The position numbers and the translations under genes are program-made. A stretch of 64,000 bases of DNA from Hericium rajendrae (lineage: Eukaryota > Basidiomycota > Agaricomycetes > Russulales > Hericiaceae). The DNA is taken from assembly GCA_033439255.1 (NCBI GenBank), contig CM065888.1, forward strand, positions 1,178,001-1,242,000, written 5' to 3'. The notes beneath the pieces are model-generated. The model searched no databases. It saw only the letters and a list, made by a program, of their open reading frames with translations, and had not been told where the DNA came from. Below, piece by piece: positions 1 to 64,000 of the stretch; position 1 is the first letter of the stretch; every line of letters starts with the position of its first letter.

Positions 1-310
1 AGACACTATCAAAGGGCGATCTGCTCTACTTCTTTTCTTCCTTTAATTTGCTTGACGACGTGCAAGCGGTACGGGCTTGGTCTTAGTGCCGTACAATGTC
101 TATCATTGCGATCCGCTTCCCACGACCCTCACCATCACCCTCGCGGATAAGCAGATTTCTCAAGGAGTATCGGAGATGCGGTATGTGATTTTCTGCCCGC
201 TGACCTGCGAAACGATTATTGTTTCCATGGACCAAAAGAAGGCGAGCGGGGAACCACATTTTTCCTTCGTGCATGTACAAATGCCCCTCCCGAACACTGG
301 CAAGTCCTTT
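1..310. other. Window edge, no gene supported
   Basis: This is the sequence downstream of the reductase fragment that ends at 311. Open frames here are short, overlap on both strands and resemble no protein I recognise. I see no RNA gene or repeat. Confidence 0.4.
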
Positions 311-1100
311 CTACATGACCAGCGGCGGGTTGGGCTTGACCTTGCGGGTCGCGAGGATGTCCGCAATCAGTTTTGCAAAGTCCTTCCCGCGCTTGGCCAT
401 CTCTTCTGCAGGAGTCCACTACCCTGGAAACTCGAAGCTCCGGTGACCAGCGCAGTCGCCAGCATCTGGCCATTATCCAAGGAACATACATAGGAGGATG
501 CTCACCCTGCCTAGCAGCTTGTACGCAAGCGTCATTTGGATAGTGACGCCGGGCCTGGGGCTCCCATACCGCAAATCAGCGGCGATATGACCCCCCTCAC
601 CGCTCAGTGCGGCTGAAATAATGTCAGGCGTACCCTTTGCTACCTCTGCGATGCAGTCTACAGCATGCTTTAGCGTGCCGCCTGTAGTCTCCTTGATCTT
701 CTTCCTAACATCGGCGTTATTATAGCCGAACACCTCATGTGCGCCGAGCGACTTCACGAGCGCAGCGTTCTTCGGCGACGCCGTGGCAATGACTCGCATC
801 CCGGACAACTTATTTCTTGACGTACTGCCCGACAGATGAGAAGCCGCCGTACATGCGGACCGACGCGGGTGCGAAGGGCGTTGGCAGATCGTGCGACTCC
901 CAGAGCGTCTGCATCGCGGTGAGGGGCACACGCCGACCTGTGCGCCCTCTTCGAAGGGCCAACTATGGACGACGACCTCTGCGGGCGTGACGAGATACTC
1001 AGAGAACGCGTGTATCATGCGCTGGACGATGGCACAGGTATCATCAGTTCCAGGCCGCTTCGGGGCACCGAGACATGCTCACCGCCGTGCACGAATCGTC
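311..1100 (-). pseudogene. Enoyl reductase / zinc-type alcohol dehydrogenase fragment
   Basis: Minus-strand coding pieces match the medium-chain dehydrogenase superfamily, in the fungal trans-enoyl-reductase (ToxD-like) branch. Visible segments in order are a piece with AFSEYLVTPAEVV, a nucleotide-binding piece YGGFSSVGQYV, a central Rossmann part with VIATASPKNAALVKSLGAHE and TGGTLKHAVDCIAEVAKG, and a C-terminus ending KVKPNPPLVM at 311. The pieces lie in different frames. Part of this can be short introns, but the change between the AFSEYL piece and the Rossmann piece has no convincing splice sites. The N-terminal GroES-like half that should precede AFSEYL was not found upstream. It is therefore most likely a truncated or decayed gene; a live gene with poorly visible small exons remains possible. 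Confidence 0.5.
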
Positions 1101-1338
1101 GGCAATTAATTTGGACATGATGGCCGAGACTCGAAAGCGCGAGTGGCAAACGATCACGGTGGATGCACTATGTCATGATGCTGACATGCTCGGATGTTGC
1201 GTCTGGAGAAGCTTGCCTTCCACAATCCTCTTAAGCAAGAGAACGAAACAAAAGGTCAAGTGTCTGATTTGACATTCTAAGCGATACATTTGTTCGTGTC
1301 TGTATTTATGACGAAGGTATGGTAACTCCGGTCAGCGT

Positions 1339-2981
1339 CTAGTGGCCAAAGATGGGGACGGGCTGATAAGGCTCTTCCAAGTATTTCATGTCCTCGTCCG
1401 TCAGCTCCACGTCCAAAGCCCCGACAATGTCTTTCATCTTCTCAACGGAAGTCGAGCCGACAATCGGTGCAGAGACTACGTCCTTATGCAGCAGCCAAGC
1501 GAGTGATAGCTGAGCCATGCTGACGTTCTTCTCGCGCGCGAGCTTCTCGACACTGCAATGATTGTTTTTAGCGTCGTGCGGAGGAGAAATGGGGAAGACC
1601 AACCGGTTGATGATTTCCTCCACGCCAGCACCAATGTATCCTTTAGCCCAACTTCATGGGAATCAGCATGGGATCGGTGAAGGTTAGAAGGGATGCGCAC
1701 GGATCAGTACCGGCCCGCTTCGTCTGCTCGCCGAGCGGACGAGTGAGGTTGCCTCGCGCCAGAGGGGACCAAGGAGTGGAACCGACCCCAAAGTACTATG
1801 AGATAATTTTCAGTAAAGGCTGGTGATGGAGCGGGTCGCAGTATAGTACTGACCTTTAGCGTAGGGACCATTTCGCGCTCCTCCTCGCGGTACAAGAGGT
1901 TGTAATGGTTCTGCATGGAGATGAATGGCGTGAGGTTGTGAGTAATGGCATAGTCTACGGATGAACGTCAGAGATGTCGATCCAAAGTGCAACAGGCACT
2001 ACCCACTCTGCATTCGGTGGACTAGACGTGAAGGCCAGAATCAGTACTTCCACACGATCATATCCTTTAGAAAAGGTACCTACATTGCCATGCGTAACAG
2101 GAGCTCATGCCAATGTAACGCACGTAACCCGCTTTCACGACGTCATGTAGAGCTTGCATCTAATCTCGCTATCCTCAAAATCATGCGTTTCAAAAAATTG
2201 AAAGTTGCCCACAGTCTCTTCGAAGGGTGAATCCTCATCGAGTCGATGGCCTAGTGCAAATCTCAGTCAAGCGCGATCGAAAGCAGAAGAGAATACCTAC
2301 ACTGCAGGACGTCGATATACTCGAGACCAAGGCGTTCCAAACTGGCTTTCACGGATGCGATGATGTGCTTCCTGCTCAAACCATGCTGGTTCACGTATCC
2401 AATTTCATCGACATTGACACCGTAGTAGTGCTCGTTGATCTTATGAGCAACTGCGCCAAAGAGCTGCCAAGACATGAATATGGATCAAGGGATATGCGCA
2501 AGGGATACACGTGGAAACGAACCTTGGTCATGACGACGATCTCTTCACGGGGGAAGTTGTACTTCTTGATGGCTTTCCCGAGGACGACCTCAGAAAGACC
2601 ATTCGAATACACCTGAGGGTGGGGTAAGATCTGTCACAATGCAAAAGTAGCAGAGACGAACTCACATTCGCTGTATCGAACGTCTGGATTCCAAGATCAT
2701 ACCTTTAGGGGGGGCAGGCATAAGAAACAATTTAGATAGAGGTCAATGGAAAGGCGTACGCCTCTTTGATCTGTTTGACTCCGTCTTCCTCTCCAAGGAC
2801 CCATGGCTGCCACTCCGGGCTACCGTAACTCATGCACCCTAAGATGATGCGCGACACCTTCAGGCCGGACGTTCCGACGAGACGAACTAAAGCATACCAA
2901 CGTCAATTAGCAGTCGTACGAAACCGATACCCCTGACTTACCGTAGGCCATGGGGCGTTTGGAGACACTGGCTTGGGACAT
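1339..2981 (-). CDS. Aldo/keto reductase, tandem copy A
   Basis: An NADPH-dependent aldo/keto reductase of the fungal aryl-alcohol-dehydrogenase-like group; the substrate is unknown. It reads from MSQASVSKRPMAYG (start 2981) to YQPVPIFGH (stop at 1339) over several short exons. Recognisable parts are the [20 protein letters not shown] segment, the helix GLSRKHIIASVKASLERLGL, EYIDVLQC before the expected His, the central [18 protein letters not shown]-type segment, and the C-terminal cofactor region with [16 protein letters not shown] and IVGSTSVEKM. The last intron starts GTCTTCCCC and ends ATTGCAG just before the VEKLAREKN exon. Copy B lies 450 bp downstream in + coordinates, in the same orientation and with the same exon layout, so this is a tandem duplication. 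Expected length is about 340-350 residues. No inactivating change was seen. Confidence 0.88.
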
Positions 2982-3431
2982 GATAGTATGTCGTGAGACG
3001 GTCGTAAACAGAAGACAAAGGCTCCTAAATGACCAGCGCGGCACTCTTCTGGATCATCTTGAACGATGACATCCAAATGACATCGGAGGCGGATGCGCTA
3101 GGAGAGGCCTAGGCAACCGACGGCCTCAAACGGTCCAGCTTGACAATTGAATGAACTACGTACCGGCGAATAGGCTCTCCACGCGCACTCAGACAATCCG
3201 GGCGCACCACCTATGAGCCCAGATGAAGATCTCTGTTAATCACAGGCTGAAATGTTTGCGGAGTTGACACGGTTAGATGTTGCGTCGCGCTTGAGCAATG
3301 CTCCAAAAGTATCCTATTACGGAACGAAAACAGCGAACATTTCTATTCAGACATCTAAAGCAATGCATTGGCTCGCAATCACGAAGGATGTGACGAAGAT
3401 ATGGCGACAAATAGAGCAGCCAGGCCAGCGT
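2982..3431. other. Spacer between the two aldo/keto reductase genes
   Basis: This 450-bp intergenic stretch holds the promoter of copy A (read leftwards) and the 3' flank of copy B. No TATA box is obvious and no further gene is supported. Confidence 0.4.
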
Positions 3432-5058
3432 TTAGTGACCAAAGATGGGGACGGGCTGATAAGGCTCTTCCAAGTGTTTCATGTCCTCGTCCGTCAGCTC
3501 CACGTCCAAAGCCCCGACCAGGTCTTTGAGCTTCTCGATGGAAGTCGTGCCGACGACCGGTGCAGAGACCACATCCTTGTGCAGCAGCCAAGCGAGGGAG
3601 AGCTGGGCCATGCTCACGTTCTTCTTCTGCGCGAGTTCCTCGACGCTGACATAACAGCTTTAGCGTCATGCGTAGAATAGACGGGAAATACTAACCGGTT
3701 GATAGTGTCCTTCACTCCAGCGCCTTTGTAGGCTTGCGACCAACTGGAAGAGAGTCAGCAGAGGAGCGGAAAACCAGTGGAAATACGTACCCATCAGTGC
3801 CAGCGCGCTTCGTCTGCTCGCCAAGCGGACGAGTGAGGTTGCCGCGTGCTAGGGGGGACCAAGGGATGGAACCGACCCCGAAGTGCTGAGAGATAACTTT
3901 AATAACAGCTGGTGACGAGACGGCTCGCAGTATAGTACTGACCTTGAGGGTTGGATTCATTTCACGTTCTTCCTCGCGGTACAAGAGATTGTAGTGATTC
4001 TGCATGGAGATGAACGGCGTGAGGTTATGAGTGATGGCATAGTCTAAAGATAAATGTCAGAAATATCAAACAAAGTGCAACAGACACTACTCACTCTGCA
4101 TGATGTGGACTAAGTGTGGAGATCAGTGTCACTATCTCAAGGCAACCAGAAAGCAGGGAGGATGCCTACATTGCCACGCGTAGCAGGAGCTCATGCCGAT
4201 GTACCGCACAAGACCCGCTTTCACGACGTCGTGCAGAGCTTGCATCTAATAGCACCATATTAACAATATGTGAATGTTCAGAGAAGGAAAAGGTGCTCAC
4301 GGTCTCTTCAATCGGTGTGTCTTCGTCAAAACGGTGGCCTGTACAAAGCTTAGCCAAGTATGATTGAATCAGAAGGCAAAGCTTACATTGCAAGACGTCG
4401 ACATACTCGAGTCCAAGGCGGTCCAGACTCTTTTTCACGGAGGCGAAGATGTGCTTCCTGCTCAAACCGTGCTGATTTACGTATCCGAGGTCGTCAACAT
4501 TGACACCCCAAAAGAATTCGTTGACCTTGCGAGAGACTACGCCATGGAGCTGGCGAAACATGATGGCCTTAATCAATGGGACAGCAGAATAAAAGACGAA
4601 CAGAACGAACCTTGGTCATGACGACTATCTCGTCACGGGGGAGGTTGTACTTCTTGATCGCCTTTCCGAGGACGACCTCGGAAAGGCCGCTCGAATACAC
4701 CTGAGAGTGGGTTCAGGTCATCTTTAGAGGTATGAAGCAAAGAAACACTTACATCCGCGGTATCAAATGTCTGGATTCCAAGATCATACCTGAGAACGCG
4801 ATATGCGAGAAAGACCTTAGATAGAGGGAGAGAAAGGACGTACGCCGCCTTGATATGCTTTACTCCTTCTTCTTCCCCAGACCCACTGCTGCCATTCAGG
4901 ACTGCCGTAGCTCATACATCCCAAAATGATGCGCGACACTTTCAGCCCCGAAGTTCCGAGACGGACTAGAACAAATCACCGTCACTCAGCACTGCTCTCG
5001 CGAGCAACCGAAAGACAGACTCACCATAGGACATGGGGCGCTTGGCGGCGATAGACAT
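3432..5058 (-). CDS. Aldo/keto reductase, tandem copy B
   Basis: Paralogue of copy A and the same fungal aldo/keto reductase type. It starts [12 protein letters not shown] at 5058 and ends YQPVPIFGH with a TAA at 3432. The exon with [20 protein letters not shown] and EYVDVLQC is followed by an intron and then [12 protein letters not shown], which supplies the expected active-site-region His. The middle exon contains [20 protein letters not shown], then an intron, then [20 protein letters not shown]. The final intron (GTATTTCCC...TATGTCAG) sits at the same place as in copy A. Differences from copy A are spread along the gene and mostly conservative, as expected for two working copies. A TATATAA-like box lies about 75 bp upstream of the start. 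Substrate and pathway cannot be read from the sequence. Confidence 0.9.
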
Positions 5059-5131
5059 GATGGTGTAGAGCTTGTTTTCGAGTAGAAATTACTGCGATAA
5101 GAGGATAGTCATGTCAGGTCGTCCATTGCCC

Positions 5132-5138
5132 TTATATA
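5132..5138 (-). promoter_or_regulatory. TATA box of aldo/keto reductase copy B
   Basis: On the minus strand the sequence reads TATATAA about 75 bp upstream of the copy B start codon, a normal position for a fungal TATA element. It is the only such match in the upstream region. Function is inferred from position only. Confidence 0.45.
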
Positions 5139-6102
5139 GCGCCGCCTTTCTGTCAACGACGAGGGCCAAGTGAATTGCCCGGGACGGCCGGGAAATGTCC
5201 ACTCGCTGATTAACAGGTCGACTTCCTCGAAGCTAGTCTTGGAAAGTGTCTCGGAATGGGACGCGTATGCTGATCCACACAGGCATCCGGATGGAAAGTG
5301 CAGAAGGCGCAGAAAGACATGACATTAGTAACTGACTGCGATCGAGAACGTGAGTAACATGCAAGCCCAGGCTTAAGAAGAAGTTCACGTTCACCGAACA
5401 TGAGAAGAAAAGGATGGCTATAGCCAAGCTATAGATGCGTTAAAATCCCGATTCAGCCGCTGAGACAAAAGCTGACATGGAATCATGGAAGATATCTGTG
5501 CAACATGTGGTCTTCTGCGGTTCAGACGCATTCTAAGGCCACGCAGATGCATGGATCGGATAGGAGCACTGATCCCCGAATCATCGGTGAACCTCGACAG
5601 CAGGCGACGCGCACTGCTCTCCGAAGTCGAAACCGATGGTACGCTGGTCCAGGCTTGAGCAAAAACGTTTCTGAATAGTGAGTGCTGTTGAAGAAAGTTG
5701 TAACTTAGTGACCATAGTGACGTCACAACATCGCGGCTCCGAGCCGGCAGTAACATAGCGGCCGATAGATCGATATCCAACGCTGTTTTCTGAGACCCAT
5801 TGCCTCCCATTGCCGCCTCCATTCTCTGAAGTTCACCGCTGTGCCTCGAGGCAAATAGCTTGACATGAAACGGGAATATTCGCAATCAACATACTCCCAC
5901 AAGGATCGGACTTATTAATAAGGATCGAAGACGCTGATTCATCTTTTGCAGACGGCGTCGGTCAGCCAGCCCCGCCACCGAGTTACCTTTTGAAGTTTCT
6001 CTATATACCATCGCTTTCGTGTTGCTGAAGCTTTTTTTAAATCCCCTGCACTCGTCAAGTAACCAATACTATCCCACCAGCAGCCTGACACAGTGCTATG
6101 TA
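5139..6102. other. Gene-poor stretch
   Basis: Upstream region of aldo/keto reductase copy B and downstream region of the acyltransferase pseudogene. A 155-codon open frame at 5418-5885 (minus) has no recognisable motif and a composition typical of chance frames. No repeat or RNA was identified. Confidence 0.35.
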
Positions 6103-7350
6103 CTATTCGCGTTCCACTCGCCCTTGCAAACGCCACGAATGAGAGAGACAGGCCATATCTCCGGACGCAGCCATCCTCCTTGCACGCAGTCGTCGAAATA
6201 CAGACCACGAGATGAATGATAGGAACCAGACATAGCTCACGTACTTCCATTTCGGCGACGTGAACTTTGCCTTGTTCCCGACCCAAATGGCAATGTCCTC
6301 AATGGCGATGCCATTGGCCTGCCAGATGAGGCCCCGGCAGAGGTGTTGTAGAACGTCTTGTCGGGGTATGCCAGCTTGGCCGGCATCCAGTGGAAAAAAA
6401 AAAACCTCGCGAAGCAGAGGTACAGTTGGATGGAATAAGACGTGAGCGAGCCCTTCTTCATGCGCAAAATGTCCCAGACGATGGACCGCGCCATAGTCTG
6501 CGGCGCCAGTGCAGAGTGATGCGTTATTAGGCCCGACACCTCGAAGGAACGAGCGTCAACGTACCCTACGGAACAGCTGATACCACACGCCGCCCCAAAA
6601 GCGCCTTGGCGTGTAACACTCCTTGTACTCGTCGTACATTGGCCGCCCATGCTCGGGCTGCGCCCAGAAGAAGCCCGTCGAAACGCCCAAAATCAGCCCA
6701 ATCACTACACCGTCTCCGCCTGCATGAACGTGGTCAGGCCGAGCGCGACCGTGGTCCACATGCGCTCGAAGAACGGGAGGTCGCGCGCCGGCGTACCCTG
6801 CAGGCTGCGCACGTACGGCGATAGCAAGAGCGATATGCGGCCGATGTCCTGCAGGACGTACGTCGCTGCAGCTGGTGCCACACGACCGCGGGATCGCCCT
6901 TCGGCATCTGGTCGATGGCCCAGCTCCAGCCCGCGTCGCGCAGGCTGAAGAGGTCGCCCGAGATCCATTGCCGCTTCGGCGTCGTCGTCTTTCTTACGGT
7001 CCCCGACCCGGTAGTACTAGTACTCCTCGTATGGGTCCGAGACGATGAAAAACTTGACGGCGCTATACTCCATCCTCAGCCGATTGCAACTGGTCAGGAC
7101 ATGTCCGGACCGGAATGGCAACTGCAGGACTTACGGACAGCGAAGGTGTAGTCGTTGGCCCTGTAGACTTCGAGCGGCACGAGGAGGTTGATGGCCACGA
7201 CGGCAGCCAGCTGCGCGAGGGCGTATATGAAGCGCAATCGGCGCGGGGTGTATTACCCAAATGCGAGGCTTGCCGCGCGCGAAGACCACGAATTCGAGAG
7301 GTAGCAAATACCCATTTCACCGGCATGGCATCGTCGCGGTGGTGATGACG
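6103..7350 (-). pseudogene. Wax-synthase-like membrane acyltransferase, frame-disrupted
   Basis: Translations on the minus strand give a recognisable fungal wax-synthase/MBOAT-type membrane acyltransferase, a family that often acylates terpenoids or alcohols. In order: a membrane segment FIYALAQLAAVVAINLLVPL, then LRDAGWSWAIDQMPKGDP, YVLQDIGRISLLLSPYVRS, the signature YTPRRFWGGVWYQLFRR, then ILRMKKGSLTSYSIQLYLCF and a C-terminal stretch ANGIAIEDIAIWVGNKAKF with YVWFLSFISWSVFRRL. These parts fall in three frames. Shifts near 6870, 6710 and 6390 (inside an 11-base A run) are not explained by introns with usable splice sites. I read it as a recently decayed gene, although sequencing errors could give the same picture. 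The N-terminus beyond about 7350 is not resolved. Confidence 0.6.
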
Positions 7351-8179
7351 GTGTCTGATGGATAGTTTGACCAAATCATTGCTGCGGTTATCGTTTTATA
7401 CCTTAGACAAAGGGCACCCGACAAGTAGCTCGCCGCGAATAAAAGATGATGCGGACGATTTTCCATAATCCATAACCCAATTGGCGATGCTGCCACACGG
7501 TTCCGGCGTTTGACGCGCTTGAAGAGAAGGCCTGGCATCAAGAAGCAGTCGTGAAGCATCATTGCAGGCAAATTGTCTGAAAGGGCAACAATTTGCATCA
7601 GGCTGCATCCACGACATGAAGCAGAACATATGAGCTTACTCGCCGGGAGAGGGACCTCTGAGAGAAAGATCCTGTGCACACCATCGCGGCGGATATCAAG
7701 CCCAGACGAGTGAGGAAGACGGCAATCCCAGGCCCTACAGAATTAGCAATTGCCAAATGCAAGGCCACGATAAATGCACGATGCCGTATTGAACATCATA
7801 CCTGTGCATGGTCGCCAAACATCCGCAGGAGAGCCGGCTGTCGAGCCTAACACCTTCAACTCCAATAGACGTCTACTCTACTATCAGTACGCTTCTGAAC
7901 TGGAGGATAGGCAAACAGAGGACGAATACGAGAATGGGTCGAATTAGATGGTGAGTTTTCTCGAGAACGTGTAATAGTACAACATCCTGTACAGGTTAAG
8001 ACGGTACAGAAAGATAATAACCAACGAGACAAATTGGATCAACGTAAACATACCAACATGTGCACCTAGTCGATACAAAACCGAGTATCGGAAACAAGTC
8101 TGCGCAACATGCAGCGTGACGTCGTATGGACGTTGATATTGCGGTGCTCCGAGGTAAGACCTGCACCCTGCAGCATCCG
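7351..8179. other. Stretch without a supported gene
   Basis: It may contain the missing 5' part of the acyltransferase up to about 7700 (a minus-strand open frame, 7317-7679, has no recognisable motif). From 7700 to 8179 it holds the 3' flank of the GTPBP1-like gene. Nothing else was seen. Confidence 0.35.
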
Positions 8180-9529
8180 CTAGTTCGGCATGCCAGTTCC
8201 AAGGTCATCAAACATCGTGAAATCGAGGAAGGCCTCCTCGACATCAAGCTGCCTGACGATCATGGCCTCGACAATCGTGCGGGTAATGCATGCACCCTTC
8301 TCAGTCGGACCGCCAATCTCGAGGGACTGGAGCGCCTCGGCCAGTGCCGCCTCGTCTGTCGAAGTCCCCTCTACTGGCACGATTACCTCCACGGCTGGTA
8401 GCGGCCCAGCAAAGGGAACGAGCCCAGCGGGAGCTGTGGACACGGCGGCCTCGAGTACGTCCTGACGCTTCCCACGCCGCAGATCGCGGTTGATTCGCTT
8501 CTTCTCTGCCTTGGAGATTGTGCGATGCGGGATCGCAAGCGGGGAGAGCGTGATCCAAGTAAGGGCGCGCTCGCACCAAACTCAGGTCGCTGGTACGGGA
8601 GAGCCGGAGGAACGGGAGACTGGATTGAAACAGGCCCCTTGGCAACACCTGCAATATCTTCGAAGACACTGCGGGGGATAGCGGTGTCGGGAATGTCCAT
8701 GTCGGGCTCCGGGTCCATGGAGAACAGCGCAAGCGAGTCGTCAAGGTCGACTTTAATCGCGGGGACAAAAGGACCACCTTCTGGTGTATACACCGCCGCG
8801 CTGAGAGGCGACGGGCTGGAAGACGGGGAGCAGTCAGCGGTCAACCCAACACTGTCGGTGTCAGAGTCGGCCTGGAACGAGAGGGTCGAGCTGAAGGAAG
8901 ACGCCGTGATTGAGGTTATAGTCGAGGCCGTGGACGCAACCGACGAAGGGCCCAGGGCAGGAGTGGTGGGCTGTGGGCTTTCGCGGAACTTGGCTTTCAC
9001 TCTGCCCTTCTCTTTGTCCCTGTCTCTGTCCCGCTTCTTCTTCGAAAACTCCTTTTCGTCTTCGACTCTAACGCCCACGCCCACCAGCTCGATCTCCTTC
9101 ACAATAACGACGCGGGCACCGAGGTCCGCTGCCATGACTTGCAGCGTCTCCAACGTGCCCTGCAAAGCGTCTTGAGTCAGGCCGATGAGAGCACCCGAGT
9201 CCGAGACGCCGAGCTCGTAGAAGGCTTGCCCGCCGCCCTCGAGCAACCGCCACTTGAGCTGGGTGGTTAAGCGGGCGAGACGGGCTGGAGATGGGTTGAG
9301 AAGGTGCAGCTTGTACTCTACGTTGCCCTATGTCCCGATGAATAAGCCATATTCGAATGAGATGACTCGGAGGGGAACGTACCTCTTCGTGCTCAGCGAC
9401 CAGCTGCGGTAGAGCTTCGATTTCAGCTGAATACGACAGCTTCTCGGGAGGAGCTGGAGATGCAGATGATATGTAAGGGTCCCAGGGAGAAGGGACGCGA
9501 GGGGACTCGGAGTCGGATTCCCCGAACAT
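8180..9529 (-). CDS. GTPBP1/GTPBP2-like N-terminal-domain protein without GTPase
   Basis: The start at 9529 reads MFGESDSESPRVPSPWDPY. After one intron (GTACGTTCC...GGGACATAG) comes GNVEYKLHLLNPSPARLARL, then LKWRLLEGGGQAFYELGV and GALIGLTQDALQGTLETLQV, and MAADLGARVVIVKEIELVGV. This is the small N-terminal domain that precedes the GTPase in GTPBP1/2-type proteins. A Ser/Thr-rich linker follows, then a basic stretch SKAEKKRINRDLRRGKRQDV and an end with TIVEAMIVRQLDVEEAFLDF, stopping at 8180. The frame changes near 8520-8600, so a small intron must lie there. No P-loop, DxxG or NKxD motif exists anywhere, so it is not a GTPase. A role in ribosome- or translation-associated quality control would be a guess. 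It is divergent from the E2 gene. Confidence 0.7.
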
Positions 9530-9923
9530 TTCAGCTTCCCCGACGGCGAATACACAAAAAGTTGAACAGTAAACCAGGTGATGACGATCTTTGTGAATAA
9601 TATAGGAGTTCAGGTAGATATTCGAGGAATCATTGTGGGGTTGAAAGTCGTCTGGTGGTAGCAAGTAGCAGTGTGGAGGTGAAGGGGATGAAGCTCTCGG
9701 TGAATTGACCGAGTCAAGAAAGGATGCCGAGTTCCCACAGTCACGTGCACAGTGGGGCCAATGATCCCGTGACCGACCTCGAAGCTCAGCTTCTGTCGGC
9801 CTGCCTCTTGTTTCCGGTCTTCAAGCTTCATCCAGCGCTTCAGTTCGCCTGTTCACCCCTCTTCCTTCTCGACGCCCACCACCTCTTCGCATACCTGAAT
9901 ATCAGAAAGTTTTGACATCGAAT
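9530..9923. promoter_or_regulatory. Bidirectional promoter region
   Basis: This 394-bp stretch separates the divergent start codons of the GTPBP1-like gene and the E2 gene, so it must hold both promoters. No clear TATA box is seen on either strand. Confidence 0.4.
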
Positions 9924-11080
<1,157 letters not shown>

Positions 11081-11815
11081 TGGGCGAAAGCTGCAGGTAT
11101 GTATGCAGTCTTTATTGGCTTTATTGGTTCATGGCTCACGACATGCATCATTTTGGCAGGCTGAGTGATTGTGGTCTTACATGCAGCCACTATCACTCTT
11201 GATCCAGAACTTGTAGTGGTAATGACTTCCATTGGGTTTCCCGGATGGCCATCATTTTTCTTGTCAGACTGTAGTTTTCCGCACTGCATCACAACCACAT
11301 TGTGTATTTTGTTTTACCCGCACCTACGCATCACATCCGCATCTTTTCAATTCCAATTCTTCTTATTGCGATTCCGTCTTCCATACACCATGGCGACGCC
11401 CATGAAGTCCACCGGGCGCTGACCGTCAACAGCAAATAACGCGTCCATGGGCGCGACGCGATCATGTGAGTGTGACACCGTGACCTCCCGGTGACGACCG
11501 TGAGGGAAAGCTGTCACTGTCACGAGGCGCGTCGCCTCGAGTGCGTTCGGTAACTGTGGTTCAGGCAGAGGTCTTTGGCGTTTGCCTCAACCTCACTCCC
11601 CCGTCGATACCCACTCCGGTCCTCAAGATCACAACGCAACCGATATAGACGTGATACCATATCGCACGGAACCACGGGCATAACCTGTATAATACCGTGG
11701 CATACCCCGACGAGCTTACTATACCTGGATCTGTCGGCCCGACTGCTTCACATACGCATCTCTCGACACTGATCCACGATTTTTGCGACAGCCCACTTTT
11801 TGAGCAGGCAGCAGC
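11081..11815. other. Intergenic region upstream of myosin II
   Basis: No gene is supported in these 735 bp. It contains the E2 3' flank and the myosin promoter. Open frames are short and overlap on both strands. Confidence 0.4.
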
Positions 11816-14800
11816 ATGCCTGCACCACGGATATCCTATAGCCATGAGGCTGCACGCGCCGCTGCGCTGCAGGCCGAATTCAACGAGAAGAAATGGGTAT
11901 GGGTGCCCGACGAGAAAGACGGATACCTTGCGGGATGGGTCGTCAAGGAGGAAGAAGATGTTGGCGACGTGGTCATGGCCGCCGGAGGCGACGTGCGTTT
12001 ATCTTAACTCGTCCGAACGGGATTCACTGAGGTATCATGATAGATCCGACGACTGCCACTCTACGCACTGTCCAAGATGAATCCGCCTAAGTTCGATCGC
12101 GTCGAAGATATTGCAGATTTAACGTTCTTGAATGAAGCTAGCGTTGTGCACAATCTCAGACTAAGGTATGGCTCAGGAGCTATATATGTGCGTACCCATA
12201 CTTCGACATCATTCTTATTCACTGACCTTGGACGCGTGGTTGACCAGACATATTCCGGCTTATTCTTAGTCGCTATCAATCCTTACCAGACGCTCCCTCT
12301 TTACACAGATGCCATTGTCCAACAATACCGCAATAAACGACGCGACGAGAACCCGCCCCATATATTCGCCATTGCGGAGCGGGCCTGGGTCAACATGGGC
12401 GAGGAGCGGGAGAACCAGAGCATTCTGATCACCGGAGAGTCAGGCGCAGGTAAGACGGAGAGCACTAAGAAAGTGATCCAGTACCTCGCAGCTATCGCCA
12501 CGGATACCCACCGCTCGACACCATCCCATTCGCACACGCAGTCCCTCACAGGCTCGACCTCGTTTAATGCCATTATGCCGTCCACGGGCCTGCCTCGCAG
12601 CTCGTCATTCCGTCATAAGGCCCATCAATCCATGTCCGTCTCCAACTCCGCCTCGCAGGTTACGTCCAAAAGCCGCCTCGGCCTCTTGGAGCGCCAAATC
12701 CTGCAGGCAAATCCCGTCCTCGAAGCGTTCGGCAACGCGCAGACGCAGCGCAACAACAACTCCAGTCGATTCGGGAAATTCGTCAGGATCAGTTTTGCTC
12801 CGGACGGCAGCATTGCTGGTGCCAACATCGACTGGTATCTGCTCGAGAAGAGCAGGGTGGTCGTGCGGGCGGAGGCCGAGCGGAGTTTCCATGTGTTCTA
12901 CCAACTGCTCGAAGGCGGAGGTGCACTGAAAGGTACGTGGGAAGGTACGTCGCATTGGCGTCTTTGCTAAGCGCTTTGAAGATACCCTGCTGCTGGATGG
13001 TGGAGTGGACGACTACGAGTACCTGAACAAGAGTAGGAGAGAGGTTGACGGTATCAACGACCTCGAGGAGTGGAGCGCTTTGAAGAACGCACTGGAGGTC
13101 GTCGGCTTTTCCCCAGCAGAGCAGCTGGACCTCTTCCGGATTGTCGCTGCCATCTTGCACCTCGGAAACATCACCATTACGGCCACACGAGCGGATGACG
13201 CTGTGATGCCAGAACCTGCGCAGGCGGAGCGCGTTTGCCATCTTCTAGGTATTCCCGTGGCAGAGTTCACTCGTGCGGTTCTACGACCTCGAGTTCTCGC
13301 TGGGAGAGAATGGGTGACGCAGGCGCGCACACGGCAGCAAGCACTCGACGAGATCGCAGCGCTTTCTAAGACCCTGTACGAGAAATCATTTGGGTCGCTG
13401 GTGGACCGTATCAACCGCGCCCTGGACCGTCCCTCAGCCAAGTCCACCTTCATTGGCGTACTCGATATTGCTGGCTTCGAAATCTTTGAGGTCAATGCGT
13501 ATGAGCAGCTCCTGATCAATTACACGAACGAAAAGCTGCAGCAGTTCTTCAACCACCACATGTTTGTGCTCGAGCAGGAGGAGTACGCGCGGGAGAGCAT
13601 CGAATGGGACTACGTCAACTTCGGCCTGGATCTGCAGCCGACGATAGACCTGATCGAGGGCTCCGGGAACATTATTGGCGTGCTGAGCCTCCTCGATGAG
13701 GAGTGTATCATGCCGAAGGCGACGGACTTGACGTTCACGAACAAGCTGCATCAACTGTGGAGCGGCGAGTGCCCGCCAGGCGAAGAGCCGCATCCCGGTC
13801 GCGACAAGTACGAGCCGCCGAGGTTCCATCAGGGCTTCATCGTGCATCATTACGCGGGTAAAGTCGAGTACCGGACCGACGGATGGCTGGACAAGAACAA
13901 GGACCCGCTCAACGACAACCTGACGCGCGTCCTTAGCTCGTCCTCAGAACGCTACGTCGCGGCGCTATTCTCCGACTTTGCGCTCGCGCCGTCTTTTGGC
14001 ACCGGCGCGTCGCAGGCCGCCGCCAACATGTTCTTCGTCGGCAAGAAGCGCACGCTCAAGAAAGGCGCGTTCCGCACGGTCGGCCAGCGGCACAAGGAGC
14101 AGCTTTCGAGCCTGATGGCCCAGCTCTACGCGACGCAGCCGCACTTCGTCCGCTGCATCGTCCCGAACGCGAACAAGAAGCCCGGGCGCGTCGACGTGCC
14201 GCTCGTCCTCGACCAGCTGCGCTGCAACGGCGTGCTCGAGGGCATCCGCATCGCGCGTCTCGGGTACCCGAATCGCCTCCCGTTCGTCGAGTTCCGCCAG
14301 CGGTACGAGGTGCTCACGCCCGGGATCATCCCCAAGGGGTACATGGACGGCCGCAAGGCGTGCCTGCGCATGGTCGACGCGCTGGAGCTCGACAAGTCGA
14401 TCTTCCGCATCGGCACGTCGAAGATCTTCTTCAAGGCGGGCGTGCTGGCGGAGCTGGAGGAGCGGCGCGATGCGCTGCTGTTTGAGATCTTCTCGAGGCT
14501 GCAGGCCGTGGCGCGGAAGTTCACGGCGCGCCGGCAGATGAAGAAGGTTCTCAATCGGGCGGTGGCTATCCGGACTATTCAGCGGAATGCGCGGATATAT
14601 GCTGAGCTGAGGGAGTGGCCGTGGTGGCAGTTGTATACCAAGGTGCGTGCCGTGAGGTCTCGTTCTCATTTCTTTGCTGAGGGTACCTCTTTTCCAGGTA
14701 CGGCCTTTGTTGGCTGCGACGCGTAATGACGACGAGCTGCGCAAGAAGGAGGCGGAATTAGCGCTCGCGAAGGAGCGAGCTGAGCGCGATGCGAAGGAAA

Positions 14801-17800
14801 GAGAGGCCCTCACAGCTCTCAGGATGCGCTTGGAGACCGACAAGCGGAAGGTCGAAGACCAGCTGGATCAGGAGCGCCAGCTCGCTGTGGATAAGGACTC
14901 CCTACTGGAGCGGAGCAAGAAGCGCGAACTGGAGCTGGAGGAAGAGGTCGCTGCGCTACAAGCTGATCTGGAGACGATGGATTCGCAGCTCGATCGGGCG
15001 ATTCAAATCCAGAAGGAGAGCGAGGAGAAGCATGAGGCGCTCCGCATCGCGTTCGACCAGGCTGCGGAGCATCTTGTTCGTCTGGAGACTGACCAGGTGG
15101 AATGGACCGGCCGGGAGGGCGAGCTCGTGGAGCATCTTGGAGAGGCCGAGAATGAGATTGAGTTGTTGCGGGGCGAGAAGGAGCAAATGGAGAAGGACCA
15201 CGAGGAGCTGAAGCAATTGGTGGCACAGAAGGAGGAGGATCTCGCTCGAGCGAAGGAGCGCATGGAAAGCACGATCTCAGAGTTGGATGGCAAGCTGAAC
15301 GTTGAATTGCGAAATCGGTGTGTTGAACTCAGTCCTATATTGACAGACATTCATGTTTCGTTCCAGTGATGTTGTCAAGAACCGAGCAGACAACTTGGAG
15401 CAAGACGCCCGTCAGGCCAAGGAACAGCTGGCGGAGATGGCTCGCACTGCCACGGAATATTCATCTATGATCAAGCGCAAAGAGGATGCCATCGATCGCC
15501 TGACCGCGGAACTCGACCAGTCCAAAGCGGAACGCAACCGTCTGGCTCAAGAAATCACCGAACTTCAGGGCCAGGCCCATACACTCGAAGCCGAGCTGCA
15601 GTCTGAGAAGGATATTGGCAGGCGAAATGCTTCACTTCACACGAAGCTCCAGGAAGAGCTGGATGAACTGCGTGCTCTTATGGAGGCCAAGTCAAGCGAG
15701 GACACGCGCCGCAGTGAGGTCGAAAAGCGGAAAGAGGAAGAGCTCGTCGATCTTCGAGGTCAGGTCGCAAAGCTGCAGAGCGAGCTGAACGACTCGCGCC
15801 GTGCGGCCGTGGAAGCCCAAAGCAAGCTCAAAGTCGAGTTGGACTCGACTTCACGCGAGCACAAGTCTTTACTCAATAGCCACCGTTCTCTATCCGATCG
15901 CATGCAAGCAAGCGATTCGCAGCTGAAGAAGGCCGAAGCTGCCCTCCTGGAAGTCGAGAAAACCAAACGATCCTTGGACTCGGAGCTTCAAGCATTGCGT
16001 TCTCGACAGATTGACACCGATGGGCAGCTTGCAGAGGCCCAAAAAGCTAAGGAGGTTCGTTTCCCTGTGGCTCTCATCCTTTATCCACGTATTCACGAAC
16101 CATCTAGAGTCTTGAGCGCCAGCTTGGGGCAGCACAGGCCAAGTACCAGGACTTTGAGGACACTGCTCTCCAACTCGAGCGCGAGAAGAACACCCAGGAT
16201 CGCCATCTCGAGACTCTCAAGAAACAGCTCGAGGCGGAGATGACCAAACGCACGGAGCTGGAGAAGAAGGTCAAGAGTCAAAAGGCTGAAATCATTCAGC
16301 TCAAGGATCGCACGGTTAAATTCGATCGCGAACTGAACAAGGTTTTGACTGACCTGAAGACCCGTGAATGGGAGGTCAAGCAGCTCGAGTCGAAGCAAGA
16401 CAAGACCATTGTGGAGCACGTGCATGTTTTGGAAGAAGCGAAACGCGTCACCGACAGGCAGCTTCAGGAAGCTCAGCTAGAATTGCAGAAGAACGCTGCG
16501 TACATCCGTTCTCTCGAGAAAGTCAAAGCTCGACTTACGAACGAGGCCGAAGATCTGGCTCGGGAGACCGAGCGAGAACATGCTGAATTTCGCTCGAAAG
16601 AGAAGGCAGCGCGCACGCTGGAAGAGCAGGTCAAGCGAGCGCTCATGGATGCCGAGAACGAGCGCAAGGGAAGAGAGGCTGCTGAAATTCACATACGCAG
16701 GCTTCAAACCGACCTCAAAAACACTCGAGACCAGATAGCGGATGTGACACAGCAGACAATGGCCATGCAACGATCGAAGGACAATCTCGAGATGGAACTC
16801 GCGCGCCTCGCGGACGAGACGGATGCCCCGGATTCTATGGCTAAGATGCAGCGGCAGTACGAGTCGCGCATCTCTCAGCTTGAGAGCCAGCTGCAGGACG
16901 CGGAGTCTACGAAGGCCACAGCGTCAAAGATCAAGGAACACATCGACCGTCAGCACGCAGAAATCCGACGGCTTATCATGAGCGGCAATGTCAACGATGA
17001 CAGCTTCCGGAATCGCTTGCTGCGCGAACTGCAGTTGACGAAGGAAGAACTGGAGAAGGACATGTCTTCACGCTCGACGCCACAAACTTCGCGTCGCGGA
17101 TCCGATGCGCGCACCCTCGCAAACGTCACGCCCACCAAACGCACGTCTCACGGTACAAACGGCATTCTGCGTGCTCGCACACCCCAAGTTGACTCGCCGC
17201 GGAAGTCGGACGGTCAGATCGCTGCGCTCAAGCAGCAAATGCAAGTGCTGGAAATCAAGATGGCCGCTTCCGACCGCGTGCGCCAGCATCTTGAGACGTC
17301 TCTCCGAGAGTTGACTGCGGAGCTCGAGAACAGCGATGGGTCCAAGATGTCCATTCAACAGTATCGCAATCGGCTGGCCAAAGAAAATAGCCGGCTCGCG
17401 GAATTGTTGGAGGACGAAGCGGAGGCAAGGAGACATGCCGAGGCTGCTCAGCTGGACGGCATCCAGGAGATGTGGAATAAATTCCAGAATACCATCTCTG
17501 CGGAGCGGGACAGCTATGCACGTCTGGAGGAGTCGCGGAAAGCCTTGGTGAGTGTAGCTCCGAGAGATGGTGCATTTAACTGACGATGTTTTGCAGGTCG
17601 TGCAGCAACGAAATGCCCAGGTTGAGCTGGAAGATCACAAACGTCAAGTCCAGGAGCTTTCGCAATCTAAAAAACAGCTGCAAACGGACGTTGCTGACCT
17701 CAAAGACCGCCTTGAAGTCGAGATGATGACCAAGAACGAGGAAACAAGTACGCCATCTGTCACACAATTGCTTCCATGTCTAGACTTAACTCTGTTATAG

Positions 17801-19630
17801 ACGCCAGACGGCAAGCACAGGCGCGTCTGCAAGAGCTGGAGGTGACGACCACGACTTCCTCCACTGTGCAGTCAGAGTTGCAGGAAGCTGTCAACTCGTT
17901 CAAAGCCAAAGCGGACTCGTACCGTAGCAGGCTCGAAGCTGTCGAGATCGAGAAGGTCAAGATCTCTCGACAAGAAGCTCATGGTAATTCGTCATCGATG
18001 TTTGTCTGTGCCAGGCTGACCATGATCGCCAGTCCGCCGCTCTCTCGCAGACGCTTCGAAAATCCAAGCTGACTTGGCCGCTGAACGCGATGCCGCGGAG
18101 CGTCGCCTGAAAGAAGCTGAGGCCAGGATCCAGGAACTTGAAGCCCACATGGACGAGGAAAGCAGAGAATCGTCTGATTTGGAGGTGCTCCGTCAACGGC
18201 TGTCTGAGGAGATGGAGGATGAGAGGAAGCAGTACCAGAAAGACTTGGCTGAGAGAGACTTCACTGCGGATCAGACCAGAAAGAAGTACCAAGGTGAGTC
18301 AGGAATGTTGACACTAAACATCATGGATTGACCAGCTGCTTCCTCGCAGCCGAGCTTGCACAACTGAGCGAAGGTAAGCATGACTTCAAGACCACCAGGA
18401 TCTCCGGCTGACGGTCAACTCTACAGAACTCCAGGGTCAGCGCGACAGCATGAGCAAAATCCGGGAGGAGCTTCGTAAGGTTCGCTCCGATTACGACGAG
18501 CTCCAACTGCGCTACGACGACGAAGTGTATAGCGGCGGCGCTTGGAAGAAAGAGCGCGAGCGGCTCGAGACGAAGATCATCGACGTCACAAAGGCGTACG
18601 AGTCCTCTACTGCTGCGCAGACGGAGCAGCAGTCGCAAATCGTCGCCCTGCACTCGCAGGTCCGCGAACTGCGCTCCGTGCTTAATGATGCCGAGGCCGA
18701 CCGCGCGCTCCTGCAGAAGGCTCGGCGCTCTCTGCAGGCAGAGCTCGAGACAATCAAACTCGACACCGTGGATGCGGGCAAGATGTCTTCGGATCGTGAG
18801 CTGCAGATGTTGCAGCTCAAGAAGCAGGACTTGGAGCGAGCGCTGGAAGAGCAGGGCGACAGGGTGGAGATGGCATATGATAGGATGAAGAAGGCGGAGT
18901 CCCATGCGCAGGAATGTCAAGTCGAGCTTGGCCGCGTGCGCGTAGAGAACTCGGAGCTAGATAAGCTGAATGTGGGTTTGTCTTGCCTTCCATCATCACT
19001 GGTATTAACACATTTTGCAGGCGAACCTCGAGAAGCAGATCAAGGACCTCAACCTGCGTATCGTCGATCTCGAGACGAAATCGTATTCGCGTACACCTGG
19101 GTCTTCACAACCCGCGTCCGCCGCGACAGTCAAGCGTCTCGAGAGCAGAATCGAGGAACTCACGCAGCAGCTGAATCAAGCGACGAAAGACCGGACGCGC
19201 GCATCACTTTCGAGAGATCGCGATCGCGATGCAATATTCCGGCTTGCGGAGACTGAGCGTCAGAGGACAAGGCTGGAGGATGAGGTCAAGTCATATGAGG
19301 AGAAAGTTATGACAATGAGAAAAGCGATGGACGACATGGTTCGTGTCTCCTTCTATGTCCTGGGCGCAAGCTGATCGTGGTATTATGTGCAGCAAACGAC
19401 AGAGGGTGAGCTGCAGCTCGCCAAGAGGCGCGCAGAACGAGAAGCCGCCGATCTCAAGCAAAAGTCGCTGAAGTACGCTGCGTCTTTTTCACCGTCATGC
19501 CGGCGGCTGCTGATCTATCCCTTTCAGTCTTGAGAGACAAGTTGAACGTCTGCGAGCTCGACTTGATCGGCCTTCGTCCATGCTCGACCGGGGCTCACCT
19601 GCAAGCTCGCCCAAGAAATTCGGCCCCTAG
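11816..19630 (+). CDS. Conventional myosin II heavy chain
   Basis: The cytokinetic-ring motor. The start [18 protein letters not shown] leads into an SH3-like domain ([20 protein letters not shown]). The motor shows the P-loop [11 protein letters not shown], switch [12 protein letters not shown], switch [14 protein letters not shown], relay [20 protein letters not shown], actin-binding region [20 protein letters not shown], the SH1 region [16 protein letters not shown] and converter [20 protein letters not shown]. Two light-chain-binding IQ-like segments follow ([34 protein letters not shown]). From about 14,700 to the stop at 19630 lies a long heptad coiled coil, which makes a dimeric rod. 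About 14 short introns were seen; the last exon ends SSPKKFGP. Length is roughly 2,300 residues, in the range of filamentous-fungal myosin II. Loop 1 carries a Ser/Thr/His-rich insert of about 65 residues before [20 protein letters not shown]. Confidence 0.95.
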
Positions 19631-20157
19631 CTGGCACACGCATCTTGAAGACCCTCCCAGGGACACCTTCACGGATACCTTCACGAAGATCACGACCACC
19701 AGATTTGTATTTGAGCTTTCATATCGTTCGATTCCTTGCTGTCTCTTGTCCCAAGCCTACGTCCGTTTTGTGCTGTCATGTTCACGCATCATGATGTGTC
19801 TTTTACTATCTCTGTATTGAGCAAACCTGTCTATTGTACTATACCAAGATTTTTCTATCGAACTTTCTTTTTATTCTGTGACCTAGTGAATTTGGAGAGC
19901 TTGCCGAATTATTCAACTAGTCGAGGATCTGTGACAGCGCTAGCGTCTGCGCGCGAGACTGCGGATGATCGCAGCTTTCATTCTTCCACCATGCAGCTAA
20001 TACAGCTCGTGCTATATCCTCCATCGCGGACTCTTTGCGGGCCTCTGACTTGCATCGGAGAGCGAGAATATAAATAGCTCCATCAGGTACGTACATGGTC
20101 AGGAGATCCAGTATTTCATTTGAGATTGAGACTTTTCATTGAACCACCATCACCATC
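19631..20157. other. Intergenic region between myosin II and D-lactate dehydrogenase
   Basis: Contains the myosin 3' flank and the D-lactate dehydrogenase promoter, including the TATA box listed separately. No gene is supported. Confidence 0.4.
20069..20076 (+). promoter_or_regulatory. TATA box of D-lactate dehydrogenase
   Basis: TATAAATA lies 82-89 bp upstream of the start codon at 20158, a standard position for a fungal TATA element. Assignment rests on sequence and spacing only. Confidence 0.5.
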
Positions 20158-22712
20158 ATGTTGCGGTCCTCTCCCCTCAGACGCGGTACGAGAGCTCTCT
20201 ACCGTGTTCCAGCTTCGAGCACACCGTCTCCTCTTTTTCGAGATATCTTGCGTCGCGCTTCCTACTCCACTTCCAGCAGTGCAGAGCCCAAGGCGCAGAC
20301 ATGGTGCCGCACATGTGTTGGAGCGTCTGTTCTCCTATCCGGCCTTGCATTGTCGGTATTCCTTACCAGACCATCGACGTCTTCGCATGAGAAGAAATCC
20401 CCAAGTTCATCCAAGTATGCCTCCCCCGACGAAGTCAAGACCGCCATTTCCGCCCTCCGCAGCGCCCTCAAGCCGGATCAAGTGCTCACCGACCCCGATG
20501 TCCTGCTCAGCTATGGCTCGTCTGACAACACTTATCACCACAGTTCACCCCATGCTGTTGTTGTTCTCCCGAGGAGCACGGAGGATGTAGTAGAAGTTGT
20601 GAACGTCGCGAGGCAGTATCGCGTGCCCATAGTTCCGTACAGCGGAGCAACGAGTTTGGAGGGACAGTTTGCCGGAGTACGTTCCTATCGCTTGTATTCA
20701 TGCATATTCATCTCGTTCCGCGTCATTCGTGCGGCGGAGGCTCACATATCATGGGTCTAGTACAAAGGCGAGAGTATCTGCATTGACATGTCAGGCATGG
20801 ACAAAATTCTTGCTATCCACAGTGAGTCGCCGACAGGCCGTGAACATCAAGCGGTGTACGAGATCTGACTTCAGATCCAAGCATGCTGATGTGTATATCT
20901 TACAGAGGACGATGCAGACTTGGTATGCCAGGCAGGGGCGCGTTGGGAGGACGTCAACGAGACCCTCAAGGATAAGGGCATCCCTCTATTCTTCCCGGTA
21001 GGCCCGTTGTCATGGAAGACCATGCAGAGGCACAACTGATGTATACGTTGCGATCGTCCGCCTCTTCCGCTCGTCCAACACCCTGATCCGTTCAGCTTGA
21101 CCCAGGTCCCGGCGCTGTAAGCATCTCGTTTAGACACGAAACCGCACTTTCATAGAAACTGATGTGGAATGGGCAGACTATAGGCGGGATGGTGGGCACA
21201 GGATGTTCAGGCAGTATGTTTATTACCATACACTTTCTGGCCGTTGTCCTGATCTGGCCTTTTAGCTAACGCTGTCCGCTATGGTACTGCTCGAGGCGAA
21301 TGGTTCCTCAATCTTGTATGTTCCCTCTCTCAGCTTGACATGCCTTTGTCTCACCCGCTGAATACAGACGGTCGTCCTTCCTAACGGGAAAGTCATCAAG
21401 ACCAAACGACGGGCGCGCAAGTCTGCAACAGGATTCGATACCACAAAACTGTTCATCGGCGCGGAAGGCACTCTTGGCATTGTCACTGAAGGTGCGTTTC
21501 CGGCAGAACTGTATCCATCATTCAACTAAACGAACCTAAAGCAACGCTCCGTCTCGCGCCCGTTCTGCCTACGCGAGTTGCGCTTGCCCAGTTCCCCGAC
21601 GCTGAGAAGGCGGTAAGCGCGGTCCAAGAGATCCTCCTGTCTCCGTACGGTAGCAACATGCGTGCGTACGATGCACCTCGTACTGGTGTTTTTTTTTCTG
21701 ATGTGTTTCCATCCCAAGAATGCATCGAGTTCCTAGACGAAAACAGTATGATTTTATTTACCTCCCTCGAGACGACATCTCACCTCACCTTTTATCCTAG
21801 TGCTTCGTGCTCTCTCCTCAACGCCTCTCCCGACGGATATCCCCTTGCAGACCCTGCCGACGCTCTTCTTCAAGCTGCAGGGCACGCCGGACACGATCGC
21901 CTCCGCCGCAGGGAGCGTCAAGAACATTGCAGGAGCGCATAAGGGCTCGAACTTCCAGTTCGCGCGGACGGACGAGGAGGCGGAGTCTCTGTGGGAGGTG
22001 CGCAAGTACGCATTGGTGGCAACGCTCGGCTGGCGCCAACAGGGGGATCGTCTGTGGACGACGGATGTGTGGTGAGTCTTGATTCCCGTAGTGTGGCGCA
22101 TTGTAGTGGCATGCTGATTGATGTGCAGTGTGCCGGTGTCGAAACTACCGGAGCTCGTCTATGAGACGCAGAAGGATATGAACGAGCATGGGGTTACAGC
22201 GACCATTGTCGGACACGTTGGAGATGGTATATCTGCCTTGATTCTTGACATACTATATACTGATGGGCTTACTTATCTGCCGCGCTAGGCAACTTCCACT
22301 CCTTCATGCTCTTCCACGACGACAAGGAGCTAGAAAAGGTTAGCGCCGCGGTGCATCGTCTCGTGCATCGCGCGATAGCTCTGGATGGAACATGTGCGTC
22401 CTTGTCTCTTGCTTCACCTAACGAACAGATGTGCTGAGCTCCCGGGTTTCAGGCACGGGCGAACATGGCGTAGGCCTAGGCAAGAAGGAGTATCTCGTCG
22501 GCGAGTTGGGCGAAGGCACCGTCGAGCTCATGCGCTCTATCAAGCAGACGATCGATCCACTTAACATCATGAACCCAGGAAAAGTGATTCTTCATTCCGT
22601 CTCTTGTTATGATCCACGTGGATGCTAACCATCATCGCTTTTCTAGTTGTATCCTGACCTCCCAGAAGCTGCAGACGAAGCCAAGGCCAGAGGCCCAGGC
22701 CGTCTTGCCTGA
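20158..22712 (+). CDS. DLD1: Mitochondrial D-lactate dehydrogenase (cytochrome)
   Basis: An FAD flavoprotein that oxidises D-lactate to pyruvate and passes electrons to cytochrome c. The start [17 protein letters not shown] is Arg-rich, Ser-rich and free of acidic residues, a mitochondrial targeting peptide. A hydrophobic segment [16 protein letters not shown] follows, fitting an inner-membrane anchor. The FAD domain shows [40 protein letters not shown], GIPLFFPxDPGPGA across an intron, [11 protein letters not shown] and [20 protein letters not shown]. The C-terminal substrate domain shows [15 protein letters not shown] and the signature [15 protein letters not shown], ending [19 protein letters not shown]. 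More than ten short introns were read; the last (GTGATTC...TTTTCTAG) splits GK from LYPDLP. All family motifs are present, so the gene looks intact. Confidence 0.93.
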
Positions 22713-25614
22713 GCATTTTGAAAGCGTCATAACAATGCGCGCTCTTCGAATGAAGCTTATTTCACTGTTCTGGAGCCAAGATTGTTGGTTACAATGCAGT
22801 TTACTTATAGATAGAGTAGTGACAAACATGGATGGATAGATCCACATAGAGTGACTCTCCGAGTCGTCTCGGAGTAAGCGCGTAGCGGTAGAAGCTACAA
22901 ATCCTGAAAAGGAAGGTAACAAACCGAACGTAGTCGGTAACAAACTCAGGTAAGCTTAAGGACTGTAAGGATCGGTGACAATTTGAAGTCCTGTACCTCA
23001 CTCCCATATGTGAACACGCCCGTCTCCCTCTGAATCAGAGATGCATCTCAAATTTGACAAAATCCCCATCCTACAACGTCTACCGACATCCAACTCATCA
23101 TGGCTTGGTCTCATCCTGTATCTGGCAGCATCATGATCGTAAGCGACTCTCCTCCCGAGTCGGAAGCTCGCTACAGTCATCAGCAAAATTACAAGAGTAC
23201 GACCAGGGATGAAGACGCCTTATAAGGTTGGCCAGGTATGCCAGGCTCACCAGGAAATGAGTTTCTGGCAAGACCTTTTCGCAGATGGATTTTCTGACCA
23301 GACGCCGCCAGAATGGTACGTCTGATAAGGCCTGGTGGCACCTGGTGGACCTTACAAGGTCTCGCCAGCTGCTCCGACATTATCATGGGTTTTCAAAGCA
23401 AGCAAGCCCTGTCCCATATACGTGATGTCAATACAGTATTACTTAGGGAAATCACACATTACTACTCTATGCACCATGTTCGAAGTGAGACACAAATCAG
23501 ATCAAATTTAATATTCTAGTATCTAGTGAAGCTACAACGGTACAAGTCATGAAACACAGTTGATGCGCATCGGAAAAAGTTTCCTCGGTAGTAAATATCT
23601 ATTGCCGGGCCGCAACCTTATGGAAAGCCTTGCGAGTGAAGCGACCCATATGAAGACGACGACGTACCGGGCGCTAGGGAAATACACTGGCGTGAAAGCA
23701 ATATACCTGAGTATGAGATGAACGAGTTAGCGAGAGCGCGATTAAAAAAACACATGAAGGAAAAGAAGCATTATACTTACTGACGACTAGTGCGCCGCGC
23801 CGCGCCGTTGTTGTTACTTAGGATCTTGCGATATTCAGCGGTGAAAGCCGCTATATGCGGCCTAACAGCCCCGGAGTTGTCGATAAGCATGAAGCCATAA
23901 AGGCTGTCAGCAGTGATGCAACAGCAAGGCGAAGGCAAATGTATGCGCTTACTTCAGACAATCCGACAACGACAACGCGGAATTGCCCTCAATAGTCGCA
24001 CATAAGCCTCATGAGTCTGATGAAAATCCAGTTATATGTGGGTCCTCGGGGAGATACTTGCGAAGGGGACAGATACAGAGATGGGGGAATTAAGTGGGGC
24101 GAGAGTGGAGACATGATGGGGAGAGGAAAGAGCGACAAGACGACTTTGACCCCCGAGAACGACGCGATATATCATGTTTGTGGTTGTTGACGCGTTTCGA
24201 TCACGCGGATAAAAGCCTGTGACGTCATCAGCCAGCCGAAGGCAAGGGCCTTCAGCAATCTTCAGCTAATTTCAGCGTTTACTTACACTGGCAGCAGCCA
24301 GGCAGCAAAATATGGTACACGACTGACTGAAGAAGTGTCGACCCTGCAAATGGGCTTTATGAATGTAGCGCGAGTGCGGCCAGTGCAACAGTGCCTTGGA
24401 CGGACGCGATCAGTGTCGACAGCGCGCCCCATAATGTCGACTCCGTATGCGGAGGGGAGATCGCCATGATGGCGAGGACTGGTAAGGACTATGTGCGCGC
24501 GCAGCGCGAGTGCAGCGAGGTGGGCGAAGATAAACACTGTGCAGGGGACCGATTGGAATGAGGATGAGTGAAGAAGTGCGTGCAGCGCACGGTCGGGAAG
24601 GAAGGGATGAGATGGGAGGAACAGCGCGTACATTTTTAGGTCTTTGAAGTGGGGCTAAGAGTGCGCGAGGACGCGTGGACACGCGGGGTCGTGGAAATGT
24701 CTACGAGCATGGAGATAACGGCGGTGTGACAAGGCCAAGGGTGAGGGTGAGGGTAATCACTGATAGCGACAAGAGCGACAGGTACGGGGGCGACGAGGTG
24801 AAGGCTGGGGAGTTTGAAGGTGAGGACGACGGAAACGGAGGCGAGGGTATAAGATAGTGCATAGAGAACGCACCTCCGACAATGAGGAAGACCTTGACCT
24901 TATTGAAGATAAGTAGGAAGAACTCCAGTGACGGTGGAAGCGAGGATCTGTTGGAAGAGGCGGGCTTCGCGCCACTGTAGCTAGAAATCACTGTGAATGT
25001 CATGTCTATTCTGGCAAGATAATATAAAGTGCTGCCGATGATAGGAAAGCACTTATAAGGCCTCACCAGATCGCTGAGCACCTGGTCACAGCCATACGAG
25101 CAAGGCCTCGACTGGAAAGATGCCAGATAAGAGTGTGAGCAAACTCACTCATGTCATACCAGGCCACGTAAGCGTAAATCGTCTGGCACCCGGACCGCTG
25201 ATCCCGGCCATCCGCCACCAGGCGCCGCCAGGTTAATTCTTAACTTTGCACTTTTGCTGATGGTACGTGTCAATCACAAATGAGTGGTCTCTTCGGAAAA
25301 TGAATACGTTTTCTGGTTACAGGAGCCTTGACGCTGCGAGGAACATCATATAACATCTACTATCAAAGGCATAGCGATACTCATGTCAAATTTCACGTAC
25401 AGCCGCCGCGTCCCGAGCATCGACCTGCCTCGGGCAACACGAACCTTGAATCCAGCTCTTCATAATATCACTTCGACCCCTGCCCTGTGCTACATGTTCT
25501 ATCTTATTGCCGACCGAGAACCAGCGTTGCGCTGTCGATAGCACGGGGTGTAGCCACCATTGTCCACACCTATCCCCATCCCAGCACCGTCAGGCTGCTC
25601 TTCCTGTTCGCCTA
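22713..25614. other. Gene-poor 2.9-kb stretch with degenerate CCAGG-rich motifs
   Basis: No gene is supported. Around 23220-23400 and 25050-25240 there are clusters of similar short words (for example TTATAAGG, AAGGYCTCRCCAG and CGCCGCCAG). They suggest two related but strongly decayed copies of an unknown repeat. I could not align them over more than about 15 bases at a time or define ends. The part between (about 24,060-24,870) is purine-rich on the + strand. Confidence 0.3.
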
Positions 25615-26232
25615 TCATCGTGATGCTCCGCGACTCCGCCTCTGTGCGGGAACTTCTACTCCTGCCTTGATGCGTTGGCTTCGTCTCCTGCCCGTCTCGG
25701 CCTCGACTTCGGAGCCCCCTTTGGGGGCTGGTCCGGCCTCGATCTTTCGTTTCTTCGGAGGCGGCGTCGAAGGCCTTTCTCCATCTTGAAGCTCAAGACC
25801 TGGCGAAAGGTTGTCAATATTCTTATGATGATTAAACAGGAAGTATAGCGCACCGTTCAACGCCTTCTCCTCATTAGCGACAGGAGCCTTAGCTTTCCCT
25901 TTCCTCATCCCCTTCACTTTCGCGTTTCTGTTGTCGTCCTTCTTCTCTCGGGTCTGTTTGGCTGCGCGCTTCGGGAGCTTTACGACGACTCTAGTAGCAG
26001 ATGCCTGGACCTCCTTCGGCTCGTTTTCCGTTCGTGCATTTTCTGCCACGGAGACATGTAAGAGGCCCCAGTTGTTTTTGTTACTTACAACTAGCTCACC
26101 TTCGCGAGCCCATGTCAACATCTTCCTCTTCAATTTCGGCGAGAAGTTCATCGCGTCACGCTGGAAAGAGATGCCCTTAATGGGCGAAGCAGCATCTGGG
26201 CGGGGGTTAGCCGAAGCAGACTGGGCCTTCAT
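25615..26232 (-). CDS. Small basic nuclear-type protein, unrecognised
   Basis: The start at 26232 reads MKAQSASANPRPDAASPIKG, followed by SFQRDAMNFSPKLKRKMLTW. The rest is low-complexity and basic, with KVKGMRKGKAKAPVANEEKA, TPPPKKRKIEAG and a C-terminal RRRSQRIKAGVEVPAQRR. Two optional introns can be read without breaking the frame: GTGAGCTAG...GTGGCAG joins WARE to NARTENEP, and GTGCGCTAT...TCGCCAG joins LNG to LELQDGE. Both have good splice sites, so the mature protein is probably shorter than the 205-residue frame. The KKRK cluster looks like a nuclear localisation signal. I do not recognise the family; histone- or DNA-binding accessory functions would be guesses. Confidence 0.55.
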   Translation of the reverse strand: MKAQSASANPRPDAASPIKGISFQRDAMNFSPKLKRKMLTWAREGELVVSNKNNWGLLHVSVAENARTENEPKEVQASATRVVVKLPKRAAKQTREKKDDNRNAKVKGMRKGKAKAPVANEEKALNGALYFLFNHHKNIDNLSPGLELQDGERPSTPPPKKRKIEAGPAPKGGSEVEAETGRRRSQRIKAGVEVPAQRRSRGASR

Positions 26233-26683
26233 TTATGTTGTAGGTGAGGGGCGGTACAGGGAGAGGTGGGAGGAAGAAAGGGTCAAGCAGCGCGCGTGGT
26301 GTGCTTTATATCGTCGGCTGGAAATGTGGACCCAGGGGTCACGGGGGTGACTACCATTGTTGCTCGACACGAGGTCGATGTGGATGGATGCCGAGTGAAC
26401 CATCGCGGAGTCTGCACGCAGGAAATATCAATATCGTGATGCGAAAGGCGTTGCACGTCAAATACCGGCGAGTGGTCGTTTTGTTTCGACATACAGCAAT
26501 ATTGATAATATGTTGCGTACTATACAGCGTAAATGATATGGGACGGATACAACAAAACTGACTACAGTATCAAAATAAATATGCCAGTTCACGTCCAGCG
26601 ATGGCCCTCACGCCAAACCATCATCGATCCAAGCTTCGCAGATTCCTTGTCTGCAGGGCTAGGTCTGTGCTGCGCCCTCGCGT
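26233..26683. other. Intergenic stretch
   Basis: 450 bp between two minus-strand genes. It holds the promoter of the 25.6-kb gene and the 3' flank of the next gene. No RNA or repeat was seen. Confidence 0.35.
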
Positions 26684-27734
26684 CTAGGCTGGGCATTGCG
26701 ATGCAGCATGACTCCCGTAGTCGAAATCCGGAAAGAAATGATGAACCGTCGCGTCCTCGTCATTTCCCACTGAGGTGTTCGGCAGCTCCACGTAGAGACG
26801 GTGGTTCCCGCGACGCATCCGTATCCAGGTGTCGTCTCGGGATAAGCATGGTGGCTGCGTGAGGGAGGATTCCACGCTCTCTGCCTCGCATTCTGGGACA
26901 AAAATTGTAAGGCTCCCGGTACTGAAGAAGCCAACAGATCAGGCGCACTCTCTAGTCCCGGAACCTCGACGCCTACGCTCCCTTCGTCCGTGTTCCGTCT
27001 CGCCGTCTTCCTGTCCTTTATATTCTGCCTGTTCTCCTCTATTCCTGTCTCATTACTTTCCTTCATGACGGTATCATTCTTCCACGCATCGGATGCGTCG
27101 CTCCTTGCATGATCAACAACCCGAGGCTCGACCTTGACGAACTGGGTCTGCACATCGCCTTTGCCCCCGCGGAATGTTTTCTCCGGGATCATGAAACAGT
27201 TCCCCGACACCTCTAAATCTATAATGGGACCACAGGGGCGTGAGCGAAGGATGGTGGCATTGGACACGACGTGATTGACCTTGAAACTTGTCCGCCATGG
27301 CTTCAACTGTGGCGTCCAACTCGGGACCTTCTGTGCCAGGATGGGCAGGCATGTCGTTCGGCCTCCGAGGGACGAAAGGATGTTCAAGAGGTGCCTGGGA
27401 GCGCACCGTCTCTCCGAATTCTGCGATGACGGAACATGGACTATGAGCGGAAGGTGGCATCTCGATGTCGCGACTGACCAGCGAATCTCTTCACCATTCC
27501 TTCAAACTGGGCATCAGAGATGCGATCCTCCGAAGCGATATCTTTCTCTCGGATGAAATGGCCTGCGGGGCGTGCCGCATCTTGCACGACCACCTCGAAG
27601 GCTGCAATAGACGCGTTGGTCGTGAGCAAGGAATGGTGGCATGTTGCATGTTGCCCCTCACCCAAGTATTTGTCTGCCATGCCCTTAAATGCGGCATCCG
27701 ATAGCGCTCCCTCTGAGATGGAATGAGATACCAT
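26684..27734 (-). CDS. Unrecognised protein with repeated exon-intron units
   Basis: The start at 27734 reads MVSHSISEGALSDAAFKGMA. Three short introns were placed by splice sites and sequence similarity: 27602-27661 (GTGAGG...TTGCAG), 27421-27478 (GTCAGT...TCGCAG) and 27219-27279 (GTCAAT...TTATAG). All are phase 1, and splicing restores one continuous frame. Each exon before an intron ends with a related block: SDAAFKGMADKYL, SDAQFEGMVKRFA, LDATVEAMADKFQ. Each following exon begins alike: FEVVVQDAARPAGHF, EFGETVRSQAPLEHPF, DLEVSGNCFMIPEKTF. The gene thus contains about three copies of a roughly 190-bp exon-plus-intron unit. The C-terminus probably ends RLYVELPNTSVGNDEDATVH and then QCPA at 26684, reached through one more intron whose donor I could not fix. 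No known domain was recognised. Confidence 0.55.
27249..27700 (-). repeat. Tandem ~190-bp exon-intron repeat, three degenerate copies
   Basis: On the + strand the anchor word GG(A/T)NGGTGGCAT occurs near 27250, 27450 and 27630. In each unit it is followed about 40-50 bp later by a GCCATGCCTTCAA-like word. The copies are diverged, and each covers one intron and its flanking exon ends in the 26684-27734 gene. Confidence 0.6.
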
Positions 27735-28210
27735 GATGTTGGAAGAGTGGCGTGGAGGAGGGAATGAGGGCAGGTTCAGGCGATGGGGAAAGACAAAGCG
27801 TCAGGAAAGCGCGTCTCCTGGATTTATTCTGGTTGTAATTGTGGACTCGGGTCGTGACTGCCTTTGTGCTGGCGGCACGGGGATTGTGGAATGCTCTCGA
27901 CCCAGGGTCAATGTGACTGTTCGTAAGTCCACAAGCGCAACCACTGTGTGGGGGAGCAGTGATCGAAAGTGTTTCTATTATGCAGATTTACGGTGAGGAA
28001 TTCATTGCGCTTTCAACACAGATAATTGATGATTTCGAATTCACATATAGCAGGATAACATAGCAAGCATAGACAACATACAACGGGTTCTTCATAACTA
28101 CGAACGACATAATAAAAAATGCAAACTAGCAGTGTCCTCGCACTCAGAACGGTAACCCGTTCTGGGCGTCCCAAACCCATTCAACTTTTTACATCTAGGC
28201 TGGGTATGCA
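27735..28210. other. Intergenic stretch
   Basis: 476 bp between two minus-strand genes. It contains a small inverted repeat, CAGAACGG/CCGTTCTG near 28144-28162, possibly a transcript-end hairpin. No gene is supported. Confidence 0.35.
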
Positions 28211-29386
28211 TCACAGCTCCCACGGCCGACCGAGGTACGGGATTCTGCTAGTCGTCGGCAACACGGGGCCACCAGCCTCTGGCTCTGTTTCAGGCGTCAA
28301 GGTCCCAGAAGACTTGGTCAGTTCGCCATCTTCATCGTCGGCATCATAGTCGCGTTCATAGTCATCTTCTTTGGCCGCGATCCCCTCCGAAAGGCCATCT
28401 TCGTCTTTCGAAGCATAATCTGCAGGATGGTACTGTAAGCACCTCGCCGCCAATCCAAGAAGACGGGAATCATACATTGTGGCGCCGATCTGTCCACCTC
28501 AGAACCGTCGGCCTTGTCTTCGCTTGTCTCCTCGACCTCCTTGGCCATGATCACTTTCGAACGGTCATTATCATCTTCTGATTCCGAAGCATAGTCTGCA
28601 GCACAGAATGACACTATAAGCACCTCGCCACCAGTGAACCAACAAGAAGACGCACACAATGCCTTCTCTTCTGGCGTGATCCCTATCTCTTCCGAAACGT
28701 AGCTTTCCCGGCCCGAAGAACCTGCACAAGGTCTTCAGCGCCTCGCCACTGGTGAATGAAGAAGAATCCATACTCTGTGCCGATTCATCGGAACCAGAAC
28801 CAAGCGAATCACTGGTGCTCCCCTTTTCAGTCTTCCTGATCACAATTTTCTTCACGAATGTATATGTCTTCCATGCGCCGAACGTGTCTCGCACTTGATC
28901 CCCGCTGCGCGAGGGCTTGACATGTAGTGCATGCACGTCGCCGGCTGCGACGACGAAGGGTTGCTCCTTGCATGCCAAGTACGGTGCTGCGCTCGCGCGC
29001 GCAGCACCGGGCGCGGTATCCGGGAGCAAGTGGTGCAGCTTGCTGACAGGTGGAAAGCCAGGCATGGTGGGCGGGACCTCGAGCGACCGGGATCCTTCGT
29101 CGTCGGATTGGCTGTCTTCCGATGAACAGGCATCTGGACCATCAGGATCCGAGGACAATGCCACCGAGTAGTGGACCTCTATGTCACTCTCGCCCTCGCT
29201 GAGTGATGCATACCAAGGGGAGAACTCGTCGTCAGTGAGAGTGGCATCGGTGACACTGGTGGCGGAGGATGCCGAGGTGTTGATACCGCTCTCCTCAGCA
29301 ACGCGTAGGATCCATGCGGCAATTATGGCTTTGGAAGATGCGATGCCCAGGTCTGTGAGAGCGGCTAGAAAATACGGTCCGTCCAT
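28211..29386 (-). CDS. Acidic unrecognised protein with triplicated intron-exon unit
   Basis: The start at 29386 reads MDGPYFLAALTDLGIASSKA. The N-terminal third contains IIAAWILRVAEESGIN, the middle is rich in Asp/Glu/Ser, and a segment FGAWKTYTFVKKIVIRKTEK follows. Three introns were placed at 28722-28773, 28596-28655 and 28420-28475. All are phase 1 and clearly similar to each other (each contains GTGGCGAGGYGCT-like or GGCGGCGAGGTGCT sequence before CTGCAG or GTGCAG). The exons after them are also related: SYVSEEIGITPEEKAL, YYASESEDDNDRSKV and YYASKDEDGLSEGIA. Two exons end alike, DESAQ and DRSAPQ. The protein ends TTSRIPYLGRPWEL at 28211. No known domain was recognised; the composition suggests a disordered acidic protein. 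Confidence 0.62.
28420..28780 (-). repeat. Tandem intron-plus-exon repeat, three copies
   Basis: Three units, each an intron of 52-60 nt with its following exon start, share long stretches of near-identical sequence. The best pair is the introns at 28596-28655 and 28420-28475, both with GGCGAGGTGCTTA followed by AGT and CTGCAG. Exon starts share TATGCTTCG. Copy 1 (28722-28773) is more diverged. Confidence 0.7.
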
Positions 29387-30652
29387 GGCAGTCGACTGAG
29401 AACTAAGTCCGTGAAGTATAGATAGCAGTGGCTGTAGGAAGAATGAGCCAAAACACAATGCAGGCTGCCTTTATGCTCGGTTATGCAGGTGGACTTGGGG
29501 TCACGATTTGTAACCCCGACTACTATTGTCTTGAACTCGGCTGGGCCGGACACCACAAGCCCAACCCACACGCGTACGGGAAGGCTACTATGATAGCTAT
29601 GTCGTCGCATCATCATGACAAACCAGCCATCTCGATTCTTGTATTTTTTGAACGTGACGACCGAGGTAGCAACAGCATGAAAACTGAATCAATGAATACA
29701 CAAATTTACGCCAGCCTGCATCCGCAAATCCTTGGATGTTATATGTATCAACCCATGTCACTATCCCACATATCTGAGAGGAGAATAAATTTGAGTCAAG
29801 ATCATGATATCCTCGTAGTAAGTACCTCCTACCTGCTGCGTAGATGAACCTTGCCCAGTCATCGATCAATCGATCACCATTACCAGGCATCTAATCAATT
29901 GAAGCTGTCCGAGACCAGGTTTTTTTTTACTCTCCCTTTACCTCTCCCTCCCACGATAGAGATCGACAAATCCACATCCGAAGTGTTCTGGATTCCCGGA
30001 CAACTCCAATATCAAATGGAAATCTGTCGACAAATTTGTCATCGACCGAGTTGCAGTAAGTAGTTCTTCCGTACTCCAATCACGACGACAGCCTTCGCAG
30101 CAATCCGCGCCTTTTGCAATTGACGATCCATAGCTTCCATGCAGTGATTGCTTCGGGATGCAACAGCGGGAACATCCACATCATATGGTGTATGTTGCCC
30201 TGCTCTCGATGCTAAGGTCTGTGCACCCCGATCTATGCGAACAGGAGGACCTTAGAGATTCGTGTTCTTGCTGGTGACATCGGCTAGTAGCCGTATGTCG
30301 CTTTGAGGGAGGCAAAAAACTGTTGCGGCGGCCCAGGATATAAATGAGCCCCAGCGGTGCGGCTACAAATCTGCGTGTTCTTCAGCAATGGGCGCCTTTA
30401 ACATGACAGATGATAAGTAGTCTCATAAGAGTCTGATGTGTTTGAATTGATGCGTTTGAGATTTCGTCGTGCCTCGGGAGCATGCAGCACAGTACCTCCT
30501 ATGTCAACCGTTAGTAAACTGTGTTTTCAAACCTCATTGGTCCTCAACATGTATGTTTGCTATGCTGAAGTGCTGCGGAGGTTCGATGACATACGCCGTA
30601 TGTGCACGGCGATGGAAAAAAAGCGGAAAACAACCCTCAGCTGTCAATATAG
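29387..30652. other. Gene-poor stretch before tRNA-Asp
   Basis: No protein gene is supported in these 1.27 kb. A T-rich tract on the minus strand at about 30611-30630 lies just downstream of the tRNA and probably terminates RNA polymerase III. Confidence 0.4.
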
Positions 30653-30742
30653 CTCCTTGGCGGGGAGTCGAACCCCGCTCTCCCGCGGTACCAAGCAATG
30701 CTAAGTGACAAGCGGGTGTACTAGCCGATATACTACCAGGGA
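30653..30742 (-). tRNA. tRNA-Asp (GTC anticodon) with 18-nt intron
   Basis: The cloverleaf folds by eye. The acceptor TCCCTGG pairs with CCAAGGA with one mismatch and discriminator G; the D stem is GTAT/GTAC. The anticodon stem is CCCGC/GCGGG with loop TTGTCAC, and the T arm is CGGGG TTCGACT CCCCG. An 18-nt intron lies one base 3' of the anticodon, the usual place for nuclear tRNA introns. Mature length is 72 nt plus CCA. A T-run follows downstream. Confidence 0.92.
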
Positions 30743-31167
30743 GTTGTTAGGGGTAACGATCATAAAATACCTGACCTGAGCACTTTGGAAAAATGAAATA
30801 GGAAATGCCCCGGCTGCCGAGGGGAGTTGTCGAGTGATGGTCATGCCGTCTAACGAACACACGGGGGTGCTGGATGGCAACTAGTATCAACCCCGAAGGG
30901 TGTCATAGCAAACATGCTTCTGAGCATGAAATGGGCCGATGCACTTGGCCTCTCCAGCTGCAAGAAGAATGCAGTTGCGCTCCTTCAAAACTTTACAAAT
31001 ACTCGGAGTAGCCTTTCTCAAGCGTCGCCCTCAGTTTCGGGTGACCAATGTGTGCATGCAGAAGCATTGATTATGATTGTTCATGGTCATACGGTTTCAT
31101 ATGCAATGCGATAGAGAATACACGACATCATACTCCGACAGACAGAGAGGAAAGAAAAAACAGAGCT
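30743..31167. other. Intergenic stretch
   Basis: 425 bp between the tRNA-Asp 5' end and the 3' end of the uL14 gene. No gene or repeat was recognised. Confidence 0.4.
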
Positions 31168-32014
31168 CTACACAACCGTGCCCGCGTTCGAGGCAATACG
31201 TGGCCAGAGGTCGGCCTGTGCATGCTCAGTCAGTTGGGGGAAGCGAGAGGGGGGAAGACGACGTACGCATTCCTTGGCGACGGGACCGGTGATGGCGGAG
31301 CCCTTCATCTCACCCTTTGGGTTGACGATGACGCCGGCGTTGTCCTGCGCGCGACAAGTTTTGGTTAGTTCAACATAGATGCACGAAGGTAAAACGACGT
31401 ACTTCAAAGTACAGGAAGAGACCGTCCCTCCGGCGCCACGACTTGCGTTGGCGAATGACGATGGCAGGCATGGCTGTAGAGGATGAGAAACCCCAGTTAG
31501 CATGAGGTCCAGCAGAACAGTATAACATTACGGCGCCGCGTCAGGGCTCCTTCACCCTTCCTCAAGTCGGTCGACGCCATCCGGCGCACTCAAAGAAAAC
31601 GAAGGAAGCACTCACTCTTCTTCCTCAGCTCAGGCTTTCCCTTCTTGACGGATGCGACGACCATGTCGCCGACACCGGCATCGGGCAGCCTGTTCAGATG
31701 CGAGCCAAAGCCATATGGCTCGATAATGAAAAGCGACTTGGCACCGCTGTTGTCCGCGCAGTTCAGCACGGCACCCACGGGAAGACCCAGGGTGAGGCGG
31801 AATTTGTTGCCGGAGGCTCCAGAGCCTGTGGGTGGGTAGACGGTCGGGGCGATTTAACAGGTCGGGATTTGACGGTCAGGATTGAACGTCGGGATATGAC
31901 GGTGTGCGGAATTGATGGTGCGCGGTGAGGAAATTGGGATGAAGGATAGCGTATGGTCAGGACACCGCTCCGATACTAGCTAGACACGACGAGGAACGTA
32001 CCGCGCTTCGACAT
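31168..32014 (-). CDS. RPL23: 60S ribosomal protein uL14 (RPL23)
   Basis: Cytosolic large-subunit ribosomal protein at the subunit interface. It reads MSKRG, a long first intron, then [60 protein letters not shown] and KPELRKK. After an intron follow [17 protein letters not shown] and [20 protein letters not shown], and the end [16 protein letters not shown] at 31168. Length is about 140 residues, normal for the family. Several small introns and a relatively long first intron are typical for fungal ribosomal protein genes, where intron 1 often carries regulatory sequence. The segment [11 protein letters not shown] differs from the common ISVKGIGGR-type sequence, but the core motifs are intact. 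Confidence 0.95.
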
Positions 32015-32768
32015 TTTGAGGTGGTGTCTTGAGGATGCAGGCTGATCGGCGTTGACGGGTATACACCAGAGTTTGGGCCCACGTGAGGGGCGTGGGAACT
32101 GTATAGTTGCTCGGACTGTGCCGAAACTACTGTGGCGCACGGCGACGCGTCCACTGGCACTCGACGCGCGCCTCTCGAACAGTACTTCGCGTCGTGTCGC
32201 GCGTCCTGCTTTCACCTCTGTGGACTGCAACGTGTCTGATTTATCACGCTTGGACGGCAATGTTTGCATGGACACGCATGCATGTGGGCGTGCTTTCAGC
32301 CAGGAATGTGCAAGAGCAAGGTGTCAACAGTTGTGGCCACAAGGTGTCTCAAGTTGCCGTGAGCTTGCTCTTGAATGCGGACCAGCAGACGTTAGCTGTC
32401 AAGCTAGCGGACTACGTCAATGTCAAGACCGACGTGCTAACTGGTGATGCGGCTTATTGCAGCTGACCGTTCTCCAAGTTACCACACTTCCCGCGTTAGA
32501 ACCTCGACGGTAGCGCGTATGTGCGACAGCGCCAGTACCCCGCTGGTCTCAACAGATCATTCAATGCTCATACTCTGGTCATGTGCGTGCAATCCCGTCA
32601 AATACTTAGCTGAACCAACGTCGCCCAGGCCGTCGAAACCGTACGGCGACGCGACGCGCGCTTTATTACGAGGCGCATCAGCACGTGATGGTCTTTGCTT
32701 CGCACTGGCACTGGCAGCAATAGTCGTCTCCACCGTCAGCCCGTTCCTTGTCCACGCCCGCCATCGCC
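32015..32768. promoter_or_regulatory. Divergent promoter region uL14 / F-box
   Basis: 754 bp between the start codons of RPL23 (minus) and the F-box gene (plus), holding both promoters. Open frames on both strands overlap one another and have no recognisable product. Confidence 0.35.
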
Positions 32769-34440
32769 ATGCACCGGCTTTGGGACAACTTTGACGTCGT
32801 AACGCTCATAATTGAGTGCATTGCGGATCAAGAGCCTTGCGAAGTGGAACAGACGCTCGCGGTGCTCGCGAGAGTCTGCAAAGGCATTTCGCCAGTCGCA
32901 TTGGACGCTCTGTGGAGACGCTGGAGTGACTTCCGGCGCGTCGACTGTTTGCTGCAGAGTATTAAAGCGGAGGGTTATGATGAGGTGAGGCGCTCTGGAA
33001 CTGATTCCTATCTGGAAACTCGAATGTCGGTTTACTGACATGTTGGCAACAGGTGGACGAACACGCACGATGGGACGTGTACGATCACTATACCGCCCGA
33101 GTGCGCACCGCGGATCTTCACGACCGGCCAACCAAAGATGTAATCGCCGCAATCAAGTACCGCACACCGCTGTTCCCCTTCCTTAAGTCGATAGCCTGGT
33201 ACTTCGAGCCAGAAACGGCCCCGCATCTTCCCGCATTAGCAGCGCCCACGCTCAGCTTGGTCAGAATCGTTGCAGACGCGGGGACGGACGTGACAAGACT
33301 CGATCCGCTGCTCACGAATATTCTGGCGACCATGAACGAGCGATCACGCAACGTGCAGGAGCTTGACATGATCCTCTTCCCAATCGACTCGCTGAATCAA
33401 ACACTGTCGGTGCACGTCCTCAGCCTCGTTACGGCATTCCGCGCTCTGCGCAAGATCTGCATCGACCTCCCGTTGATAGCCTGTCCGAACATGGTCGAAG
33501 GCCTCAGCGCGCTGCCGCATCTAGAGTCCCTCTACTTCTCCGAGGGCCGCAAAGACATCCCGCGCATGCCATTCGACTACACTATCGCGCGCGGCGGCTT
33601 CGAATCGCTCAAGTCGCTGACGATTGCGGTTCCAAACGGTAACACAGAGAAGATCCTGTTTGCACTGCCGCGCTGCCCCGTCACCTACGCCCGCCTGCCG
33701 TCCGGGCCCCACGGCTGCGTGCACCATCTCAGTCGCCTCTTCGGGCCCACGCTCACGGAGCTCGAGCTCGCGTGCGACCTAAGCTCCGCGCCGCTCTACG
33801 CGGCCGCGTCGCTGCTCTCCTCGGGCATCGTCGCGCACCTGCCGCTGCGCGGTCTGACGCGCGTGATCCTCGGCGTGCCGCAGTACCACCTCGTCACGGA
33901 CGCGCTGTGCCAGGAGATGGCAGCCGCATGGCCGCGGCTCGAGAGTCTGAAGATCCGGCAGGTCGCGCCGGAGACGCAGCAGGGCGAGATGGAGACGCAG
34001 GGCATGGCGACGCTGCGCGGGCTGCTGCCGTTTGCGCGGCTCTGCCCCGCGCTGGACGAGCTCGCGATCAACCTCGACGCGTCGGGCAGCCACTGGCGCG
34101 GGGTGCCGGTGCCGGCGCATGCGAGCCGCCTGCGGACGCTCGATCTGACGCTGAGCGTCGTCACGGACCCGGAGACGGTCGCAGACTTCGTGCTGCGTGT
34201 CTTCCCCGAGCTGGCGAATATGGGGTGCGTGTATCGGCGGACGCCAGTGCACGTGGTGCCTGATGTGCGCGATATGCCGTGGAATGCTATGCGGAGTACG
34301 ATGCAGAGGATGATCGTGGAGTCGGTAGGTCTGGATGGACGGAGAAGTGTGCATGACGCTGATTGTGGTTCTTGCAGCAAATTGCGCGGGGCCGGAAGTG
34401 CGAGGAGACGTGTTTTTTCGAGTTGCGTCGATGGTTGTAA
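32769..34440 (+). CDS. F-box-like / leucine-rich-repeat protein
   Basis: The start MHRLWDNFDVVTLIIECIAD, with LAVLARVCKGISPVALDALW, is a divergent F-box of the kind common in agaricomycetes; such proteins recruit substrates to SCF ubiquitin ligases through Skp1. One intron (GTGAGGCG...GCAACAG) joins AEGYDE to VDEHARWDVY. The body contains leucine-rich segments: NVQELDMILFPID, LEGLSALPHLESLYF-like LSALPHLESLYFSEG, GFESLKSLTIAVPN, LTELELACDLSSA, WPRLESLKIRQVAPE and RLRTLDLTLSVVTDPE. A final intron (GTAGGTCTG...CTTGCAG) leads to a short last exon QIARGRKCEETCFFELRRWL with TAA at 34438-34440. Length is about 450 residues. The substrate is unknown. The GC-rich middle gives long Arg/Ala-rich shadow frames on the other strand. 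Confidence 0.78.
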
Positions 34441-35198
34441 TATTGTATTGTTGTTTCTGTTGACACGCACATGGATTGTACGTCTTCGGCTGTTATTCTC
34501 TCTCGGCATAAGTATTCGTTGCATTTGTATATAGTTTGTTGGAATCTTCACGCGCGAATTGACGTTCAAATTGCTCTCACTCACCGACGGCAACACGATC
34601 TACGATTGTGCAGAACTTACCTGGCAGCTACTACTGCTGCAGAGAAAAGTTCGTGTTCCTTCAAGATGCCCTATAGAGCAACCGAGTAATAATTTCGTAG
34701 CACTTTTGTTTCCGAAAAATAAACAGCCATTTGAACACTTCAATTCTCCCCTAACCTTCTGCCCTCTACCTTACGTTCAATTATCAGGTACAACGCGCCA
34801 ATTGATGAGGCCTGAGGAAGTGCGCCACCAAATGGTGAGAACATCGGGTGGCGAAGAGAATCAACAAACAGAGCAGTCGTTAGCGCGCGGCCTCGTTGCT
34901 TCTGCCAGTGCCTGCCGTCAGTTGGTCGTGTCTTGGTTCATCTCTGTTCCGTCGCTGCACGGGCGGTCTACGTTGCTCCCAAATACCCAGTTCATAACCG
35001 CGGCGCTCTCAGAAACGCGTTCTTTCCTTCTCTTTTTCTTTATTTCTCTCATCTGATCACCTCGTGCACCCGCTGGCTTTGTCGACCTGCTTCTTGTCTT
35101 ATCTGCGTCCATCCATCTGGCGTCGTTTCTGACACGCGAAAGCTCAAGCTTCTGCTTGTCCACCAGAGCTTACCACCGTTGACTATTCAATCCAAGCC
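34441..35198. other. Intergenic stretch upstream of Spg1
   Basis: 758 bp with no supported gene. The last 150 bp before the Spg1 start are pyrimidine-rich, typical of fungal promoters. Confidence 0.4.
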
Positions 35199-36098
35199 AT
35201 GTCGTCCGCCGCGTCATCGTCCACCCCCACCGCCTCCTCCTCGAACGCGGGCCCCTCAACCGGCCCGAACGCGCATCCGTCGCTGGAGAACAATGATGAG
35301 AAGAACAGGTGCGTCTGCAATACCCTGCACCGCCGTTACCATGCCTGACGCGTCTGCGGCCCGCAAGTGTGGTGATCAAGGTGGGCATGGTGGGGGACTC
35401 GCAGATCGGCAAGACGAGCTTGATGGTCAAGTACGTCGAGGGCAGCTTTGACGAGGATTATATCCAGACGCTGGGTGCGTGCGCTGCCATCGGCCCCATC
35501 GGCGCTCCGCTGACCTGCCTCTCGCCACCCAGGCGTCAATTTCATGGAGAAGACCATTTCGGTGCGGCGAACGACCATCACCTTTTCAATATGGGATCTG
35601 GGCGGCCAGCGCGAGTTCGTGAACATGCTGCCGCTGGTGTGCAACGACGCGGTCGCCATTCTGTTCATGTTCGACCTCTCGCGCAAGTCGACGCTCAACT
35701 CGGTCAAGGAGTGGTATCGACAAGCAAGGGGATTCAACAAGGTTTGCTTCCGTGGCTGTTGCCTCCGTCGGCGCTCACGTCTTCGCCAGACTGCAATTCC
35801 CTTCCTCATCGGCACCAAATTCGATACCTTTGCAACGTTCCCTCGAGACGAGCAAGAAGAGATCACGAAGCAGGTGCGCATTTTCACCGTCGTCTACTTG
35901 TAATCAACTCATGTTCCGTTGAAGGCCAAGCGCTTCGCAAAAGCGATGCACGCGTCTCTTATCTTCTGCTCAACGTCCGCCTCGATCAACGTGCAGAAGA
36001 TATTTAAAATCGTGCTCGCAAAGGCGTTCGATCTCAAATGCGTCATCCCCGAAATCGAGGGCGTGGGCGAGCCGGTGCTAATTTATGTCGATGTATGA
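35199..36098 (+). CDS. spg1: Septation-initiation Ras-like GTPase (Spg1/Tem1)
   Basis: A small GTPase that switches on the septation initiation / mitotic exit network at the spindle pole. An N-terminal Ser/Pro-rich extension ([19 protein letters not shown]) precedes the G domain: G1 [21 protein letters not shown]2 region [18 protein letters not shown]3 [16 protein letters not shown]4-like [10 protein letters not shown] and G5-like [18 protein letters not shown]. It ends [13 protein letters not shown] with TGA at 36096. WDLGGQ and IGTKFD (instead of DTAGQ and NKxD) are diagnostic of the Spg1/Tem1 family. Four introns of 50-70 nt were read. Its likely partner process, ring constriction, uses the myosin II encoded 20 kb upstream; I regard that proximity as coincidence. 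Confidence 0.93.
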
Positions 36099-36840
36099 GC
36101 TCTCGGCGGCTTTCACCGGTAACTGGGAAAAAGGAATGGTCTTGATTCGGGCTCCGCAGGGGAGGGCATGGACGGTGCGAGCAGAGTATCGTGACTCGGA
36201 CGGGATTGTGGAAAGGACAGATTGAGAAGTGGTGCGGCATCTTGCTGGAACCACCCCCCTCTCTTCCTGACTGTCTGTTGCGCAGATGTGCGTTGTGGAG
36301 TCTCAGCAAGTAGACCCCGCGCAGATAGACTCAACCCCAGCTACCGATCGCTCGCGCCCCGTCCCTCACCCCCACTGCTGCTGTAAAATACACCATTCAT
36401 TGTGCGCAATATCACGGACTCCTAGAGCGCAATGCCCCTTCCGTCTCAACCCCCTTGCTCCCAGTTACCCTTCCCAGTTCCCTCCGGTCGTCCGTTGCAT
36501 TTCATTTCTCCTGATCTTGTCACCAAGCCCTACGTACCAGTACTTATTATTGCGCTTATTCCCTGTTGTCGTCTTCCACTGCTCTTGCTGCACATCCTCG
36601 TCTGTCTCATTGATCTATCGCTTTCTTCGTCGCCTGCACAACTACCATTCCACCCACCCCGCGTCTGTCTTCCCTATCGATATTTCAGTGCTATTCAGAC
36701 ATACAATTCTCCGTCGCGACGCTCCGTCACCCACGCTCCTTAATCTTCCCGAATGTGGTGCGCGTGCCGCTTCCTTTTCCATACGCAGGCCCCGCGCGTC
36801 ATGCGTGCATGCATACCACCCACCCGTAGTCCGTCGCAAT
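36099..36840. other. Pyrimidine-rich intergenic stretch
   Basis: About 740 bp. From roughly 36,330 to 36,760 the + strand is strongly C/T-rich, which opens a long chance frame of Pro/Ser/Leu without a recognisable domain. No RNA gene was found. Confidence 0.4.
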
Positions 36841-37785
36841 TACTTGTACTCTCTATGAATCCGTTTCCTTCTTCTCGCTCCCTATTCGCATGCTCCGAGA
36901 CTGCACTAATGCATCGCTATGGTAATTATTGCTTTTCAAGAAAATAGGTGTTTCGGCGGCCGTGTCTACAGCGAGGTCCGTGCAGGGGAAGCGAAGAGAA
37001 AAGTACAACATTCTGAGGAATCCTGAGTGACCGAACTATGAAAGCGCGAATCCGAACCGATCTAAGTACCGAGTCCATATCATTCCGCGAGTGTCCAATC
37101 ACTCCGCGCCGTCCTCCGCGCCGCCCGCATGCGTCTCCAAAATGCTAAAGTCGATAACACCGACATTGAGGCGCTCGGGCCCGTCAGGATCGAACCCCCC
37201 GCCGCCTGCACATGCCATAAGTCCACGCACGCTCGCGTTAATAAACGAAGAGAAGACGCACCGGCGGGCTGGGCCCAGAGCACGAGCGCGGTCGATGCCT
37301 GCAGCGGCGGCTCCGCATTACTTGTACTCTTCAAGAACCCAATTCCTTCTTCTCACTCCCTATTCGCATGCTCCGAGGCTGCACTAATGCATCGCTATGG
37401 TAATTATTGCTTTTCAAGGAAATAAGTATTCCGGCGGCCGTGTCTACAGCGAGGTCCGTGCAGTGGAAGCGAAGAGAAAAGTACAACATTCCGAATGACC
37501 GAATTATGAAAGCGCGAATCCAAAGCAATCTAAGTACCGAGTCCGTATCATTCCGCGAGTGTCCATTCACTCCGCGCCGTCCTCCGCGCCGTCCACATGC
37601 GTCTCCAAAATGCTAAAGTCGATAACACCGACATTAAGGCGCTCGGGCCCATCAGGATCGAATCCCCCGCCGCCTACACTCGCCATGAGCCTGAACCCAC
37701 GCACGCGGTAACAAACGAAGAGAAGCACGCACCGGCGGGCTGGGCCCAAAGCACGAGCGCGGTCGACGCCTGCGGCGGCGGCTCG
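36841..37785. repeat. Tandem duplication of the F-box gene 3' end (2 x ~475 bp)
   Basis: The unit 36841-37318 is repeated at 37319-37785. Both begin TACTTGTACTCT and contain TCGCATGCTCCGAG, ATGCATCGCTATGG and AATGCTAAAGTCGATAACAC in the same order, with a few small indels and an estimated 85-90% identity. Copy 2 contains the terminal exon and 3' flank of the F-box gene; copy 1 is a detached extra copy downstream. Confidence 0.9.
37080..37318 (-). pseudogene. Detached copy of the F-box gene's last exons
   Basis: In copy 1 of the tandem duplication, the minus strand still encodes STALVLWAQPAG and a version of the C-terminal exon. It has no upstream gene body, because the duplicated unit begins only at that point. 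It may serve as an alternative 3' end for read-through transcripts, but no evidence for that is visible. Confidence 0.7.
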
Positions 37786-39652
37786 CCGGGCGCGACGTAC
37801 GGCTCGACGTGCGGCGGGCGGAAGCTCGCGTTCCACGTGAAGAAGACGCGGCGGTCGCTCAGCTGCACGCAGCTGAGGTCGAGGAACGCGGGGTGGTTGT
37901 CGAGCGCGGGCAGCACGCATGCCGCGAGGTGCGGGAGCGGGCACGCGCGCGCGGACGTCTGGATCACCTTCGAGCGGGCGTAGTGCGCCGCGGCGTCGAG
38001 GTGCAGGAGGACGATGCGGCTGCTCTGTGGGTGGGTGAGTGGAGTGGGTGGGTAAGGAGGGGAGGGGGGTACCGTTGCGACGCAGACGCGGCCGTGGTCG
38101 AAGGCGAGGTAGGTCGATTCGGTGGCGTCCAGGTCGTTGTCGAGCCATACGATCACGCCCGCGTCTTTCAGCGCGAGCTCCTTGCGGCACACGCGCTCGA
38201 ATTCGGGGACGATCAGGACGGCGGGCTCGTCGTAGAGCACGACGAGATCGCGTCCGTCTGCGGATATGTGCGCTAGAAGCGGCGCAAGTCAGCTCTCGTT
38301 TCATGCGCATAGTATGGGGCGGTTACCTGCTGTCACGCCACTGAGAAACGAGTTGGGTTCGGGGGTCAGCCTTGCGGGGACCGCCACACTGTGAGACGAC
38401 GGGCCCCGCGCGTTGTGGGGCGGCTGTACGCGCAGGGCGCGCGCAATCTCCATCGACGCGTCGATCGTGAGCACGAGCGCGCCGTCCGCGCGCGCATACA
38501 CGCTCAGGTCCTCCGCGCAGATGAGCACGTGGCGCGCGCTGAGCTCGACGTAGCTCACGCGCTGCACCGCGCGGATGTCGAACTGCTGCACGAGCGCGCC
38601 CGTGCGCACGTCGTGCAGGAACGCGGTGCGCTCGCCTGCGCTGAGCAGCGTCGGGTACACGAAGCGGTACGCGCGCGTCCACTCCGGCATCGCGAGCAGC
38701 GCCCAGGGCCGGAAGTGCCCGCGGCTCGGGGGTCCGTATTTCCGCTCCATGCGGTCGGAACAGAGCCATTGCAACTGGTCCGGCGGCGAGGCGGTCGCCT
38801 GCGCGTCCTCCGAGTCGATGTGCTCTGCGAGGCGCCAGACTTCTTTTGTGTTTCCGCGGCGGTCGAAGATGACGTAGCCGTTGCTGTATTCGCAGTGTGC
38901 GTACTCGCGGACGTATTCCTAGGCAAATGTTATCAAATTGAATTGATGGGAGGTGAAATAGAGTCTATTAGCTGAAACTTTTCTACGAGTTTTTCGCAAG
39001 TCCTGATTGGTCGGTTTCAGCTCCCAACCAATCAGAATTGCGAAAAACTCTTAGGAATTTCTCAGCTAATAGACTCTAAGGTGTGGAATCTTACCTTTGG
39101 GAGAGACCACAGCACACGATCAGGGAGGAGCTGGGAGACGATTAGCCCACCGCTGCTGTGGGTCGTGATACATATTTCTTCCTTCTCATCGACCTTGATC
39201 CGGTGAACATTGTCTCCTGCGCTGTGCATGGTGCGGATGACCGATTGTCCTTCTCCCAGCCAATTCCATTCGAGCTGCAGACGGCGTTTACCTGAATGAT
39301 GTCGCGATCAATACTATATGTCACGATCTCATAGCTGACTGGACGACCCGTGCAGTACGATCGTTGCTAGATGTACCAAGAGTCAAAAGCAGTTAGGCTT
39401 ACAGAATTCCTTCCACGTGTTCGTTCCCTCGTACAACTTTCCTCCATAGGTGCTCAATGCTTCCTGCAAGGTCGCCTCGGGGGACAGTATGAAAATGTGC
39501 AAAAGGGCAGCTTTGTGGTATATAGCCGTCTCGTTTTCGAGGATAAATTTGAAGAACTGCTGTGATGTTGCGGAGATGGAGAGGAGAGACTGAACTGGCA
39601 GGTACGAATAGATTTCCAAGACAAGCTCGGGAGGTAGTCCGGGAAGTAACAT
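37567..39652 (-). CDS. F-box protein with beta-propeller-like C-terminal region
   Basis: The start MLLPGLPPELVLEIYSYLPV with QSLLSISATSQQFFKF is a clear F-box. The body matches a family common in polypores: NWLGEGQSVIRTMHSAGDNV, HRIKVDEKEEICITTHSSGG, VSQLLPDRVLWSLPK, an intron, EYVREYAHCEYSNGYVIFDR, then RPWALLAMPEWTRAYRFVYP, TLLSAGERTAFLHDVRTGAL and FLDLSCVQLSDRRVFFTWNA. The last exon is reached through an intron starting GTGCGTGCTT and encodes GGGGFDPDGPERLNVGVIDF, ending VDGAEDGAE at 37567. The product probably tethers a substrate to an SCF ubiquitin ligase; the target is unknown. The intron 38919-39094 is enlarged by a 120-bp MITE. The 3' end is tandemly duplicated downstream. Confidence 0.85.
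38959..39078. mobile_element. 120-bp hairpin MITE in an intron
   Basis: A near-perfect inverted repeat. The left arm begins TAGAGTCTATTAGCTGA and the right arm ends TCAGCTAATAGACTCTA. The arms are about 52 bp, with a short loop between CTGATTGGT and ACCAATCAG. The TA at each outer end fits a TA target duplication, as in Tc1/mariner-type elements. It lies wholly inside the 176-nt intron 38919-39094, which would be 56 nt without it. It has no coding capacity. Confidence 0.85.
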
Positions 39653-40876
39653 AGCGGTTGGCCTAAGGAGATGGGCTAGAATACGTCGCGTCTTTCAAGA
39701 CTTCTAGGTTTCGGTAGAATGCTGCGTGTGGGATGCAATGTAGGATGCAATGTGCACGATGAAGTCAAGATGAAGTCGGTCAAGGCGTCTATGTACATAT
39801 GTCGAAATCTAATCTAATCGCTGGCCGTGTGATGTCACGGACCCGGCTATCATGCAGCGCTTCAGCAAAGCAAGTCGACGACTTGAGCTTGAATTCACCT
39901 CCGCACGTCATTTCCGTCAACTTCATTGTTTAACTTGTTCATCGACTCGAGCTGGAGTACACTTTAACTCACACCGTATCACATAACGCTGCATGTCGTG
40001 CGTAGATTCCGCGGAACATTCAGGCAATGCATGAAAAGCGCCGAGCACGACACAGCATAGATTATCTCGTAGTCGCCGACCGACTGACCTTCATGTCCCG
40101 CACACACATCAAGCATGATTTGTGAGTTGGATGTTTTTAGTGGCTCAGTTTGCAAGCCTTCTGTCAATGAGACCGGAAGGCCGACCCGGCGACTGGTACG
40201 TCCTACCGTATCTTCATACCCATACCCTCGACACAGATGCAAGCCATGTCGAACAACTTCTTCGGACTCATCGGCAGGCTCAGGATCAGACCCAGGTTCT
40301 GATCGTGGAAAAGGACCTGTCCAGTATTATGTGCCATTATAGGTCATCGTTCGTCATTTCCGTCGCCAGTGGACCTATCGCAGTGATTCTGATTAGGAAA
40401 GACTCCATGAGCGCCGTCTCGGTGAAAGCGGATGGTGGCAAAGGCTGGCGCCGAAAAGCTTGAAGATCGCCGGGAAGATCGCTATAGAGACGGCAGGGTT
40501 GCGGCCAGTGTACGACAAAGATCTTCAGCCCATTACCAAACTCGACGTGTGGTATGTAGGATCGTATTCATTGAAATATATTGGTTGTTGACTTCTCTTG
40601 ATTAACGCATCACGGTGCTTATTGTACCCCAGTCGACGGGGTGCCGGCCCATCAACAGATGATGAGTTTCTGTATCAGACGTCCTGTTGGCACCGTTGGT
40701 CAACATGCATGTTGCCTCGACGAACTAGTCAATTAACTACCGTCGGATCAGGATCTGATGGGTTACCAATTGATCGTTGAACAGAGCTCACTATAAGTAT
40801 TGCGTGCGTGGGGGAATGTGGGCTATCCTCGTGCCGCAGGATACGCCGGACGTAGAACGACGGGCGCTTCTCAACG
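39653..40876. other. Stretch with unresolved coding traces
   Basis: Between the F-box start and the DUF6533 gene. On the + strand, 40330-40560 reads locally like protein, with SSFVISVASGPIAVILIRK and then, in another frame, LKIAGKIAIETAGLRPVYDK. I could not connect the pieces through convincing splice sites or name a family. It may be the remains of a gene or extra 5' exons of the membrane protein. Confidence 0.3.
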
Positions 40877-42538
40877 ATGAGGACAGCTCAAGCAATGTAG
40901 GTTTCACCCTTACGATCTTACACTCATATACGGGGATCAACTGACATATACTTATTCAGTGTCATCAACCGTAGCCTGGATCTAGCGGCCATCAGTACGC
41001 TCTTCACTTTTCGTCCCGAGTCCTGTCCTGATGCCCTGTCCGCTAAGCACTCCTTTACTACGATTACATTCTCACCCTCCCAAGCGAGGTCGCGTTCGTC
41101 TGGTCACGACCGCTTTCAAAGCCCTCGCTTTGCTTCTACGTGAACCGCTACATCCCGATTCTCAACAACCTCGTCACTCTGCTCTTCAGTTTCTTCGACC
41201 CGAGCCTGGTTCAGCCGGAGACGGTGAGTCTTCGTTTACAGAATACCAAGACGATGCGCTGACACAGGAACGCTGCCGTCCTTGCTGCTTATGTCGAAAT
41301 AGAGGTACGTACCACCGATCTCCATGGGCCTCGCCGGAAGCGCCTGATGTCCCCTCTAGCTGCCATATATGGGCTATCGTTCGCGAGTCGTTCATTGTTG
41401 AAAACCAGCTCGTGGTCTCGGGTGCGTCATCCCCGTATCTACGTAGTGTGTGCAACTCAGTGTCTCGGCCGTCTTCATTTTTAGCTCTTCTCGCGCTGCG
41501 TATATACGCGCTCTATGGTCTTTCGTGGCGGATCTTAGCGCTCCTGCTCGTGCTTGGATTCACTGGCATTACCGTTTCCGGGGTATGTCGATAGCATCTT
41601 CATACGCTCACGCCGTCTGATGGAGTGGCTGCGTTGGCAGTGGGCTTTGTTCGGTCAAAGAGCAAATCTTACACCTGATAGTTCGGGCTGCATGTATGGA
41701 CTATCCGACAATGTGTGAGTTCATCTTCATATCTCAAAGAAATTCATGCTGACATGACTGATAGGGCTGGCCGTATGTTATTTTTACTTGTAGATCTGAT
41801 TCATTATTATCCAAAGAACTTATGCAATATTTGTGTAGGCCTTGCTATAGCTTGGATGGCTCAAACTGTCTTTGACTTCATCATGCTTGTCTTATTGGTT
41901 GTCAAGATCCTTCAGACATACAATACCAAGACAACATTTGCAGCTCCTGAACAGAAATGGGGGATCTCTGATCTTATAATGCGAGATGGTATGCTTGGAT
42001 GACCTTATATCAAATTTCATTGACAAATGTATACCTTTCTGATCTCAGGCACTCTATATTACATGTCAGTTCTGAGTAATCTGTTGCCAATAAGTTACTG
42101 AAACTATATTCTACAGAGCTGCAGTGCTTTCAAACAGTTTCAATGTCTTGTCATTCATTGTAAGTATAAATATTAGCCTATAAACCTGGTTTCTCTTACT
42201 TATTATATTGTCTGTAGTTGCCAACTGATGTGAGAAGTGTGCACTTCTGCTATATTGGATGCTTATCATACTAATTCAGGGAAATCTGAGAGGAATCTTA
42301 TCAACACCTGCCAGCTGGTAGGTGTTCAGAGTCTTCATGTGCAGTTATCTAGCAGGCTAACTTTTCTCCAAGTTTTTCCATCATCATGACATCTCACCTC
42401 ATCCTCAATTTGTTTAAGGCAACTGCTTCAAACACCATCCTTGGATCCAATGCTGAGAGCCAGCCTGAGCCCATGGTTTTTGCAACACGTTATGGTCCTG
42501 GAAATTCTTTATCTATAGAGGAGGAAGAAGGTTTCTGA
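40877..42538 (+). CDS. DUF6533 multi-pass membrane protein
   Basis: A member of a very large agaricomycete membrane-protein family of unknown function. The first exons join as MRTAQAIVINRSLDLAAITL, and LLYYDYILTLPSEVAFVWSR is the family's signature helix. Then come PSLCFYVNRYIPILNNLVTL, CHIWAIVRESFIVENQLVVS, ALLALRIYALYGLSWRILAL, LLVLGFTGITVSG, AWMAQTVFDFIMLVLLVVKI, the loop KWGISDLIMRDGTLYYI, and a last helix region FSIIMTSHLILNLFKATASN. It ends NSLSIEEEEGF with TGA at 42536. About seven hydrophobic segments are visible, with many very short exons (some 15-45 nt) around 42,000-42,350. The exact start is uncertain. A role in sensing or transport would be a guess. Confidence 0.72.
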
Positions 42539-42729
42539 AGGATGGTTATTCCTGAATCATCTCACTGTCTCAATTGCATATACCTCATCTGTCCTTACAT
42601 CCTTTAGCTTTCAGATTCTGTAGCTTGTGATTTACTGATTCTATGGTGTATTGTATCAAAGATACTGCAGGGACTAGACAAGCAGAAGACTAGATCTCGT
42701 GGACATGGGGTCCTACTCATTCTCCCGAC

Positions 42730-45558
42730 CTAATTCTCCGCAACATCATCAAAAGTGATCACCAAATGCTTGCGCGCCAACAACGCCCTCGCACCCGGAA
42801 TCACCACTATAGTCTGCGTATCATCGATAATGACCGCCGGACCTACGACCTCCTCGCCCACTTCCAGCGCCGGCAGCTCGTACACCGGTGTGTCCTTCAC
42901 GCGCCCCACGCCCTCAAAGTACACAGAATTGCTCAGCGCGGCCCGCTCGCGCGGCACCGCGCGCCGCTGCAGCGTTTGCAGCTCCGCGAACACGGATGGC
43001 CCGAGCGAGTCGAACGTCTTCCCAATGCCGCGCACCTTGATATCGTCGACCACGATGCCCTTCTCGTCAAGCAGGAAGCCGAACTCCGCCTTGTATGCGC
43101 GCTTGAAGGCAAGTTCGTAGTCCTCGCCCTCCGATGGCGTGGGGAGGATCATGAGTGCCGTGTCCGTCCCGTCGAAGCGCATGTTGAGCATGCGCTCGAT
43201 GTGTATGCGTTCTGGTTCGAAGCCTTGCCTCTGCAGTTCTTCGTGCACGGTCGAGGAGAGGGCGTCGAGGCGCGATTTGAGGGTGGGTATGTTGGTAAGG
43301 GTGTAGAATGTGGAGGAGGGCTCTTGGAGCTCATAAGCTCTGATGAACAAAGGTCAGTCAGGTAGACAAACAGGGTATTGTAAATGTCCGTACCGGTCTG
43401 CGAGAGCCAGGCCGTAGGCAGATAGGATGGAGCTATAGCGATGGATCAAGATTGTCTTAATGCCGAGGAGTTTTGCGATTTCGCAGGCGTGCTGACCGCC
43501 AGCACCTCCGAAGCTCGCAAGTCTAGGCAGTGTCGTTAGCAACAAGCGTCGAACTTGACAAGCCCAACTTACATATGCTTCGAAGTCGCGTATCCTCTTG
43601 CTTCTGTCAACGCCCGTATAGGCCTGCACATGGTCTCATTGGCGACCTTGATGAATCTATCGCATGATCGCCATGAGCAGAGTTCCTCGATGAAACGACC
43701 GTGATCCCCGACACGCACCCATATACAATCTCATCCAACCCTAGATGCTTGTGCTGATCTTCGTTGATCTGCTTCGCCAACTTCTCAAACGCAGCCTTTG
43801 ACGCTTCTGCATCAGGTGGCTCATCCGCGTTCTTCCCGAATATCTTCGGGAAATACGACGGAATGATGCGGCCCAAAAGCAAGTTGGCATCGGTCACCGC
43901 CAGTGGACCTCCTCTCCTACAAGGATGTCATCAATAACATTTTCGTCCTGATAGGATTCTATGGTACATACCTGTAGCAAGCAGGACCCGGGTCAGCACC
44001 TGCGCTTTCCGGGCCGCAATTGAAAAGACCATTGCGATAGGTGAGGCAGGATCCGCCACCCGCTGCGACGGTGTTGATGTCGAGCTGCGGCGACTGAATC
44101 GTCACGCCCGCGGTCGTCGTCTCGTAGACAACTTCATAGCGCCCAGAAAAGCGCGAGACGTCTGTCGACGTGCCGCCAACATCCAATCTATCGCGGAAAC
44201 TGTAAGACGCAGACTTAAAGCACAAGCGAGGGATACTGTACCCGATGATAGGAGTCTTGCGCTCCTCGTCCCAGCTCGTCAGCGCATACCCTACCACACC
44301 ACCCGCGGGCCCGCTCAGAATACTCTTCAGTCCCGAAAAGCCCTTCACGTCCACCAGCCCGCCGTCTGAGCCCATGAACTCCACCCTCGGCGCACGGCCC
44401 TTCTTGTCTCGTGCATATGCGTTGTGAGTCCCCTCGTGTAGGCTCTTGTCAAAGCCCTGGAAGAACCCATCCAGGTAGTCGCGGAGAATAGGGGTAAGGT
44501 ACGCGTCGGCGGTGGACGACACGCCGCGCGGGACCATCTTGATCATGGGGAGCAACTGCGACGAGAGCGAGATTTGCGTGAAGCCTACGCTACGCGCGAG
44601 CTCGCCGAGAAGGATCTCGTGCGCCGGGAATGTATAGGAATGTGCGAAGACCACGGCGAGCGAGCGGTAGCCGTCGTCGTAGAGGCGCTGAAGGTCCTGT
44701 TTGATCTGGGTTTCGTCTGGCATTTGAATCAGTATGCGGTGCATGGTGGGAAAAGTATGACAGTTACCTGGCTTCGTCAGAATTCGGACGGCCTCGCCTG
44801 AGATTCCCTGGACGATGTCACCGGGACCCTCTGCATCGCTTTGTCCGTCCCACCCCTTTCCTCGGTAGCCGCGTTTCACCGTGCCATCCTCGTTGAACAA
44901 CACTTTGTGTTCCTCCGATTGTGGATCACTGGTATATCCCACCAAGGTGACGCGTTCATCAACTTCGACGACGGTCGAATACAGAGGCGGCGGCCGCCGG
45001 ATGTTGAGATCGAAGATCCTAGGACGCGACTGGTTGCCAATGAGTAAGAGATCCTTGAACCCCTTGGTGATGAGCAGCGCGTGCTTGTGGCCTTTGCGCT
45101 CGAGGAGCGCATTCGTGGCTACTGTGGTAGAAAGACGAATGTAATCTGTGTTCGATAGGATCAACGGCCATTGTATCTGACAGTCGACCTAGCATGCTTA
45201 CCGATCTTGGAGGTATCGAGGATGCTGCCTTTGGGTATCTTCTCGCCGGTCACGATCTCGAGGATACGACGAATGCCCTCCGTGGGTGCATCGTCATAGT
45301 TCCCCGGATCCTTCGACACTACAGATTAATGATAAATGACCCAGAGCAGATATGTGATCTGAGCGAACGCACGAAGCTTGACTACGATCTCCTTCCTTTC
45401 CTGTGGCTTCTCAGGATCAGGGTAAGAACTGTTTACGCCTAGGAATCAGTTATCGTTCGCATACAGGAAACTGCTGTTACGCACGCATGCACATCGCAGA
45501 ATGTGCCTCCACGATCAGCACATATGCGAATGGATCTGTCTGGGATTTCCTTCGCCAT
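42730..45558 (-). CDS. 5-oxoprolinase-like protein, HyuA half only
   Basis: The family hydrolyses 5-oxo-L-proline (or hydantoins) with ATP in the glutathione cycle. The start [20 protein letters not shown], then [18 protein letters not shown] and [20 protein letters not shown], are typical N-terminal HyuA segments. The centre shows [72 protein letters not shown] and [10 protein letters not shown]; the end shows [20 protein letters not shown] and LHRYSS-like [16 protein letters not shown]. The gene stops at 42730 after [13 protein letters not shown], where full-length fungal 5-oxoprolinases (about 1,300 residues) continue into the HyuB domain. No HyuB sequence was found in the following 190 bp before the neighbouring gene. 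It is therefore truncated, or a stand-alone HyuA subunit. Confidence 0.85.
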
Positions 45559-45951
45559 TAAGAGCAGGAAAGATACAACCTAAAAATACAAGCTAGCTCG
45601 CGAGTTAGAATTCAACTTATGATACAGGCGGAGCCCCCTTGTGTCCTGACTTGTCGTGATACACTGATACAGTAATACCAGTCATGTTGTCTCCGCGAGA
45701 GAGATAAGATAGCGAACAAGTCGAGACCCGATAAACGTCATCGATAGGCGCCCGCTCATATCGACGCCCAAGCTCGTAACGAATCCGAAAGCATCAAATT
45801 TCCGCGGACCGTATCTTGCCTGCCTTACCACGATTTGCATGAAGAAGCTGCTAATGTCAGTTTGATACCGAATACAACTGAGAGCTACATCGTACTGCTG
45901 TTGAGAACTTAACGAAACAAGGTGAAGTGTTGTGCACAAGGAACAACGAAC
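45559..45951. other. Intergenic stretch
   Basis: 393 bp between the HyuA gene start and the BRF1 stop codon; both genes are on the minus strand. No gene or repeat was seen. Confidence 0.4.
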
Positions 45952-48454
45952 CTACACCTCCTGCTCATAAGTATCATCGGGACCCCACTCCTCACCCTTG
46001 TCGCTCCCCTCCAACTCGCCTTCTGCATCTTCGTCTTCAGGAAGTACTTTCCCACCGACGGCCCCACCACCTTCCTCTTCCACCACGACCATCTCCTCGT
46101 CCTTATCTTCCGGTGGCATCTGATAGAGGCCGGACGTCTCCACATCTAAGCCCTTTTCGTCTCCGCCGGGCACACCTTCTTCGCCAAACAGGTCCTTCAG
46201 TGCGTCGTAGTTGATCCGCTTGCTGTACTTTGGATTCTTCTTCAACAGCGTGCGCACCGACTCGGCGGCAGTTTCGCCATGCGCCGTGGTCGTATCTCGC
46301 GGTTTGTGCAAGGATTTTCGACGCTGAAATGATGAAGTACCAGCTGTGAGAAAACTGAACAGGCGATTCTAATAGGGCGAAACTCACCTTCCGGCTCTTC
46401 GCCTTCTCCCCCGTTTCTGCCTGCTCCCCGCGAGCGGCAATAGCTTCGAGATACTCCCGATTCATCTCGATCCATACCCGCTCCTTAACCCTCACCTCGT
46501 CTTCAGTCAGCAAGAAGGAATCCAGTTCCTCATCATCCAGGCCACTAAGATCAAGTTCAGCGCTCTCCGGCTCCTCCTCCTCCCAAGCCGCTGCCCCACC
46601 GTCCACGAAAACGTCCGCATCCTTGACAAGCTCAAGCTCTCCTTCTGCGTCCTCATCCAGACTAGGATACGGTTCCGGTGCGTGAGCCGCCGGAGCTTCC
46701 GGCTTGGGAGGCGGAACAGATGTTTGGCGCGTCCGAACCTCAGTTACTGCTCTCCGCCGGGCCTCCGCTTCCTCTCGCCGCTTCTGATCCGCTTCAGCTA
46801 GCGCTGCAGAGAGCATCGACGCCTGTTCCGTAGACAAGAAGGTAGACACCTCAGCGGCAAGGACGGTGTCAAGAGACGCCTCGAGCTGGGAGGAGACGGC
46901 GAAATCGGGCTCCTTTTCCACCGCATGTACACTCGCGGCGTCGCTTACGAGCGTGAGCGAGGGCTCCCGCATGGATGTGTCAAATAGCGCTGGGTCGATG
47001 TTTGCATCGCGAAGGGTTTCTTCGGTATCGTCGGGCTCGGGAAGGAACAACGGTTCGGGTTGTAGCGTGCCCGCCAGAATACCTTCGTTAAGCAAACTGG
47101 GGTCGATCGCTGGTCGTTCGACTTTTGCCGCTTGTCTTTCTTCAAAAAGACCTTCCTGCTCGTCCTCACTGTCAACCCTCCGCCGTTTCCTACCTTTCCC
47201 CTTTGCCTTTGCCTTGTCCTTGCCTTTCCGCTTCTTCCCAGCCTCCTCCTCCTCAGCTTCCAGCTCCTCTCTCTCCTTCTCCTTGCCCTTGATAAACGCC
47301 GGCGGATCATGCTCTTCCTCGAGCCACACGCTCCGGAAATCGCCAATCGTGAGCGCCGCACTGCCCGTCCGGCGGAACTCCTCCACGCGCTTGCGCACCG
47401 TCGAGTCCGCGATCTTCACGACCTGCACGACCTCCTCGACGCTGCGCCGGAAGTTGTTCATGCGCGCGGCGAGCAGCAGCGCCGCGCCGCAGATGCCCGC
47501 GGGGCGCCGGCCCTTCGTCATCCAGTCCCGGTCGAAGCGCTGCACGAGCCGCACCGCGTCCGTCGCGACGCGCGCCGTCTCCGCGCCGAACTCGAGCAGC
47601 GCGGCGAAGCGCGAAATGTAGTGCGACGGGTCGACGAGCGGGAGGCGCAGGTTGAGCGTCTGCACGAGCTGCAGGTAGGTGTGGCCGAGCTCGAAGACGT
47701 TCACCTGTGAGGAGCACGCTGTGTCAGCCGGAGTGGGGATGGAGAGGACGCATATACGCACCTGGAGGAGGTCGGAGAAGTCGATGAGCATGTAGTTTCG
47801 CGTCTCCTTCTGCCGGCAGGCGACGTATAGACAGACAGCTACGACGTTCAGGCTCTTTCGGCCTTTGGTGAATTTGTGCTCGACCGCGAGGGTGTAGAGC
47901 CGGGTCGCGGCGAGGGAGACGACTTCCGAGAGTCGCAGCACGGTGGCAATGCTTTGAATTTTTCGCGTTGCTATATGCGCATACAGAACGCACGAGAAGG
48001 TATAGTAAGAAACAAGGATCACAATGAGAAGGAAAGAGACTTCATACCGTTTGCGATAGTCTGTTCCCTTGACTCGGTCGTCCCTCTGGCCCCAAATGGC
48101 CCCCCTAACCTTGCACGGGCTATACAAGCAGCAAATCAGTAATCAGGCCCAAGAACCATTGCGAAAGGAAACAAAGAGTACGCACTAGCGCCTTGTGCGA
48201 CATACGCGCCGTGCACGACTGCCGCTCCCCCAGCCGTCTCGCCGAATGAGATCTCGTTTACGATTGCGTTCTCCTCCACCACCGTGCCGCATTGCACGCA
48301 GAATCCATTTCCGGCCGCAGCGTCGTATTCGATAATAGTGCCGCCACAATCCGCGCACACGGGCTTTGTGGTCAAGAATCGGAGGGGTAGATCGTGAGGG
48401 GCGGGGAACTCGTTAGATGCGCTCCGAATGTCAGGAAATCTCGAAACTCACCAT
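45952..48454 (-). CDS. BRF1: TFIIIB subunit BRF1
   Basis: The TFIIB-related factor that places RNA polymerase III on tRNA and 5S genes. Exon 1 contributes only the ATG (48452-48454). Intron 48364-48451 (GTGAGT...CACAAAG) then joins it to PVCADCGGTIIEYDAAAGNG and FCVQCGTVVEEN, a C4 zinc ribbon. Then come GGPFGARGTTESREQTIANG and two cyclin folds with KIQSIATVLRLSEVVSLAAT, FTKGRKSLNVVAVCLYVACR, FELGHTYLQLVQTLNLRLPL, RFDRDWMTKGRRPAGICGAA and RMNNFRRSVEEVVQVVKIAD. A long acidic/basic linker leads to the BRF1-specific block LDLSGLDDEELDSFLLTEDE with ERVWIEMNREYLEAIAAR. It ends GPDDTYEQEV at 45952. Length is about 700 residues, normal for the family. Its start codon lies 171 bp from the insertion site of the RecQ/DUF6589 transposon, so its promoter is now next to the element. 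Confidence 0.95.
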
Positions 48455-48616
48455 GATTTGAGCTATCTAGCTGCAGAACAGGGAATACAGGATGGATAAA
48501 GATAAAGGGTGATAATTTAGATGAAGTATCTCCAGGCTGGGTTGGAGACAAGGAAAGAGGGACGGGGATCACTGCAAATCAATATAACGAGCAGTTGGCA
48601 GTAAGTACCAGTGATT

Positions 48617-48625
48617 AGTCATAGG
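48617..48625. repeat. Target-site duplication, left copy (AGTCATAGG)
   Basis: A nine-base direct repeat identical to 56296-56304, immediately outside the terminal inverted repeat that begins TAGACTCG at 48626. Perfect identity suggests a recent insertion. Confidence 0.88.
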
Positions 48626-48870
48626 TAGACTCGTACCCAGTCCAGCACGTAAACACGCTTATGTGAGGTAATTTAGAGACGCGAGTTTACGAGCGGACTG
48701 GGCCACAGCGTCGCCATTTTGGCTGACGCGTCGTTTCCCCGCCAAATCCAGAGCTCGTCTTCAACAAAAAAACGGGACTCAACTTCAAAAAAAGGTCCCT
48801 TAAGTCAGTAAATAAAAAACGATTTTTATTACATTCTGAGTCGATTGGTATATACAATGTTTTTCCGAAA
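48626..48870 (+). repeat. Left terminal inverted repeat of the transposon
   Basis: Three layers: the 15-bp terminus TAGACTCGTACCCAG; an outer hairpin 48636-48702 with arms of about 22 bp (CCCAGTCC...GTAAAC against GTTTAC...GGACTGGG); and inner repeat 48705-48870, which matches the right end in inverted orientation with scattered differences and small indels. Confidence 0.85.
48636..48702. repeat. Left outer hairpin
   Basis: An imperfect palindrome with CCCAGTCC at one end and GGACTGGG at the other. The internal arms contain CGTAAAC and GTTTACG. The loop contains ATGTGAGGTAA, related to the loop of the right hairpin. Confidence 0.8.
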
Positions 48871-49123
48871 ACGAACGAAATTCTTGACTTAGGCTTCGGT
48901 GCGAGACAAGTGCCTCGGAGTGATGCATATATATATGCAGTTTCAATGACACTTCTGGTCCACGATTGAGGTTTCCTTGGTTTAAGATTCATCATACGAA
49001 CAGTTGGGAACCAGAATTCAAGTATATTCTATGATTCACAGAGCTCTAGAATGGCTTCAAGTCGAAATGTACACTATCACTACTCCTCCCGATGCAGCGC
49101 ACTGAGCCACACCAATCAAACAT

Positions 49124-51643
49124 TCACCACCATCGAGCCTCTCCCGGTCGCCATCCCAGACTGTACCAGTAAGCTTCGATCTCCTGCATAGTAAGTGGGG
49201 ACCATCCGTGTTGCGAAGCAACAGCGAACGGGGGGCTTGCGAGTGCGTCGCTCGAGGCGGCAACAGCTGTTAAAGCAAGGCTGGGATCACTGGAGGTAGA
49301 GGCCAATAGCATCGGCGATGCCACATTTGAGGGGCCTGCGACCGTCTCATTTGCAACGGCGATCTCATTTGAGAGTGGAGATGGGCGCGGTCGTTTCCGT
49401 GATTTCGAGGATGTTGATGATGGCTCCATCTCCATGGTGTCTGAATGAGCTGTGTCAGTCGAGCGCTTGCGAGTTCCATTTGAAGTCGATACTGCTGGTA
49501 TAGATGACATGTTGAGTCCTGAGAGAACTTCGAATAGCTCATCTCCAAATCGTGGCCATAAGGCCCAGCTTGATTGAAGAATGTCTGCAAGCTTTTCCTT
49601 GGTAGGTATGGGGACGACCGATGCGAGAAGCTCGCAAGTGTCATTGCTGAGCAGGCCATGCGGTGCCACCAGTGAGCTAGAAAAATGGGTCTTCTTCATG
49701 CCTCGACGCCACGTATACAATGCATCTCGCACAAAGTCGTACGGCTCGTGTTTCTTCAGTCGAGTTTGCCGCGCTGATGAAGGCCGTGCACCTGGTCGCA
49801 CCTGGCCCAAAAGGCTCCGATCGCAGAGATCACAGCAGGCGACGCTTAGATCACCTAATTCTCGGTGAGTACCAAAAGTGATATGGAGAGATAAAAAACG
49901 TACTCGAAGGACCATTCTCGAAGGCCTTGCGAAGAACTCCCCGTCGGCACTTTGTTGTCTGAATGAGAACATATAGGCCTTCAGCCGGTGATATGTCCGA
50001 AAGGGAAGGCTCGTCGACTATTACGATAGCGTCATGTTCGCCACCGTGCTCTCCTCGTCGCTGACCATGGAGGACTGCATAATCATTGCCGAGTCTCGCA
50101 CCTCGACCCCGCCCATTACCACGAGATCCACGAGATCCACGCCCATTACCGCGTCCATGCCCACGCCCACGCCCGCGTCCTCTGGTTGAATCCTGTACTG
50201 TCGATCCTGTTGATCCTGATGACGGTTCGAGGGGATCAACTTCGAATGCAGTCTTCTCCACCAAGAGAACTGCGAGTCCTGTGCAACCAGGGCCACGCGC
50301 AGCACGACCAGCTCGCTGAACCCATGCGCTGAGCGACGGTGGAGCCTTCCACTGGACGACTCGGTCGATATCAGAAATATTGCAGCCCTGCTTGCCAGTA
50401 AGTACCAGAAACCAGAGAAAATAAGCAACAGAGCTCACCATGCCAGCGGCATCAGTGCAGACCAGGACACGGATGATACCCGCCTTGAAGAGCGCCATGG
50501 CATCCCTCCGATACTCCTTGGACATCGCTGCATTGTACGGCCGAATTAGGCCTGTCTGACGTAGCTCCGAAGGGACACGGCTGTTGAGATAGTCCACGAT
50601 CGCACTTCCTGTCTTGATATCGTCACAATATAGGAACGTTTTGGGAATATCTGATGACTCTCGAACGGATGACGGAACCACAAAGTCGAGGTCGGCATAG
50701 GTGTTCATGGGATGCTGGATTGCGCGTACAACCTGGGAAACATTGGCGCGATCGTTACCGATGTTGATAAAGAGATAGTGCAATGGATTGAATTGAAGCT
50801 TCTGGATGATGTCACGGCGGACGCGCGGAGTGAGCGTCGCTGAGACGGCAACGAATGGGGTGGATTTCGGCAAGAATGCGCGAATGATCCCAATAGTCCC
50901 GTATTTCTTGCGAAATGATGCACCCCAGTGGGATACACAGTGCGCCTCGTCAATGAAAACCGAGAGAACACGAGACCCAAATTCTGGGCGACGCAAAACG
51001 TTCTCTGTGAAGCGGCGTGATTGAAGCATCTCCGGTGACACAATGACAATTGGCCATTCTCCTGCGACGATGCGCTGTTATCAAGGTAAGCACGAAGCTG
51101 GAGGTTCGGGTGTAGACGCCATGCATCGCACCTTCATTCTTGACTTGCTACATCCACCATGGGCACTGTTGATCGCGACAGCCTTCATGCCAAACTCTTC
51201 ACGGAATGTCGTCACCTGTCGTCAATGCAATAGTTGAAAAAAGGCGAGACTCGAATGCATAATTCACTCACTTGTTCCTCATGCAGCGCAATGAGAGGCG
51301 ACACCATCAGGGTCACCTTGCCCGCATTACACTCTAGGAGATGTGGGCCCGCAGCAATACCTGTTTTGCCTGACCCTGTAGCGGCATGTATGAGGACATC
51401 TTGTCCCATAACTTGTGCCCTCATCCCCTCGAGCTGAAATTCGCGAGCGCCTTGCGGCCAGCACTTGAATTTGTCGCGAATGAGCTCCGGCAGCTGCTTG
51501 AGTTGCTCCTCTAGCAAGGAAGCATCGGGCCTTGTTGCCCTCGGCAGTGTGGTATTTTTTCCTCGGGCATGGGTGGGTATATGTCGTTTATGACGAGTTC
51601 CCCGAGGGGTGGGAGTCGGTTTCGGAGCCGCCTTCGGAGGCAT
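49124..51643 (-). CDS. RecQ-like DNA helicase of the transposon
   Basis: An ATP-dependent superfamily 2 helicase. The start at 51643 reads MPPKAAPKPTPTPRGTRHKR; an in-frame ATG at 51688 is also possible. Motifs in order: Q-like region FQLEGMRAQVMGQDVLIHA, Walker A AATGSGKTG, motif Ia VSPLIALHEEQ, DEAH box VFIDEAHCVSHWG, motif III VAVSATLT, RecQ-typical YNAAMSKEYRRDAMALFKAG, VLVCTDAAGMG across an intron, DIDRVVQWKAPPSLSAWVQR and motif VI QRAGRAARGPG. An RG-rich stretch and Zn-ligand-like CCDLCDRS follow, then a long low-complexity tail ending LGWRPGEARWW at 49124. At least four introns were read and no inactivating change was found. The tail after motif VI is unlike cellular RecQ/BLM proteins (no clear RQC or HRDC domain), which fits an element-borne helicase. 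Confidence 0.87.
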
Positions 51644-51772
51644 GATATCTTGCTGAGGAGCGGAGGCAACGAGGTTCTGAGGACGCATGTGGACGCGCCA
51701 CTCAACTGAAGAGGGCGATCGATCCGTGTCTCGGTTTCAAATTTGTTTCCTGCAAAGCTGGCCTTCCTGACT
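51644..51772. promoter_or_regulatory. Shared divergent promoter of the transposon genes
   Basis: Only about 130 bp (or 54 bp, if the alternative upstream ATGs at 51688 and 51743 are used) separate the two start codons. Both element genes must therefore be driven from this short region, which would couple helicase and DUF6589 expression. Confidence 0.5.
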
Positions 51773-54700
51773 ATGGCCTCACGACGTCGAGCCATCCTAA
51801 CCTCCGATGACCTTGAGCCATCCAGGACAGACAATCACAATACAAGACACCGCGTACCTCGGTTGCCCTCATACACGCCCGAACCTGATGGCTCGCCAGA
51901 TGAAGATGCCGCTACTATGGACCATCTTCCGTCGTCAGAAGACTTCCCGTTAGCCCAACTTTACCTGCAAAGTATTGAATCTGAACGGCAGAGCCATCCA
52001 AACTCCACTCTATACATGCAGAACCGGCCTATCTCTCCTCGACGGCTGCGCAGATCATCGTGTCCACCTGCTCCGCAGACACCATCAAAGGGCCAGGTCC
52101 ACGCCATGTCAAGCGATGGCATCTTCTCTCCTGAAACAGAGAGGAAGGCGCTCAATAAACTGAGAGCTCAAAAGCGTCAGGACACGATCCAGTACAGGAA
52201 AGAGGTGGAGAAAGACTCACTCGCTCGGCAAGAAGAGATGGCTCAGGCCGCACAAAAAGCCTTATTTGACAGGGTACTAGCCGATCTTCATCAAGCCGGC
52301 TACACGCTCGCTCAGCTTCTGGAATATGTATTCGACCCAAGCACGACCTTGTCAGATGATCACCGCTGGAGAGGTTTCTTTCTCGACAAGGCCAGAGTCC
52401 TTCGCATACTCAATATATGGACTTCGTCCAGTAGCAGCGACTCTGCAAGAGTCATGGTGCATGGCTGGGCATTACAACTCATCAAGCAGTCAGTTCGAAA
52501 GGAAGCTGCCAGTATTACGGAAAGCGGACTTCTGCGTACCATGGACAAGACGGTCGACGAAGACTTTTTCATCTCGTACAGCCTATCGGGTATCACAGAG
52601 ACCCTCACAGAACTTGCGCCCAAAATGTTCGCTCTTTGCGCGGCATTTTCCACGAGTACACGACAGGAGCGCGAGATGTCGCAAGATGGTTTCCAACGCA
52701 AACGCTTGGTGCGTGATCCGTGAGTGGTGCTAGGCATAATTAGTCTGACCCCACCTCCTCCTAGCTTCAAGGTAGTGCCATTACAATCCTATTGAAAGGA
52801 TTCAGTCGAGCAAACAATTACCCTTCGATGGTCAATGGTACTTACCTGATGGCGACTGGAGCTCAGCGGCAACATTTCAGTGTTCTTAACTCGTTAGGAG
52901 TGTCAGCAGGCTACAGCAGTATCATTACCCCGGGAGAGTTCAAGACTCTTGATAGGGAAGAGGTACACACGAGTCATTTCTACCGCCAGTAAAGCTGTCT
53001 GATTTGAGGAATACAGCGGAAGACAAGCGAGAATGGCGAGAGTGACGCTGAAGCCGCAATCGGGTCGACGGGTCCGGGACAAGAACCTGCGCCTTCAGAT
53101 TCAACACGTAGCCCTAATCCAATGAGCAACGCACCTGAGGACCACGTCGCATCAAGAGCACAAGTCGAGATACCGGAGCCATCACAGAATGTGGATGCGG
53201 ACCTGGAGGTGGAACAGACACCGCAGCCACGCGTTGAACAAGCGCCCGCGCCCAAAGCGCCTCGCGCAGGAATGCTTCGACAGCTCTCTGACGCCTGCCG
53301 TGACTCCGCTCGTACTGTCGCCCAGGATGGTCGCTTCGGAAAGACGTACGACAATGTCAACCTCAATATCCAGGTTGCCGAGCAAATTCTGGGGAGAAAA
53401 AGTCAGTATCGGATGTGAGTTCGGCTTGAACTACAACTGACCATCTAAGCAGATACACAGGAAAACGGCACTTGCGCAACCGTGTTTCCTCTCTTCCAAG
53501 CAGAACTCGATGACATGTTGACGGAGGATATCGAGAACGGCATCAAGAACTCTTCTCAATTATCCATTGAAGCCATTTGCCTCTCTCCTGCTGAGCACAG
53601 TTTCTTCGACGAGTGTATGGTTCACACGATTCTTCGCATTATCGTTACTCACGGCGGCGATGGTTTCAAACGTTTTGAAAAGGATCTGAAGAGCTCTCGC
53701 CCGGAGTCTGATGACAAAATCGAAGTTCACAAAACATTAATCTACCCGCTTCCCGCTATGGAGATCGATGAAGCGTCAGTCACTGGGAATATCGAAGTCC
53801 TTGAGGCCATATACACGGAACTCGACCTCAATACCCACAGCACCGAGTTCACAAAGTACGCCAAAATTGTCGCCGGTGATCAGCTCACTATTGCCCGTCA
53901 ACGATCCATTGTCAATATCCGTATCGGCCATGAAGCTGGCGCAGAATCCTGGAAGCATGTAGCGTTGATGCCAGGACTTTTCCATGCAAAAATTGCTGAC
54001 TGTCACGGTGTGTTAGAGACACATTTTGGCAAGCCCAATGCAAGCACCCGCAGCCCCGGTGGCCTCTCATTTCATAACACCGTGCTGGACCGCATCCCCA
54101 TCGTTCTCACGTCACTACCGCCCTTTCGAACCTGTCGCGATCTTATCATGATCTCACTATATGCTCGCATCTTACACTGTCTGCTACTCGTCTGTGGACA
54201 GTCTTCCTTGGAGGACTGTGCAGCCTCCTTCGACAGCTGGGAGGCACTCGTGCGTGCTGCACGACTTATCTACGAGCGCTACGCTGATGCCGATTTTGTG
54301 CAAGAGCTGCGGGAAAAGCGGGTGCCCGAAGAACGCCAGCGTGAGGCTGCACGCAAGGAAATGCGCAAAAGCCAAGCCAGCTCGGCTGCGCATCCCAACA
54401 CTCCAAATCTCGACAATGTCTCTCATGACGCGCCCGAAGAGCCCCACTCGGTCGCTAGCAGTGAAGATGAGCATGTGAAGAAGGGCGATATGGTCTACGA
54501 GAATGCCCTCTTGTTCAATCGCGATGCACTGCTCACCCGCGAGTTTTCCGACTCCATCAAGACAGGCGATTCTGGACGTGTTATCACAATACTGAAGCTA
54601 TGGACTTTCGCATACCGGGGCCACGGTCGAATGAAGTACGCGTATGAGATGTTGCATCTCATCCATAACCTCACAGATGTCTGGCCAAAGCGATTCAGGT

Positions 54701-56040
54701 ACCCATCTATGTACGATTCGTCTTTGACCTTCGAACTCACCATTTTACTGTAGGGACATAATTATCAGGAACTGGCTCTTAAACCTGTCGGGAAAGGAGG
54801 ATGGGTGGGCAGAGGCAGACCTGATCCAGGAACATCTCAATTTTTGGATAAAGGTACGTACTTATGTTCTATGTCGCTGAATCCGAACGGGACTGAACCA
54901 CGACAACAGCGTATCTACAAGGCAGACGGGAATGCTCACTCCTGGGACTGGTTGGCCACTGTGTCTCCTTGCATAGACATCTTACGCCGTCTTGCCACCT
55001 CCATCCATGCCGATCTCGGTGCTCAGCAAGGTCTTAAACACACCACGCCTGAACTGCAACGCGACATTCACCGACTCATGCAGAGCTTGCAAGACCTCGA
55101 GGTGTACACTTACAAGGAAGGCCGGGTCTTTGACGCTGACGAAAAGCCAGCCCCTGATGCCATCGCTGTCGGATTTGCAGCGCTCTCATCTGGATCTTCG
55201 AGCAACCCACTGGCAGATTTTGGCATTGAATGCGAGCGCGCCCGTGCGCGTCGTCACTTAACTCCTATCGCGGACCTTCTCCAATTGCTGCCAAACGTGG
55301 ACCACGCCTCGCCGATTTCTGCAAACAGTCTTTTGCAGGCCATTCAAGAAAGTCGGGACTTGTGCACGTCAGAGGATCATCGAGCATCTGCCTCACCCCA
55401 TATCGCCATGCAGGCTGCTCCGGTCGCTGCTATAGACTCCGTCTCAGCCCCCGATGCTGCGCTTCTCTCCACGCCAAACCTCTACCCACGCGGTAATGCT
55501 TCCCCTGCCACAAACCTAGCTCCGTTCACTGAGGTGCTCAATGCTGTTGCAGGCAGTCAAGCGGCAGCACGTACCGTGCCGCCTATCACCACGTACAAAA
55601 CATTGTCGTCTTCCCCAGAAAGCACTGCACCATATGCTGCTGCACTTCCACTTCCAGAGTGCACGATGCCCGCCGCCTTATCTATGATGCCGCTCCCTGC
55701 CCCGGACGTGCTGTATGTCGCCCCATACACGGACGAGTCGGGCGCGGGACCCATCGAAGCATCTACATTGCCTGTTGTGGGCGACATATCTGATTCGGAG
55801 AGCTGGGAGGAAGTTCGTGACTCAGCTGGTGACTCTGACAGTGATGAGGATCTCGAGCGTGCAGGCGATGGAACAGATGACGAACGGGACCAGACACTCC
55901 TGCGAGTAGATGAAAGAGACGTAGCTCTGGAGATGGATCTGTTTGAGCAGACACAGATGGAGAATGATGACGAGTGGGAAGAAACGGACTCACGAGCAGG
56001 CTTTGAGCAAGCCATTGAGGATGACGGAGTAGAGACCTAA
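51743..56040 (+). CDS. DUF6589 protein of the transposon, candidate transposase
   Basis: Starts MFPAKLAFLTMASRRRAILT (the inner ATG at 51773 is equally possible). The N-terminal half contains YRKEVEKDSLARQEEMAQAA and a helical region LHQAGYTLAQLLEYVFD. After three introns comes the DUF6589 core: YAKIVAGDQLTIARQRSIVN, GHEAGAESWKHVALMPGLFH, AKIADCHGVLETHFGKP, SPGGLSFHNTVLDRIPIVLT, FRTCRDLIMISLYARILHCL, NALLFNRDALLTREFSDSIK, YAYEMLHLIHNLTDVWPKRF, DLIQEHLNFWIK and IYKADGNAHSWDWLATVSPC. It ends with an acidic tail, EQAIEDDGVET, at 56040. Length is about 1,300 residues with five introns; no stop or frameshift was seen. DUF6589 is uncharacterised as far as I know. GDQLT and FHAK-DCH look like conserved polar motifs of a nuclease-type active site, which is inference. 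It would act with the divergent helicase. Confidence 0.82.
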
Positions 56041-56044
56041 GTCG

Positions 56045-56295
56045 AAACATCTCGATTTTTTTTCGACAAAAATTTATATATACCAATCGACTCAAAATGC
56101 AACAAAACTCGTTTCTCATTTACTGACTTAAAGGAACTTTTTTCGAAGTTGAGGCCCGTTTTTCGTTGAAGGCGAGCTCTGGATTTGGCGGGGAAACGAC
56201 GCGTCCGCCAAATCGACGACGGATGAGCCCAGCCGGTTCCACAGAAGTGTCACCTCATTTATGAGATCACGTGGAACCGGCTGGGAACGAGCCTA
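56045..56295 (-). repeat. Right terminal inverted repeat of the transposon
   Basis: An inverted match to the left end. Inner repeat 56045-56216 carries TATATACCAATCGACTC, GCGGGGAAACGACGCGTC and AGAGCTCGCC-type matches. The outer hairpin is 56228-56285 and the terminus CTGGGAACGAGCCTA ends at 56295. Confidence 0.85.
56228..56285. repeat. Right outer hairpin
   Basis: A perfect 15-bp palindrome, CCCAGCCGGTTCCAC paired with GTGGAACCGGCTGGG, around a 28-bp loop. It is at the same place, relative to the element end, as the left hairpin. Confidence 0.9.
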
Positions 56296-56304
56296 AGTCA
56301 TAGG
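56296..56304. repeat. Target-site duplication, right copy (AGTCATAGG)
   Basis: Identical to the left copy at 48617-48625 and directly abutting the CTGGGAACGAGCCTA terminus. Confidence 0.88.
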
Positions 56305-56335
56305 GTCATATTATAATGCGAGTAATTAATTTTAT

Positions 56336-56419
56336 AGCAGCATGGCGCAGCTGGTATAGCGCGCAGGGCCCATATTATTGGTCACCCTGAGGTCCCTGGA
56401 TCGAAACCAGGTGCTGCTA
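56336..56419 (+). tRNA. Initiator tRNA-Met (CAT) with 9-nt intron
   Basis: Perfect acceptor AGCAGCA/TGCTGCT with discriminator A; D stem GCGC/GCGC; anticodon stem CAGGG/CCCTG with the three G-C pairs typical of initiators; loop CCCATAA once a 9-nt intron (TTATTGGTC) after base 37 is removed. The T arm is CCTGG ATCGAAA CCAGG, with A at position 54 and A at 60, the eukaryotic initiator signature. The A1-U72 pair also fits an initiator. Mature length is 75 nt before CCA. It lies 31 bp beyond the transposon's right target duplication. Confidence 0.93.
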
Positions 56420-56584
56420 ATAAAGTAATTTGGCCATTTGGACAAATATTTTGTCCATATTGTGGACCTTTTGTTGGTTCTGACACAAGTTTAGTGGGAA
56501 AGCTATCAAGCATTTTTGCTGCTGAAGCCTATGCAGGAAGATAACATGCCATGCTGTCACGGTTACGAGCAATACACATGCCAC

Positions 56585-57672
56585 TCAGATTAATTCACCA
56601 TCCTTCACGATTTCCACTACATCTTCGACTGCTCTAATTGTACGCGTTGGCGCGACCTCACTGCCTAGCAAGTGGTCCACCCATCCCTTCCCAGATCGAT
56701 CGACCCAGAGCGTGCGCAAGCCACCAGAAAGCGCGCCCGTAACGTCGAATGGATTTCTGTCGATGTAAGCGCCAGACAGCGTCAGCTTCATCCGATGGCC
56801 TTCTGCGAAATCGAATACGCCGTGGAGTAAGCGAACGTACCCGCTGACCAGCCAAACGTCTCCTGGCGAATCCTCTTTCCCTAGCTCCCGCAGGAGGGCC
56901 TCATATACCGATTGCGCGGGCTTGTATTTGCGCGGTGTCCCCACGAAATGTGGGTGAGTGTCAATCAGGACATGTGTTCGCGCATAAGGGAGCAGAGGTG
57001 GGACCTGCGAAGACAGGGCAGTAGTCACCATATCGCTTGTTCCTGTGTTTTGATAAATGTATATCAAACAGAGAGAGGACATCCGGAGCGATCGCAAGGA
57101 CTAACCATTGCTGAAGATGACTACTTTAATATTCGGCTGGTCGTGCAGTGCTTTCAGCGTATCGTGGGCATCGGCGAAGCTAGCGGGAACAGGCACGACA
57201 TGATATGCGAGTGACAGGAGAGATGCGATCTAGACGACCTACGCTGGCAGCTTGCGATACTCAGCACAAATCGCCGTCACAGCAGCGTCTGAGAGTGGAC
57301 AGCCCAACTCTAGAGCGGCATGGACAAGAGAGCGGCGCGTGACGACGTCAAATGGGACGTATTGCTCTGATGCGCTCTCAGCTCCAGAATCCCAGGAAAA
57401 GAAGAGAGTCAGGATCAGATATAGGGAAGCTCACCCATGGAATTGAGTCTCCACGTATATCTGTGTCGTTAGCTCGTCAGGCTGCCGGACCACGTCAATA
57501 GGAGCACGATTAAGACGCACTCGAGTTGATATCGCCTCCACAGCGCCGCCATCTCTGTCGCCTGCTGGGCGGAGACCTGTGCGTGCTCTTGGATAGCACT
57601 GGAGATCGCGCTCGTGTCGAGGAGCGTCCCGTAGATGTCGAAAGCTATAACTTGACTACGTTTCGCAGCCAT
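56585..57672 (-). CDS. Haloacid dehalogenase, type II-like hydrolase
   Basis: HAD-superfamily hydrolase of the (S)-2-haloacid dehalogenase-like group. The start MAAKRSQVIAFDIYGTLLDT holds motif I with the nucleophile Asp. Then come QQATEMAALWRRYQLE, an intron, a cap-domain part EYVPFDVVTRRALVHAALEL, motif II IKVVIFSNG, the Lys-containing segment PHFVGTPRKYKPAQSVYEAL and motif III after an intron, WLVS joined to GNPFDVTGALSGGLRTLWVD. It ends VEDVVEIVKDGELI at 56585. The intron inside motif III (GTACGTTCG...CGACAG) leaves the frame open if unspliced, but splicing restores the expected SxNPFD sequence. About six introns are present and the gene looks intact. The natural substrate of the fungal members is unknown. 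Confidence 0.88.
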
Positions 57673-59993
57673 AAGTGGGACGAAAGGTTCACGATGTGCA
57701 GATTATGCTTCCAAAAATCGTGGGCGTAGAATATCCAAGGATGGATGTCTCTGCAAAGAACTACGGAAGCGGAAGCGGAGAGGCGGGAGGGGTCAAGTGG
57801 TCCCAGGAAGTCCCCGGCAGCAGGCCGGCGTAGTCACATACCAAAGCCCAGATAATCCTCCAAGATCCGTCCTCGCAGGGCAGACGTTTACTGTTCAAGT
57901 CTGTTTTGTCACCGTTATAAGCGTTCAAGACGGTTGGGGACAAGTTGACGGTACTAGTACTTAAATAATAGGCGCTCGACAGTACGGATGACTTTAGCTT
58001 GCCCACATAGGTTAGGGTTTGCTTCGCGAAACTCCGAGTCAGTCAAGTCGTCGTCTCCCAACCGTTATTCATACTGACAGTTATAGACAGTATACAGAAC
58101 AGTGCTGGTAAGTCTACGCTGTGCGACGTCCTGGTAATGCATTGTGTCCCTGGCTCAGCTATATGGCCAAATTCAGGAGTTTATGGAACCAAGGTATAAC
58201 TCTTGGGACGAGTGCATGACGTCCGCCGCGTCCCCGACCCGGATCGTCACATTCTAGCAAGTCGAATAGGGCATTTTTCTACCACGGGATGTACCTCAGT
58301 GGCGACTATTGCATGGGCCAATATGCATTTATATACAACCATATCCAACGAGAACAGGTTCCGCGGGCCATGGCAGCCTGGACTTGTGGCATTCGTTTCG
58401 TGTTCAGAGAACAATCGTATCAGCCTCGCCGTGTCTGAAGAACGATAAGTGAGTGAAAGCCTTCGCCTTTGCGTCCTCATCCATGGCCCGCAGCATAAAC
58501 ACGCCTGTGCGTGCCGTTCTGATGCTCTGTCTTATCCCCTCGCCTAAATCAGCCCACCCCCTGCTCGAACACCATGACTCACTATCCCTCCTCAAGAAGG
58601 CCATCACCGATCATTTCCTATCAAGACGGTCCTGTCGCCTTCCTGAATGATCCAATGGTGAGTCGTGACTTGCCGACTGTGTCCGTGGTAGACTCCGGGA
58701 AGGAGCAGAAATACCTGGCGCGACTGAACAACTCCGCGCGCAAACCGAACCCGTCCATTCAGTGTCAGCATATGCACCTTCCAACGTTTCCTATTGAAAA
58801 GATCCCATAAACAAGTTATTATCTGTCGTGACGCGCGAGATCCCAACACCGGCGTGTTTTGCAGAATCCGGCAGTCTGGCAAAGTACGTGTCGCGTTTCG
58901 AGCTGCCCTTCATTAATCATTCATCAGCCCTGCATTTCTGGTTACATGGAGAGAGACACGTCCGATGCGTGGAACCATTGCACGATCACGAAAGAGATCA
59001 GACGGGACGGGGAGAAGAAGAAGCGCCACAGTGAGGGCGGTGAAGAGAGCAGCGCGGCCGCTGGACGGGTGCTCCACGGTGCGCTTTACTTCCTTCTGAT
59101 CGGTGCTGGGCGCTCATAACTTCCCATCTAGAATCGGCGTTGCAGAACGCGGAAAGCGCCTGCACGTTTCCTTGGAAGATGCAGGAGAGGGTGCAGGAGC
59201 AGGCCTACTGGCCGACTTCCAAAGGAAAGATCAAAGTCCAGCGTGAGCCTGGCGCACAGACATGGCAGTCTCACCAGAATGACAAGGACGATCTCCTTGA
59301 CGTGGCGAGGTCCAGAGGCGAAGGGGAACATGCTCCGAATCGGTCGGGGATGGTGGCTCCGCGGTTGCAGTCTGCTTCAACTAGAATGCAACGACCAGGA
59401 GAACTCCTCTTCGCGAACGACCTGAGAATTGTGAATCTGTGATAGAATATATTGCTGCTGCGAATAATGTACTGGCGTTATACGCGGTTATAGTTTGGCG
59501 ATTTTGTACACTCGTTCGCACAAATCCAATGATTCAATCTTAAAATCAGATACACTACGAAACAACACTCACTTGTATCTGACGTTCGGTGTGTAATGGG
59601 CTTGAAGGATCGCTTGTAATCATGAGAATGATTTGACATCCGTGTAGTGTATGACTAGGCTAAGTGAGATAGAACGTGGAACCTGCATGGATGAGGTTAA
59701 GACTCAGACTTTGATTTCCTGACGATGAGAAGTGCGTTTTCAGCTCGGGCAACGGGCGTGTTTGCTCACTCTCATCACAGCAGATGGGATGCGACTTGTG
59801 GTCAATCGCCTCAGTTGAGCCACTGCAGCGTCAGCGAAATGCTTCATAAGCGGTCATCTAGTCGCCAAAGGGCATTGAACGTCAAAAGGGTCATAAGGTC
59901 GGCTGACATAGAAAGTACAAAACAACAAGAGCATTGACATAGCTAAACGTACAAGATACTTGTGAACCTACTACCCATCGCAGGACTCGTCCT
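57673..59993. other. Gene-poor 2.3-kb stretch
   Basis: No gene could be supported. Short frames at 58404-58810 and 59140-59442 have no recognisable motif and overlap frames on the other strand. No RNA gene, repeat pair or mobile-element end was identified. Confidence 0.35.
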
Positions 59994-62900
59994 TCACTCC
60001 AGAGGTGCCCACTCCTGGAAGAAACGCGGGTCTGTAGCCGCGCCGGGATTCATCGACATCCTGAGCTGCTGCGATTCCGTGTCACCCTCGGAATATAACT
60101 TCTCCCAGCCACGGGACGCATGCAGCAAGGCATCCCAAACCTCTTTAGAACTCCCCTCTGTGATGGGACCGTAGAATTCAGGGCTCATACCGGAGCACCA
60201 GATGTCGTACGATGTGAATTGTCCTGTCGCTCCAGGAGTGCAGGAGACAGACTTCAGCGCCGGCGTTCTACCAGCCAAAGCGAGAACGATGCGAATGATC
60301 GGAACAGTGGTTTCCCCGCTGTCGAGGATACCCAGTATATGCGGGTTCATCAGCGGATCATAAAACTCGCGCTTGATGGTCGAGGTGTAGGTTGGGTTGT
60401 TTTTGATTTGCCACAAGATGACGCCGATGTTCTCTTCGTTGAGAACTTTGCCCTCATACGTGAACGGAGTGATAGCGTCGACGCCTTGCTGGCTGTTGGC
60501 GCACAACACAGCTGCGCCACGGCTCATGAGTCGCCAGAGGTACTTGCGATTGACCATGTTACGCTCGTGCACCTTTACGAAATGGTTGAAGTGAAGATGT
60601 GAATCTTTGAACTGGTCACGTAGCTTGACATTGGCATCTAGACTACCATCTTTGACCACGGATGGAGTTGCGGACAAGATGTCAGGTGCGGCGCTTGAGC
60701 CGAAGAGATGAGATAGAAAGGCTCTGACAGGGACCATGCGACTCTGCTCGCGCGACACGCCGTTCGCTATGGAGTCATGGACAGCCTGGTCCCGCGCCAT
60801 AGTCAAGAGTAGCAAGGCGACCAGTTCACCTCGATCACCCTGATGCACGGAGAAACCATGCAGAACGTCCCGGAGGGCGGAAGGCACGTTGAAATCCTCC
60901 CGCGAGTCCATTATGCGGAAAGCTGCTTCGGACAGGATCGGCTCGGAGGGATTGATTGTCGTCATGCTCTGCAGATCATCTGAGACCTTGAGGCAGACTC
61001 GCATGTGGTTCTCCACCTGTCTCCGTTCAGCGTCCGATGTGTTGTATCTGGTCGTCTGAAATTCAATGGGCAACCGTTGGGAGAGGCATGCAAGGCGCTC
61101 TGAGTCTTGGAGCTTTTGTTCACGCTTGACCACGCGGCCTAAGAGCTTCAGCTCGGCGAATTGGCCCGTGAAGTTCTGACTCGAGACACTTTGGCTCTGA
61201 GCTGCCGCGTCGTACCTTGTGGCGAAACTAAGGTACCGTGAGGTCAGTGCGTGGAAAATTTTGGTAGAAAGAAGAGGCGTACAGGGGACGACCAAGTCTT
61301 CCGATGTGTTCATCGGCCACCACTTGATTTAAGGTCATGTCACTGCCTCGCAAAATCTTCGGAGCATGTTGATCAAAACCAAGATTGCAAAAAGGAGGGA
61401 TAAGAAAGAGTTCCCGATCCAGAACGCGACCAGAGGCATCTTCCTGCGACGGGGCTGAAAACGTTGAGATCTTCCCCGTTGTTGTCATGAACAATGCTAC
61501 GATCTTCAGGTTTACGCAGATGCGAAGGGCCCGGCGAAGCTCCGTCCACATGGTCCACCTTCCTTCGGACGGCCCGACATCCATGGTGTGAGCCTCGTCA
61601 AAAGCCAGAATAATCGTCGGGCCGGGGTCACGAGATTTCTCAGCCTGCACAGGTCTTCCTGCGGGTATCGCAGTATCCGAATGTTTGCTCTTTGCCGGCG
61701 TCGGAGATTCAGGTAAGCCAGAGTAACAATCAGAATCCACTGCCTCGACCGCGCGCTGGGCCCCTTTGAACAGGGTGACTTCAGCTAGAGACCATAGTGT
61801 GAGACCACAGAACGTAAGACACTCTGACACGTTACTCACACGCCTCTGGTCCGAATGCATGCCGCGGAGATGTATCCGTCCCCGAGATACGAGATTCTGA
61901 TCCCAACAACTTTGTCATCGATTAGTAGGTTATAAGCTTCACAAGAACGTCCTCTTACGTTATTCGTTCGAGTAATAACTCGGTCGTAAAAACGTTGGCG
62001 GCCCGGCCCATGCGCATCGAATTTTTGGCCTTCGGTCATAAATTGTCGGAACAAAGTGTTTATATCGCCGCCCGGATTTTCCCCTTTGAGGCGGTTAACC
62101 TCGATGATTACTTGCTCGAAAAGGGCGACGAGGAACGCTTGTGCCTTGCTCTCAGCAACCCTTTTGTCCTCTGGGACCGGACTGAAGAAGTTATACAAGC
62201 ATGTGTCTGACGGAGGAAAGCCTGTGACGTTACGCGGTCAGTGGACGTCAATGAATGGTAAAAATGAAGCCTTTGGCGTACCTTCTCCCTTTGGGTCGCG
62301 AAGATTCAGAGGAACAACAAATCGATGCTTGGACAACTCATCGACGCATCGGGATTTCCCCATCCCGGAAGACTGTATGATGCCCATGCAATGAGCATAG
62401 CTTTCGGCCCGGAAAATCCACGAGCGTATGTGTTTCAAGAGTTCCTCGTGAGATTTGCCCTTAAATTTTCCCTCCCACGCATTCACGGTCGCTGAAAGAT
62501 CGTTAAATTATGTCCGATAGGAATGGAGGGAAAAGCTTGGGACGTACTTTCCCATGACTCTTGCTTGTCAACCATAGTAGTGCCTCCCTCAGGTTGGGCC
62601 TCAATCGGAGCTGCGATGAAGTTAGCAACCGACAGACGCACAAGTACTGCGAGGTATTCACCTGGCTCCCTCAGATAGGCTAGGAGAAGAAAACACCATT
62701 AAATCAATGAATTATACCCTACATTTCATATGTCACGCACCTAGTTCACGAATCCTCCCAAACGACTTGTCCACATTGGCACGGAGCAATACCTCAAGGA
62801 CCTCGGGGTGCTTTCTAACCACTTCTGCAAATGTACTCTGGGTCAGTTTAAGGAACTCAGGCTTCAACTTCCGCTCGTTGTATTGTGCAGAAACCACTAG

Positions 62901-63221
62901 AAAGAAAAAGAATGCGGTCATCTGAAAAGCGTTGGGATTGCTCTTCTGGTTGTCGTTGAAATTGTCAAAGTTTGGTGCAACTGCGGCGGCGATTTCCCGG
63001 TCGACAGCTTCCCAGTCGATATCAGAGCTTCCCATGAATACGTTGGAGGCGCGATCGTCAACCTCCATGAGATCTGTAGACGAGCTTGGAGTCGGAGCAG
63101 CAGGCGGCGGCAGAGGCGGAGATGGAGGCGGAGGCTGTCGCGGGGAAAGTGGTGACGGCTTGGGCCGATTGAACGTCTGTTGATCAGCGGATGGAGATGG
63201 AAGAGGGCGTTTGATAGACAT
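59994..63221 (-). CDS. Large P-loop ATPase-like protein, agaricomycete family
   Basis: Starts MSIKRPLPSPSADQQTFNRP, followed by a Pro-rich stretch to about residue 50 and SSDIDWEAVDREIAAAVAPN. Several introns on comes WEGKFKGKSHEELLKHIRSW with CMGIIQSSGMGKSRCVDELS, a Walker A motif. Then come VVPLNLRDPKGEG, FLVALFEQVIIEVNRLKGEN, a Walker B-like TIILAFDEAHTMD, ELRRALRICVNLKIVALFMT, TTGKISTFSAP and PPFCNLGFDQHAPKIL. A C-terminal region of about 430 residues follows, with VPVRAFLSHLFGSSAAPDIL, RGAAVLCANSQQGVDAITPF and a final DPRFFQEWAPLE at 59994. The layout fits an expanded agaricomycete P-loop NTPase family with no assigned function. The DEAH box is in a Walker B context, not a helicase one, since no other helicase motifs occur. 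No break was seen. Confidence 0.75.
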
Positions 63222-64000
63222 TGCGACTGGCTTGCCTCACCCTGGCACTTGCGTGGGTCTTATAGCAAACGCCAATGCGCGTGGCCGTCAACACGGTTAA
63301 GCGCTAAGCCTGCCCATCGGATGAACTAGCGCCGCCTATTGTTCTTATTCTGATCGATCGATCAACGGGTCGCAACCATTGTCCTTCATCTATGCATCCA
63401 TCTACATCAATCGGATCCATTGTTCTCTGCTGGCTTGTGCGTGTTGTATTTTCACGCCTGCGCTATGAACATCGTTCGGGAAGAACATTCATCATGCGGG
63501 ACCCCATATGCCAGAGCCATTGTCGATACCATTACTCATCGTCTTCCTCGAAGAATCTAACGCGTGGACTCTGTGAAGAGCAAAATACAAGCCCGTACAA
63601 GCAACACATCGATCGCATGCTATGCGTCCTCCGAACCATCTCTTCTAGGCTGTTCAACACGTTGTGTCTGCCTGGAACAAACCCAACCAGTCAAGGCGCC
63701 TGTTTATATAATTCATGCGCTGCAATGTCCGCCGAGTTCTGTCCACGCGTCCATATCCGTCTAATCCGTCTATTGTATTCTAACTGAAGGCCCTGAATGA
63801 ACAATAGTGTTTTGACCTTAATTTGAAAAGCGAACACTTTTTCGATGCTTCCAACGTGTTCAGAGCCCATTGTCTCTGGACTTGGCCTTCTGCGGCTTCC
63901 CGGGGATCAGGATACAATTAGAAGGGCGAGGCTATCAGAATCCTCGCGCACCGGAATCACAACGAGGAGAGGATAATCACCTTTCTTGGATTCGTGACGG
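63222..64000. other. Window edge, no gene supported
   Basis: Upstream region of the P-loop ATPase gene and the right end of the window. Short open frames on the + strand (63392-63787) have no recognisable product. A gene could begin beyond the edge. Confidence 0.35.

Follow-up and report, generated by a model that had tools for sequence, protein, structure and literature searches.

A bounded DNA transposon with RecQ-type helicase and DUF6589 genes in Hericium rajendrae, probably of the AcademH kind

Do a gene for a RecQ-type helicase and a gene for a DUF6589 protein, lying next to one another in the genome of Hericium rajendrae, belong to a single mobile element, and if so, to what kind of element? 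We approached this question in a 64-kb window of the genome (the whole stretch of DNA that was analysed, to which all coordinates refer). Within it, the ends and the target-site duplication together set the bounds of a 7,670-bp element at 48626–56295, confirming the precisely bounded unit of a preliminary description. The element is flanked by the sequence AGTCATAGG both on its left (48617–48625) and on its right (56296–56304). This sequence occurs twice in the window and its reverse complement does not occur at all. Because the bases that adjoin the two copies differ (T and A before, T and G after), the target duplication is exactly 9 bp long, and the perfect 9-bp duplication described earlier therefore stands. 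Taken together with the gene models set out below, the ends and the duplication support the proposal of one bounded DNA transposon with RecQ and DUF6589 as its two genes. A blastn search (E up to 0.01) found no second copy of the element or of its ends in the 64-kb window. As to the surroundings, ARAGORN calls a tRNA within 56250–56500 (the gap to the tRNA is 30 bp), while Rfam gave nothing across the window when gathering scores were applied, and nothing within 56250–56500 up to E 0.5.

The ends themselves are inverted repeats of 15 bp: TAGACTCGTACCCAG on the left (48626–48640, forward strand) and, read as the reverse complement, TAGGCTCGTTCCCAG on the right (56281–56295, reverse strand). These had been described as matching; the inverted 15-bp ends are indeed present, but are alike at 13 of 15 positions rather than identical. 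The terminal sequence of the element reads 5'-TAGRCTCGTWCCCAG, and its termini have the form 5'-TA..TA-3'. A longer inverted repeat lies further in, with its left arm at 48709–48893 (forward strand) and its right arm at 56036–56221 (reverse strand), the latter sharing 5 bp with the 3' end of the coding region in the DUF6589 model. The two arms yield a 187-bp alignment at 84%, so that the earlier figure of about 150 bp correctly recorded the presence of inner inverted repeats while understating their length.

Each end also carries an outer hairpin that begins 10 nt from the tip of the element. In the predicted DNA folds, the left hairpin (48636–48702, forward strand) has 20 pairs at -19.1 kcal/mol and the right hairpin (56228–56285, reverse strand) has 24 pairs at -21.9 kcal/mol, with perfect 15-bp arms at 56228–56242 and 56271–56285. 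Both of the hairpins previously proposed are thus present, and no dinucleotide shuffle folded as strongly as either of them with DNA parameters, in a run of 1000 (0/1000) or in a second run of 200 (0/200). When 1,598 83-mers were sampled from the window, 2.1% folded at least as strongly as the left hairpin and 0.9% at least as strongly as the right, which is a 74-mer compared here with 83-mers.

Two divergently oriented genes lie between these ends. The first, on the reverse strand at 49124–51688, is modelled from its GT-AG introns as a RecQ-type superfamily II helicase gene of 5 exons (51688–51272, 51215–51132, 51074–50439, 50387–49904 and 49854–49124) that would encode 783 residues. The second, on the forward strand at 51773–56040, is modelled as a DUF6589 gene of 6 exons (51773–52708, 52765–52962, 53017–53401, 53453–54698, 54754–54853 and 54910–56040) that would encode a presumed transposase of 1331 residues. 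Once nine GT-AG introns of 49–57 bp are removed in these sequence-based models, both genes are open, in agreement with the earlier claim of a divergent and apparently intact pair. The 84 bp that separate the two modelled start codons (51689–51772) may serve as a bidirectional promoter. Introns of 49–57 bp are consistent with a fungal origin, as are neighbouring genes like BRF1 and myosin.

All six of the helicase motifs sought (I, Ia, II (DEAH), III, V and VI) are present in the helicase. Its best NCBIfam matches by E-value are RecQ models, with the scanned exon pieces scoring below the curated cut-offs, and ResIII reaches its Pfam cut-off on the helicase core. In the PDB, the main helicase exon piece matches WRN first, and then RecQ, BLM and RECQ5. 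No nuclease family reaches its Pfam cut-off in the proteins of the element.

In the second protein, the DUF6589 domain occupies residues 541–999 and spans positions 5–410 of the 410-position profile (Pfam, E 1.4e-140). It is the sole Pfam match of the 1,331-residue protein at E up to 0.1, and is therefore the only transposase candidate recognised. Pfam still lists DUF6589 as being of 'unknown function', and a literature search by name or as PF20231 found no relevant paper in the collection searched. A PDB sequence search with the DUF6589 core came back empty up to E 1, and the fold predicted from its single sequence is of low confidence, with a mean pLDDT of 39.3 and a pTM of 0.24. The DUF6589 protein is likely to be the DDD/E transposase of the element, with a putative catalytic role, and the further step from the Pfam name to an Academ transposase is also a likely one.

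No relatives turned up in the viral, bacterial and archaeal contigs searched. In viral contigs, the DUF6589 core gave 3 pattern matches and the main helicase exon piece 4, none of which was confirmed by tblastn; these protein scans depend on exact 8-residue words taken from a single sequence, so that only close relatives can be caught. No viral contig matched a degenerate DNA pattern built for an 8-residue DUF6589 peptide. The pattern had 3 matches in bacterial and archaeal genome contigs, which we attribute to chance, as tblastn of both whole proteins against these 3 reached a best E of 0.69.

The AcademH lineage of the Academ superfamily reportedly goes back to Kojima (2020, in Mob DNA 11:15). 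It bears directly on the suggestion that no described superfamily has this gene pair, which finds no support where architecture is concerned, since RecQ has been described in Academ, and a helicase together with duplications of 9 or 10 bp in AcademH. An excerpt of PMC3627910 reports a RecQ helicase in Academ transposons, and a portion of PMC10045372 gives AcademH a helicase together with target duplications of 9 or 10 bp. The element likewise has a helicase, of 783 residues and with six motifs, beside a transposase-like gene, and its duplication of exactly 9 bp falls within the AcademH range; in the two features compared, helicase and duplication length, it does not differ from AcademH. AcademH occurs in animals and fungi, Basidiomycota being among the hosts named in part of PMC10799480, and an excerpt of PMC8290104 describes putative non-autonomous Academ elements in a mushroom, Marasmius oreades. 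Provided that the Academ transposase is indeed DUF6589, AcademX would share a superfamily with the element, but according to the same portion of PMC10045372 AcademX duplicates 3 or 4 bp, as against 9 bp here, and the author links the difference to helicase versus nuclease. In the element, no nuclease family reaches its Pfam cut-off. The element is very probably an AcademH-type cut-and-paste DNA transposon, full-length and apparently autonomous, and is presumably still mobile. The inner arms, being only 84% alike, count against AcademH, as do the single copy in the window, the lack of relatives in the collections searched, and the missing PDB match and low-confidence fold of the DUF6589 core. 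A literature search on Academ with hairpin or subterminal ends returned no title on Academ ends among the matches listed.

Other readings of the locus have to be set against this one. RecQ helicases occur among ordinary repair genes as well, and the two genes could in principle be a host pair lying between chance repeats. From base frequencies, however, a 9-bp direct repeat around 15-bp ends that agree at 13 or more positions and lie within 12 kb is expected only about 0.003 times per window, a figure that leaves out the inner inverted repeat, which comes in addition; we therefore regard a host pair as extremely improbable. Helitrons are not known to have a target duplication or inverted termini. 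The presence of both in the element makes a Helitron-like or other non-DDE origin scarcely credible, despite the helicase gene and the hairpin 10 nt from each tip. Part of PMC12730594 assigns Helitrons a HUH nuclease and a helicase; the Pfam search (E up to 0.1) gave no HUH/Rep or Helitron_like domain here. Zisupton, Dileera and Kyakuja (KDZ) and Plavaka are, like the element, DNA transposons of fungi, but the same part of PMC12730594 gives them duplications of 7–8 bp and 2–3 bp, respectively, as against 9 bp. With the DUF6589 protein matching only DUF6589 in Pfam (E up to 0.1), and with no KDZ transposase found in a comparison made through Pfam only, both groups were set aside.

RecQ is not unique to Academ, since Kolobok lineages also bear it, which counts against AcademH. 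Excerpts of PMC9587614 describe KolobokH as encoding a RecQ helicase and as found only in fungi, and a red algal element, Kolobok-1_CCri, as having RecQ on the complementary strand, which is also how the genes are oriented in the present element; a portion of PMC10989895 describes a telomeric KolobokH with two RecQ-like genes. These are DNA transposons with a RecQ helicase, as is the element. Kolobok is nevertheless characterised in the PMC9587614 excerpts by a TTAA duplication and 5'-RR..YY-3' termini, where the element has neither, and by a KolobokH helicase downstream of the transposase domain, where the element has a divergent gene. A Kolobok-type element, KolobokH or similar, is therefore very unlikely. 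The element might instead represent a separate undescribed superfamily, in which a DUF6589 transposase unrelated to Academ acquired RecQ independently. The lack of a literature match by name and of a PDB match for DUF6589 would suit such a reading, as would the uptake of RecQ by at least two superfamilies in the excerpted literature. Yet the helicase and the 9-bp duplication fit AcademH, whose host range takes in Basidiomycota in the excerpts cited, and we consider a separate superfamily unlikely. A more specific proposal is decidedly unlikely: that the DUF6589 superfamily stands apart from Academ, that its end hairpins can form cruciforms and keep their pairing though most stem letters differ between the ends, and that its own RecQ opens the hairpins and is required for transposition.

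In the AcademH reading, the presumed DUF6589 transposase would bind the end repeats, excise the element and join the excised DNA to target strands cut with a 9-bp stagger, and gap filling after joining would then give rise to the 9-bp duplication. The substrate of the RecQ helicase may be either the DNA ends or the gapped intermediate; the helicase could, for instance, unwind the terminal hairpins or aid repair after strand transfer.

In our reading, the element is a new member of AcademH, a group in which transposons of this build have already been described. As a clean and well-bounded example, it ties DUF6589 to a mobile element, and its paired hairpin ends make it possible to test concretely what purpose a helicase serves in a transposon. 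Misannotation as host genes has already been raised for Academ, an excerpt of PMC6416283 describing fungal Academ copies annotated in this way owing to their DEAD/RecQ domains. If DUF6589 is the AcademH transposase, fungal 'DUF6589' genes and many 'RecQ-like' genes could be re-annotated as transposon genes.

The 7,670-bp RecQ + DUF6589 element was found at 48626-56295, enclosed by two copies of AGTCATAGG (48617-48625 and 56296-56304). These are the only copies in the window, where the reverse complement of AGTCATAGG does not occur at all, and since the neighbouring bases on both sides of the two copies are unlike, the target duplication is exactly 9 bp long. The left tip of the element reads TAGACTCGTACCCAG and the right tip is the reverse complement of TAGGCTCGTTCCCAG, with 13 of 15 positions matching, while an inner inverted repeat (a 187-bp alignment at 84%) starts 83 bp in from the left tip and 74 bp in from the right. 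Base frequencies predict about 0.003 chance cases per window of a 9-bp direct repeat enclosing ends of this kind no more than 12 kb apart, a figure that leaves the inner inverted repeat uncounted. The exact duplication and inverted ends thus bear out the preliminary description of a precisely bounded unit. When the element was compared with the window by blastn (E up to 0.01), the matches were confined to the element and its own repeats.

A hairpin is also present at both ends, beginning 10 nt in from the tip and sharing the final five bases of the 15-bp terminal repeat. The left hairpin has 20 pairs; the right has perfect 15-bp arms and, in its predicted fold, 24 pairs. Taking the first 20 pairs in order without bulges, eight, including the first five, are identical at both ends, and the other 12 differ between the ends with pairing retained; two ends are nevertheless too small a sample to demonstrate covariation. 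TGAGGT occurs in the middle part of both hairpins, unpaired at the left and partly paired at the right. No shuffled sequence folded as strongly (0/1000 for each hairpin, and 0/200 for each in a second run). Among 1,598 83-mers sampled from the window, however, 2.1% equalled or exceeded the left hairpin in fold strength and 0.9% the right, so that the similar build of the two ends is a better argument than fold energy.

The element is flanked by a BRF1-like gene (46103-48127; TFIIB repeats and a BRF1 domain) and by a tRNA-Met(CAT) gene predicted by ARAGORN (56335-56420), 30 bp past the right target duplication. Rfam conflicts with this prediction, identifying no tRNA at the site even up to E 0.5. 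On the ARAGORN prediction the element may lie just upstream of a tRNA gene, in which case its insertion point would fall near the usual footprint of TFIIIB, a factor that acts upstream of tRNA genes and has BRF1 as a subunit. The pairing of a BRF1-like gene with a predicted tRNA is probably a coincidence, and a single insertion is no proof of targeting. Elsewhere in the window, a 468-bp unit lies in two tandem copies (36839-37779; 88% matches), and a plus-strand coding region at 12077-17583 has myosin head and myosin-tail-like parts.

Removal of nine GT-AG introns of 49-57 bp, in splice models inferred from splice sites in the sequence, leaves two open genes with 84 bp between their modelled start codons; one intron of the DUF6589 gene opens with the less usual GTCAGT. 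The minus-strand gene encodes a 783-aa helicase in which Pfam finds a DEAD domain (E 1.6e-21) and a Helicase_C domain (E 4.8e-15). Motifs I, Ia, II, III, V and VI were looked for in the protein, and all six are present. In a PDB sequence comparison, the closest solved chains to its main exon piece were WRN, then RecQ, BLM and RECQ5. An Arg-Gly-rich repetitive stretch (RGRGRGRGHGRGNGRG..., 50094-50183) separates the helicase core from a C-terminal cysteine-containing region. The 1,331-aa product of the plus-strand gene matches a single Pfam family at E up to 0.1, namely DUF6589, over profile positions 5-410 of 410 (E 1.4e-140); the DUF6589 core had no match among PDB sequences up to E 1. Searches of viral contigs and of bacterial and archaeal ones yielded no relatives, as might be expected if the element is fungal.

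The preliminary description knew of no superfamily with this gene pair, but the architecture has already been described for Academ and its AcademH lineage. A RecQ helicase is reported in Academ (PMC3627910, citing Kapitonov et al.), and PMC10045372 gives duplications of 9 or 10 bp for AcademH versus 3 or 4 bp for AcademX, a difference its author links to helicase versus nuclease. PMC10799480 describes AcademH as low in copy number in Basidiomycota, Ascomycota and Mucoromycota, and from the mushroom Marasmius oreades come putative non-autonomous Academ elements (PMC8290104). According to PMC6416283, DEAD/DEAH and RecQ domains often lead to Academ copies being annotated as host genes. The element shares the helicase and the 9-bp duplication with AcademH as published, and on that architecture it is most likely a new AcademH member.

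A rival reading is a RecQ-bearing Kolobok element, either KolobokH, which is described from fungi only, or one like Kolobok-1_CCri, whose RecQ lies on the complementary strand as in our element; the same account, however, gives Kolobok a TTAA duplication and 5'-RR..YY-3' termini, as against 9 bp and 5'-TA..TA-3' here (PMC9587614). Duplication length likewise sets the element apart from the KDZ transposons (Zisupton, Dileera and Kyakuja; 7-8 bp) and from Plavaka (2-3 bp), as these are described in PMC12730594. For Helitrons, a Pfam search up to E 0.1 gave no Helitron or HUH domain.

Boundaries, duplication and genes were established in this analysis; the element most likely moves by cut-and-paste, the chemistry of which we infer. 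The DUF6589 protein would bring both ends together, cut the element out and join it to target strands with a 9-bp stagger, while the helicase would probably open the element ends or aid resolution of the gapped product. As no other transposase candidate was recognised in the element, which fits AcademH in its other features, DUF6589 is the probable transposase of this lineage, which makes it an annotation lead of value.
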